Virus record (IMG/VR): IMGVR_UViG_3300021197_000877
Span: 1-46,858 of that record
DNA: 46,858 nucleotides
Source: a virus
Strand: one strand, 5' to 3'
Both the position numbers and the translations under genes were made by a program. Positions within the stretch are counted from its first letter, which is position 1, and every line of letters begins with the position of its first letter. This document shows, one piece after another, positions 1-46,858 of the stretch. The notes beneath the pieces were generated by a model that had not been told where the DNA came from, did no database searches, and saw only the letters and a program-made list of their open reading frames with translations.

Positions 1-142
1 AAGTAATATCTATTGGGAATAACGTGGAAGGGATAGAAGAAGGAGACGTTATTTACTACGATAAACACGCTGGACACGGAATCCAGCATAAAGATAAATT
101 TTACGGCGTTATAAAACAAATGGACGTCGTATTAATAGATTA
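1..142 (+). CDS. GroES/Cpn10-like co-chaperonin, C-terminal part (5' end outside window)
   Basis: Reading from base 3, an open frame of 46 codons ends with TAA at 140-142, and its start lies left of the window. The visible residues include EGIEEGDVIYYDKHAGHGI followed by KFYGVIKQMDVVLID. This matches the end of the Cpn10 fold: a GD(x)V(x) beta strand, a small loop, then a (V/I)I(K/R)xxDV(V/L)xx closing strand, as in GroES and the phage co-chaperonin T4 gp31. Phage co-chaperonins act as the lid of the host GroEL ring and help fold the capsid protein. A second protein with the same fold is encoded at 4119-4721. The 71-base gap to the next gene is A/C-rich and shows no clear promoter. The fold call is made from a short fragment. 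Confidence 0.6.
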
Positions 143-213
143 ACCAAAACCATAATCCACAAACCTCAAACATAAACAAACAAACAAATTATTAATTAAT
201 CAAAAAAAAGAAA

Positions 214-1101
214 ATGAACAAAAAACACAAAATGTTATTTTTTAGAGACCAAGCCGATGAGGCGGACGTTAATGGAATTGACGACCAGGTATGTATTCCT
301 GCGGACAGATTTGTTTCAATGTCTCCAGGTAACGCGACTACGTTAACATTATTTTTTAGAAGTATTAAAAATAACGATTTAACACACAATGATCAACTAA
401 GTTATGATACGGTTACTTTAACGGTAACACAGGGTGACATGCAGGAAGTTATGGATGCTCTTGTACAATTGTTTAACTCATCACCGCATTCAAACGGATT
501 TATTGTCGTCGCAGATGATTGTACTGATACGGATTCCGCTACAGCTGCATTAGCTGGATTGGATCATTCGTCATATGCTCACCCAAGTATTACAGGTGTC
601 GCAAGTATTACAGTGGCTGTTGAAAAGTACAGAACAGATATGCCTTCTATTGGTACTGCTGGTGTAGCTCCTACTGCTATTAGCGCTGGGGCTTTAAGTC
701 CTAACACGCATTATACTAATGCTGAAACAGCTGCTAAAGCGTATACAATACCTCAAGCTGGATCTGGTAGAGCAGGTGATTGGATCACCGTAACTTACAT
801 TGCTAATATTGGTAATGGTAATTTACATAGCTACACTGTGGGTGATACTAATTATGCTCCAGGATCTATGATTAGAGTACAACCACACGACGCAACTAGA
901 ATTGCTGTTGTAGACGTTTCAACTACTAATGATGACATTCTTAAGATCACTGGACTTACTAACGGAGATGGTGGTATTGGTACCACTATAACGTTTGTAA
1001 ACAAGACAGGTGCCGCAGATGGTTGGTCAGTTGACGCTATTGTTGAAGGTCAAGGAGCTTGCTCCGCTGCTTCTGCGACTACAGTATTTGCTGCAGGATA
1101 A
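214..1101 (+). CDS. Structural-type protein, possible capsid decoration or fibre protein
   Basis: This 295-residue protein has no signal peptide or membrane segment. It is rich in Thr, Ala, Gly and Val, a composition typical of beta-structured virion proteins. The N-terminal ~110 residues (FFRDQADEADVNGIDDQVCIP onward) resemble the whole of the next gene product, which begins YFYFRDVADEANDTSAHTS, so the two are paralogous. Residues from about 150 on form an extra module with repeated short beta-like stretches and a Gly/Ala-rich end. The ATG at 214 follows an A-rich leader with no Shine-Dalgarno motif. I infer an exposed particle protein. A specific role cannot be assigned from sequence. Confidence 0.6.
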   Translation: MNKKHKMLFFRDQADEADVNGIDDQVCIPADRFVSMSPGNATTLTLFFRSIKNNDLTHNDQLSYDTVTLTVTQGDMQEVMDALVQLFNSSPHSNGFIVVADDCTDTDSATAALAGLDHSSYAHPSITGVASITVAVEKYRTDMPSIGTAGVAPTAISAGALSPNTHYTNAETAAKAYTIPQAGSGRAGDWITVTYIANIGNGNLHSYTVGDTNYAPGSMIRVQPHDATRIAVVDVSTTNDDILKITGLTNGDGGIGTTITFVNKTGAADGWSVDAIVEGQGACSAASATTVFAAG

Positions 1102-1140
1102 TAGTTAACTAAATTATAAACATTAAAAAATAACAAAAAA

Positions 1141-1536
1141 ATGGAAAGATATTTTTATTTCAGAGACGTGGCTGATGAGGCTAACGATACAAGCGCGCAT
1201 ACATCCGTAATGGTCCCTGTAAAAAACATTACAGCTATAGGACCAGGAACCGCGATAACAGAACTTGACGTATGGTTTTTAAGTGGTAAAAATGAAACTC
1301 ACTCATCATACGCAAGACTTACGGTAACTAGAGGTAAGATGAAGCAAGTAACAGAAGAGATAGTGTCAGCTATGAACGCTGGACCTAATCACGATGGTGT
1401 TACAGTTATATATGACGCTATGACTACTGTTGATAATGCTTCTAGTATACAAGGTAAAATTGTAGGTGATGATGGAACGGTAGCTGCAAGAAGTTTGTCA
1501 TCAGATATTACTGGGGTAGCAGTTCACTCTGGTTAA
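1141..1536 (+). CDS. Small structural-type protein, paralogue of the upstream gene
   Basis: This 131-residue protein starts at an ATG preceded by an A-rich stretch. It shares with the upstream product the opening (F)FRDxADEA, a VxVP(x)xxI strand near residue 26, and a central VTRGKMKQVTEEIV segment that parallels VTQGDMQEVMDALV in the paralogue. It is the size of a single-domain decoration or tail-tip protein, and the upstream gene seems to be the same domain plus a C-terminal extension. There are no cysteines, no signal peptide and no transmembrane segment. The function is inferred only from composition and position among virion genes. Confidence 0.6.
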   Translation: MERYFYFRDVADEANDTSAHTSVMVPVKNITAIGPGTAITELDVWFLSGKNETHSSYARLTVTRGKMKQVTEEIVSAMNAGPNHDGVTVIYDAMTTVDNASSIQGKIVGDDGTVAARSLSSDITGVAVHSG

Positions 1537-1538
1537 TA

Positions 1539-1979
1539 TTGAGACTAACTGCGCAGGATCTGCGTGAACTAAACATCCTTAAGTACTACAGGCTCACACG
1601 AAAGTGGGCCTGTAAGACTTACGGGTTAACAGATGCAGATTTAGAATTATTAATTTACTTAGATTGTAAAAGAAGATTTACACGACAGGAGTTTATAGAC
1701 GGTACTTATACCATGAGTTGGGATAAGAATCGTTGGGAGAAGCTACGAAGGTTAGGTTGGATAGAAACCTGGAGACACAGAAACAGAACAACAATAAAGT
1801 ACTCGGTATTTAAAACATCATTTAAATGTTCTCAGTTAATTAGTAGAATATATAGAGTGTTGTTAGGTGAAGAAGATTTACCAGTATCAGAAAGAAGTAC
1901 TTTTTATAACAATAAAACATATACTGACAAGGTTTTTAATAAATCTATAGATGATATGATAAAAGATAAAGATAGATAA
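1539..1979 (+). CDS. Winged-helix (MarR-like) DNA-binding protein candidate
   Basis: This 146-residue protein starts at TTG at 1539, two bases after the previous stop. The next in-frame ATG lies about 58 codons in and would destroy the domain, so TTG is preferred. The segment LTDADLELLIYLDCKRRFTRQEF, then a Trp-rich helix (SWDKNRWEKLRRLGWIETW) and a basic hairpin (RHRNRTTIKYSV) follow the helix-turn-helix plus wing pattern of MarR-type regulators. The protein is strongly basic and aromatic, which fits DNA binding. Its place between virion genes suggests either a late transcription regulator or a DNA-packaging factor. The family call comes from pattern only. Confidence 0.5.
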   Translation: MRLTAQDLRELNILKYYRLTRKWACKTYGLTDADLELLIYLDCKRRFTRQEFIDGTYTMSWDKNRWEKLRRLGWIETWRHRNRTTIKYSVFKTSFKCSQLISRIYRVLLGEEDLPVSERSTFYNNKTYTDKVFNKSIDDMIKDKDR

Positions 1980-1980
1980 T

Positions 1981-2409
1981 ATGGGGTTTAAACTAGGTAG
2001 AAGTAGAGGTAATTACGCTGTTGGTGGAGAGATCAGAACAAAAATGCGTTTTGGTCAAGAAGCTGGTAGCGATGCGTCTGTACCTGGAACACCTGTTATT
2101 AGAAAACCATTAGAAGAAGGAATCATGGGTGAAGCTAATATGGATGGTAGTATATATATAAACGAAAATATAGTACCTGGAAGTAAAGAAGAAGCTCAAG
2201 TGTTAAACCATGAGATGAGACACTCTACAGATATGAAAACAGGTAAGTTAGCTTACGGTGATGACTTTGTTAAGTGGAATGGTAACATATACCCAAGAGA
2301 AGACATAAACGGTAAAGACATGATAAAAGTAGATGGACAATGGAAGGAAGCTGGCGAGCATAGCTTTCCTTGGGAAGAAGAAGCAAATAACGGAAATAAA
2401 AACATATGA
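1981..2409 (+). CDS. Small HExxH protein, putative zinc metallopeptidase domain
   Basis: This 142-residue protein has its ATG one base after the upstream stop and overlaps the holin gene by four bases (ATGA). Residues 77-81 read HEMRH, a HExxH zinc-peptidase motif in the context AQVLNHEMRHSTDM, which looks like the active-site helix of a zincin. A Glu-rich stretch near the end (WEEEAN) could supply a third ligand. The first 30 residues are basic and Gly-rich. The zincin call rests on one motif. It might mature a virion protein, or it could belong to the lysis set next to the holin. Both are inference. Confidence 0.45.
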   Translation: MGFKLGRSRGNYAVGGEIRTKMRFGQEAGSDASVPGTPVIRKPLEEGIMGEANMDGSIYINENIVPGSKEEAQVLNHEMRHSTDMKTGKLAYGDDFVKWNGNIYPREDINGKDMIKVDGQWKEAGEHSFPWEEEANNGNKNI

Positions 2410-2798
2410 GTATATTAGCAAGTATATTTTCAGGCGGAGCTACTGAATTAATAAAAGGCGTAGGTGGAGTTATAGATGATTTACATACGTCTAAAGAAGA
2501 AAAGCTTGATGCCGAAAAGAAAATAAAAGATATGATAATGAGTTACGAAGCTGAGATGCAAAAGCAAGTAACTGAAAGATGGTCGATGGATATGAAGTCG
2601 GACTCTTGGTTATCAAAAAATATAAGACCACTAGTTTTAATATTTCTAGTAGTATCAACAGTGTTGTTAGTTTTTATCGACGCTGGAGTTATTGCTTTTG
2701 AAGTTAAAGCTTCATGGGTAGACTTATTACAATTAGTATTAATAACCGTGATCGGTGCTTATTTTGGCGGTAGATCACTAGAAAAAGTAAAAAAATAA
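2406..2798 (+). CDS. Holin, 3TM-holin (GTA_holin-like) type
   Basis: This 130-residue protein starts at an ATG that overlaps the previous gene. It has a short hydrophobic N-terminus (ILASIFSGGATELIKGVGGVI), a charged helix (KEEKLDAEKKIKDMIMSYEAEM), then SWLSKNIRPLVLIFLVVSTV at the start of one membrane segment (about 75-97) and a second at about 103-122 (LLQLVLITVIGAYFGGRS). The order of charged helix, S(W)LxKNxRP(L) and two terminal membrane helices is typical of the 3TM holin family of phages and gene-transfer agents. It would permeabilise the inner membrane at the end of infection. The likely partner endolysin lies far away at 41504-41971. Confidence 0.8.
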   Translation: MSILASIFSGGATELIKGVGGVIDDLHTSKEEKLDAEKKIKDMIMSYEAEMQKQVTERWSMDMKSDSWLSKNIRPLVLIFLVVSTVLLVFIDAGVIAFEVKASWVDLLQLVLITVIGAYFGGRSLEKVKK

Positions 2799-2803
2799 AT
2801 AAA

Positions 2804-3595
2804 ATGGGAAAATTTTTTAATGTAGACGTGCTTCCAGATTGTATTGCTGGAGATATTTCTGACAATCCAGGAAGCGGTGATGTAGCCGCTAGTAGTGTTA
2901 TATTTGGTTGGACAGCAGTAGATGTCCCAAAAGGATCTTGTATGCTAAGAAGTATTGTAGCTTCTGTAAACGGTGAAGACGGGGCAATTGCTGGTTCCGC
3001 GGTTGATCTTGAATTGCTATTTGCAAAGTCAATAGATGGTGTTGCACCACCTTCTATAGGTACTATTGGCGCGGCTCCAACCTGTAACGGAAGCACTAAT
3101 TGGGCGCGTAATTTAGTTGGCGCTTATAGATTAGAAAGTGCACAATTTAAAGGTACGTTAGCTAAAACGCCATTTAGAGTTGTTTATACAGGACCTGGTG
3201 GAGGTGCTGATTCTAATCTTGGGTTTAACACTGTAATAGATTTAGAACCTGAAAGTGGTACAAATGTTGGATATGATAAACTATATGTAGCTGGAATTCA
3301 GACAACAGCAAGACATTATGGGACAGGTGTTTTAGTTAACGGAGCGATAACGTCTGATACAGCGACAAGCATCACTGTTGATGGTACGGATGTTAGAAAG
3401 GTATTCTGTATAGGCGATGAAGTATATATACAAGGTGTTGACACAGCTCTAGGAACAATTAAATCTATGACACACGATGGTACAGACGGTACTATAGTAT
3501 TGAATGCTGCTATTGCAGGGGGTACAGATTTAACAAATAACCACGAACTATTAAACGCAAATCCATGGAGATTTAAACTTGGATTCGAAAGATAA
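2804..3595 (+). CDS. Structural-type protein of unknown role
   Basis: This 263-residue protein starts at ATG 2804, five bases after the holin stop. It is Gly-, Ala-, Thr- and Asp-rich with alternating hydrophobic strands. It has few cysteines, no signal peptide and no membrane segment. The C-terminal third (VRKVFCIGDEVYIQGVDTALGTIKSMTHDGTDGTIVLN, positions about 198-235) has the small beta-domain pattern GDxVxI...GxIxxxxxDGTxGTIVL, which recurs in the tail and capsid proteins of this genome. This suggests a beta-sandwich virion component. I do not recognise the family. Confidence 0.55.
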   Translation: MGKFFNVDVLPDCIAGDISDNPGSGDVAASSVIFGWTAVDVPKGSCMLRSIVASVNGEDGAIAGSAVDLELLFAKSIDGVAPPSIGTIGAAPTCNGSTNWARNLVGAYRLESAQFKGTLAKTPFRVVYTGPGGGADSNLGFNTVIDLEPESGTNVGYDKLYVAGIQTTARHYGTGVLVNGAITSDTATSITVDGTDVRKVFCIGDEVYIQGVDTALGTIKSMTHDGTDGTIVLNAAIAGGTDLTNNHELLNANPWRFKLGFER

Positions 3596-3626
3596 AAACA
3601 AATTAAATTAACTTAAATTAAATAAA

Positions 3627-3914
3627 ATGGCAAAAAACACAACAAAAAAAATCAAAGAATTAAGAGGTGAAAAACCTTCTAAAATTACAAACGAAGAATT
3701 AAATCAAGTACAATCAGTAATTAACGATATTAATAGAGCGCAACTAGAGGTTGGATCTATTGAAAGTAAAAAACATAATCTTTTACACCACGTATCGGTA
3801 TTACAAGAACAGTTAAGTAAAATGCAAGTCGACTTTGAAAAGACTTATGGTACAGCTGACATTAACATTCAAGATGGTACTATAAATCATAAAGAAGATG
3901 TCAAAACTGATTAG
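3627..3914 (+). CDS. Small coiled-coil protein of unknown function
   Basis: This 95-residue protein starts with MAKNTTKKIKELRGEK after an ATTAAAT-rich leader. Residues about 20-75 form a predicted helix with heptad-like spacing of Leu, Val and Ile (NQVQSVINDINRAQLEVG, then LLHHVSVLQEQLSKMQ). The last 15 residues are polar and overlap the next gene by 17 bases in another frame. Proteins of this size and helix content are common just before the packaging genes of marine phages. No function is assigned. Confidence 0.6.
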   Translation: MAKNTTKKIKELRGEKPSKITNEELNQVQSVINDINRAQLEVGSIESKKHNLLHHVSVLQEQLSKMQVDFEKTYGTADINIQDGTINHKEDVKTD

Positions 3915-4119
3915 AAAAATTACCATAGGTAAAGATTACAAAAACGACGCTATGCATTACTCTGTTGGTCAAGAAGTATATGGTGGACATACTATTTGTG
4001 ATATAATAGAGGAAAAAGAAAAGTACTCTATTTATATCAAGAAAAACAAAGATGTATTACCGTGGAAAGACTTTAACAAAAACATGGCTGTGTCTATAGA
4101 ATATAATCTACAGTACTAA
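3898..4119 (+). CDS. Small hypothetical protein
   Basis: This 73-residue protein starts at ATG 3898 inside the end of the preceding gene and ends in TAATG shared with the next gene. That suggests translational coupling across all three. It has a mixed beta pattern (IRKITIGKDY, YSVGQEVYGGHTICDIIEE, YSIYIKK, AVSIEYNLQY) and may be a small beta-barrel or sandwich. It has no signal peptide or membrane helix. The function is unknown. The gene is supported by tight coupling and by a coding-like amino acid mix. Confidence 0.6.
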   Translation: MSKLIRKITIGKDYKNDAMHYSVGQEVYGGHTICDIIEEKEKYSIYIKKNKDVLPWKDFNKNMAVSIEYNLQY

Positions 4120-4721
4120 TGAAAGCGCCTTTTGACTTTGTTATAGAGCCAAAGGGAAATAGATATAACAATACTACTAAAGTCGGATCTTCGCGTTTGA
4201 TACTTAATACGGAGGTTTATAATCACCAATTTGTGAATAGACAAGCTATTGTTAAATCTGTTCCCACAGCTTTTGAAACAGAGATACAACCTGGAGATAC
4301 TATTATAACGCATCACAATATATTTAGAAGATGGCATGATGTTAGAGGCAACGAAAAGAATAGTAGAAGTTATTTTAATGAAAACACTTATTTTGTAAAA
4401 GAAGACCAAGTGTACTTGTACAAAAGAAACGGTGAGTGGAAAGCACCTAAAGGATATTGCTTTGTACAGCCGATTAAAGATAGAACAAGATTTGGCGTTG
4501 ATGAAGAAGAGTCTTGTATAGGTATTGTTAAGCATACAGATGGCGCGTATAGCAAGGGGGATTTAGTGGGCTTTACGCCTTTTTCAACGTACGAGTTTAT
4601 AGTTGATGGAAAAAGACTATATAGAGTTATGACACAATTTATTACAATTAAATATGAATACGAAGGAAACGAAGAAGAGTATAATCCAAGCTGGGCAGAA
4701 AGCAGTGGAGGAGCTGATTAA
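4119..4721 (+). CDS. Two-domain GroES/Cpn10-like co-chaperonin
   Basis: This 200-residue protein starts at ATG 4119 (TAATG with the previous stop). It appears to hold two Cpn10-fold units. The first (about 25-105) includes NRQAIVKSVPTAFETEIQPG, then DTIITHHNIFRRW and a long insertion ending FVKEDQVYLYK. The second (about 108-190) runs APKGYCFVQPIKD, ESCIGIVKHTDGAYSKGDLV and LYRVMTQFITIKYE. Each unit shows the family order: opening strand with P, mobile-loop region, (A)IVKxV, a GDxV strand and a closing strand. It could cap host GroEL for capsid folding, like T4 gp31. Its place next to the terminase genes suggests expression with packaging. The tandem arrangement is unusual. Confidence 0.55.
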   Translation: MKAPFDFVIEPKGNRYNNTTKVGSSRLILNTEVYNHQFVNRQAIVKSVPTAFETEIQPGDTIITHHNIFRRWHDVRGNEKNSRSYFNENTYFVKEDQVYLYKRNGEWKAPKGYCFVQPIKDRTRFGVDEEESCIGIVKHTDGAYSKGDLVGFTPFSTYEFIVDGKRLYRVMTQFITIKYEYEGNEEEYNPSWAESSGGAD

Positions 4722-4929
4722 AGTTGCAAAAGAACCTATTGTAGATTCAGACGACGACATATCAGCTGATAGATTAAAAAATGCCGCAGCTACTAAAAAA
4801 CTAGCTATATTTGACGCATTCGAAATACTTAACAGAATCCAAGAAGAAGAAAACTTACTCGAGGGCAAAACACCTGAAGAGGCAGAGAAAAAAGTCTTTA
4901 AAGGATTCGCAGAAGGTAGATCTAAGTAA
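4654..4929 (+). CDS. Terminase small-subunit candidate
   Basis: This 91-residue acidic helical protein starts at ATG 4654. It overlaps the preceding gene by 68 bases and shares TAATG with the large terminase gene. Helices are predicted at about 8-28 (IIQAGQKAVEELIKVAKE) and 41-65 (DRLKNAAATKKLAIFDAFEILN). The second helix, with NAAATKKLAIFDAFE, looks like a conserved core. Position directly before the large terminase and small size are the main support for calling it the DNA-recognition subunit. No helix-turn-helix motif is obvious, so it could be another packaging factor. Confidence 0.5.
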   Translation: MNTKETKKSIIQAGQKAVEELIKVAKEPIVDSDDDISADRLKNAAATKKLAIFDAFEILNRIQEEENLLEGKTPEEAEKKVFKGFAEGRSK

Positions 4930-7142
4930 TGTACAAGCAAAGTTTAGTTAATACAGTTGAGCCGATAAAAAAGACCACTATTACCAGAATGAATAGGGGT
5001 AAGAAGTGGAAGTACGGTTACAACAAAGAACACGACTTAATTGTGTTATCACACAATGGAGTTATAGGTGAAATTATAGAGATACAAAATTTAATTATAG
5101 CGCTACCGAAACCACCTAAAGAAGTATATACACATCCAAAGAATAAGTGGGTTAAACAGGAATATCCTAAAGAGCTCCAAAGGATCAAAAACATATTCGA
5201 TTGGAGGGGTTATCCGGAAAATAATAAAGAAAAATGGTACGATTACATAGACGAGGAGTTTAAACGTCGAGAAGAGGGTTTCTGGTTTATGAATAATGGT
5301 AAACCAACCTGGATAACCGGTACGCACTATATGTATTTACAATGGAGTAAGATTGATGTTGGAGCCCCAGATTTTAGAGAAGCAAATAGATTGTTCTATA
5401 TATTCTGGGAAGCTTGTAAAGCGGATAAAAGATGTTACGGAATGTGTTACCTTAAAAACCGTAGGTCTGGATTCTCTTTTATGTCATCAGCAGAAACAGT
5501 TAATTTAGCCACTATATCAAGTGATAGTAGATATGGTATATTATCTAAATCAGGTGCAGATGCGAAAAAAATGTTTACAGACAAGGTCGTTCCTATATCG
5601 ATTAACTATCCGTTCTTTTTTAAACCTATACAAGATGGAATGGATCGTCCAAAATCCGAGCTTGCTTATCGTGTTCCTGCTAGTAAGTTTACGAGGAAGA
5701 AGATTACGGCGAACGAACAACTCGAAGATATTAAAGGATTAGACACAACAATTGATTGGAAGAATACAGGAGACAATAGTTATGATGGGGAGAAACTAAG
5801 TTTGTTAGTTCATGATGAAAGTGGTAAATGGGAAAGACCAGACAATATATTAAATAACTGGAGGGTTACAAAAACATGTTTAAGATTAGGTAGTAGAATA
5901 GTTGGGAAGTGTATGATGGGATCAACGTCAAACGCTTTAGACAAAGGTGGAGATAACTTTAAAAAACTATATAATGATTCAGATGTTACAAAAAGAAACC
6001 GTAATGGACAGACAAAGTCTGGTTTATATTCTTTGTTTATCCCAATGGAGTGGAACTACGAAGGATTTATTGATGAACACGGATATCCAGTCTTCGATAA
6101 TCCAGATAATGATGTCCTCGGACCAGATGGTGAATTAATAGAAGTAGGTATAATAGAGCACTGGAACAACGAAGCAGAAGGATTAAAATCTGATCAAGAC
6201 GGATTAAACGAGTTTTATAGACAGTTTCCAAGAACTACAGAACATGCGTTTAGAGATGAAACTAAAAACAGCATCTTTAATTTAATAAAGATATACGAAC
6301 AGATAGATTACAACGAGGAAATGTCTAATACTCTTGGTATAACAAAAGGTAATTTTCAATGGGTTAATGGTATAAAAGATTCTCAAGTTATATTTTATCC
6401 AGACGCAAAAGGTAGGTTTAAAATAAGTTGGACACCTCCTCAACACATGCAAAATAAAATAGTTTTGAAAAATGGGGTAAAATATCCCGCTAATCAACAC
6501 ATGGGAGCTTTTGGTTGTGATAGTTATGATATATCAGGGACTGTTGATGGAGTGGGTTCTAAGGGAGCTTTACACGGATTAACAAAGTTTTCAATGGAAG
6601 ACGCTCCTGCTAATCAATTTTTTTTAGAATATCTAGCTAGACCACAAACTGCTGAAATATTTTTTGAAGACGTGTTAATGGCTTGCGTTTTTTACGGTAT
6701 GCCTATATTAGCAGAAAACAACAAGCCGCGTTTGTTATATTACTTAAGAAGAAGAGGATACAGAGGGTACTCTATGAATAGACCAGATAAAATATGGAAT
6801 AAACTATCTGTAACAGAAAAAGAAATAGGTGGTATACCAAACACAAGCGAAGATATAAAGCAAGCTCACGCGGCCGCTATTGAGATGTATATTCAAGACC
6901 ACGTTGGTATTAAACAAGATGGAAGTTTTGGTGCTCTTTACTTTAACGATCTTTTAAACGATTGGAGTAGATTTGATATAACAAAAAGAACAAAACACGA
7001 TGCTTCTATTAGTTCTGGTTTAGCTATAATGGCGTGCAATAGACATTTATACGCTCCTAACGCTAAGATTGAAAAACCTAAACTAAATATAAATATATCC
7101 AAGTATTCAAACACTGGAAGTAATTCACGAATAATAAAATAA
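4929..7142 (+). CDS. terL: Terminase large subunit (packaging ATPase/nuclease)
   Basis: This 737-residue protein cuts concatemeric DNA and pumps it into the prohead. The ATPase half contains a nucleotide-loop region at about 175-185 (KNRRSGFSF, residues 176-184) that replaces a usual GKS/T P-loop. It also has a Walker B strand ending in DE at 296-297 (LLVHDESGKW). The nuclease half has acidic residues in RNase H-like context: D531 in AFGCDSYD and D691 in KHDASISSGLAI. The length fits large terminases of short-tailed phages of Bacteroidetes. It is preceded by the small-subunit candidate and followed five bases later by the portal gene. The odd P-loop is described in the findings. Confidence 0.85.
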   Translation: MYKQSLVNTVEPIKKTTITRMNRGKKWKYGYNKEHDLIVLSHNGVIGEIIEIQNLIIALPKPPKEVYTHPKNKWVKQEYPKELQRIKNIFDWRGYPENNKEKWYDYIDEEFKRREEGFWFMNNGKPTWITGTHYMYLQWSKIDVGAPDFREANRLFYIFWEACKADKRCYGMCYLKNRRSGFSFMSSAETVNLATISSDSRYGILSKSGADAKKMFTDKVVPISINYPFFFKPIQDGMDRPKSELAYRVPASKFTRKKITANEQLEDIKGLDTTIDWKNTGDNSYDGEKLSLLVHDESGKWERPDNILNNWRVTKTCLRLGSRIVGKCMMGSTSNALDKGGDNFKKLYNDSDVTKRNRNGQTKSGLYSLFIPMEWNYEGFIDEHGYPVFDNPDNDVLGPDGELIEVGIIEHWNNEAEGLKSDQDGLNEFYRQFPRTTEHAFRDETKNSIFNLIKIYEQIDYNEEMSNTLGITKGNFQWVNGIKDSQVIFYPDAKGRFKISWTPPQHMQNKIVLKNGVKYPANQHMGAFGCDSYDISGTVDGVGSKGALHGLTKFSMEDAPANQFFLEYLARPQTAEIFFEDVLMACVFYGMPILAENNKPRLLYYLRRRGYRGYSMNRPDKIWNKLSVTEKEIGGIPNTSEDIKQAHAAAIEMYIQDHVGIKQDGSFGALYFNDLLNDWSRFDITKRTKHDASISSGLAIMACNRHLYAPNAKIEKPKLNINISKYSNTGSNSRIIK

Positions 7143-7147
7143 TAAAT

Positions 7148-9574
7148 ATGGCAGAGTCTGGCATTAAAAGTTATTTTCCAAGTCAAACCGTAAGTGATGC
7201 TGAGAAATTAAGTTATGATTATGGCTTAAAAGTAGGTAAAGCTATAGAGACAGAATGGTTTAATAACGATAAAAACGCTAATAAATACAAGACAAATCAC
7301 GATAGTTTTCACAATCTAAGATTGTACGCTAGAGGTGAGCAGTCAATTCAAAAGTATAAAGACGAGTTATCGATAAACGGTGACTTATCTTATCTTAACT
7401 TAGACTGGAAGCCGGTCCCAATCATATCTAAATTTGTAGACATAGTAGTTAACGGGATGTCAGAAAGAATGTATGACGTACATGCTTACTCTCAAGATCC
7501 ATTTGGAGTATCACAACGTACCGAGTATATGGAGAATATACTTAAAGACATGCGTTTAAAAGAATTTAACGCTGCTGTTCAAAATGAAATTGGTTTAGAT
7601 GTTAGAAGAAGTGACGTTGAAGAACTTCCAGAAAGTAATGAAGAGCTAGAACTTCACATGCAGCTTAATTATAAGCAGTCTATAGAGATAGCAGAAGAAC
7701 AAGCTATAAACACTTTATTAGATGGAAATAGATATAGTTTAATAACAAAACAATTTTACTACGACTTAACAGTTTTAGGTATTGGTGCTGTAAAAACATC
7801 GTTTAACACATCAGAAGGTGTCGTTATAGACTATGTTGATCCTGCTAATCTAGTTTATTCGTATACTGATTCCCCTTATTTTGATGATATATACTACGTG
7901 GGTGAAGTTAAAAGAATACCTGTTAATGAATTAGCTAAACAATTCCCACATTTAACTGGCGAAGATTTAGAAGAAATAATGAAGAGTAAAAAGGCTAATA
8001 GGTCTAATTATAATTCTAGATTTACAATAGAAAAAGAAGATTTAAACACCGTGGAAGTTTTATATTTTAATTATAAAACATACATGAATGAGGTTTACAA
8101 AGTAAAGGAAACAGCAACAGGAGGAGATAAGGCTATAGAGAAAGATGATAATTTTAATCCCCCAGAAAACAAACAAGGTGGTTACGAAAGAATTTTAAGG
8201 TCTATAGAGTGTCTATACGAAGGAGCTATGGTTCTTGGTTCTGAAAAACTACTTAAATGGGAAATGGCAAAAAACATGTTGCGTCCTAAAAGTGATTTTA
8301 CTAAAGTTAAAATGAACTATGCTATTGTAGCACCTAGGATGTATAATGGTAAAATAGAGTCAATAGTAAGTAGAATAACTGGCTTTGCTGACATGATTCA
8401 GTTAACGCATCTAAAATTACAACAAGTGTTATCAAGAATGGTTCCAGATGGAGTTTATTTAGACGCTGATGGGTTAGCTGAAGTTGACTTAGGTAATGGA
8501 ACAAATTACAATCCGCAAGAAGCTTTAAACATGTTCTTCCAAACGGGATCTGTAATTGGAAGAAGTTTTACTTCTGAAGGTGATATGAATCCAGGTAAAG
8601 TACCTATTCAAGAAATAACAAGTGGTAGTGGTGGTAATAAAATGCAAGCTCTTATAGGTAATTACAATTATTATCTACAAATGATTAGAGATGTAACTGG
8701 TTTGAACGAAGCTAGAGATGGTACTTCGCCAGATAAAAACGCGTTAGTTGGAGTTCAAAAATTAGCCGCAGCTAACTCAAACACAGCGACAAGACACATA
8801 CTACAATCTGGTTTGTTTTTAACAGTTGAAGTAGCAGAGGCTTTGTCACTTAGGATCTCAGACATTATAGAGTACTCGCCAACTAGAGATGCTTTTATAC
8901 AAAGTATAGGTGTTCACAACGTTGCTACGTTAAAAGAAATGTCTAATCTTCACTTGTATGACTTTGGTATATTTTTAGAATTACAACCAGACGAGGAAGA
9001 GAGAATGATGCTTGAGAACAACGTCCAAATGGCGTTGCAACAACAAATAATCGAACTTGCTGACGCTATCGATATTAGAGAGATAAAAAATATCAAATTA
9101 GCTAACCAACTTTTAAAACTACGTAGAAAAAAGAAGCTAGAAAAAGACCAGCAGATTCAAATGCAAAACATGCAGCAGCAAGCTCAATTGAACCAACAGT
9201 CAGCGCAAGCCGCTGCACAAGCAGAGGTTCAAAAAAATCAAGCTTTAACACAAAGTCAAGCTCAATTAGAGCAAATTAAAGCTCAGATAGAAACACAAAA
9301 AATGCAACAAGAGGTTGCTTACAAAAAAGAGCTCATGGCATTAGAATTTGACTATAACATGCAGTTAAAAGGCATGGAGGTTGAAGGACAAAAAATAAAA
9401 GAAGAGGTCAAAGAAGATCGTAAAGATAAAAGAACTAAAATACAAGCAACGCAACAATCGCAGCTTATAGATCAAAGAAGTACCGGTAAACCACCTAAAA
9501 ACTTTGAATTTGAATCTGCGGGTAACGATATTGTAGACGGATCTATTGATCTAGGCTCTTTTGATCCTAGGTAA
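7148..9574 (+). CDS. Portal protein
   Basis: This 808-residue protein follows the large terminase and precedes the scaffold and capsid genes, the canonical place of the portal. It is within the size range of large portals of N4- and crAss-like podoviruses. Residues about 80-110 (WKPVPIISKFVDIVVNGMSERM) fit the opening of the clip/wing region. The central part is rich in mixed helix and strand. The C-terminal 640-770 is a long Gln-rich coiled coil (MQNMQQQAQLNQQSAQAAAQ), as in barrel domains that protrude into the capsid. A dodecamer at one vertex would form the DNA channel and bind the terminase. The call rests on synteny plus size and the C-terminal barrel-like helix. Confidence 0.75.
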   Translation: MAESGIKSYFPSQTVSDAEKLSYDYGLKVGKAIETEWFNNDKNANKYKTNHDSFHNLRLYARGEQSIQKYKDELSINGDLSYLNLDWKPVPIISKFVDIVVNGMSERMYDVHAYSQDPFGVSQRTEYMENILKDMRLKEFNAAVQNEIGLDVRRSDVEELPESNEELELHMQLNYKQSIEIAEEQAINTLLDGNRYSLITKQFYYDLTVLGIGAVKTSFNTSEGVVIDYVDPANLVYSYTDSPYFDDIYYVGEVKRIPVNELAKQFPHLTGEDLEEIMKSKKANRSNYNSRFTIEKEDLNTVEVLYFNYKTYMNEVYKVKETATGGDKAIEKDDNFNPPENKQGGYERILRSIECLYEGAMVLGSEKLLKWEMAKNMLRPKSDFTKVKMNYAIVAPRMYNGKIESIVSRITGFADMIQLTHLKLQQVLSRMVPDGVYLDADGLAEVDLGNGTNYNPQEALNMFFQTGSVIGRSFTSEGDMNPGKVPIQEITSGSGGNKMQALIGNYNYYLQMIRDVTGLNEARDGTSPDKNALVGVQKLAAANSNTATRHILQSGLFLTVEVAEALSLRISDIIEYSPTRDAFIQSIGVHNVATLKEMSNLHLYDFGIFLELQPDEEERMMLENNVQMALQQQIIELADAIDIREIKNIKLANQLLKLRRKKKLEKDQQIQMQNMQQQAQLNQQSAQAAAQAEVQKNQALTQSQAQLEQIKAQIETQKMQQEVAYKKELMALEFDYNMQLKGMEVEGQKIKEEVKEDRKDKRTKIQATQQSQLIDQRSTGKPPKNFEFESAGNDIVDGSIDLGSFDPR

Positions 9575-9602
9575 CATTTATTAACTATTATTATATTATA
9601 TT
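9575..9602 (+). promoter_or_regulatory. A/T-rich translation leader shared with the gene at 12415
   Basis: The 28 bases before the scaffold-like gene consist almost only of A and T. They end in attatattatattatgg (17 bases including the start), which is identical to the leader at 12398-12417. There is no purine-rich Shine-Dalgarno motif. In Bacteroidetes, A/T-rich unstructured leaders support ribosome binding, so this is read as a strong initiation region. A promoter role is also possible but no -7/-33 elements are clear. Confidence 0.35.
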
Positions 9603-10820
9603 ATGGAAGAAAACAAAACAGAAGAAGTAGCAGAGGTAGCTACTGAAAAACCAATTGTAGACGAAACTGTAGACAAATTGAAAGTTAAAAAACCTAAAAC
9701 AAAAAAGTTTAAACAACCAGAAGACAACACCTTTAAGGTTGATTTAGATAAACCAGCAAAACCAGAACAAGATGAAATTAAAGAAGAAGCTAAAGAAGAC
9801 GTTGTTGACGACGGAGGAGTGGTTGAACTCGTTGAAGACTCCAACGCCTCACAAGAACAAGAAAAAGTACAGCCGGAAGTTGAAACACAAGAAGCTTCAG
9901 TTTTAGAAGAGATAACAGAAGAAGTAGAAAAAATAGAAGAAACTATAACGGATACTATTGTTAAAGCTGAGGAAACTGCAAAAAAACTTCCAGAAGGAAT
10001 TCAAAAACTAATGGAGTTTATGAACGAAACAGGCGGAGACTTAAACGATTACGTAAGACTTAATCAAGATTATAGCAATGTAGGAGAAGAAGACTTACTT
10101 TATGAATACTACAAACAAACAAAACCTCACTTAAACAAGGAAGAAATCGATTTTTTAATGGAAGATCAATTTTCTTACGACGAAGAAATAGAGGAAGAAA
10201 GAGATATAAAAAGAAAAAAACTAGCCTTAAAAGAGCAAGTTGCTCAGGCAAGGCAACACTTGGACAGTGCAAAGTCCAAATACTACGAAGATATCAAAAG
10301 CGGAAGCAAGCTTACTAAAGAGCAACAACAAGCAATTGATTTCTTCAACAAATACAACGAGGAAACAGAGGTTAATCAAAAAGCAGCGCAAAATAACAGT
10401 GATATTTTTACAAAAGAAACCAATAAGGTTTTTAACGACAAGTTCAAAGGTTTTGAATATAATGTTGGGGATAAAAGATATCGTGTTAACGTGAACAATG
10501 CTGATGAAGTAAAAAATAATCAAAGCGATTTAAACAACTTTACCAAAAAGTTTTTGGATAAAAACATGGGTTTAAAAGACGCTAATGGTTATCACAAATC
10601 TTTATACACAGCAATGAATGCAGATGCCGTTGCAAAACATTTTTACGAGCAAGGAAAAGCGGACGCTATAAAAGAGAGCGTTGCTAAATCTAAAAACATC
10701 AATATGGACCCAAGACAAGGTCACACAGAGGTTCAAAGTGGAGGTGTTAAAGCTCGTGTAATTGGAGATAATTCTTCTGATTTCAAGTTTAAAATCAAGA
10801 ATAATAAATTTAAAAAATAA
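9603..10820 (+). CDS. Scaffold-like capsid assembly protein
   Basis: This 405-residue protein lies between portal and capsid genes, the usual place for the scaffold. Residues 1-130 are low-complexity and very Glu/Lys/Val-rich (EEVAEVATEKPIVDETVDKL). Residues about 185-270 form a charged coiled coil (EEIEEERDIKRKKLALKEQV). The C-terminus (SSDFKFKIKNNKFKK) is basic, as expected of a scaffold tail that binds the capsid protein. Acidic N-terminus, central coil and basic C-terminus together are the classic scaffold layout. It should be lost or degraded when DNA enters. There is no peptidase motif, so self-cleavage is not indicated. Confidence 0.65.
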   Translation: MEENKTEEVAEVATEKPIVDETVDKLKVKKPKTKKFKQPEDNTFKVDLDKPAKPEQDEIKEEAKEDVVDDGGVVELVEDSNASQEQEKVQPEVETQEASVLEEITEEVEKIEETITDTIVKAEETAKKLPEGIQKLMEFMNETGGDLNDYVRLNQDYSNVGEEDLLYEYYKQTKPHLNKEEIDFLMEDQFSYDEEIEEERDIKRKKLALKEQVAQARQHLDSAKSKYYEDIKSGSKLTKEQQQAIDFFNKYNEETEVNQKAAQNNSDIFTKETNKVFNDKFKGFEYNVGDKRYRVNVNNADEVKNNQSDLNNFTKKFLDKNMGLKDANGYHKSLYTAMNADAVAKHFYEQGKADAIKESVAKSKNINMDPRQGHTEVQSGGVKARVIGDNSSDFKFKIKNNKFKK

Positions 10821-10836
10821 TTAAAACTACAAAATT

Positions 10837-12339
10837 ATGGCAATTACTGCAGGAGGTAGTTTAAATAGTGTGCCAGCACCAACTAAGCAGGCACTTCAAC
10901 AAAACTATTTAGACTTAGCGTCTACAGCTGGACAAGGCTGGGCGCAACAATATTTACCAGATCTTATGGAACAAGAAGCTCAAGTTTTTGGAAACAGAAC
11001 TATTTCGGGCTTTCTTTCACAAGTAGGAGCTGAAGAATCTATGACTGCTGACCAAGTTGTTTGGTCAGAACAAGGTAGATTACACCTTTCTTACAAAGGT
11101 CACATCGCTAATGGAGCGAATCAAATTACAGGTACTAACAATGGTTTTACTTTTGAAATCGATACTGATATTGATGGTAACGCTGTTGCTACTAGTTCAA
11201 TTGATCACGGTGTTAGAGTTAACGACATGGTGTTAGTAGCGGACGCTAGTACAACTGTAAAAGGTATAGTTACTGAAATATCAAATGATCAAGTAGCTGT
11301 AGCTTTATATGATGCTGGAAACGCTACGGCAACTGGTGCAAACGCAGGTTTAGCTACTGGTTCTGGTGATACAGCTACATTACTAGTTATCGGTTCTGAA
11401 TACAGAAAAGGTGATAGTTACCAAGGAGCTACAACTCGTCAATCTAATGAGCCTCAGTTTACATCTTTCTCTAATAAACCAATTATTATGAAAGACTTTT
11501 ACGAAGTATCAGGTTCTGACGCTTCTAGAGTTGGTTGGGTTGAGATTGCTTCTGAAACTGGAGCTTCTGGATACATGTGGTTCTTGAAAGCGGAAGCTGA
11601 CACAAGAGCTAGATTTGTTGATTACTTAGAGATGACTATGTTAGAGGCTATCAAAGGTGATACTGATCAATCTACTGCTGACGCTTATTTAGTTGATACG
11701 TCTACTGATAACTTTGGTACGCAAGGTTTGTTTGACGCTATTGAGCAAAGAGGTAATGTTACTACTGGTATTACTGGTACTTCATCCCCAGCTGATTTAG
11801 CTGAGTTTGACGCTATTTTAGCTGAGTTTGACTCTCAAGGTGCTATTGAAGAAAACATGATGTTTGTTAATAGAGCTACATCTCTAGCAATGGACGATAT
11901 GTTAGCTTCTATGAATTCTTATGGAGCTGGTGGTACTTCTTACGGAGTATTTGAAAACTCAGAGGCTATGGCGCTTAATTTAGGTTTTGCTGGTTTCAGA
12001 AGAGGTTCTTATGACTTCTATAAGTCTGATTTCAGATACTTAAACGACAAGTCAACTAGAGGTGGTATTAACTCTAGAGATACTGTTAATGCAATTAGAG
12101 GGGTATTTATTCCAGCTGGTGTATCTTCAGTATACGATCAAGGTATGGGAATGAACATGAAACGTCCATTCTTACACGTTAGATATAGAGCTTCTCAAAC
12201 TGATGACAGAAGATTAAAAACTTGGGTTACTGGTTCTGTTGGAGCTGCTACATCTGCTTTAGATGCAATGCAAATTCACATGTTATCTGAAAGATGTTTA
12301 ATTACACAAGGTGCTAACAATTTCATGTTAATGAAATAA
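10837..12339 (+). CDS. Major capsid protein (HK97-fold candidate)
   Basis: This 500-residue protein follows the scaffold gene and is followed by a strong terminator, as expected for the most abundant virion protein. Codons favour GCT, GGT, TCT and AGA much more uniformly than in neighbouring genes, which suggests high expression. Residues about 90-185 (ITGTNNGFTFEIDTDIDGN through the Ala/Gly-rich stretch) look like an inserted beta-domain. The conserved core resumes at about 200 (EPQFTSFSNKPIIMKDFYEV), and the end (LHVRYRASQTDDRRLKTWVT) fits the P-domain strand set of HK97-fold capsids. I infer the fold from synteny and pattern. Confidence 0.75.
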   Translation: MAITAGGSLNSVPAPTKQALQQNYLDLASTAGQGWAQQYLPDLMEQEAQVFGNRTISGFLSQVGAEESMTADQVVWSEQGRLHLSYKGHIANGANQITGTNNGFTFEIDTDIDGNAVATSSIDHGVRVNDMVLVADASTTVKGIVTEISNDQVAVALYDAGNATATGANAGLATGSGDTATLLVIGSEYRKGDSYQGATTRQSNEPQFTSFSNKPIIMKDFYEVSGSDASRVGWVEIASETGASGYMWFLKAEADTRARFVDYLEMTMLEAIKGDTDQSTADAYLVDTSTDNFGTQGLFDAIEQRGNVTTGITGTSSPADLAEFDAILAEFDSQGAIEENMMFVNRATSLAMDDMLASMNSYGAGGTSYGVFENSEAMALNLGFAGFRRGSYDFYKSDFRYLNDKSTRGGINSRDTVNAIRGVFIPAGVSSVYDQGMGMNMKRPFLHVRYRASQTDDRRLKTWVTGSVGAATSALDAMQIHMLSERCLITQGANNFMLMK

Positions 12340-12358
12340 GCATTATTTATATTAAAGA

Positions 12359-12386
12359 GGTTGGGGTTCGTCCCCAACCCCTTTTA
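12359..12386 (+). terminator. Rho-independent terminator after the capsid gene
   Basis: A perfect eight-base stem (GGTTGGGG at 12359-12366 with CCCCAACC at 12372-12379) encloses the five-base loop TTCGT and is followed by a CC and a T-rich tract (cttttattttt). It lies 20 bases after the capsid stop. It may cap high-level capsid mRNA while some transcription continues into the downstream genes. Confidence 0.85.
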
Positions 12387-12397
12387 TTTTTATTAAT

Positions 12398-12417
12398 TTA
12401 TATTATATTATATTATG
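12398..12417 (+). promoter_or_regulatory. A/T-only leader repeated from 9588-9605
   Basis: Directly after the capsid terminator, a TATTA-type repeat runs into the ATG at 12415. Its last 17 bases match the leader of the scaffold-like gene exactly. It could be only an initiation-favouring leader, or it could contain a promoter that restarts transcription after the terminator. Confidence 0.3.
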
Positions 12418-13254
12418 GCAAAGAAAAAAGAAACAAAACCAGTTGCAGTAGAAGAAACTGTAATTGAAGAAAAAGTAATGGAAACAGTAAACAACTTTAT
12501 TGAAGTTGAGACTCCAAAAATAAAAAAAGATACTTGGGAAATAAAAGACAGAGTTTACTATTTAAATGGAAATAAAAAACCACTGTCTTACATGTTGAAA
12601 GGTTCTTCTATTTATTATTTTGACGAAGACAAGGGTTACGAAAGAGAACTAAAGTATACTTCTAACCAAAAGACACCTTTTGTAGACGATATGAAAGGAG
12701 ATCAGAGGTTAGATCATATAATTTTTAGATCAGGAGCGTTACACGTACCAAGAAATAAACAAACTTTACAAAAGCTATTAAGCTTGTACCACCCACATAG
12801 AGATAAGGTTTATTATGAGTGGAAACCAGTTGAAAACGCTGAGAGTCAAATGGAGTGGTTAGAAATGGAAACTGACGCTTTAATAGCCGCTAGAAACCTA
12901 GATATAGATATGGCTGAGGCAGTTATGAGGGTAGAGTTAGGTTCTAAGGTGTCTAAGATGAGTTCTCAGGAACTTAAAAGAGATTTATTGTTGTACGCTA
13001 GAAGAAACCCTCAGTTGTTCTTAGAGTTAGTTAATGATGAAAACGTAATGCTTAGAAATTTTGGTATAAAAGCCGCTGAACTAAACATTATAAAGTTATC
13101 ATCTGATCAAAGAACTTTTGTGTGGGGATCTAACAATAGAAAACTTATGACAATACCTTATGAAGAACATCCGTACTCAGCTTTAGCCGCTTGGTTTAAA
13201 ACTGACGAGGGAATGGAGATATATAAGAATATAGAAAAAAGATTAAATAACTAA
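12415..13254 (+). CDS. Virion-associated protein of unknown role, after the capsid gene
   Basis: This 279-residue protein has a Lys/Glu-rich N-terminal tail of about 45 residues (AKKKETKPVAVEETVIEEKV). It continues with a beta region (VYYLNGNKKPLSYMLKGSSI, then FDEDKGYERELKYTSNQ) and a helical region with DHIIFRSGALHVPRNKQTLQ and LLSLYHPHRDKVYYEW. The rest (about 150-275) is helical. The motif FRSGALHVPRNKQ...LLxxYHPH looks like a conserved core I have seen in marine phage proteins of this position. I cannot name a function. A capsid vertex, cement or head-completion role is the likely alternative set. No membrane or signal segments are present. Confidence 0.55.
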   Translation: MAKKKETKPVAVEETVIEEKVMETVNNFIEVETPKIKKDTWEIKDRVYYLNGNKKPLSYMLKGSSIYYFDEDKGYERELKYTSNQKTPFVDDMKGDQRLDHIIFRSGALHVPRNKQTLQKLLSLYHPHRDKVYYEWKPVENAESQMEWLEMETDALIAARNLDIDMAEAVMRVELGSKVSKMSSQELKRDLLLYARRNPQLFLELVNDENVMLRNFGIKAAELNIIKLSSDQRTFVWGSNNRKLMTIPYEEHPYSALAAWFKTDEGMEIYKNIEKRLNN

Positions 13255-13266
13255 TCAAAATGTAGA

Positions 13267-13290
13267 GCGGTCGCCTTAAAAGGCGATCGC
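13267..13290. terminator. Strong hairpin between genes, weak as a terminator
   Basis: The sequence gcggtcgcc...ggcgatcgc forms a nine-base stem with one G-U wobble around a ttaaaa loop, 12 bases after the stop at 13254. It is GC-rich in an AT-rich region. It lacks a T tract on the plus strand (aaactacaaa follows), so it may act as an RNA processing or stability element rather than a true terminator. Its right arm contains the palindrome GCGATCGC. Confidence 0.5.
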
Positions 13291-13309
13291 AAACTACAAA
13301 TTAAATTAT

Positions 13310-13474
13310 ATGAAAGAAAAAAAATCTAAAGGTTTAGGTGATTCTATAGAAAAAATCACAAAAGCTACTGGAATAAAAAAAGTAGTAGACACGGTTAGTA
13401 AAATCGCTGGAAAAGACTGTGGATGCACTAAAAGAAAAGAAAATTTAAATAGGTTGTTCCCGTATAATAAATAA
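13310..13474 (+). CDS. Small basic protein with CGC motif, 54 residues
   Basis: A short open frame from ATG 13310 to TAA 13472-13474 encodes MKEKKSKGLGDSIEKITKAT, continuing with GIKKVVDTVSKIAGKDCGC and TKRKENLNRLFPYNK. It is preceded by a typical ATTAAATTAT leader and followed ten bases later by the next gene. The KGLGDxIEKITKATGIKKVV ... DCGCxKRKExLNxLFPY pattern is one I recall from small proteins in many marine phages, near the same connector genes. The DCGC pair and basic residues could bind metal or nucleic acid. Function unknown. Confidence 0.7.
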   Translation: MKEKKSKGLGDSIEKITKATGIKKVVDTVSKIAGKDCGCTKRKENLNRLFPYNK

Positions 13475-13483
13475 CGAAATAAA

Positions 13484-14206
13484 ATGGTAAATATAGATAC
13501 AGTATATCAAAGAGTTTTAGTCTTAGCTAACAAAGAACAGAGAGGATATATAACGCCTCAAGAATTTAATTTATTTGCCAATCAAGCACAAATGGAAATA
13601 TTTGAACAATATTTTTATGATATAAACTTCTTCTCTAGAGTTCCGGGTAACGAATATGTTTACGCTGATGTTGATGATATGTTGGAAGAGAAAATTCAGA
13701 TTTTTGAAAGTGTAGATGGTATTAACACAGTAAACGGTTATCAAAATTCCGGTGGAGGAGGGTCGTTTAAAAGACTTCCACAGTATATCTATAGAACACA
13801 CAGAATAGAATTTAACAACGTAAATTGTGAAATTCAAAAAACAAAAGACTTTAACGAGTGTAGAACAGGAGGCCCACTAACTCTACCAACGAATGATAGA
13901 CCTATAGCTAATATAAGGAGTGGTATTATGAGAGTAGTCGGAAATAATGGTAACCCAATAACTCCTACTGGGGTGTTTTATTTTAGACAGCCAGCAACGG
14001 TTTCATGGGGTTACTTCGTTATTGGTGATAAGGCTCTTTACGATAGTGATGCTGCTAAAACAACTCACTTTGAACTACACTCGTCGGAAGAAACGGAGTT
14101 AGTTTATAAGATATTAAGATTAGCTGGTATTTCTATGAAGAGAGAAGACACTTTAAAAGCTGGTCAAGGAATGGATACTTTACAACAATCAAACGAAAAA
14201 CAATAA
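13484..14206 (+). CDS. Head-tail connector-type structural protein
   Basis: This 240-residue protein begins MVNIDTVYQRVLVLANKEQR and continues with GYITPQEFNLFANQAQMEIFEQYF. This opening helical bundle resembles adaptor proteins that attach beneath the portal in podoviruses. The central part is beta-rich (INTVNGYQNSGGGGSFKRLP and IANIRSGIMRVVGNN), and the last 45 residues are helical again (SSEETELVYKILRLAGISM). It lies four bases before the next connector-type gene. Position between capsid and giant tail-hub genes supports the role. The specific name is not certain. Confidence 0.6.
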   Translation: MVNIDTVYQRVLVLANKEQRGYITPQEFNLFANQAQMEIFEQYFYDINFFSRVPGNEYVYADVDDMLEEKIQIFESVDGINTVNGYQNSGGGGSFKRLPQYIYRTHRIEFNNVNCEIQKTKDFNECRTGGPLTLPTNDRPIANIRSGIMRVVGNNGNPITPTGVFYFRQPATVSWGYFVIGDKALYDSDAAKTTHFELHSSEETELVYKILRLAGISMKREDTLKAGQGMDTLQQSNEKQ

Positions 14207-14209
14207 AAA

Positions 14210-15586
14210 ATGGCATTATTAAACCAAACACAGGAAAGGTATTACGAAGGTGATAATTTTGGTGGTTATCAGTTTACTGCCTTAAATGATATTATAAATC
14301 AATTTATGTTTGTTTACGTAGGTGAAGATAAGATAATCCCCAAAGTAAGTCGAACAGACGTTGCTTTCCACGCACAAAGAGCAATGCAAGAATTGTCTTT
14401 TGACACTTTTAAATCGTGCAAAGCACAAGAAGTTACAATACCTCCTAGTTTACAGATGATACTCCCACAAGATTATGTTAACTACACTAAAATATCCTGG
14501 GTAGATTCAGCTGGTATAAAGCACCTTATGTATCCTACCAGTAAAACATCAAATCCATTTCCTTCTTTATACCAAAACGACGATGGAGAGTATAAAATAA
14601 ACCCAATAGGAACTTTAACTGACGGATCTAACGTAGTTGTTTTAGACGGTGATTATAGTGACATGCTAGTACATGGTATGAGGATTGTTAGTCCTAATTT
14701 GCCTAATGGTAGTTACATACATTTAATAACAACAACAGCTGGAATAACCTCAATAACTTTAAAAAATAAAAGCGGAACAAACGATAAAAACGCTCTTTTA
14801 ACTACAAACGAAAGATTAAAAATAACTAGATTTAGGTACTTAGGGTATGGATTAAAACTACAAGGTCAAACTTTAATAGAAACGACAACTACAGCAACGG
14901 CGGCTATTGGAGATACACAACTAAACTTAACTAGCGTCGATGGAATAGAAGAAGGTATGCAAATAAATCACCCTGCTTTTGTTAATGATACCATACCAGT
15001 GGTTGATGGTGGAGAAGTAGCTATATACGTTGTGGGCGTTGGATCTTCAACTGTTGAATTATCACATCCCGCTACTTTTAACGTTGGATCTGGAGATACC
15101 GTTGGGTTTATGTCTGTTAACGTTGATTCTAAGACTTGGTCAAATTACAAAACAAATAGTCCTTCTGAAAACAATCAAAACGATTATGATGTTGATGACG
15201 ATATTTATGATTTAAACATAGGACAAAGATACGGAATAGAACCTGAACATGCTCAAGTAAATGGTTCTTTTTATATAGATTGTAACTCAGGTAAAATACA
15301 TTTTAGTTCTAACATATCTGGTAAGACTGTAATTCTAGATTATATAAGCGATAGTCTTGGAACTAACGAAGAAATGCAGGTTCATAAGTTTGCGGAGGAA
15401 GCAATGTATAAATGGATTACACATGCTGTTTTAGCATCTAAAGCAAACACACCTGAATACTTAGTCGCTAGACTTAAAAAAGAAAGATTCGCAGCTATTA
15501 GAACTGCAAAATTAAGATTATCAAATATTAAATTGGAAGAAATAACTCAAGTATTAAGAGGGAAGTCCAAACAAATAAAACACTAA
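14210..15586 (+). CDS. Tail tubular A/adaptor-type structural protein
   Basis: This 458-residue protein starts MALLNQTQERYYEGDNFGGY. It has a helical adaptor-like N-terminal region (IPKVSRTDVAFHAQRAMQEL, about 45-65) followed by ITIP-type strands (TIPPSLQMILPQDYVNYTKI). Residues about 145-265 carry inserted Gly/Thr-rich beta modules. The C-terminal 60 residues are helical and basic (YLVARLKKERFAAIRTAKLR). The pattern DVAFHAQRAMQELSFDTFK...IPP(S)LQMILPQDYVNYxKI(S)WVD recalls podoviral tail-tube/adaptor proteins. The next gene starts two codons later, so the two are probably translated together. Confidence 0.6.
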   Translation: MALLNQTQERYYEGDNFGGYQFTALNDIINQFMFVYVGEDKIIPKVSRTDVAFHAQRAMQELSFDTFKSCKAQEVTIPPSLQMILPQDYVNYTKISWVDSAGIKHLMYPTSKTSNPFPSLYQNDDGEYKINPIGTLTDGSNVVVLDGDYSDMLVHGMRIVSPNLPNGSYIHLITTTAGITSITLKNKSGTNDKNALLTTNERLKITRFRYLGYGLKLQGQTLIETTTTATAAIGDTQLNLTSVDGIEEGMQINHPAFVNDTIPVVDGGEVAIYVVGVGSSTVELSHPATFNVGSGDTVGFMSVNVDSKTWSNYKTNSPSENNQNDYDVDDDIYDLNIGQRYGIEPEHAQVNGSFYIDCNSGKIHFSSNISGKTVILDYISDSLGTNEEMQVHKFAEEAMYKWITHAVLASKANTPEYLVARLKKERFAAIRTAKLRLSNIKLEEITQVLRGKSKQIKH

Positions 15587-15589
15587 TAC

Positions 15590-18500
15590 ATGGCTGAGAT
15601 TAAGCACAATTTTGCCGGTGGTAAGATGAACAAGGATGTAGACGAGCGACTCGTTCCTAACGGAGAATATAGAGACGCTATGAACATCCAAGTTTCTACT
15701 TCAGAGGGGCCTGACGTTGGCACGATACAAAATATACTTGGTAACGAAGAGGTTAATATGCCTAACGTGTCTGATAATTCTATTTGTGTTGGTTCAGTTG
15801 CTGATGAAAAAAATGATGCTTTTTACTGGTTAGTTAAAGAAAACTACGAAGAAACTTTCTCAATCTCTAATCCTAGAGATATAATATTTCAACATAAAAA
15901 CAATATCACAACACACGTTTTTGTTGATATAAAACCACCTACAATATCAGTCGCTACTCTTCAAGCTCCAAGTTCTGGAAATATAATTATAAATTCTTTA
16001 GATGGAATTAACGCTTTATCTGTTGGAGATAAGTTAGTTAATTGGACGGATAGCGGTTTATCTATTGGATCGGATTTTGTTATTATACAGAGTATAGATG
16101 TAGGTACCTTAACAATTAACGTTGGTGATTATACTAATGCCGATTGGGCAAATCACCAGCCGTCATCACAAACTCCTGGAGTAATAAACTTTCAAATAGA
16201 AAACTCAGGTGGTGTTTTAAACTTTCCAGATAATACAATAACAGGTATAAATATAATTGATGACTTATTATTTTGGACTGACAACGCTACGGAACCAAAA
16301 GTAATAAATATACTTAGAAGTATAGAGGGAACAAATCCAACTGGATTACAACACACCTTACTTGTAAATGAAGAACAAAACATAACAACCTCATCTGGGA
16401 TTGATATAAAAGAAGAACATATAACCGTTATTAAAAAATCTCCTAAAACTGTTCTTACCGTAGACTCACAAGGTGACGAAGAATATTTATTTGGAACCAC
16501 TGACGTTACGCAAAACTTTTTAATTGATCCAAGTGACGCTACTCAAGGTAACATGCTTATTGGAACTCAATTTAATATAGTTTTAGTATTGGACACTTCG
16601 TTTGTTTCTGAATCTATTTCAGAAGGAGATATAATACTTTTAAACCCAGTTGCCGACAATGACATGCCCAACGAAGAGCACGTCGTAGCTGTAGAAGTAA
16701 TTAATCAAGTAGGAAGTGGTGGTCAGTTATTTAACGTTGAATTAGTAAGTATAGACACTTCAACCTCCACAAGTAACCAACAATATAATTGGGCGGTAAA
16801 ACAGGCTGGTATTAAAAAATTTAAAAATACGTTTCCTAGATATTCATATAGATACAAATACGAAGATGGAGAGTATTCTTCGTTTGCTCCGTTTACCAAC
16901 GTTATATTTAAACCAGGAAGTTTTAAGTACGAACTTAAAGAAGCTTACAACATTGGAATGGAAAACACTATTTCAAAAACAGTGCTTTATGGTTATAATT
17001 CAAATTTACCAGAAGGAGTAGTTTCAATTGATTTGTTATATAAAGAATCTAACTCTCCTGTTGTTTATACAATAGATACTATTTCCGGTCAAAAACTACT
17101 TTCTCAAAATGGTAGCGAAGTAAAACCTCACCAAATACAAGCGGCTTTACCAGAAAACCAACTGTTAAGACCTTGGGACAACGTTCCTAGAAAAGCTCTA
17201 GCTCAATCTATAACTGGTAATAGAATAGTATATGGTAATTATTTGCAAAACTATACTATAGATAAAAATAGTTCGTTTTTAAATGCCGGCTTAACAAACA
17301 GAAGCCTTTGTGATCTTACTGAGTTTCCAAACACAATAGCAATACCTGGAGTTCCTTCTTTAAAATCTATTAGAAACTACTCTTTAGGTCTTTCTTACTT
17401 AGATCAATACGGTAGGCAAACACCTGTTTTTACTCATAAAAAATCTGATTTAACAATACCCATAAATAAATCTACACAAGCCAACCAAATAAGATCTGTG
17501 CTTACAGGTGAAATCCCTTCTTGGGCAACTCATTACAAAATATTTGTTAAAGAAACTAGTAATCAGTATTACAATTTAGCAATGGAGCGAATTTACGACG
17601 CTAAAGATGGTAATATTTGGTTAGCCTTTCCTTCTTCTGATAGAAACAAAGTAGACGAAGAAACATTTTTAATATTAAAAAAAGGTGTAGAAGGATCGCC
17701 AGCTGTTAAAGAAAAAAATAGATATAAGATATTAGCTATAGAAAATGAAGCCCCAGAGTTTATAACAAAAAGAAAATACGAAATAGGTTCTGTAAACGAA
17801 AATGGTAGTGGTACTTTTCCAGGAACGTATTTTAGCAACGCAAACTCATATCCTTTAACTGGCACAAAAAAAGTAATTTTAAATAAAACAAATTGGGATA
17901 TTGTTGGACTACCATTAACAGACGTTTCTGATATAGAAGTTGTATTCACCCGTGTAACTCCTACTGGTACGGTTCAAACCTCACAAGTTTACGATGTTGT
18001 TAATTTTAAAGCTGATACAACAGCTTCACCTCCAGAATACCATATAATACTTTCTAAACCCTTAGAAGAAGCTTGGATCTCAGACCCTGCTAACCTTTCT
18101 CATCCAGATCCAAATCTTGGTATAAAAATATATGAAAGAGTTTCAAGGACTAACGGTGAATTTGACGGTAGATTTTTTGCTAAGGTTTCTAGAGATATTT
18201 ACATAAACGACTACGTTACTATGCAGGCGGCGAATGATATAAACATTGCTCAAGTAGCTACCGCTCAAATTCCTTTTTATTATTTAGCCGATGGAGGTAA
18301 TCCTTATAATGGAGATAACACCACTAGTTTTAACCAAAGTGACAGTGTTACTGATTGGGATACTAATTACGGTTCTGCTGGAACAAATGGAAGCGCCTGG
18401 TTTATAGATGCGGCGTGGTATGGTGGTTATTTTGCTCCAGGATCTGAAACAACTGCTTTAAACAAGCATGGTTATGGTCATTACTACGGAAGCAATAGTT

Positions 18501-21500
18501 CTAACCAAACTATTCATTACAACGGTAGTTATGATTTAATGCCAAATTCTAATAACACTGGTTTTAACAAAGGCATATGGACAGATGGAAATGGTCAAAC
18601 TTGGATTTATCTTTCTTACGGTAGAATAGAATCTACAGAAGCTAATGTAAGTGTTCATTGCTCAACGCCGTCCAAATTACATACTAGCGCAAACATTGGA
18701 AGTAGTCAGGTTACTAACGCGACAATGTGTGTTAATTGGAATACTGGAGCTGGAAATTGTACGGACACTGGTAGAGAAGCTTTGCACGAAGGTCTTTATG
18801 ATTGGGAAGGCAACGAAGATATGCTTAAGCACTGGAGATTAGGTAGCGCTAGCACAAACCCAGCGGAGGCAGACGTACAAGTTACTGCAAATTTAGTCGA
18901 AGGTAATAGATTTGTATTTTTAGGTGATTCAACAGGAGAAGTTTATAAAATATCAGCACCAGTGGAGGTTTATTACCATCTTTCACATTTTAACTCTGAC
19001 GACATGCGATCTGGTTTTAATGATGCTTATGGTGTTTATAACACTGGTTCTTCAGGAAGCATGCAGTACGCTGCTACAGAAAAATTATTTGATTGGCAAG
19101 AACAATACGGTCATTCTAGAAACAGAAGAATTACATATAGAGTACCTATCGACAAAGATCCTACAGCTCAAAGTTTTAATCCTATTGCTAGTGGAAATGC
19201 AGATCAGACTAATTTAGGTACAATACAGTTTATAGAAGATCAATGGTTGTTAGGTGACGATAATGTCATTCCTCAAAACCCAGCGGTTTGGGAAACAGAA
19301 CCAAAACAAGATATTGATATGGACATATATTACGAACTTGAAAGTACGTTTCCTTTAACTATAAACAATAGTACAAATTATAATTTTGCTCCCATAGAAA
19401 CGATAGTAACACATCCAGATCCTGTTTATCAATTTCCATCTAACGCAACTGTTGTTGGTTGGGAAAATAACATTGTTGAATTAGACCAACCACTTTCTGA
19501 AGTTGGTTTCGGCACTAATCAACAGAACCAAGGAATGTTAACGTTCCATAGAGAAGATGGTAGTTGCGTTACAGCTACTTTAGTAGGTTTGGCAGAGCCA
19601 ATAGACCAAAGTGGACCAGAAGACACTTCTTTTCATCTTGAAATAAACCCAAATGTTAGCACGAATCCTGTTAATCTTTCTTGGTTTAATTGTTATTCTT
19701 GGGGTAACGGTGTAGAGTCTAATAGAATTAGAGATGATTATAACCAAGTTTTTATTGATAAAGGTGCAAAAGCATCTTCGACTATAGAAGAGCCTTACAA
19801 AGAGGAGCATAGAAAATACGGTTTAATATATTCTGGATTATACAATTCAACAAGTGGAGTTAACAATTTAAATCAATTTATACAGGCGGAAAAAATAACT
19901 AAAGATATAAACCCTACTTATGGTAGTATTCAAAAACTACACGCTAGAGATAGCGATTTACTTGCTTTTTGTGAAGACAAAGTTTTAAAAATACTATCTA
20001 AAAAAGACGCTGTATTTAATGCTGACTCAAATCCACAGTTAACAGCTACAAATAGAGTGCTAGGACAAACAATTCCTTTTGTTGGAGATTTTGGTATATC
20101 TACTAACCCAGAGTCTTTTGCTGCAGAGTCTTATAGAGCTTACTTTACAGATAGAGTTAGAGGAGCTGTGATGAGATTATCAATGGATGGGTTGACTCCT
20201 ATTTCAATGCACGGAATGAAGGATTGGTTTAAAGATAACTTAAAGTTAAATAACAATATACTTGGAAGCTATGATGATAAAAAAGACGAGTACAATATCA
20301 CGTTACAACAAACAACGGAAGAAATACCTAAAACAATATCGTTTAAAGAAGACGTTAAAGGTTGGGTAAGTTTTAAATCGTTTGTACCTGAAAACGCTGT
20401 TAGTTGCGCTAATGAATATTATACTTTCGATAAGGGTAGAGTTTGGAAACATCACGTTGAACAATTTGACCCGGTTGGTAAGGAAATTAATAGAAACACT
20501 TTTTATAACATCCCTAGAGACTCTTCGTTTGAAGTATTATTAAATGACGTTCCTGGAAGCGTAAAATCTTTTACTACATTAAACTACGAAGGTAGTGACT
20601 CAAGAATTGTAGAAAATCTTTTAGATAATGATTACTATAATCTTTCAAATAGAAAGGGTTGGTACGTCGATAAAATATCTACAGATTTAGAAACTGGTGC
20701 TTTAAATGAATTTATAGAAAAAGAAGGAAAGTGGTTTAACTATATAAAAGGTGAGAACATACAGGTAGATGAATCAACAAACAACATATTACTAAATAGT
20801 GATGGTAGCTCTACTTTTGATCAAGCTAGTTTCGCTATTCAAGGATTTGGAATATTACAATATCCACCAGTTGAAACATCTATTTCTGGATGTACAGATT
20901 CAACAGCTTATAATTATAATCCAGATGCTACAGTTGATGATGGTAGTTGCGAAGCGTTTTTATATGGTTGTTTAGAACCATCTGCAGACAATTATTATGC
21001 TGGCGCTAACACGGCTGATTTATCTTGTTTATGGTTTGGATGTACTTGTACAACTTTTATTGATGGATGTACTAACACAACTCAATTTCCACCAGAAGCT
21101 TATACTTTTAACAATGGATCTGGAATTACGGATGATGGCTCGTGTACCGCTATAGTTTACGGTTGTACTGACCCATTAGCGTCAAATTATAATCCAAACG
21201 CAAATACAGATGATGGTAGTTGTATAGTTGTTGTAAATGGATGTTTAATACCTTCTGCTAATAACTACGATCCATTAGCAAACACTAATGACGGAACGTG
21301 TACTTGGACTGGGTGTACTCATCCTCTAGCTTTAAATACCACGGTGTTCCCTGCTGAAGCTACTAATTATATTGCTTTTGCAGGAGCTCAATATGGAATA
21401 CAAGACGATGGATCTTGTATAGGTAGTGGCTGTATGGATACTACTGCGACTAACTATGATGCAGCGGCTGTATACGATATTTTAAATGCTTCTGCTCCTG

Positions 21501-23173
21501 ATTACTCAAGTACAAATGGTTCTTGTTTATATTGTGATTGGAGCGCACCAGGAAATAACGCTTACAACGGGATTCCTGCTACTGTCAACGCTATAGATAC
21601 TACTGGAACGCCTTATAACAATGGGATTATAGAAGTTACCGCGAACTCATTCGCGCCTTATCTCCCATTTACTTATGTATTAGAAAACTCAACTGGTTCT
21701 ACTAATTTCGGTTCTGTAACAAGTAGTCTGGTTACAACTTTTTACAATTTACCTGCTGATACATATACAGTTTATTTAACAGCAAATAATGGGATTTGTG
21801 ATTATACTATTGCAAACATTGTAGTAAACGTAGGTGCCGCGCCTCCAGTGTATGGTTGTACGGATCAAACTGCTTGTAACTATGATCCATTAGCTGATAC
21901 AAATCAGGGTTGCGAATGGACTACGTGTGCTGGATGTATGGGTTTAACAGCTAACAACTTTGGTACGCAGACAAGCTCAAATATTCCTTGTTACCTAAAT
22001 GGAACGTACAACACTGGTCCATGTACAATTGCTTGTGGTGATGGTAATAGCAACACGGACTTTGGTGATTTTTGTTGTACTTATACTTCTGGTTGTACAG
22101 ATCCAATCGCTACAAACTTTGATCCAATGGCAGCGATAGATGATGGTTCTTGTATATATAATATTCCTGGTTGTACAGATCCTTTAGCAACTAATTACAA
22201 CTCAGCAGCAACGGTAGACGATGGAAGCTGTCAGTATACTAGTAATGGTTGTACAGACTCCAGCGCTTGTAACTATGATGTTGGCGCTACGGTTGATGAT
22301 GGTAGTTGTGTGTATGGATTTAGCAACCTTATAGTTGGTGATCCAGCCACTGAGGATGGAAATGGAAACCCCGTACCAATACCTGTTTTCTATGATGACC
22401 CTAACAATCCTGCTACGACTGTTAAGCATCATATATTCCCTACTGCGGTGCCTGCGAGTTCTCAATATCCTAACACTACTTACACTACCGCGTTACCGTA
22501 TTATCCAGCGGATACATTAACAGAAAACGATTTAGGTTTTAGTTTCCAGTCATTATCAACAAATATGCAGCAGTATGGTAGTAGCGATAAAATTATTATA
22601 GAACTTTGGAAAAACACACCAACTGGAGCTGTATTAGAGCTTACAAAAGAAATTACAAATCCACAGTTCTTTAATCTAAACGGGTTACCATTTGGAGATC
22701 GTGTTAATAGTTTACCTTATGGTTTTGGACAAAACTTTGGAGTGCTTTCCTTAAATGATTCTACTAATTATGAATTTGATATATATGAATCAGACGGCGT
22801 TTCAAAACAACTATACTCTGTTGTGTTAAAATCAGAAATTAATGGGGTAGTTTATGGAGATGTTACTGGTTCAACACCTAACTGTGGTGCTTACAAGCCT
22901 TTCCAATTTTATACATTAACAACTTGTGATCATCCGTCTGCAACATTTGGTTGTACAAATCCATTAGCATGTAATTACGATCTAAGCGCCACGTGTCCTG
23001 AACCTTGTAATTTCCCAACAGTAATACCTTATATGTGGGGTAATGATCCTAATAACGCGAGTCAAAATATATGCCAACAAGCTCCTTGTACTTTTACTGG
23101 TACGACCTATCCTGATCTCAACGCATGTTGTGTGGCTAATAGCTCAACCACATCGCCTTGTCCAACAATTTAA
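15590..23173 (+). CDS. Giant tail-hub/DNA-stabilisation protein with Cys-rich repeat C-terminus
   Basis: This 2527-residue protein opens with FAGGKMNKDVDERLVPNGEY, a signature of podoviral tail hub or packaged-DNA stabilisation proteins (P22 gp10/T7 gp12-like class). Residues up to about 1760 are beta-rich, and near 1440-1620 the text (YGSIQKLHARDSDLLAFCED onward, RAYFTDRVRGAVMRLSMDGL) looks like beta-propeller strands, as in those hub proteins. From residue 1767 the protein changes to about a dozen Cys-bounded repeats of form GC(T)D(x)xAxNY(N/D)Px(A)xxDDGSC, with one SprB-like module, ending at about 2475. There is no signal peptide. The virion role is inferred from the N-terminus and position. 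The repeats are typical of Bacteroidetes surface proteins and may bind host or Ca2+. Confidence 0.7.
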   Translation: MAEIKHNFAGGKMNKDVDERLVPNGEYRDAMNIQVSTSEGPDVGTIQNILGNEEVNMPNVSDNSICVGSVADEKNDAFYWLVKENYEETFSISNPRDIIFQHKNNITTHVFVDIKPPTISVATLQAPSSGNIIINSLDGINALSVGDKLVNWTDSGLSIGSDFVIIQSIDVGTLTINVGDYTNADWANHQPSSQTPGVINFQIENSGGVLNFPDNTITGINIIDDLLFWTDNATEPKVINILRSIEGTNPTGLQHTLLVNEEQNITTSSGIDIKEEHITVIKKSPKTVLTVDSQGDEEYLFGTTDVTQNFLIDPSDATQGNMLIGTQFNIVLVLDTSFVSESISEGDIILLNPVADNDMPNEEHVVAVEVINQVGSGGQLFNVELVSIDTSTSTSNQQYNWAVKQAGIKKFKNTFPRYSYRYKYEDGEYSSFAPFTNVIFKPGSFKYELKEAYNIGMENTISKTVLYGYNSNLPEGVVSIDLLYKESNSPVVYTIDTISGQKLLSQNGSEVKPHQIQAALPENQLLRPWDNVPRKALAQSITGNRIVYGNYLQNYTIDKNSSFLNAGLTNRSLCDLTEFPNTIAIPGVPSLKSIRNYSLGLSYLDQYGRQTPVFTHKKSDLTIPINKSTQANQIRSVLTGEIPSWATHYKIFVKETSNQYYNLAMERIYDAKDGNIWLAFPSSDRNKVDEETFLILKKGVEGSPAVKEKNRYKILAIENEAPEFITKRKYEIGSVNENGSGTFPGTYFSNANSYPLTGTKKVILNKTNWDIVGLPLTDVSDIEVVFTRVTPTGTVQTSQVYDVVNFKADTTASPPEYHIILSKPLEEAWISDPANLSHPDPNLGIKIYERVSRTNGEFDGRFFAKVSRDIYINDYVTMQAANDINIAQVATAQIPFYYLADGGNPYNGDNTTSFNQSDSVTDWDTNYGSAGTNGSAWFIDAAWYGGYFAPGSETTALNKHGYGHYYGSNSSNQTIHYNGSYDLMPNSNNTGFNKGIWTDGNGQTWIYLSYGRIESTEANVSVHCSTPSKLHTSANIGSSQVTNATMCVNWNTGAGNCTDTGREALHEGLYDWEGNEDMLKHWRLGSASTNPAEADVQVTANLVEGNRFVFLGDSTGEVYKISAPVEVYYHLSHFNSDDMRSGFNDAYGVYNTGSSGSMQYAATEKLFDWQEQYGHSRNRRITYRVPIDKDPTAQSFNPIASGNADQTNLGTIQFIEDQWLLGDDNVIPQNPAVWETEPKQDIDMDIYYELESTFPLTINNSTNYNFAPIETIVTHPDPVYQFPSNATVVGWENNIVELDQPLSEVGFGTNQQNQGMLTFHREDGSCVTATLVGLAEPIDQSGPEDTSFHLEINPNVSTNPVNLSWFNCYSWGNGVESNRIRDDYNQVFIDKGAKASSTIEEPYKEEHRKYGLIYSGLYNSTSGVNNLNQFIQAEKITKDINPTYGSIQKLHARDSDLLAFCEDKVLKILSKKDAVFNADSNPQLTATNRVLGQTIPFVGDFGISTNPESFAAESYRAYFTDRVRGAVMRLSMDGLTPISMHGMKDWFKDNLKLNNNILGSYDDKKDEYNITLQQTTEEIPKTISFKEDVKGWVSFKSFVPENAVSCANEYYTFDKGRVWKHHVEQFDPVGKEINRNTFYNIPRDSSFEVLLNDVPGSVKSFTTLNYEGSDSRIVENLLDNDYYNLSNRKGWYVDKISTDLETGALNEFIEKEGKWFNYIKGENIQVDESTNNILLNSDGSSTFDQASFAIQGFGILQYPPVETSISGCTDSTAYNYNPDATVDDGSCEAFLYGCLEPSADNYYAGANTADLSCLWFGCTCTTFIDGCTNTTQFPPEAYTFNNGSGITDDGSCTAIVYGCTDPLASNYNPNANTDDGSCIVVVNGCLIPSANNYDPLANTNDGTCTWTGCTHPLALNTTVFPAEATNYIAFAGAQYGIQDDGSCIGSGCMDTTATNYDAAAVYDILNASAPDYSSTNGSCLYCDWSAPGNNAYNGIPATVNAIDTTGTPYNNGIIEVTANSFAPYLPFTYVLENSTGSTNFGSVTSSLVTTFYNLPADTYTVYLTANNGICDYTIANIVVNVGAAPPVYGCTDQTACNYDPLADTNQGCEWTTCAGCMGLTANNFGTQTSSNIPCYLNGTYNTGPCTIACGDGNSNTDFGDFCCTYTSGCTDPIATNFDPMAAIDDGSCIYNIPGCTDPLATNYNSAATVDDGSCQYTSNGCTDSSACNYDVGATVDDGSCVYGFSNLIVGDPATEDGNGNPVPIPVFYDDPNNPATTVKHHIFPTAVPASSQYPNTTYTTALPYYPADTLTENDLGFSFQSLSTNMQQYGSSDKIIIELWKNTPTGAVLELTKEITNPQFFNLNGLPFGDRVNSLPYGFGQNFGVLSLNDSTNYEFDIYESDGVSKQLYSVVLKSEINGVVYGDVTGSTPNCGAYKPFQFYTLTTCDHPSATFGCTNPLACNYDLSATCPEPCNFPTVIPYMWGNDPNNASQNICQQAPCTFTGTTYPDLNACCVANSSTTSPCPTI
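20888..23010 (+). repeat. Cys-rich GCTD...DDGSC protein repeats in the tail-hub gene
   Basis: About 10-13 imperfect units encode GCTD(S/P)(x)AxNY(N)P(x)AxxDDGSC, for example GCTDSTAYNYNPDATVDDGSC split at its ends and GCTDPLATNYNSAATVDDGS. Units are spaced by short linkers or by larger inserts. The DNA is diverged, so recent expansion is not evident. The Asp-rich end looks calcium-binding, and paired cysteines suggest disulphide-stabilised units. Such units are common in secreted proteins of marine Bacteroidetes. Confidence 0.85.
21620..21845 (+). other. SprB-like beta module inside the tail-hub gene
   Basis: Between two GCTD repeats lies a module of about 75 residues that runs IEVTANSFAPYLPFTYVLEN, then VTTFYNLPADTYTVYLTANN and GICDYTIANIVVNV. 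The order xGxIxVxAxG..PFxYxLxN...(F/I)xNLPAxTYTVxxxxxNGCxxxxxIxV is that of the SprB repeat found in Bacteroidetes gliding adhesins. It was probably taken from a host surface protein. The call is by pattern. Confidence 0.5.
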
Positions 23174-23184
23174 AATAAAAACAA

Positions 23185-23553
23185 ATGCCTTTAGTACATG
23201 TAGAATTGACTTTTGATAATCTAAACATATCTGCTCAAGTGGGAGATATAGTTTATTATACAAATTACAATGGTAGTCCTACTGGTGGGTTTGATCAAGC
23301 AGGATTAGCGAACACTACTAGATTAGGAGCGATAATAAGTATAATCAATAATACTATAACGGTTGAATATGATGACTTAAATGGCACTTTAACGGGCCCG
23401 TCGATAGGTTCGTTTATATCTTTTGCAAAAGATAAGAAAGCAAACACATCTAGTTTGTTAGGTTATTATATGAGTGTGAATTTTGTTAATAACTCTAGAG
23501 ATAAAATTGAATTATTTTCAGTTGGTTCTGAAATAGTAGAAAGTAGTAAATAA
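23185..23553 (+). CDS. Small tail-associated protein
   Basis: This 122-residue beta-rich protein starts 11 bases after the giant tail gene. Segments such as VHVELTFDNLNISAQVGDIV, RLGAIISIINNTITVEYDDL and SFISFAKDKKANTSSLLGYY fit a small beta-barrel adaptor. The C-terminal LLGYYMSVNFVNNSRDKIEL recurs as a common ending in short phage tail proteins. It may sit between the hub and the next 938-residue protein. No closer assignment can be made. Confidence 0.55.
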   Translation: MPLVHVELTFDNLNISAQVGDIVYYTNYNGSPTGGFDQAGLANTTRLGAIISIINNTITVEYDDLNGTLTGPSIGSFISFAKDKKANTSSLLGYYMSVNFVNNSRDKIELFSVGSEIVESSK

Positions 23554-23563
23554 AGTATAAATT

Positions 23564-26380
23564 ATGGCAAACTGTTTATCAACAAAAAGCATTAACAATA
23601 AAAAATCCGCGTTAATCCCAATGTGGAGTAAGTGTTGGGCTGTGAATAGTCAAGGTGTTTCTGTTCCTTGGGGAATTGGAACTTCTCTAGCTTTAACGTT
23701 TAATTTAAACGGTGGTGGATATTTACTCCTCGGAACTGGCCCTGGAAGCTTTTACCAATGGGTTGTGAGTCAAATAGGACCTATAAACCCTGGAGATTCT
23801 TTTGTGTTTGACATGTTGGCAGCAGGTATGTGTACTAGTCCTTGGGGTAGCGATATTAATAAAGTGTGTATCAAGTATGATGGATTAGCATCAGGATCAG
23901 GAATGGGTTGGAATGGCACCGCTGCCCAAGCTCACACTAAAGGATGTTGCGATCCTGTTGTTGTTAAACCTTGTGATGATTTTAATGCTCTAAATCAACA
24001 AATACAAGACGGATGTTGTGAAAAATGTAAATCAGGGAGTATAAATCCAAATGATCCATGTTTTCAACATTGTGATTGTTGTCCTGAACCACCTAAAACA
24101 TCTTGGGATTGTGAAGAGGTATTACCTACTATTATTGATGATACAAATCCTAACAACCCAACACATCAGTGTGTTCAAAAGAATCACACAGGAGGACAAT
24201 TTGCTACTGCACAAGATTGTATTAGTTCTGGATGTGGTGTAGGTCTTCCTGGGCCTGGATTACAACTAAGCACATCACAAGTATGTACTTATAACGATTT
24301 AGATCAACAAATGAAAAATATAATGGCTGTTGCCTATGGTTTTCATCCAGTCCAACAAACATGGATTCCCAATTGGATTAACACTAGTGGTTATTATACT
24401 TTTCGAGCTAATATGTGGAATGGTTATAGTAATTTTGGTTGCGGATGGTGGACTTCTAAAGTTTCGCAATGGCAAGGTATAATATCTAGTGGAGTAAACG
24501 CTCAAGGAAACCCATTAGGACCTTATCAATTACAATTATTAAATGGAAAAATATCTTTTGCACAAACAATGCACAATATCTGCAATTGCCCCGGGCCTAC
24601 TCCAATTATCGTTCAACCTATCTCAAAAATGATAAACAACATTGATATAGATTATACAGATATACCGACAAGTGGTGGTACTAAAGATATAACAATCAAC
24701 GGTACTAATGGAGCTGAGTTTTATTTAGAAATAAAAAATGAAGATAGTAAATATTACAATTTTACCACAAGAACATTTACCACTAAATATAATAAATTAG
24801 ACGAAGTTATTACAAACGGAAAATATACAACTACTGTTAGCTTTCCAGCGGTAGCAGATGATGATCAGTACGATATATATATTTACGCAAAAGAAGGAAC
24901 GTCGCACGTAGAAAGACAAAGCGCTCTTTTTAGAGACGGAAGTCTTGATTTAAACTCTTCTACTGGTTCTAATAACTTATTGTTACAAAAGGTGTTACAT
25001 CAAGTTTTAGACGTTAGACTAACATTAAACATGTATTCATCCGGTGGTTTAGTGCCTGGTATAAGTGTAGTTAACGACACCGTAGACGTTGGTAGATACA
25101 ACGGTAAACAATCACAATCTTTTACTCTTACAGCAACAAGAAGTACCAATGCGTTAACTGTTGATAGACAGCCAGAAAAAACAGATATATTAACATTTTT
25201 AGAGCCTGTGGTTGGCTCCGCGCCAATACAAATACCTGGTGAAAATATTTACCCAGCTGTAACCGGAACCGACACTGTCAACGGGGCAAGAAATACAGAT
25301 GCTGTTGCTGTAACAATGGATTCTGCTGTAGCAACCATAATGGCCGTTGGAGATAGAGTCACGGGTAACGCAGATCTTAACGCCGGTGTATTTACAGTTG
25401 TTTCTTTAGATTCTACAAATGTTTTTTCTATATCGTCCGTTGTTGCTATTGCAGATGGTGTCACTTTAAGTTTTAGTAATCAAATGAATTACAGGTGGCC
25501 AGTTGCTAACGCGGTTAATTTAAAAGAAGGTATGATAGTAGTTCCAGATACTAACGTGGCTAGTGGTACTGAGTTAGCTATATATCAAGAAAAAATTACA
25601 TTATTCGAAGATACTGAAGACGAAAAAGAACTCATACTTAAGGAAGTAGAAGCTGTAGATAAATCTAAAGACACTCCAACTGTGTCTCAAGGTAGAGAAA
25701 CTGTAGCACCAGGTAGTATTGTTTTTAACAACCAAATGCCATTAGCTTTAGCTGAAGATACTTTAAAGGTTGGTGGGTATGGATTAGAAGAAGTTAAAAG
25801 AGTTGGTGGTTGGGATATTTCTTTTAACAATTTAAAGGTTGAGTTAAACAAAATAACAACACTTACTAACGGAGCAGTTAGTGGAAGCACAACTATAACT
25901 GTAGATTCTGTCGTTGGAATAGCTGACGAAACAACTCAAACAGTAAATGGCGCGATAACATCATCTAATAAAGTTATTTTAGATAGTGTAGATGGATTAT
26001 TTGTAGGACAGACTATGTACGCTGTTAGCGCTGGAACTTTGTCTGGCAATCCAACTATTACTTCTGTAAACGAGGTTACTAAAGCAATAACACTTTCTTC
26101 GGTTCAAACGTTTGCAGATGGTATAACATTAACGTTTGCCAATAGTGTTATATCAGGTATTGGTATAGATCCAGCTGTTATAAATCCCTACGTAACAAAT
26201 ATAAGTGGCTCTGATTTAACAGCAAGTGCCACTCAAACGTTAGAAGATGATCAAACTCTTACTTTTACTGGATCTGGAAATATCGCTACTTTAACTGGAG
26301 ATATAATTGTAAACAAAGCTGGATCGGAAAACTTGACACTTAGATTTGACGTAGACAAGTTCTTGACATATCACTCTTAG
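23564..26380 (+). CDS. Tail fibre or distal tail protein with Cys-rich N-terminal region
   Basis: This 938-residue protein has a Gly- and Cys-rich N-terminus. Residues about 128-235 contain some 20 cysteines (TKGCCDPVVVKPCDDF, DGCCEKCKSG, CFQHCDCCPEPPK), which is unusual in a phage virion. From about 365 it becomes beta-rich (NNIDIDYTDIPTSGGTKDIT, EFYLEIKNEDSKYYNFTTR, QYDIYIYAKEGTSHVERQSA). Residues about 590-930 repeat a short strand pattern ending in (A)DGxTLxF(S/A)N. It has no signal peptide. I infer an elongated tail protein on position and composition. The N-terminal domain may be surface-exposed and disulphide or metal stabilised. Confidence 0.55.
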   Translation: MANCLSTKSINNKKSALIPMWSKCWAVNSQGVSVPWGIGTSLALTFNLNGGGYLLLGTGPGSFYQWVVSQIGPINPGDSFVFDMLAAGMCTSPWGSDINKVCIKYDGLASGSGMGWNGTAAQAHTKGCCDPVVVKPCDDFNALNQQIQDGCCEKCKSGSINPNDPCFQHCDCCPEPPKTSWDCEEVLPTIIDDTNPNNPTHQCVQKNHTGGQFATAQDCISSGCGVGLPGPGLQLSTSQVCTYNDLDQQMKNIMAVAYGFHPVQQTWIPNWINTSGYYTFRANMWNGYSNFGCGWWTSKVSQWQGIISSGVNAQGNPLGPYQLQLLNGKISFAQTMHNICNCPGPTPIIVQPISKMINNIDIDYTDIPTSGGTKDITINGTNGAEFYLEIKNEDSKYYNFTTRTFTTKYNKLDEVITNGKYTTTVSFPAVADDDQYDIYIYAKEGTSHVERQSALFRDGSLDLNSSTGSNNLLLQKVLHQVLDVRLTLNMYSSGGLVPGISVVNDTVDVGRYNGKQSQSFTLTATRSTNALTVDRQPEKTDILTFLEPVVGSAPIQIPGENIYPAVTGTDTVNGARNTDAVAVTMDSAVATIMAVGDRVTGNADLNAGVFTVVSLDSTNVFSISSVVAIADGVTLSFSNQMNYRWPVANAVNLKEGMIVVPDTNVASGTELAIYQEKITLFEDTEDEKELILKEVEAVDKSKDTPTVSQGRETVAPGSIVFNNQMPLALAEDTLKVGGYGLEEVKRVGGWDISFNNLKVELNKITTLTNGAVSGSTTITVDSVVGIADETTQTVNGAITSSNKVILDSVDGLFVGQTMYAVSAGTLSGNPTITSVNEVTKAITLSSVQTFADGITLTFANSVISGIGIDPAVINPYVTNISGSDLTASATQTLEDDQTLTFTGSGNIATLTGDIIVNKAGSENLTLRFDVDKFLTYHS

Positions 26381-26431
26381 GTAAAAAAACAGCAAAAACT
26401 GTAACTATACTGGTATAAATTAAATTAAATT

Positions 26432-26935
26432 ATGCCTAAAAATGAGTTACAAAAAATATTCGATAAGACACCTGTTAAATCTTATAGAGAAAAAATAAAG
26501 TATATAGAAAATTACCTTGTAAGTATTGCAGATGGAATAGAAATTGTTGGAAACGGTAAGGAGTTAGTCTACCCAGATTTTTGGGAGTACAAACATTCTT
26601 TTGCTGAGGGAATATATATTAGAGAGATGAAAATGAAAAAAGGTCAAGTAGTTTTTTCAGCAATACACAAACACAGTTATCCATTTTTTCTACTATCAGG
26701 TAATTTAGCTATATCTTCAGAAAAAGGAGTTGAAGAGTTTTTAGCCCCTTATTATGTGGTTACACCTAAAGGAACAAAAAGAGTAGGTTACGCAATTGAA
26801 GACAGTATAGTAGTGACGGTACACGCGAACCCTAGTAACACCGAAGATTTAAAAGAAATAGAAAAAATGAATGTTGTATTTGAATGGGAGGAGTACGAAG
26901 AATATTTAAAAAGTAAAAATGAAAAAGGCAATTAA
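26432..26935 (+). CDS. Cupin-like protein
   Basis: This 167-residue protein starts after an ATTAAATTAAATT leader. The central part follows the cupin double-stranded beta-helix pattern: KKGQVVFSAIHKHSYPFFLL with two histidines at 79 and 81, then SGNLAISSEKGVEEFLAPYY and VVTPKGTKRVGYAIEDSIVV, ending with TVHANPSNTEDL. H79, H81 and the His near 132 could bind a metal, although the usual Glu of motif 1 is replaced by Phe/Tyr. It lies between tail and internal virion genes. Possible roles are enzymatic modification of the surface or a structural use of the fold; neither is shown. Confidence 0.6.
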   Translation: MPKNELQKIFDKTPVKSYREKIKYIENYLVSIADGIEIVGNGKELVYPDFWEYKHSFAEGIYIREMKMKKGQVVFSAIHKHSYPFFLLSGNLAISSEKGVEEFLAPYYVVTPKGTKRVGYAIEDSIVVTVHANPSNTEDLKEIEKMNVVFEWEEYEEYLKSKNEKGN

Positions 26936-26947
26936 AAAATATATATT

Positions 26948-27640
26948 ATGAGTTACGGAACTTTAGCGGTAACAGCGATTGGAATGGCAGTTAATGCCAG
27001 TAACGCCTCGAAAAATAGAAAAATGGCGAAAGATCAGTTTGACACGCAAATAGAAATCAGAAAAAAAGAACAACAAGCTTTAGACGTGGAAAAACAAGCT
27101 TACAAAAACATGGAGTTTAAAAACCCATTTGCCAATATGGAAAACGTATACGAAGACCTAACTGTTAACCAGCAACAAGCGCAGTTCCAAGCGCAGCAAG
27201 GGGCACAACAGAGAGCAAACATTATGCAGGGGTTGAGAGGCGCGGCAGGTAGTAGTGGTATAGCAGGATTAGCTCAATCACTAGCTAATCAAGGCGCTTT
27301 ACAAACTCAAAGAATATCAGCATCTATTGGATTGCAAGAATCTGCAAATCAATTAGCCGCGGCCAAAGGAGCTGGGGCAGTACAAATTGCTGAAAGACAA
27401 GGTGATCAATGGGTGGCTCAACAAGAAGCAGATAGACAAGCTACTTTACTAGGTATGCAAATGGGAGCTACTACTGGTGCTAACCTAGGAGTACAACAAG
27501 CGCAGGCTAATCAAATGAACGCTCAAATAGCAAGTCAACAAGTAACAGCGAATACGCTTGGACAAGCGGCTCAAGGTTTTGCTTCTAATATTAAAACTGA
27601 CAAAGACGGAAATGTTATTCCGTTTTGGAAGACATCATAA
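26948..27640 (+). CDS. Internal virion protein, T7 gp14-like type
   Basis: This 230-residue protein starts with a hydrophobic stretch (MSYGTLAVTAIGMAVNASNA). It then has a long Ala- and Gln-rich helix with low-complexity sequence (QQAQFQAQQGAQQRANIMQG, GAAGSSGIAGLAQSLANQGA, LQTQRISASIGLQESANQLA). Ala/Gln/Gly-rich helical proteins with an N-terminal hydrophobic end sit in this place in T7-like phages, where they form part of the ejection machinery crossing the cell envelope. The match is by composition and position. It directly precedes the 614- and 2425-residue proteins that would complete the set. Confidence 0.6.
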   Translation: MSYGTLAVTAIGMAVNASNASKNRKMAKDQFDTQIEIRKKEQQALDVEKQAYKNMEFKNPFANMENVYEDLTVNQQQAQFQAQQGAQQRANIMQGLRGAAGSSGIAGLAQSLANQGALQTQRISASIGLQESANQLAAAKGAGAVQIAERQGDQWVAQQEADRQATLLGMQMGATTGANLGVQQAQANQMNAQIASQQVTANTLGQAAQGFASNIKTDKDGNVIPFWKTS

Positions 27641-27658
27641 TAAAAATATAAACAAACT

Positions 27659-29503
27659 ATGGCAAAAGCAGACCCAACGTTAGTAAAAGCTTCCATGTTA
27701 GAAGCTAAAACAAGAGCAGCTTCAGACGTACCTAATATGAAGCCGTTGTTCGACGCTACTACTGAAATAAGTGAGACTTACTTAACTCAATTTCAAAACG
27801 TAATGAAAACCTTTAAAGACGAACAAGAAAAACAAAGGTTAGCATTAGAAAAACAAATGGAATTATTTCAAATATCAGCTGACAAAGCTTTTCAAAGTGT
27901 TTATGAGTTAGAAGAACCTTTACCAGATGTTATGATTAAAGCATTTGAAAAAGAAGTTAACAATCTTCAGGATCAATTTGAAAAAGTAAACACAATTGGT
28001 GAAGGAGACTCAAGGGAAAATAGAAGAGCTAGAGCTAAAATAATGGCTGAGTTAACTAAATTAAAAAACAACTCTGTTAATTTAAGAAAAACAACAACAG
28101 AGGTATTGTATAATATATCAAGTGGAAGTGTAAACACTAGCATCGTTGACCCAGCCTCTCTTGATCCAGCTAGAATGGTTTTAGAATTAGGAAACTTAGA
28201 CGAACTTGCAGACCAAGGAAAAGTAAAGGTTACTTATGGTAAAGACGGGGCTATATTTACAGTTAAAGATTATTACAGTGACGCAACTAGTACTTGGGGT
28301 GATGAAATATCTTTTACTATGAACGATCTAAAAGAAACCTTCCCACCTACAGATCCTAAGTTAGATAAGGATATAGTAACTCTAAATAAAAACAGTGGAG
28401 ATCAAGGTACTTTTGATGCTACGGGAAATAATCCTCAATACAACTACAAACAGCCAGCGCAAAAAAGTGCTATTTTAGATATTATAAAAGACAAGGAGGA
28501 TTTTAAAGATGTGTCACAAAGAAGAATAGAGGGATTGGGTAGCACACCTTCTTTTAAAGAAGCTTTGATGGAAGATATTTCTATCCCGTTTAGTGTTTTA
28601 GATAAAATGTTTTATGATGAAAATGGAGAGAGAGTTGAGATTGGACAAGCTTTTAAATATCTTGATTATAACGAAGATGGTGAAATAAGCAACGAAGACG
28701 CTAGTTTTCCTGGTGTAGATCCTGAGGCTTTTAAAAACAATATAGCCGCCATGTTAGATGCTATTGTAAACCCAGATAACCCTGCTTTTAGTTTAGATGT
28801 TTCAAAAGAATTATTTGCAGATTATTACGTTAGTATTGATGAGCAAACATATAGAAAAAACTTTGAAAAAACCGTTAAAGCTAACCAGCGCTCAAATAGA
28901 AACTCAGGTAGTAGAAATAAAAGAGTTTATAGAGTTAATAATAGAGACATGTCTGAGTATAACTTTAACAACACGTATGGTCCTCTTGTTGACTTTTTAG
29001 AAAATCCAGAAGAAAAACAAATGCAATTACCGTCTGGTAGGGTAGTTAAATATGAAAATGGTAAATATTATGGAAAATCTTATGATACTAGTGGAAACTA
29101 TTTAGGTTGGGCAGAAATAACAGCTAACGATATAGCGGAAGTAGAGGGTATAAGTGAATACGTTTCTGGTACAAGTGAGCTAGCTAAAGAAGACGACCCT
29201 AATAAATTTGTTTATACATACCAAACCTTTAATGGAGTTGATGACACAGATTTAGTTGGTATGGCGGCTAATGAAGTTCAGGAAATTATATTTAAACATT
29301 TTGATGGAGGAATTAGCCTACGTAACCATCCTAATATAACAATTACTAACGATGGAGAAATAATTTCTATAAGCTATAACGGAGGAGGTGGTCCTAGTTT
29401 TAAAACTACAGAGGGTGGTATAAAAGGGTTTGTAAATGAAATTTTAAACAGCGAAGAATGGAACAACAATTATTACGGCCGTAATACAGAATATGAAGAT
29501 TAA
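27659..29503 (+). CDS. Internal virion (ejection) protein with an EF-hand-like loop
   Basis: This 614-residue protein has a helical N-terminal third with coiled-coil character (about 45-170: FQNVMKTFKDEQEKQRLALE). The loop at 336-347 reads DYNEDGEISNED, matching the EF-hand/dockerin pattern D-x-N-x-D-G-x-I-x-x-x-(E/D), so calcium binding is plausible. The rest is mixed. It lies between the gp14-like gene and the giant 2425-residue gene, with six bases to the latter. The place and size match the middle ejection protein of podoviruses. There is no signal peptide. The function is inferred. Confidence 0.55.
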   Translation: MAKADPTLVKASMLEAKTRAASDVPNMKPLFDATTEISETYLTQFQNVMKTFKDEQEKQRLALEKQMELFQISADKAFQSVYELEEPLPDVMIKAFEKEVNNLQDQFEKVNTIGEGDSRENRRARAKIMAELTKLKNNSVNLRKTTTEVLYNISSGSVNTSIVDPASLDPARMVLELGNLDELADQGKVKVTYGKDGAIFTVKDYYSDATSTWGDEISFTMNDLKETFPPTDPKLDKDIVTLNKNSGDQGTFDATGNNPQYNYKQPAQKSAILDIIKDKEDFKDVSQRRIEGLGSTPSFKEALMEDISIPFSVLDKMFYDENGERVEIGQAFKYLDYNEDGEISNEDASFPGVDPEAFKNNIAAMLDAIVNPDNPAFSLDVSKELFADYYVSIDEQTYRKNFEKTVKANQRSNRNSGSRNKRVYRVNNRDMSEYNFNNTYGPLVDFLENPEEKQMQLPSGRVVKYENGKYYGKSYDTSGNYLGWAEITANDIAEVEGISEYVSGTSELAKEDDPNKFVYTYQTFNGVDDTDLVGMAANEVQEIIFKHFDGGISLRNHPNITITNDGEIISISYNGGGGPSFKTTEGGIKGFVNEILNSEEWNNNYYGRNTEYED

Positions 29504-29509
29504 CAAACT

Positions 29510-32500
29510 ATGAATGAAATATGGGAAGTAAACGGTGAGACATATAGCGTAGGACCAAACTCAAAAGATAAGTTTTTAAACGATCACCCTAACGCTGTTT
29601 TAGTTAGTGAAGCGAATCAAGATTCTACTTTTATGAATCCTAGTAGCATGACTCTTGATACTCAAATAACACCTAACCAACAAGGTTTTCAACAGCGAGG
29701 ATTTGGTGGTGTTGTAACCCCAGGGGGCATTGTAACACAACAGCCAGAAAAAGACGATCTTGAACAATGGTGGGACAATAGTTGGTTTGGAAGTAAAATA
29801 AACGAATCAAAAGCTACTGGTGAAACAGCGGCGGTAATAAATGAAATGACTCTTCCAGGTTCAGTTTTAACTATGGAAACCGTTTCTGATATGGTAGACG
29901 CTAACATTGAAGTGGCTCAAAACTATGTTGAATCTGCACGTATGAAAAACTTTCAAAAGACGTATCAAAAAGAAGGTAAGACGTGGACGGCTTTTGCTAG
30001 AGGAGTTTGGGAAAATCCTTTAATTCTACCAGAATTATTTGTAAACTCTTTAGGTACTCAAGTTGGTACATTGATAGATTCACCTCAAGCTCAAGTTATG
30101 GCGGGCTCTGGATTTACTGCTGGTTTTGCTTCTGGTGGTGCTAATCCCTACCAAAGGGTTGGGCGTGGTGTGTACGCTGGAATGGCCGCATTATCAACGT
30201 CTATGGAGTCTTCGTTAACTTTTGCCGAGTTAGTTAAAGAAGAGTTAAAAAAAGAAAACGAAAGTTGGACTGATGAAAATTGGTTAGAATGGTATACAGA
30301 CGAAAATGTTTTTAATTTATTAAATGGACCAAAAGGTAAAAGCATAAGAAACAAAGCAATAGGTAGAGGTTTTACTATTGGAGCAATTGAAGGTATAACT
30401 GGTTGGGGAGCTGGTAGAGCAACTACAGCTGTGTTGAGGGGAGGGCCTGGAATAGGTAGAAAATTTGCGGCTGCCTCTACAGGTATAGCAGTAGAAAGTT
30501 TTGGTGGTGGTGTTGGTGAGGCTGCTGGTATGACTGTTGCTGGACAAGAATTAGATATTGCTGAAATAGGTTTTGAAGCTGTAACTGGTACTACAACAGC
30601 ACCACTTAATGTTGGTTTAGCTATGATGGGATATAAAACAGCTACATACAAACTGAATAAAAAAGAAGTTTCTTTTGCTACAATGAAAGATTTTGTAGAC
30701 ACAGCTACTGATATGGAAATAGCTACTGCCAATATTCAAATGATCAACGATCAGACTGGATTAAAAATGAAAGCGTATGAAAAACAAACCAACGCTCAGT
30801 ATGACAGTAGAATAGACACTAAAGTTACAGATACCAAAGACAGAACAAAACTTGTTGAGTTACAAAAAGAACTAGCAGTAGCCGAGAGAGAGAACAAAGC
30901 AAAAGACACCCCTAGCGAAATACCTGGAGCAGAACAAAATTTAAAACGTATAAAAGCAGAGATAAAAGGTATAATAAATAAATACAGCGGAGCTGTAGGC
31001 CTTGGAAAAACTAAAATATCACAAACGGTTGAGGAAATAGTATTAGAAAATAAACTAGATCAAACTATTGATTTTTTACAGACTAACAAGGAATTTGTTG
31101 GTAAGGATGTTGTAGTTGCAGACAACACCGTTGCAACGCAAAAAGCTTATAGAAAAGCGGCTATAGAATATAATAAAAAAAATCCAGACGGAAAACAATA
31201 TAATGTAAATGATGATATAAGTAATGGTGATGGATTTATTGTTGGAGATGTTATAGTTGTAAATAAAGAAGTAGCGCGTAAAAAAGGAGCTTATTCAGTT
31301 GGTTCACACGAACTATTACATGGTATATTAGCTAAACACATGAAAGGCTTAGACGCTACTGGAAAAGCAAAACTTGGTAAAAGTTTTATGAATGTTTTAA
31401 CTAGCGAACAACGAAGCGCTGTAACAACTAGATTAGAAAAGAATTATGGTTTAACAGGTGATGGTATTTATAGCGAGGTTGGTGTTCAAGAAATGTTTAC
31501 AGCTTTTTCTGATGCTATCGCAAAGAACGAAATAACTTTCAACGAGGGTGTTTTTGATAAATTAAAAAACGTTATACAAGAAATACTTAGAGTTGCTACT
31601 GGAGGTTTATTAGTTAAAGAGTTTTCAAACGGTAGACAAGCATATAATTTCTTAAAAGATTACCAAAATACAGTAGCAGAAGGTGGGGAGATTAGTAGTA
31701 GAGCTAAAAGACTAGCTGGTGGAGGTGTTTCTGTTGGGCCTGTTGGAGATCGTTCAGGAGGTTTAAAATCTCAAACAGAAGATACAGCGCCTATAAAAAG
31801 ATCTAAGGCAGTAAAAGTTGTTAATGACGTTGAAAACGTTTTAAAGAAAAGATTAAAAGAAGAAGGCAAAGAGTACACGCAAGACGAGTTTAGAACTAGC
31901 CCAGAGTTTTCACAAATATTCGATTCTATCTATGAAGAAAACGGTGCGATAAATAACTATCTAAAATCTTTAGGATTAAGTAAAGAAAAGTTTGATGCAA
32001 CTGTTAAATCAGCATCAATGAGATTGATGGGGTATGATCCACAAGCAAAAAGAAAAACAGGTAGTAAAGAAGAAATAACAGTTGGAGAACGTATAATGTC
32101 TGATATTAGTTTCGCTAAATTGGATGCAGCAAAAGAACTTGGTAAAAAAAGTGAGGTTGAAAATGTAACAAAAAGAATTGACGATACTAAGAAAACAAAA
32201 GAAGGTGATAGAACTTTTGATATAGAAGACACTAGTACTGATGCTAGCATGAAGGCACTTGAAGAAGAAGATATGTCAGCGGCTGGTCAAGCTAAAAAGA
32301 AAGCTGATGCGATTAAAGCAAAAGAAAAAAAGTATTCTAAATTTAGAAGAAAACTAGGTATTGAAAAAGGTAGTGAGTTATACAATAAGATTTTAGATGC
32401 CGCTCGTCAATCTTTGGTAAAAGCTTATGAAATAGGGACGCCAGTAAGAAACATACAAAGAAAATTAAGAGATCAAGCTAATCGTTATTTATTTAAAGAT

Positions 32501-35500
32501 ATAAAAAACTTTTTAGGCACAACAAAATATATTAGTAACTTAAAAGAATATAGAACATTTATAGTAGACGCTATATTCACGTCTGATTTAGTGCAGTTAG
32601 AAAAAATGTTACCTGAAGACCAAAGAGTGTTTACTGTTTTTGAAAGAGAGTTAGGTACTAAAGCTGAGGTTGAAGCTGCTGTAGAAAACAACTTATTACC
32701 AAAAGAAGCATTAAACGTTATAGATAAAGGAAACACTGTTAGACTTTATAAGAAAGTAATGCCTACGGAAAAACAGTTTTTGGCTTTCTTCAACCAACCA
32801 GCTATTAACCCTGAAACAGGTAAACGATCTGGTTTAAAAGGTACTAGAAAAGATTCTTTAGCAAGAGCGATGGCTGGAGCCTTATCTTATGATGCTACTT
32901 TAGAGGTAGCTCAAACCCCTGAGGTAATAGAGATGAGACAAGATTATGCTGAGTTAAAAGGTGAAAGTCTTGTTAAAGATGACATAGATCAATTAGCCTC
33001 TGCCATCGGTAGAGACAAAGGAGTATTGTTTTCTAGTAGTCCAGATATAGCTGCGCAAATGGCCGTGGAAATAGAAAAAAATGCTAATGATATATTATCT
33101 GGTAAGGATGTTCTTGAAATTACAAAGATTAAAGGTAAAATAATATATGATTTAAAAGATAAAAGCCTCAAAAAAGCTAACGGTAAAAGCTTTACAAAAC
33201 AAGATAGACAAACGATAGCTAGTATATCTAAAAACATTGCAGATAACAATACTTACGGAGAAATCAAAAATACCAAAGCTTTAAGACTTGCTTTAAAAGA
33301 AGTGGTTAAAGCTAAGAAAAAAGGTAAATCTATAAAGCTTGGTAACGCTTTTGAACAGTTGATGATAAACCAAGTAAAAGTTGCTATAAAACAAATATTT
33401 GGTAAAAAATCACTACTTAAAAGTACTAAAAGCTACAAAGGTAAGAAGAAAGGTGACTTATATCTTAGTTACTTATTATCTAGATTAGGTGTTGAAGTTA
33501 AAATGGATAAAGCAAGAGGTGCTTCTAAAACCGCTAGATATAAAGACGGTGAATTTAGTTTTACCCAAAACAACGAAACAATAAACGAAATTACAGGTAA
33601 AAAATTTGACGATGAGATCATGGAAGTTATACAGGATCAAGTCACGGAAATAAACAAGTTTTTTAATAAAAACGGAGTAGGTGTTATAGGTGATGATTAT
33701 AAGTTAAAACCAAAGCAGATAGAACTTTTAAGAAGAAACAAACACAAATTTGGTGTTAAAGGTATATTTCTTTCGGAAAAATTTTTAGGTTACGCTTACT
33801 CTCATGAGACTTACGCTAAAGACCCACAAGGAATGATTCAAATTGGTGGTAAGCTTTATAGAATGGAAACAGGAATTCAAGCAGTTGATGAATTAACCGC
33901 TATGATTGCAGCAGAGTTAAATATACCTCAATTAAAACTTACTAAAGATGGAACAATGGAAATGGTTGGTTCTATAGAGATTGATAGTGGTAATTTGAAA
34001 TTTAGAGTTTATCCATTAGTCAATGAGAAAAACTTTGTTAATTCTGACGCTAATCTTTTAAGTGAGCAGTTTAGCAAAAAGTTTGTAAAAGCATCTGAAA
34101 AAATAATGAAAACTGAAGGCGCGCAAACTTTAGGCGCTTTAAGATCTGTATCATCAGACGCTCCTTCAAAAGGTATTACTATATTAGACTTTGACGATAC
34201 GTTAGCGACAACAAAATCTATGATTAGATTTACTAGACCAGATGGAACTAAAGGTAAGTTAAACGCGGAAGAATATGCTAGTACGTATGAAGACTTGTTA
34301 GGCTTAGGTTATGAATTTGACTTTTCAGAGTTTAGTAAAGTTGTTGACGGTAAAACCGCTCCCTTGTTTAACAAAGCTTTAAAATTACAAAAGAAGTTTG
34401 GTAATAAACAAATGTACGTATTAACAGCAAGGCCAGCTGACGCAGCTCCAGCAATACACGCTTTTCTAACGGCTAATGGTTTAAATATACCTTTAGCAAA
34501 TATTACTGGGTTAGCTAATTCTACTTCAGAAGCAAAAGCTCTTTGGGTTGCTGAAAAAGTAGGGGAAGGTTTTAATGATTTTTACTTTGCTGACGATGCG
34601 TTACAGAATGTGCAAGCAGTGCAAAACGTATTGAATCAATTTGATGTTAAATCAAAAGTACAACAAGCTAAGGTTTTATTTAGTAAATCTATGGATAAAG
34701 AGTTTAACGTTATATTAAGTCAAGTTACCGGTATTGATGCAAAAACTAAAATATCTAAAAGTAAAGCAGAAAAACTAGGTGAGAAAAAAGGTATGTTTAG
34801 ATTATTTATCCCACCATCACACGAAGATTTTGTAGGTTTACTTTATAACTTTATGGGCAAGGGTGAACAAGGAAATAAACACAGAGCGTTTTTTGAAAAA
34901 TCTTTACTAAGACCGTTGAATAGAGCTTATAGAGCGTTAAACACTATGCAGCAGTCTATTGCTAGAGATTTTAAAGAGTTAAACAAACAGTTTGGAGAAG
35001 TTAAGTCTAAACTTAAAAATAAAATACCTAATCTAGGTTTTACATACGAAGACGCTGTTAGAGTTTATCTTTGGAATAAATATAAACATAAAATACCAGG
35101 TTTAGATAAAAGTGAGATAAAAGAATTAGTTGACATTGTTAAAAAAGACCCTGAATTAAGAGGTTATGCTGAAAACATAAGATCTATATCAAAACAAAAG
35201 AAATATGTTCCTCCAGGTGAGTCTTGGACTGGTGGAGATATAAGAACAGATTTAAGCGACGCTACAGATATTATAGGTAGAGCCGAATTGTTTAAAGAGT
35301 TTCAAAAAAATGCGGATGTTATTTTTTCAGAAAAAAACTTAAACAAAATAGAAGCAGCTTTTGGTAAAAATTTTAGACAGGCTTTAGAGGACAATTTATA
35401 TAGAACAAGAACAGGTAGAAATAGACCAAATGGACAATATGGTTTTGTTAATAGATTTACGAACTACATAAACTCATCCGTTGGTGCCACGATGTTTGTA

Positions 35501-36787
35501 AATATAAGATCCGCTGTATTACAGCAAATGTCCATGGTTAACTACCTTAACTTTGGAGATAACAACATATTTAAAGCTGCCGCTAGGTTTGCTGATCAAC
35601 CTCAATTTTGGGCTGACTGGGCTATGATATTCAACTCTGACATGATCAAACAAAGAAGAGGTGGTATAAAAACAGATGTCAACGGTGCTGAGCTAGCCGC
35701 CTCTTTAAAAGGAGCTAAAAATACACCACGGGCTTTAATAGCTAAATTACTAGAGTTAGGTTTTTTACCTACACAAATTGGTGACAATATAGCTATTGCA
35801 ACAGGTGGGGCTAGTTTTTATAGAAATAGAGTTAATACTTATTTGAAACAAGGTTTAAGTCAGAAAAAAGCAGAAACTAAAGCGTGGACTGATTTTCAAG
35901 CTGTAACAGAGTCTACACAACAATCAGCTAGACCAGATATGGTTTCGCAACAACAAGCTTCTCCTCTTGGTAAGATTATATTGGCTTTTCAAAACGTTAC
36001 TTCTCAGTTTAATAGATTAGCTAAAAAATCGTTCTTAGACTTAAAAAACAGAAGAATATCACCTGGTAGTACAAGTCAAGTACAAAGTGATATTTCTAAT
36101 GCGTCTAGAATACTTTATTATCTTGGTGTTCAAAACATTATTTTTTATAGTTTACAAACCGCTTTATTCGCAACAATGTTTGATGATGACGAGGAAGATG
36201 AGAAAATGTTAAAGAAAAAAGAATATATACTACATGGTACTTTAGATAGCATTTTAAGAGGTACAGGTATATTTGGAGCAACAGTATCTACAATTAAAAA
36301 CGCAATTAGAAAATACAATAAAGAAAGAGACAAAGATTATAACCCAGATGAAAGTGCTGTTGTAGGAGAGTTGATGAATCTTTCCCCTCCTATAGGTATA
36401 AAACATAGAAAAATAACAAACGCTGAAAAAACTCTTAATTATAATAAAAGTGTAATAGAAGAAATGGAAACCTTAGATTTTGACAATCCTATCTGGTCCG
36501 CAAGAACAAGTCAAATAGAAGCTGTTACAAACGCACCTGTCAATAGACTTTATAATAAAGTTAGAAACGTAAGAGACGCTTTTAACAGTGACTACGAAAA
36601 TTACCAAAGAGTGTTATTAATTTTAGGTTGGAGTAGATACAATTTAGGCATAGAAGACACTAAGGTTAAAGAAGTTAAAAAAGAAATAAAAGAAAAGAAA
36701 AAAGAAGACAAAAACAAAAGTAATAAAGACAAAACTCCAACTAAAAAAACCTTCAGGAAAAAAAGATTTAGAAAAAAAGGTTTTTAA
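29510..36787 (+). CDS. Giant polyvalent internal virion protein with zinc-peptidase-like and HAD domains
   Basis: This 2425-residue protein is the largest internal-virion-type gene product and likely an ejected protein. Domains in order: an N-terminal motif (EVNGETYSVGPNSKDKFLND); Gly-rich hydrophobic segments about 190-350; a zincin-like unit with HELLH at 600-604 and a downstream Glu helix (EVGVQEMFTAF); a Lys/Glu-rich middle; a HAD unit with DFDDT at 1560-1564, VLTARP, EAKALW and FYFADDALQN (motifs I-IV all present); and a helical C-terminal region at about 2000-2190 (RSAVLQQMSMVNYLNFGDNN). The last 45 residues are Lys-rich. Such multi-domain architecture is known for polyvalent phage proteins injected with DNA. 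Enzyme activities are inferred from motifs. Confidence 0.7.
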   Translation: MNEIWEVNGETYSVGPNSKDKFLNDHPNAVLVSEANQDSTFMNPSSMTLDTQITPNQQGFQQRGFGGVVTPGGIVTQQPEKDDLEQWWDNSWFGSKINESKATGETAAVINEMTLPGSVLTMETVSDMVDANIEVAQNYVESARMKNFQKTYQKEGKTWTAFARGVWENPLILPELFVNSLGTQVGTLIDSPQAQVMAGSGFTAGFASGGANPYQRVGRGVYAGMAALSTSMESSLTFAELVKEELKKENESWTDENWLEWYTDENVFNLLNGPKGKSIRNKAIGRGFTIGAIEGITGWGAGRATTAVLRGGPGIGRKFAAASTGIAVESFGGGVGEAAGMTVAGQELDIAEIGFEAVTGTTTAPLNVGLAMMGYKTATYKLNKKEVSFATMKDFVDTATDMEIATANIQMINDQTGLKMKAYEKQTNAQYDSRIDTKVTDTKDRTKLVELQKELAVAERENKAKDTPSEIPGAEQNLKRIKAEIKGIINKYSGAVGLGKTKISQTVEEIVLENKLDQTIDFLQTNKEFVGKDVVVADNTVATQKAYRKAAIEYNKKNPDGKQYNVNDDISNGDGFIVGDVIVVNKEVARKKGAYSVGSHELLHGILAKHMKGLDATGKAKLGKSFMNVLTSEQRSAVTTRLEKNYGLTGDGIYSEVGVQEMFTAFSDAIAKNEITFNEGVFDKLKNVIQEILRVATGGLLVKEFSNGRQAYNFLKDYQNTVAEGGEISSRAKRLAGGGVSVGPVGDRSGGLKSQTEDTAPIKRSKAVKVVNDVENVLKKRLKEEGKEYTQDEFRTSPEFSQIFDSIYEENGAINNYLKSLGLSKEKFDATVKSASMRLMGYDPQAKRKTGSKEEITVGERIMSDISFAKLDAAKELGKKSEVENVTKRIDDTKKTKEGDRTFDIEDTSTDASMKALEEEDMSAAGQAKKKADAIKAKEKKYSKFRRKLGIEKGSELYNKILDAARQSLVKAYEIGTPVRNIQRKLRDQANRYLFKDIKNFLGTTKYISNLKEYRTFIVDAIFTSDLVQLEKMLPEDQRVFTVFERELGTKAEVEAAVENNLLPKEALNVIDKGNTVRLYKKVMPTEKQFLAFFNQPAINPETGKRSGLKGTRKDSLARAMAGALSYDATLEVAQTPEVIEMRQDYAELKGESLVKDDIDQLASAIGRDKGVLFSSSPDIAAQMAVEIEKNANDILSGKDVLEITKIKGKIIYDLKDKSLKKANGKSFTKQDRQTIASISKNIADNNTYGEIKNTKALRLALKEVVKAKKKGKSIKLGNAFEQLMINQVKVAIKQIFGKKSLLKSTKSYKGKKKGDLYLSYLLSRLGVEVKMDKARGASKTARYKDGEFSFTQNNETINEITGKKFDDEIMEVIQDQVTEINKFFNKNGVGVIGDDYKLKPKQIELLRRNKHKFGVKGIFLSEKFLGYAYSHETYAKDPQGMIQIGGKLYRMETGIQAVDELTAMIAAELNIPQLKLTKDGTMEMVGSIEIDSGNLKFRVYPLVNEKNFVNSDANLLSEQFSKKFVKASEKIMKTEGAQTLGALRSVSSDAPSKGITILDFDDTLATTKSMIRFTRPDGTKGKLNAEEYASTYEDLLGLGYEFDFSEFSKVVDGKTAPLFNKALKLQKKFGNKQMYVLTARPADAAPAIHAFLTANGLNIPLANITGLANSTSEAKALWVAEKVGEGFNDFYFADDALQNVQAVQNVLNQFDVKSKVQQAKVLFSKSMDKEFNVILSQVTGIDAKTKISKSKAEKLGEKKGMFRLFIPPSHEDFVGLLYNFMGKGEQGNKHRAFFEKSLLRPLNRAYRALNTMQQSIARDFKELNKQFGEVKSKLKNKIPNLGFTYEDAVRVYLWNKYKHKIPGLDKSEIKELVDIVKKDPELRGYAENIRSISKQKKYVPPGESWTGGDIRTDLSDATDIIGRAELFKEFQKNADVIFSEKNLNKIEAAFGKNFRQALEDNLYRTRTGRNRPNGQYGFVNRFTNYINSSVGATMFVNIRSAVLQQMSMVNYLNFGDNNIFKAAARFADQPQFWADWAMIFNSDMIKQRRGGIKTDVNGAELAASLKGAKNTPRALIAKLLELGFLPTQIGDNIAIATGGASFYRNRVNTYLKQGLSQKKAETKAWTDFQAVTESTQQSARPDMVSQQQASPLGKIILAFQNVTSQFNRLAKKSFLDLKNRRISPGSTSQVQSDISNASRILYYLGVQNIIFYSLQTALFATMFDDDEEDEKMLKKKEYILHGTLDSILRGTGIFGATVSTIKNAIRKYNKERDKDYNPDESAVVGELMNLSPPIGIKHRKITNAEKTLNYNKSVIEEMETLDFDNPIWSARTSQIEAVTNAPVNRLYNKVRNVRDAFNSDYENYQRVLLILGWSRYNLGIEDTKVKEVKKEIKEKKKEDKNKSNKDKTPTKKTFRKKRFRKKGF

Positions 36788-36816
36788 GTGATCTTATAAT
36801 AAAGTAAACTATAAAA

Positions 36817-37140
36817 ATGACAAAAGAATTAAACGAGGATACAACTTTTAAAATGAGCGTCAAAACTATGATAGCTTTAGGTTTTGGTATAGCCACTTTA
36901 ATAGCTGGGTGGTATTCGTTGATGGCGGAAATACAGTTGGCTAAAGAAGAACCAGTACAAGTGGATGTCAATATTCTTAAAGAAGAGATTTTAAAAGAAA
37001 TACCTGAGGCAGAAATAACTAGAATGGAGTTTGACATGAAAGACCAGATGATTAGGCAAACTATAATGACTACTCAGTCAGATGTAGAGGAAATAAAAAA
37101 AGCTTTAGAAAAAATAGAAGACAAACTTTATAACAGATGA
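36817..37140 (+). CDS. One-pass membrane protein with coiled-coil tail
   Basis: This 107-residue protein has a charged N-terminus, one membrane helix at about 17-38 (MIALGFGIATLIAGWYSLMA) and an acidic, helical C-terminal domain (MEFDMKDQMIRQTIMTTQSD, then VEEIKKALEKIEDKLYNR). It shares ATGA with the next gene. Its layout fits an inner-membrane-anchored protein with a soluble coiled coil, such as an i-spanin, a signal-anchor holin-type protein or a lysis regulator. No Rz-type partner lipoprotein is seen. It heads a tightly overlapping cassette of exported proteins, so an envelope role is likely. Confidence 0.6.
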   Translation: MTKELNEDTTFKMSVKTMIALGFGIATLIAGWYSLMAEIQLAKEEPVQVDVNILKEEILKEIPEAEITRMEFDMKDQMIRQTIMTTQSDVEEIKKALEKIEDKLYNR

Positions 37141-37463
37141 AAAAATTAATATTATTATTTGCTTTGGTAACTAACTTGTCTTTTAGTCAAATACAAGTAT
37201 CTATTTTTAACGCAAGTTGGAACGAAGCTAATAATGTTGATTGGGTGTCAGAGTTAAAAGACGTGAAAACAACGTCTTACGTGGATATAAGTAAAAACAC
37301 AGAGCTACAAAAAAAACATAAAATAGCAGTTGTACCAACTATTATAATATTTAAAGATGACGAGGAGGTTGCTAGATTTCAAGCTGACTTAAGTTTTAAG
37401 ATGGTAGCAACAAGAGAAGAGGTGCAAGAAGAAATAGACGAACAACTAATGAGTGATTTTTAA
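37137..37463 (+). CDS. Exported thioredoxin-fold protein without CxxC
   Basis: This 108-residue protein starts with a signal peptide (MKKLILLFALVTNLSFSQ), with likely cleavage around residue 17-18. The mature part has the thioredoxin layout: strand VSIFNASWN (residues 21-29), helix, second strand SYVDISKN, and a cis-Pro segment VVPTIIIFKDDEEVARF with P67. The CxxC after the Trp is replaced by NEAN (29-32), so disulphide exchange is not expected. It could be a chaperone or adapter in the periplasm. It overlaps the previous gene by ATGA and is followed one base later by the T9SS-type cargo gene, suggesting co-translation. Confidence 0.65.
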   Translation: MKKLILLFALVTNLSFSQIQVSIFNASWNEANNVDWVSELKDVKTTSYVDISKNTELQKKHKIAVVPTIIIFKDDEEVARFQADLSFKMVATREEVQEEIDEQLMSDF

Positions 37464-37464
37464 A

Positions 37465-39651
37465 ATGAAAAAAATACTATTAATATTATTACTACCTATA
37501 ATAACTTTTGCTCAAAAAGAAGTTGTTGTACACATAAAAACAGATACTTATCCAGGAGAGACTAAATGGACTTTATATAAAGATGTTTATCAAGGCGATA
37601 CGTTGGCCTTTGTTTCTTACGGTCATTATGATTCTGCTAACACTATGCATTATGACACGGTGTATATTCCAGATAGTATAACAAACATATCTTGGGTTAT
37701 ACAAGATCAGTATGGAGATGGTATAAATAACGGCGAATATTACGTCACTATATGTAACGATACAATTATTAGTTATCCAGTTAGTACTTTTAACACTGGT
37801 TTAATACATAACAGAACTGTTCCGCAGTGTATGCCTCAACCACCACCGTTACAAATGGTAGGCGCTAAAGTTATAATAAACTTAGACCAATACCAAAGCG
37901 AAACTAGTTGGGATATAAAAGATACAAATGGGGTAACACATGCTTCTGGCGGTAGTTATAATGCGCAACCTGATTATGCTACGGTTGTTATTCCAGTACA
38001 GATACCTAAAGGACCATTAGTATTTACTATTTATGACACTTACGGAGATGGATTAAACGGTAGTTTATGGCAAGGGCAAGATGGTTCTTATTATTTAAAA
38101 CAGTGTAATGACACATTAATATACGGGACTGATCCCGCGTTTGGCAATGACACGTCACACGTATTTACATCTGATTCTTGCCCACCTATATATGGATGCA
38201 CAGATAACGATTATTTAGAGTGGAATCCTTTTGCAGATGTAGATGATGGTAGTTGCCAAACGTTAAAAATATTCGGTTGTACAGATAGCACGATGTACAA
38301 TTATGATTTAAGTGCTAATACCATGGAATTAATTGATACGTGTACATTTAAATTAATACTACACGATTTAATGGGTAATGGCTGGGTAGGATCCCATTTA
38401 AAGTTAATACATCCTGACACATCATATGAATTTACGCATACCGGAGGATTTGATGATGTATACTATGTAGGATTAACTGCGCCAGACCCTATAACACTTA
38501 GATTTCATATATCTTCACAGGCTAGCTTAACGACTATAGAATGTGGATTTACTTTAATAAACCCAGAAGGAGACACAATGATAAGTATACAACCTCCTTT
38601 TATACAACCCTTGCTACCTTATCAATTAATAACAAATTGTGGTAACACATGTGAAGAAAAAGTATTTGGTTGTTTAGATTCATTAGCTATTAACTATGAC
38701 AGCACTGCTAACACAAGCGACGGTAGTTGTTATTATCTGCCCGGTTGTACTAATTCTTCTTACCTAGAGTATTATACACAAGGCTTTGTAGCTGATTATA
38801 ATAATGGGTCTTGTTTAAATCAAGCGATATGGGGATGTACTGACTCAACAGCGTTTAATTATGATTCGACAGCAAACATTGATAACGGTGGATGCTTACC
38901 AGTTATAATGGGGTGTATGGAAAGTTTAGCATTTAATTATGATGCACTAGCAAACACGCCTGACACATGTATAGCATATTTTTACGGTTGTACTGATCCA
39001 ACTATGTTTAACTATGACTTATTAGCAAACACTGATGACGGTAGTTGCGAACCTTTTGTTTATGGATGTATGGATTCCACTATGTTTAATTTTAACCCAC
39101 TTGCCAATGCAAATGATACTTGTATACCTTTTATTTATGGCTGCACTGATCCGTCTATGTTCAATTATCAAATGTTGGCGAACACGGAAGATTTTAGTTG
39201 TATGCCTTATATATATGGGTGCACCGACAGTGCTGCCATTAATTTTGATTCTCTTGCTAATACCGATAATTTTTCTTGTATTAGTAGAGTTTATGGATGT
39301 ATGGATCCGTCTGCTTACTCATATAACGAAATAGCCAATATCAACGTAGAAGATTCTTGTTTTTATGATGCTGGTTGTGTTACTGGTCCTGGATCACCTT
39401 ATTGGTTAAACAACCCTTGTTACGCTTGGGTAATAGATGTAGACGATTACTGTTGTGAAAACGGGTGGGATACTATATGCCAGGCTACTTATAATTATTG
39501 CGAAGGAACCTGGGTAGGACCACTTCCAAAAAGAATGTCAAGCTTAATAATGATAACAGATATATTAGGTAGACCAGCTGAAATAACTAAAAATCAATTA
39601 CTGTTTTTTATATACGATGACGGAACAGTAGAAAAGAAAATTGTAAAATGA
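37465..39651 (+). CDS. Secreted repeat protein with type IX secretion (T9SS)-type C-terminal signal
   Basis: The ATG at 37465 is chosen over an upstream GTG (37453) because it opens directly with a signal peptide (MKKILLILLLPIITFAQ). The 728-residue protein has tandem beta domains with (I)xDxYGDGxN motifs (about 20-230, two copies). It continues with roughly ten Cys-bounded GC(T/M)D...NY(D)...(A)NT(D)DGSC repeats (244-632), with a third Gly-rich domain inserted. It then has a DDYCCENGWDTICQ cap, and ends (688-728) in ITDILGRPAEITKNQLLFFI and YDDGTVEKKIVK. That end matches the type A T9SS C-terminal domain of Bacteroidetes. It would be exported by Sec and then T9SS to the cell surface. It overlaps the next gene by ATGA. 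Confidence 0.8.
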   Translation: MKKILLILLLPIITFAQKEVVVHIKTDTYPGETKWTLYKDVYQGDTLAFVSYGHYDSANTMHYDTVYIPDSITNISWVIQDQYGDGINNGEYYVTICNDTIISYPVSTFNTGLIHNRTVPQCMPQPPPLQMVGAKVIINLDQYQSETSWDIKDTNGVTHASGGSYNAQPDYATVVIPVQIPKGPLVFTIYDTYGDGLNGSLWQGQDGSYYLKQCNDTLIYGTDPAFGNDTSHVFTSDSCPPIYGCTDNDYLEWNPFADVDDGSCQTLKIFGCTDSTMYNYDLSANTMELIDTCTFKLILHDLMGNGWVGSHLKLIHPDTSYEFTHTGGFDDVYYVGLTAPDPITLRFHISSQASLTTIECGFTLINPEGDTMISIQPPFIQPLLPYQLITNCGNTCEEKVFGCLDSLAINYDSTANTSDGSCYYLPGCTNSSYLEYYTQGFVADYNNGSCLNQAIWGCTDSTAFNYDSTANIDNGGCLPVIMGCMESLAFNYDALANTPDTCIAYFYGCTDPTMFNYDLLANTDDGSCEPFVYGCMDSTMFNFNPLANANDTCIPFIYGCTDPSMFNYQMLANTEDFSCMPYIYGCTDSAAINFDSLANTDNFSCISRVYGCMDPSAYSYNEIANINVEDSCFYDAGCVTGPGSPYWLNNPCYAWVIDVDDYCCENGWDTICQATYNYCEGTWVGPLPKRMSSLIMITDILGRPAEITKNQLLFFIYDDGTVEKKIVK
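38194..39360 (+). repeat. Cys-bounded GCxD repeats in the secreted protein gene
   Basis: About ten units of about 20-30 residues (for example YGCTDPTMFNYDLLANTDDG followed by SCEPFV) repeat in tandem, with most units joined by xxYGC linkers. They are the same family as the repeats in the tail-hub gene at 20888-23010 but show a distinct subtype, with (T/S)MFNY and (L)ANT. This suggests independent origin or divergence rather than a recent copy. Confidence 0.85.
39526..39651 (+). other. T9SS-type sorting signal coding region
   Basis: The last 40 codons encode KRMSSLIMITDILGRPAEIT then KNQLLFFIYDDGTVEKKIVK. The D(I/L)LGRxxxxxxNxxLF(Y/F)IYDDGTVEKK pattern is the Type A C-terminal sorting domain used by Bacteroidetes to send proteins through the type IX system. 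It sits at the extreme C-terminus, as required. Confidence 0.75.
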
Positions 39652-40745
39652 GAAAAATATTAATATTACTTTTACTACCGTTATTTAGTTATTCACAAAT
39701 TAGTTACAAGGGATACGACTATGATATTCAAGAGATATTAAAAAATCAACTAAAGTTTTCTACTGTATATGGGGCAGTAAACGGTGGTACATCTATATCT
39801 GATGTAAAACAATTTTCAGTTATTGATGGTTTACAAACATCAACAATAGAAACACCTTATGATTATTCTATAACTATAGGTATTAGAAAAATAGCTAGGT
39901 TTGGACACGAGAATAAAGCGCAGACATTTTACGATGGCACAGAGTCTAATTATACAGACGCTGCTACCGTAGGTAAAGTACAGGGGTTTGAATATTTATT
40001 TGAAATAGATTACGCTAGACAACAAGGTATAGATTTTATAGATCAACATCATTTTATTAGATATAGCTCTGAAGATGATTGTGACGATCCTTTATGCGTT
40101 AATTATTTTGCCGCTAAAGTAGAGTATTTAAAAGATGGTTTTGCTGATATAGAGTACTTTGAATTATCAGAAAGGTATAGATTTAAAAAAGGTAAAAACC
40201 TAGCATTTAGTATAGGTGCCGTACACAGATTAGCAGAACCATACGGTTACGATCCGCTAGAAGAATGGATCTTGGATAATGGTAACTTACATTACACTTA
40301 CTTAGCAATACAGGAGGGTTACACTATCGACGTTGCTAACAGTGAGTATAAAGATCCAAGCGGAGCAACCGTTGCTAACAGTGCTGACGTTTGGAAAGAG
40401 ATTGTTATACCACAAGTACTAGCAGATTATACTGCCAGAAAAAGAAATGAATTAAGTAGAGTTATACAGCATTCTATTGTTGTAGGTTTTGACTACTATA
40501 AATATAGTAAAAACTATTGGTTACATGCTTGGGGTAATTTACTACCATATCACTACGATGACGGTGGAGAGTTTTCGTATCATAAATACAATAATAACGA
40601 GCAATGGTACGATTATTCAGGTGGAGTTATATTTGGTAGAAAAATAGACAAGCAGCTAGGTATATTTGCAGAGGGTAAATATAATAAGTATTGGAATAGA
40701 GAGTGGTATGATTTTAAATTTGGTATTAATTACATAATAAGATAA
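39648..40745 (+). CDS. Outer-membrane beta-barrel-like protein
   Basis: This 365-residue protein starts inside the previous stop (ATGA) and shares TAATG with the next gene. It has a signal peptide (MRKILILLLLPLFSYSQ) and alternating amphipathic strands (YSITIGIRKIARFGHEN, YLFEIDYARQQG, FAAKVEYLKDGFADIEYFEL, YRFKKGKNLAFSIGAVHRLA). It ends with paired aromatic strands (GIFAEGKYNKYWN and FKFGINYIIR). The final residues follow the C-terminal strand pattern of outer-membrane proteins. It is likely placed in the host outer membrane. Possible roles are an anchor for the secreted partner or superinfection exclusion, both inferred. Confidence 0.65.
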   Translation: MRKILILLLLPLFSYSQISYKGYDYDIQEILKNQLKFSTVYGAVNGGTSISDVKQFSVIDGLQTSTIETPYDYSITIGIRKIARFGHENKAQTFYDGTESNYTDAATVGKVQGFEYLFEIDYARQQGIDFIDQHHFIRYSSEDDCDDPLCVNYFAAKVEYLKDGFADIEYFELSERYRFKKGKNLAFSIGAVHRLAEPYGYDPLEEWILDNGNLHYTYLAIQEGYTIDVANSEYKDPSGATVANSADVWKEIVIPQVLADYTARKRNELSRVIQHSIVVGFDYYKYSKNYWLHAWGNLLPYHYDDGGEFSYHKYNNNEQWYDYSGGVIFGRKIDKQLGIFAEGKYNKYWNREWYDFKFGINYIIR

Positions 40746-41065
40746 TGGCATATATACAACAAGGTAATCCTTTTTTAATGGCTGAAGAAAGTCCATTTCA
40801 AAAAAGAAAAAGAAAACCAGATGTAAGAAAAACAACTAAAGGAAAAAGTAGAAACTTTAGAACAACTAAAGAAGGCGCTGGTATGACCGAGGCTGGCGTT
40901 AGAAAATATAGAAAGAAAAATCCTGGTAGTAAATTAAAAACAGCAGTAACAGGAAAAGTTAAACCAGGTAGTAAGGCTGCAAAAAGAAGAAAATCATTCT
41001 GCGCTAGATCAAAAGGTTGGACCGGTGAAAGAGGTAAAGCCGCTAGACGTAGATGGAAATGTTAA
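40745..41065 (+). CDS. Very basic small protein, DNA-binding or virion-core candidate
   Basis: This 106-residue protein has about a third Lys and Arg (QKRKRKPDVRKTTKGKSRNF). It continues with GAGMTEAGVRKYRKKNPGSK, LKTAVTGKVKPGSKAAKRRK and SFCARSKGWTGERGKAARRR, and ends WKC. The (M)TEAGVxKYRxxNPGSKLKTAVT...GSKAAKRRKSFCARxxG..RRWxC pattern is one I recall from small conserved proteins in many marine phages and viruses. The role is not settled; nucleic acid condensation is likely from charge. It is the last gene of the overlapping cassette but has no signal peptide. Confidence 0.6.
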   Translation: MAYIQQGNPFLMAEESPFQKRKRKPDVRKTTKGKSRNFRTTKEGAGMTEAGVRKYRKKNPGSKLKTAVTGKVKPGSKAAKRRKSFCARSKGWTGERGKAARRRWKC

Positions 41066-41082
41066 AATTAAAAATATAAATT

Positions 41083-41316
41083 ATGGCTTTTAAAATGAAA
41101 TACAAAAACCTTGAAAAGGTTGTTGAAGAACTAAGGTCAGCTGTCATAGCTCATGGTAAGCAAGCTGACGTTATAGAAAAACATATAGATGAAATGGAAT
41201 CACCAATGAAAGCAAAGAAAAAAGGTATGGATGGCAAGGCTTGTTGGAAGGGGTATACTTTAAGAGGTACTAAAATGAAAGGTGGTAAAAGAGTTGACAA
41301 TTGCGTAAAAAACTAA
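41083..41316 (+). CDS. Small Lys/Gly-rich protein
   Basis: This 77-residue protein starts 17 bases after the previous stop with a short A/T-rich leader. Residues 1-45 form a helix (YKNLEKVVEELRSAVIAHGK), and the end (GKACWKGYTLRGTKMKGGKR, then VDNCVKN) is a compact basic Cys-pair unit similar to other small marine phage proteins. The Cys pair (CWKGYxLxGTKxKGGKxVDNC) may bind metal or form a disulphide. Function unknown. Confidence 0.55.
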   Translation: MAFKMKYKNLEKVVEELRSAVIAHGKQADVIEKHIDEMESPMKAKKKGMDGKACWKGYTLRGTKMKGGKRVDNCVKN

Positions 41317-41327
41317 AAAAAATAAAT

Positions 41328-41504
41328 ATGAAAATAGATTGGATAAATGGTTATAAACCAGGAAATAAAAAAGAAAAATACGAAATAACTTTTAGATTAG
41401 GGACATTTACAGTTTTAGAAATTAAAGCTTGTTTATTCTGTGAAAAAGGATGCACATCTAAAAGATTTAGATTTATGATACTAAATTTAGGGTTTCAAAT
41501 ATAA
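41328..41504 (+). CDS. Small hypothetical protein, 58 residues
   Basis: The ATG at 41328 is used instead of an in-frame TTG at 41301 that overlaps the preceding gene. The product (MKIDWINGYKPGNKKEKYEI, then TFRLGTFTVLEIKACLFCEK, GCTSKRFRFMILNLGFQI) is a small beta-type protein with a CxxC...C-like pair. It shares TAATG with the endolysin gene, which suggests coupled translation with lysis. Weak evidence: the gene is short and may be absent in relatives. Confidence 0.45.
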   Translation: MKIDWINGYKPGNKKEKYEITFRLGTFTVLEIKACLFCEKGCTSKRFRFMILNLGFQI

Positions 41505-41971
41505 TGGAAAACATTAGTAAGCATATTAGCTGGCACGAAGGTACATACAGTAGAACTGGTGAAAGAAGAGATTTAGATAACACTCCTAATGAAGACCAAC
41601 TTAAATGCATGAAAGAAGTTGCTGAAAACTTATTTGAACCACTACGTGAGTGGGTTGGTGGAGGAATAAAAATCAATAGCTTTTTTAGAGGTGAACCAGT
41701 TAACACTGCCATTGGCGGTAGTACTAGATCACAGCACATGAAGGGTCAGGCTATAGATATAGACGATACATTTGGACACAAAACAAATGCAGAAATGTAC
41801 CATTACATAAAAGACAATTTAGACTTTGATCAAATGATATGGGAGTTTGGTACAGATAAAAATCCCAACTGGTTACATATTAGCTGGGTGTCACATAGAC
41901 CTAATAGAAATAAATTAACCATTGCTAAAAAAGTAAATGGTAGAACGAAATACGTTCACGAAGAAAAATAA
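41504..41971 (+). CDS. Endolysin, M15-family D-Ala-D-Ala/L-Ala-D-Glu peptidase type
   Basis: This 155-residue protein has the peptidase M15 (VanY/phage endolysin) signature. The helix KCMKEVAENLFEPLREWVG leads to strand INSFFRG, then STRSQHMKGQAIDID with zinc ligands H78 and D85, and PNWLHISWV with H125 as the third ligand. It has no signal peptide or membrane anchor, so it needs a holin to reach the peptidoglycan. The 3TM holin is at 2406-2798, far away. The single-domain size matches short M15 endolysins, with no wall-binding domain. Confidence 0.85.
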   Translation: MENISKHISWHEGTYSRTGERRDLDNTPNEDQLKCMKEVAENLFEPLREWVGGGIKINSFFRGEPVNTAIGGSTRSQHMKGQAIDIDDTFGHKTNAEMYHYIKDNLDFDQMIWEFGTDKNPNWLHISWVSHRPNRNKLTIAKKVNGRTKYVHEEK

Positions 41972-42009
41972 CTATAGTAAAAACAATTAATTAATTAAAA
42001 ACAAAAAAA

Positions 42010-42450
42010 ATGGCAAAAACATCAGCAACGATATTGATCGAAAGTGCAGATCTGTTAAGTGACAACATGTCGTTGTCTGCTAACATGCATCTGTTTAAAG
42101 GCGGTACAACCGCTACTGGACTAGAGCAAATGAACTATCATAGAGCTATTATTCCTACAGGTACTAACTTTGACCTTATAGAAGAAAGCGACGCTTTAAA
42201 AGATAATTCTAATTATGTTTACATCTGTCTTAAAAACACAGACGTAACAGATTATGTGAAAATTTCAATTAACTCAGAAGAAATAGGAAGGTTATATGCC
42301 GGGGATTGGTTATTCATGCCTTGGTCTTGTGATTTATCAGCAGCGGCAAATGATTCCACTATAGAGCTAGAGGCGTTTACTCACGAAGCAATAGTAGAAT
42401 ATGCTTTATTCCACGTTGGAGAAACATTAGTAACAGCAGCTGACTCATAA
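42010..42450 (+). CDS. Small structural-type protein (GRLYxGDWxFxPW family)
   Basis: This 146-residue protein starts after an AATTAATTAAAA leader. The C-terminal half (NYVYICLKNTDVTDYVKISI, then NSEEIGRLYAGDWLFMPWSC) has the motif EIGRLYxGDWxFxPW, which also occurs in the next gene. Such a short beta-strand unit with an aromatic core is typical of decoration or small tail proteins. It has no signal peptide. Together with the next two genes it forms a small structural block at the end of the late operon, resembling the block at 214-1536. Confidence 0.6.
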   Translation: MAKTSATILIESADLLSDNMSLSANMHLFKGGTTATGLEQMNYHRAIIPTGTNFDLIEESDALKDNSNYVYICLKNTDVTDYVKISINSEEIGRLYAGDWLFMPWSCDLSAAANDSTIELEAFTHEAIVEYALFHVGETLVTAADS

Positions 42451-42480
42451 GAATTAATAACAAAATAATAAATAAAAATT

Positions 42481-42903
42481 ATGGCAACAACAAGAGCAAC
42501 AATAACAATAAACTCAGATATATCTTATAGTAATCTTTCTATATCTAACTCTAGTACGCTTACAACAGCTGGTACTGACACTGACATTTCGGAAACTACT
42601 GGATTAGGAAAAAAGAAAGTAGCAACAGATCAGAACGTAGTTTTATTAGATGGTGGTTTAACATCTGGTATAGCTGCAGATGTAACGGCGGATAAATCAG
42701 CTAAAGTTTATATAAAAAACATGAACGACAGAGGTGATGGTACTAAGTTTGTAACTATACTTTTAGCGGCTGTAGAAATTGGTAGACTTTATGGAGGTGA
42801 TTGGATGTTTATTCCTTGGTGCGCTGCATCTGGAAAAGACATTGAATTTACACCATCTGACGCTACTGAAACATCTTTAGAATACACTTGTTTCTACGAG
42901 TAG
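42481..42903 (+). CDS. Paralogous small structural-type protein (GRLYxGDWxFxPW family)
   Basis: This 140-residue protein shares its second half with the preceding one: KVYIKNMNDRGDGTKFVTIL, then AAVEIGRLYGGDWMFIPWCA. The N-terminal halves differ (ATITINSDISYSNLSISNSS here). The pair indicates duplication and divergence, so two variants of one decoration-type part. There are no membrane or signal segments. The next gene begins three bases after the stop. Confidence 0.6.
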   Translation: MATTRATITINSDISYSNLSISNSSTLTTAGTDTDISETTGLGKKKVATDQNVVLLDGGLTSGIAADVTADKSAKVYIKNMNDRGDGTKFVTILLAAVEIGRLYGGDWMFIPWCAASGKDIEFTPSDATETSLEYTCFYE

Positions 42904-42906
42904 TAA

Positions 42907-43206
42907 ATGGCTACTAAATACCACAATATTACAGGTGAAACAACACAAGTTTTACTAGAAGCAGGTAGTAACATACCTGTATCTAAAATATCCTTAACTA
43001 ATGTTGAGGGTTCAAACAACTGTACAGTTGACTTGTATATTGAAAAAAAATTATTGGGTAAGTTTTATCTTCTGAAAGGAAAATCTCTTGCTATAGGAAC
43101 TTCATTACAAACTGATGTTTATGGGTATAATGATCAATTTAGTTTAAATATAAAATTAACTAAATCCGCCTCTGAAACACCAGCTGTAGACGTAGTCCTA
43201 CAATAA
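42907..43206 (+). CDS. Small structural-type protein, last gene of the plus-strand operon
   Basis: This 99-residue all-beta protein begins MATKYHNITGETTQVLLEAG, and continues with ISLTNVEGSNNCTVDLYIEK and LLGKFYLLKGKSLAIGTSL, a pattern frequent in phage proteins of about 100 residues located with tail or decoration genes. The stop is followed by a strong terminator. It is probably a virion protein. The exact role is not known. Confidence 0.6.
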   Translation: MATKYHNITGETTQVLLEAGSNIPVSKISLTNVEGSNNCTVDLYIEKKLLGKFYLLKGKSLAIGTSLQTDVYGYNDQFSLNIKLTKSASETPAVDVVLQ

Positions 43207-43212
43207 TATAAA

Positions 43213-43257
43213 TAAAAAAAAGGGTGGAACTTTCGTTCCGCCCTTTATTGTTTTGCA
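43213..43257. terminator. Bidirectional terminator between convergent operons
   Basis: A ten-base stem (AGGGTGGAAC at 43221-43230 with GTTCCGCCCT at 43235-43244, one G-U pair) encloses a TTTC loop. An A tract lies left and a T-rich tract right, so both strands have a hairpin followed by U residues. It separates the plus-strand late genes (ending 43206) from the minus-strand operon (ending 43275). Confidence 0.9.
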
Positions 43258-43274
43258 GTAATGTGTATAGCAAA

Positions 43275-43475
43275 CTACACTGTGATAGAGTTTTTCTGTT
43301 TTTGAACTTCAACTCTAACTTCTTGAGCTAAGTTTTTAATTGTCTGCATAGATTTTCTAACTCTTGTTCCTGCTGAGTTATTACCCTCTGCAAATTTCTC
43401 TGCGTCTGGCATACATCTTTCAAACTCTTCACCCATTTTTTCATATAATTTAATTACATTGTTATTTCCGTACAT
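43275..43475 (-). CDS. Histone H1-like (Hc1-type) DNA-binding protein
   Basis: This 66-residue protein runs YEKMGEEFERCMPDAEKFAE, then GNNSAGTRVRKSMQTIKNLA and QEVRVEVQKQKN. The (D)AEKF(x)(x)GN(x)(A)AGTRVRK(x)(x)Q(x)(I)K(x)LAQE(x)R(x)EVQ(x)(x)KN pattern is that of the Hc1-like histone family common in Bacteroidetes. Family members bind and compact DNA. The usual C-terminal Lys-rich tail is missing here. It is last in the minus-strand operon and might help organise phage or host DNA. Confidence 0.65.
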   Translation of the reverse strand: MYGNNNVIKLYEKMGEEFERCMPDAEKFAEGNNSAGTRVRKSMQTIKNLAQEVRVEVQKQKNSITV

Positions 43476-43486
43476 ATTTATTTTAT

Positions 43487-43885
43487 TTAAAATTTATAAG
43501 ATATTCCTAATTTAAACTCACCTTCTGAATCTTCTTTTGTAGACATCATATAGTTTGGTTCTACATATAGTTCATTCCATACTTTCATAGAATAACCTAC
43601 GCCAAAAGTCATATTGTCCATAGTTGAGTCAGTTGGAGCTTGCACAACCGCGTAGCAGTTACTAAAATAGTATCTACCCCACATATCATACTCCTCACCG
43701 TTTTTTACAAGACCTACAGTTATGTTATCGTTTAACATATACCCAAGTCCAATGTTGTCGGTAAGGCTAGACATTTCCCACTCTGCATCATCCTCTGGCA
43801 TATTTATAGTTGTTACAGCCATAAACTGCGCAGAGCACAAAATTGTAGCAAGAGCAAAACTTGCCGTTAAAAATAGTTTTTTCAT
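43487..43885 (-). CDS. Small outer-membrane beta-barrel-type protein with signal peptide
   Basis: The start is set at 43885 (MKKLFLTASFALATILCSAQ) instead of an upstream in-frame codon because a signal peptide begins here. The 132-residue protein has alternating strands with aromatic residues (YMLNDNITVGLVKNGEEYDM, YYFSNCYAVVQAP, MTFGVGYSMKVWNELYVEPN) and ends FKLGISYKF, an outer-membrane-protein C-terminal pattern. It is 14 bases downstream of the RNR gene in the same operon. A role in changing the host surface, such as superinfection exclusion, is possible but unproven. Confidence 0.6.
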   Translation of the reverse strand: MKKLFLTASFALATILCSAQFMAVTTINMPEDDAEWEMSSLTDNIGLGYMLNDNITVGLVKNGEEYDMWGRYYFSNCYAVVQAPTDSTMDNMTFGVGYSMKVWNELYVEPNYMMSTKEDSEGEFKLGISYKF

Positions 43886-43899
43886 AATAATTGTTTTAG

Positions 43900-45771
43900 T
43901 TATAAGCTTGTTATTTCGCAAGATCCACCGGCACAAGCTAATTCACCGGATAAATCTGTATTGTCGTCAGACTCTACAATTTTAGATAAATCTATATTTT
44001 GAAGAGTTTTTGACATTTCATCATACTTAGTTTTAGTAACATCCTCAAACGGAGCTTGTGTATATGTACCTCCATCATAAGGTAAAACAGATAAACCATT
44101 ATAGTTATTTCTATTTTTCCACATCCATTCACCAGCTTTTTCCCACTCATTTTCTTTTAATGATATTGTAGCTGAAACATTATGAGTGTTACTACCTGAT
44201 TTGTGACCAGGCTTAACCCACTCTGTAGCTATTTTCTTTACACGATCTAAAAGATCAAAAGCAGATTCAGTTCTAACAATAGAACCTTTTGGTGCGGCTT
44301 GTGGTATTTCTATAACCGCAGTATCATGAGGTCTAAAGTATTCATCTTCTATAAGCTCGGGATGGTTAATGGCAAGATAGTTGTAAATTGCTTCATTTTT
44401 ACCCACGCGCATTCTACGAATGTAATACTTATTATGCCAAGCATGTATACCTGATGACGTTCCAAGTACTAAAGATGTTGTACCCGCAGGTTTAACGCAT
44501 GTTGTACGCGCTGCAGATTTAATACCTATAGTCTTAGACGTTAATCTATTCATCAGTTTAACATGGTCAGCAGCTTCATGTATATTTAATTTAAGAACCT
44601 TGCCAGAGGCTATGCCTGTCATTGACACACCTATAAGAGCATCTTTTTCAGTGGTCTCTTGCCAAACTTCTCTTAAATAATGAAACTCTGTGTAACCAGC
44701 TTGTAACGTACCTATAAATGAAGCAGCAGCAACTCTATCGTTTAATTCCTCTTGCGTGTCTACATCTGATACATTTACTTCACATAAGTTACAAAATTGA
44801 AACGGCCGTAAGGCTATTTCGCAACAAGGGTTTGTGCCCCAGTCTTTGTCGTTATTAAAATATATACCAGGCTCACCAGAACCTGATAATTCAATACGTT
44901 TCCATAAGTCCATAAAAAATTCTTTAGTTATTTTATGTCTTATTAATACAGCAGAGTTGTTAGCTCTACCACGTTGTGGATCTTTTTCCCACCAATTACC
45001 TGATTTACACGAAATCATTTCTTCATCGTACGCTGAAAATAACGATATAAGTGCGGCACGTCGTATTCCCCCAGCCAGTACAGCGTCCGCAATGTGGCAG
45101 ACGATATCGTGGACTTCAAGCGATGATAATTTTTCTCCATCTTGTTTTGCATCTAATATTCCTTTAATTTTTACTAAACATTCTCTTAATGGTTGCGGTC
45201 CAGGTGCTTTTCCTCCAGAGGTCACAAGACGTGCTCCCTTTGGTCTAATATCAGAATAATCAAATTTTATCTTAGATGATCTCTTAGAGCCTAAATAAGA
45301 CTTGATTAAAACTTTTATTGCGTCAGACCAACCCTCAATACTATCACCAATAACAAACCTACGTTTTCTTATGTTGTGTGGTTTAACTATTTCTGGTAAT
45401 TTTTTTATACTGTGTAATTGTACTGAGTAACCTACGCCACACCCACTAAGTAAAAGAAACATAACCTCGCTAAAAGCGTCAATATGGTCAATAGGTAAAT
45501 AAGCGCAATTATATAGACGGTTTGGACTAATTTCGATTGGCTTACCACCAAACTGTAAACTTCGCATAGAAGGAAGGACTTTTTTTTCATATACATATTT
45601 ATAGTAAGTATTTATATCATTTTCTAAACTTGGGTACTTACGAATGTGCATTGCTTTGTTACGGTCAACTAACTCCTCCCAAGTTTCTCTTCTCTGTAAC
45701 TCAGGGATATACTTAGCATATTTCATGTGTACAGTTATATCCGAGAGTATTTTATTATTTATTTCTTTCAT
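43900..45771 (-). CDS. Adenosylcobalamin-dependent (class II) ribonucleotide reductase
   Basis: This 623-residue enzyme reduces ribonucleotides to deoxyribonucleotides for phage DNA synthesis. Visible motifs: GCGVGYS with C111 (matching the reducible Cys of monomeric RTPR); NPCCEIAL at 314-321, in which C316 is the radical Cys and E318 the catalytic Glu; FCNLCEVN at about 326; TCVKPAGTTSLVLGTSSGIH; and a C-terminal C613-x4-C618 pair, as in the shuttling cysteines of Lactobacillus RTPR. It is about 100 residues shorter than the Lactobacillus enzyme. It overlaps the upstream nuclease gene by 17 bases. The host or environment must supply cobalamin. Confidence 0.9.
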   Translation of the reverse strand: MKEINNKILSDITVHMKYAKYIPELQRRETWEELVDRNKAMHIRKYPSLENDINTYYKYVYEKKVLPSMRSLQFGGKPIEISPNRLYNCAYLPIDHIDAFSEVMFLLLSGCGVGYSVQLHSIKKLPEIVKPHNIRKRRFVIGDSIEGWSDAIKVLIKSYLGSKRSSKIKFDYSDIRPKGARLVTSGGKAPGPQPLRECLVKIKGILDAKQDGEKLSSLEVHDIVCHIADAVLAGGIRRAALISLFSAYDEEMISCKSGNWWEKDPQRGRANNSAVLIRHKITKEFFMDLWKRIELSGSGEPGIYFNNDKDWGTNPCCEIALRPFQFCNLCEVNVSDVDTQEELNDRVAAASFIGTLQAGYTEFHYLREVWQETTEKDALIGVSMTGIASGKVLKLNIHEAADHVKLMNRLTSKTIGIKSAARTTCVKPAGTTSLVLGTSSGIHAWHNKYYIRRMRVGKNEAIYNYLAINHPELIEDEYFRPHDTAVIEIPQAAPKGSIVRTESAFDLLDRVKKIATEWVKPGHKSGSNTHNVSATISLKENEWEKAGEWMWKNRNNYNGLSVLPYDGGTYTQAPFEDVTKTKYDEMSKTLQNIDLSKIVESDDNTDLSGELACAGGSCEITSL

Positions 45772-46201
45772 TTATTAATTCTATTACTTTATCACATTCT
45801 TTTTGGTTCTGAGGTTTATATAAAGTCACATGGGGAAGATTCACTTTTACATACTTTTTAAACATTTTCCATCTTAATGGAAACGACTCGTTAGCTCTTC
45901 CTTTTGTTTCTATTATAAAAGTATCTGACACAAAGTCCGGTGTGTATTTTATGTTTAATATTTTCTTTGAACCCCTATTAACCATATCACCCTTACCGTT
46001 ACCTTGTCTTTCAAATGACTCGTTATCAAACATAAACCCCTCTTGTAATTCAAACGTTGCTCCTTCATACACGGCGTGTATCTTAGCTTTTTGAAGAGCA
46101 ATATACATATACTTTTCTAAGCCTGAAGCAAAGGTTATCCCGTCAAAAGTAACTTTCTTACTTCTGACAGGGCCTTTTTTTCTTTTAAAACGTTTCTTCA
46201 T
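45755..46201 (-). CDS. PDDEXK-type phage endonuclease (DUF1064-like)
   Basis: The start is set at ATG 46201. An upstream in-frame TTG is less likely. This 148-residue protein has a basic N-terminus (MKKRFKRKKGPVRSKKVTFD) and then GITFASGLEKYMYIALQKA, IKYTPDFVSDTFIIETKGRA and FPLRWKMFKKYVKVNLP. The E in LEKYM, D in YTPDF and ExK in IIETKG are the catalytic pattern of the PDDEXK fold. Such phage nucleases can resolve branched DNA or degrade host DNA. It overlaps the neighbouring genes on both sides, which suggests coupled expression with RNR. Confidence 0.7.
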   Translation of the reverse strand: MKKRFKRKKGPVRSKKVTFDGITFASGLEKYMYIALQKAKIHAVYEGATFELQEGFMFDNESFERQGNGKGDMVNRGSKKILNIKYTPDFVSDTFIIETKGRANESFPLRWKMFKKYVKVNLPHVTLYKPQNQKECDKVIELINERNK

Positions 46202-46502
46202 ATCTATCGTCTTTAAACTTATCAATTAAAGATTCTTCAGATAAGTCTTGTAGCTCGTCACGTGCTGCTTGTATGTATAGCACAGCATCCATAAGCTCTT
46301 CTTGAACATCGTTAAGATATTTTTGTAAGCCTTTCATTTTAAGTCTACGTTCGTCATCTAATGTTGAGCCATACTTAGCATAGCCAACATCTGAACGTTT
46401 AACAAACTTATCAACAACGCTTCTAACTACAGGGTCTCTAAATCCATATTCTTTTCTTGATGTGATACCATTTTTAGCATCCATAATTTCTCTATCACTC
46501 AT
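46185..46502 (-). CDS. MazG-like all-alpha NTP pyrophosphohydrolase (short)
   Basis: The start is set at ATG 46502 because it lies one base after the upstream stop. This 105-residue protein has the phage core VVDKFVKRSDVGYAKYGSTL, then LQKYLNDVQEELMDAVLYIQ and AARDELQDL. The (Q)EExxDAxxY(x)xxA helix is the acidic metal-binding helix of MazG-type pyrophosphohydrolases, with YGxTL as in phage relatives. It could hydrolyse NTPs or ppGpp-type alarmones. Confidence 0.7.
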   Translation of the reverse strand: MSDREIMDAKNGITSRKEYGFRDPVVRSVVDKFVKRSDVGYAKYGSTLDDERRLKMKGLQKYLNDVQEELMDAVLYIQAARDELQDLSEESLIDKFKDDRYEETF

Positions 46503-46503
46503 A

Positions 46504-46851
46504 TTAATCTTTTTTAAATGTTCCGTTAACCATCTTTCCAGTTCTGTTTTTAATTTCGTAATAAGCTTGGTCAATACAACCTTCGATAGGCTCACCGACA
46601 AGCTCAGCTAAATTAACCAGTACAACAACACAATCACCAATGCCATCAATGGCTTCCATATCGTTACCTTTTAATATAGCTCTACAAGTTTCACCAACCT
46701 CTTCAACAAGTTTTAAAGCTTGTGTTTTAACATCACCTTCGTCATACAAACCTCTTTCGTCAGCCCACTCTCTAATTGCCTCAAACTGTGGGTTTGGTAA
46801 ACATTCACAAGGATTGTTTTCATCACAACACTCATATGATTTTTCATTCAT
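46504..46851 (-). CDS. MazG-like nucleotide pyrophosphohydrolase
   Basis: This 115-residue protein has a Cys-rich N-terminus (YECCDENNPCECLPN), followed by the MazG core FEAIREWADERGL, QALKLVEEVGETCRAILKGN and AIDGIGDCVVVLVNLAELVG. The EExxE and later (D)GIGD(C)VV acidic clusters are the metal ligands of the EExxE-ExxD pattern. It starts 7 bases from the right edge and leads the visible minus-strand operon. It lies one base before a second MazG-like gene. Both likely control nucleotide pools in starved marine hosts. Confidence 0.75.
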   Translation of the reverse strand: MNEKSYECCDENNPCECLPNPQFEAIREWADERGLYDEGDVKTQALKLVEEVGETCRAILKGNDMEAIDGIGDCVVVLVNLAELVGEPIEGCIDQAYYEIKNRTGKMVNGTFKKD

Positions 46852-46858
46852 ACCAGCT

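Follow-up and report, generated by a model that had tools for sequence, protein, structure and literature searches.

Short C-terminal tails exchanged with type A sorting domains in a viral Cys-repeat protein family with predicted T9SS-dependent export

Does a phage send one of its own proteins to the surface of the infected cell through the T9SS of its host? The question is raised by a gene in the IMG/VR record IMGVR_UViG_3300021197_000877, a 46.9-kb phage contig with terminase, portal and capsid genes. The whole stretch analysed, 46,858 nucleotides, is called the window here. The original prediction placed an open reading frame at 37465-39651 and assigned to its product a Sec signal peptide, Cys-repeat domains and, at the C-terminus, the type A T9SS sorting signal of Bacteroidetes. 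The reading frame is present and encodes a protein of 728 aa, referred to below as the cargo. It is the third of four genes packed tightly head to tail, several with overlaps of a few bases; the ATG of the fourth overlaps the stop of the cargo gene. The genes and the parts of the cargo are as follows.

36817..37140, + strand: module gene 1, 107 aa, one N-terminal hydrophobic helix and a coiled, charged C-terminus (helix and coil by eye)
37137..37463, + strand: module gene 2, predicted exported thioredoxin-fold protein without CxxC (Pfam Thioredoxin, E=8e-5)
37465..39651, + strand: cargo gene, Cys-repeat protein with a Sec-type N-terminus and a short T9SS-type tail (728 aa; ATG at 37465, stop ends at 39651)
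37465..37515, + strand: Sec signal peptide MKKILLILLLPIITFAQ, residues 1-17, followed by KE (by inspection; helix at 2-15 in the AlphaFold2 model)
37513..38178, + strand: two beta-sandwich domains with GDG motifs, residues 17-120 and 131-238 (AlphaFold2 strands, pLDDT ~65-89; GDG at residues 84 and 194)
38194..39372, + strand: Cys-rich repeats GCTDxxxxNYDxxANxDDGSC, residues 244-290 and 402-636, with a beta domain in between
39376..39504, + strand: CYAWVI.VD.YCC...WD.ICQ.TY.YC element (CC/WD), residues 638-680 (invariant columns in the homolog alignment)
39541..39648, + strand: short C-terminal sorting tail, residues 693-728 (motif B-like DILGR, D-like LLFFIYDDG, E-like VEKKIVK)
39648..40745, + strand: module gene 4, predicted exported outer-membrane beta-barrel of ~12 strands (model pLDDT 75)

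As predicted, the cargo has an N-terminal Sec signal, of Bacteroidota style by inspection, and ~10 Cys-rich repeats of the GCTDxxxxNYDxxANxDDGSC type were counted in its sequence. The dN/dS between near relatives is 0.06-0.15, thus the cargo is a constrained gene, and its signal peptide and tail are retained across divergent viruses. The fold prediction is of low confidence overall (pLDDT 58.7) and Foldseek searches with the model gave unspecific matches only. In the AlphaFold2 model the tail forms three strands, at residues 694-699, 711-717 and 722-727, with pLDDT ~60-68.

The tail, ITDILGRPAEITKNQLLFFIYDDGTVEKKIVK, consists of ~36 residues. The residues that the original prediction had quoted are present and are followed by three more (...TVEKKIVK). 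An HMM made from bacterial short tails only, run on the 552 six-frame ORFs of the window, matched the end of the cargo ORF with E=2.3e-19 and 63.9 bits, an E-value that is not independent of the retrieval because the bacterial tails were fetched with the viral tail as query. The maximum score over 20 shuffles of every window ORF was 8.7 bits, and the match is not one of chance. The curated type A model, TIGR04183, has no match in the cargo or anywhere in the window record, and no Pfam or NCBIfam model matches the tail. The cargo lies below the curated cut-off of 23 bits and is ruled out as a TIGR04183 type A member. Thus the search proposed for the C-terminus came back empty and the literal claim that the cargo carries "the type A signal" fails, whereas targeting to the T9SS is supported by the tail exchanges described below. 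When profiles of the short tail and of type A tails were compared, the match was not significant (probability 2.9%); homology of the two found no support there, and their common descent is unproven.

The short tail shares several features with the type A domain (TIGR04183 / PF18962). It stands at the extreme C-terminus of Sec-exported proteins (signal peptides by inspection), and by eye it has look-alikes of motifs B (DxxGR), D (L.FYIYxDG) and E (VEKKII.). It differs in length, ~36 residues against 70-100, and in the absence of motifs A (YPNP) and C, besides being unmatched by the curated model. The type A domain has an Ig-like seven-strand fold, which could hardly be accommodated in 36 residues. 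In type A signals the last 22 residues, containing motifs D and E, are enough for secretion of GFP. The lysines at the end are needed, and contact with PorV is modelled for motifs B, D and E (PMC10202324). The cargo tail has counterparts of exactly these three motifs: DILGR (B), LLFFIYDDG (D) and VEKKIVK (E). The short-tail motif was not found in print in the literature searched.

The short tail is also found in bacteria. An alignment of it was scanned against 84,980 bacterial and archaeal genomes, one per species, and the matches, judged by record titles, are in marine Flavobacteriales or Bacteroidetes MAGs and single cells. The tail is terminal in all of the 78 best bacterial loci, with 0-7 residues between the aligned match and the stop, and the proteins that carry it are otherwise unlike (PHB depolymerase/esterase, LRR, Kelch, SprB, PKD, LVIVD). 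Seventeen genomes hold 2-51 short-tail copies each, and every one of them holds type A proteins as well, 23-150 per genome. T9SS genes had been suggested as something to look for in the host, and SprA is indeed present in 15 of these 17 genomes, taken as representing a host that is itself predicted. Since SprA is found in 191 of the 198 genomes of a class sample, co-occurrence of the short tail with the T9SS is weak evidence, and as proof of T9SS dependence it was set aside as uninformative. Either tail occurs in a family of host esterases, with seven short-tailed members (two of the seven assigned by eye or by pattern) and many type A-tailed ones. Modularity and exchange of this kind are the pattern expected of a sorting signal. 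The tail of one esterase, L194, reads AVYDLTGRVIDVEQVLAGELYVYRFSDGSFEKRVIN and looks intermediate between short and type A tails.

The same exchange is seen among viruses. One scan of viral contigs found homologs of the cargo at 78 loci, and tails were typed in the 72 of these with a complete C-terminus. The tail is short in 51 and a type A-like domain in 21, the latter reading YPNPT...VYN..G..I...LD.S....G.Y...I.Y..K.I..KIIK. All seven type A-tailed homologs tested against TIGR04183 scored above its cut-off, at 27-48 bits; the short-tailed homologs L001 and L006 had no match to it. On a tree of the ectodomain only, the tail type switched ~10 times, and at least nine switches are forced by well-supported branches. 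Two pairs of neighbours with unlike tails, L006/L014 and L010/L013, are inside the window's own subclade. Because neighbouring homologs carry different tails, either tail can substitute for the other. When the viral sequences were scanned again, this time with the short tail, 78 new loci came up. Of these, 77 belong to the cargo family and one is a short fragment; the tag is thus not spread widely among the proteins of phages. That a phage gene carries a T9SS sorting tail thus holds for the cargo family, through its 21 type A-like homologs; the window copy itself is short-tailed. The predicted T9SS targeting gains its support from the repeated replacement of a true type A domain by the short tail, in viral homologs and in host esterases, and not from the type A HMM through which it was to be established. 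No relatives of the cargo, the barrel or the thioredoxin-like protein were found in the phages collection, apart from a single weak match, in the repeats, to a single-cell virus. Three genomes related by TerL or MCP, two of isolates and one uncultured, have no TIGR04183 protein.

The genes that flank the cargo form with it a conserved module. Near the cargo at the 78 viral loci, homologs of gene 1 are found in 69, of the thioredoxin-fold gene in 69 and of the barrel in 63, in an order that varies among loci. Purifying selection acts on each of the four (dN/dS ~0.05-0.3). The product of 37137-37463 is predicted to be a redox-dead thioredoxin-fold periplasmic protein; by eye, there is no CxxC in the window copy nor at that place in the listed homologs. 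The CxxC site is replaced by FNASWNEANN, and the cis-Pro region and C-terminus (PTIIIFKD.EEV.RFQADLSFKM) are strongly conserved across viruses. The same module with a type A-tailed cargo (L173-L175) occurs on a phage contig of 43 kb, C32 of genome G242, in a Flavobacteriales bin. That contig carries DNA polymerase, RNR, DnaB-like and UvsX-like genes, and no relative of the window terminase or capsid proteins was detectable on it.

The position of the barrel gene directly after the cargo gene resembles T9SS type B (TIGR04131), in which a cargo gene is followed by its cognate PorP/SprF shuttle. The phage genes differ in that the short tail is unmatched by TIGR04131 and in that the barrel family has no PorP/SprF model match, neither to Pfam for the window barrel nor to NCBIfam in 44 members. 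With no sequence match, the barrel was ruled out as a PorP/SprF or PorV homolog. Its model is also closest to another kind of barrel. Structure comparison (VIA-align) ranked KdgM/NanC-type 12-strand and autotransporter barrels first (KdgM porin Z 14.7, NanC Z 14.3), with no T9SS protein among the matches listed.

Terminase relatives, near to distant, are found on cargo-bearing contigs of ~40-120 kb. In the phages collection the TerL and MCP relatives are phages of Flavobacterium, Cellulophaga, Tenacibaculum and Maribacter, plus one uncultured genome. One phage contig carrying the module was binned with a genome from the family of a short-tail MAG, which has 16 short-tail places of its own, although contamination of the bin is possible. 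The likely hosts are marine Flavobacteriales. Elsewhere in the window, a holin-family gene (2406-2798) and an M15 endolysin (41504-41971) are far apart and flank the structural genes, among which 26432-26935 encodes a 167-aa protein that is cupin-like by eye. A ribonucleotide reductase on the minus strand (43900-45771) belongs to phrog_367 and has a B12-dependent insertion-domain match in Pfam.

On these comparisons of sequence, export of the cargo is likely to depend on the T9SS. Because the short tail stands in for a known T9SS tag, the phage probably has the infected cell display the cargo on its own surface, and surface export is an outcome we infer with good support. Sec would export the cargo to the periplasm. 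There the T9SS translocon and its shuttle would read the ~36-residue tail through its equivalents of B, D and E, A and C being missing, and the Cys-repeat ectodomain would reach the outside or the surface of the cell. The cargo may act together with the three co-conserved envelope genes, which are predicted to encode an inner-membrane protein, the redox-dead thioredoxin-fold protein in the periplasm and the outer-membrane barrel. Its most likely use would be a remodelling of the infected cell's surface late in infection.

Alternatively, the tail could serve marine Flavobacteriales as a C-terminal signal for export or anchoring whose reader is an unknown system other than the T9SS. Such a system would explain why the tail is unmatched by any T9SS model and its profile not significantly similar to type A, and it would fit the lineage-restricted distribution of the tail, which is in 9 of the 198 class genomes whereas the T9SS is nearly universal there. 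We consider it unlikely, since true type A domains are swapped one for one with the short tail, repeatedly, in the viral family and in the host esterase family; the look-alike motifs B, D and E and the intermediate tail of L194 also argue for the T9SS. Less probable still, and very improbable in our view, is that the cargo is a virion component, a fibre or adhesin, its signal peptide and tail being remnants or serving assembly at the envelope. Its gene does lie within the structural and lysis region, and a virion protein of the window (15590-23173, 2527 aa) has ~12 similar Cys-rich repeats in its last third, at about residues 1767-2475. These repeats are absent from all seven homologs of the virion protein found in related viruses, so the sharing of repeats is not general, and the two proteins were rejected as a matching repeat pair. 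Sec export is not normal for virion proteins, and the retention of both signal peptide and tail under purifying selection across divergent viruses speaks against remnants.

With T9SS-dependent surface export as the preferred reading, the role of the cargo may be considered; the original prediction had offered a block to superinfection, remodelled adhesion or altered aggregation of infected cells as candidates. The leading guess, a tentative one, is superinfection exclusion or receptor masking. A broader set of roles, in which the cargo would let the infected cell adhere, aggregate or capture nutrients, or would assist lysis and release, is a serious contender that stops just short of being probable. 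Large bacterial proteins of the likely host group that have terminal type A domains contain the same repeats, and the module is near the M15 endolysin; the constant pairing of the cargo with an outer-membrane barrel and a periplasmic protein, however, fits a change of the envelope equally well as adhesion. A more ambitious proposal is that the four genes make up a self-contained surface-display system of the phage, with the barrel as a dedicated shuttle that catches or anchors the cargo, and that the short tail is a distinct class of T9SS signal, one that occurs on tens of proteins in each genome among marine Flavobacteriales and is absent from current annotation. We regard this as speculative and rather unlikely.

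If the preferred reading is right, a T9SS cargo would be a conserved, selected trait of a large group of marine flavobacterial viruses (78 loci in one scan) and not the curiosity of a single phage. Secretome predictions based on TIGR04183 would overlook the short-tag proteins, of which some marine Flavobacteriales have tens per genome. Should the short tag suffice for secretion, it would be a near-minimal natural T9SS signal and would help to settle which motifs the machinery reads.

The closest known proteins by repeats are the GCTD/DGSC surface proteins of Flavobacteriales, which share the same repeats; identity in the better matches is ~40-60% over stretches of 100-230 residues. Several of these proteins terminate in type A domains. 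They are mostly larger than the phage cargo, and no full-length relative of it was seen among them. The original prediction was right that phage use of the T9SS is not commonly described, though there are precedents. A T9SS domain was noted in 2019 on a BACON protein of a gut phage (PMC6949934). In 2020 a phage-encoded T9SS cargo was described in Cryophage, for which hijacking of the host system and superinfection exclusion were suggested (PMC7468147). Both are like the present case in having phage proteins with T9SS tails that are presumed to be exported by the host machinery. Their cargo proteins, however, comprise enzymes, PA14 proteins and BACON proteins, and the T9SS sorting domains annotated on them are standard ones, whereas the window phage has one Cys-repeat cargo, a conserved four-gene envelope module and an uncatalogued short tail. 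As far as our searches show, two of these are new: the ~36-residue tail as a class of signal absent from the catalogues, and the conserved envelope module of four genes.
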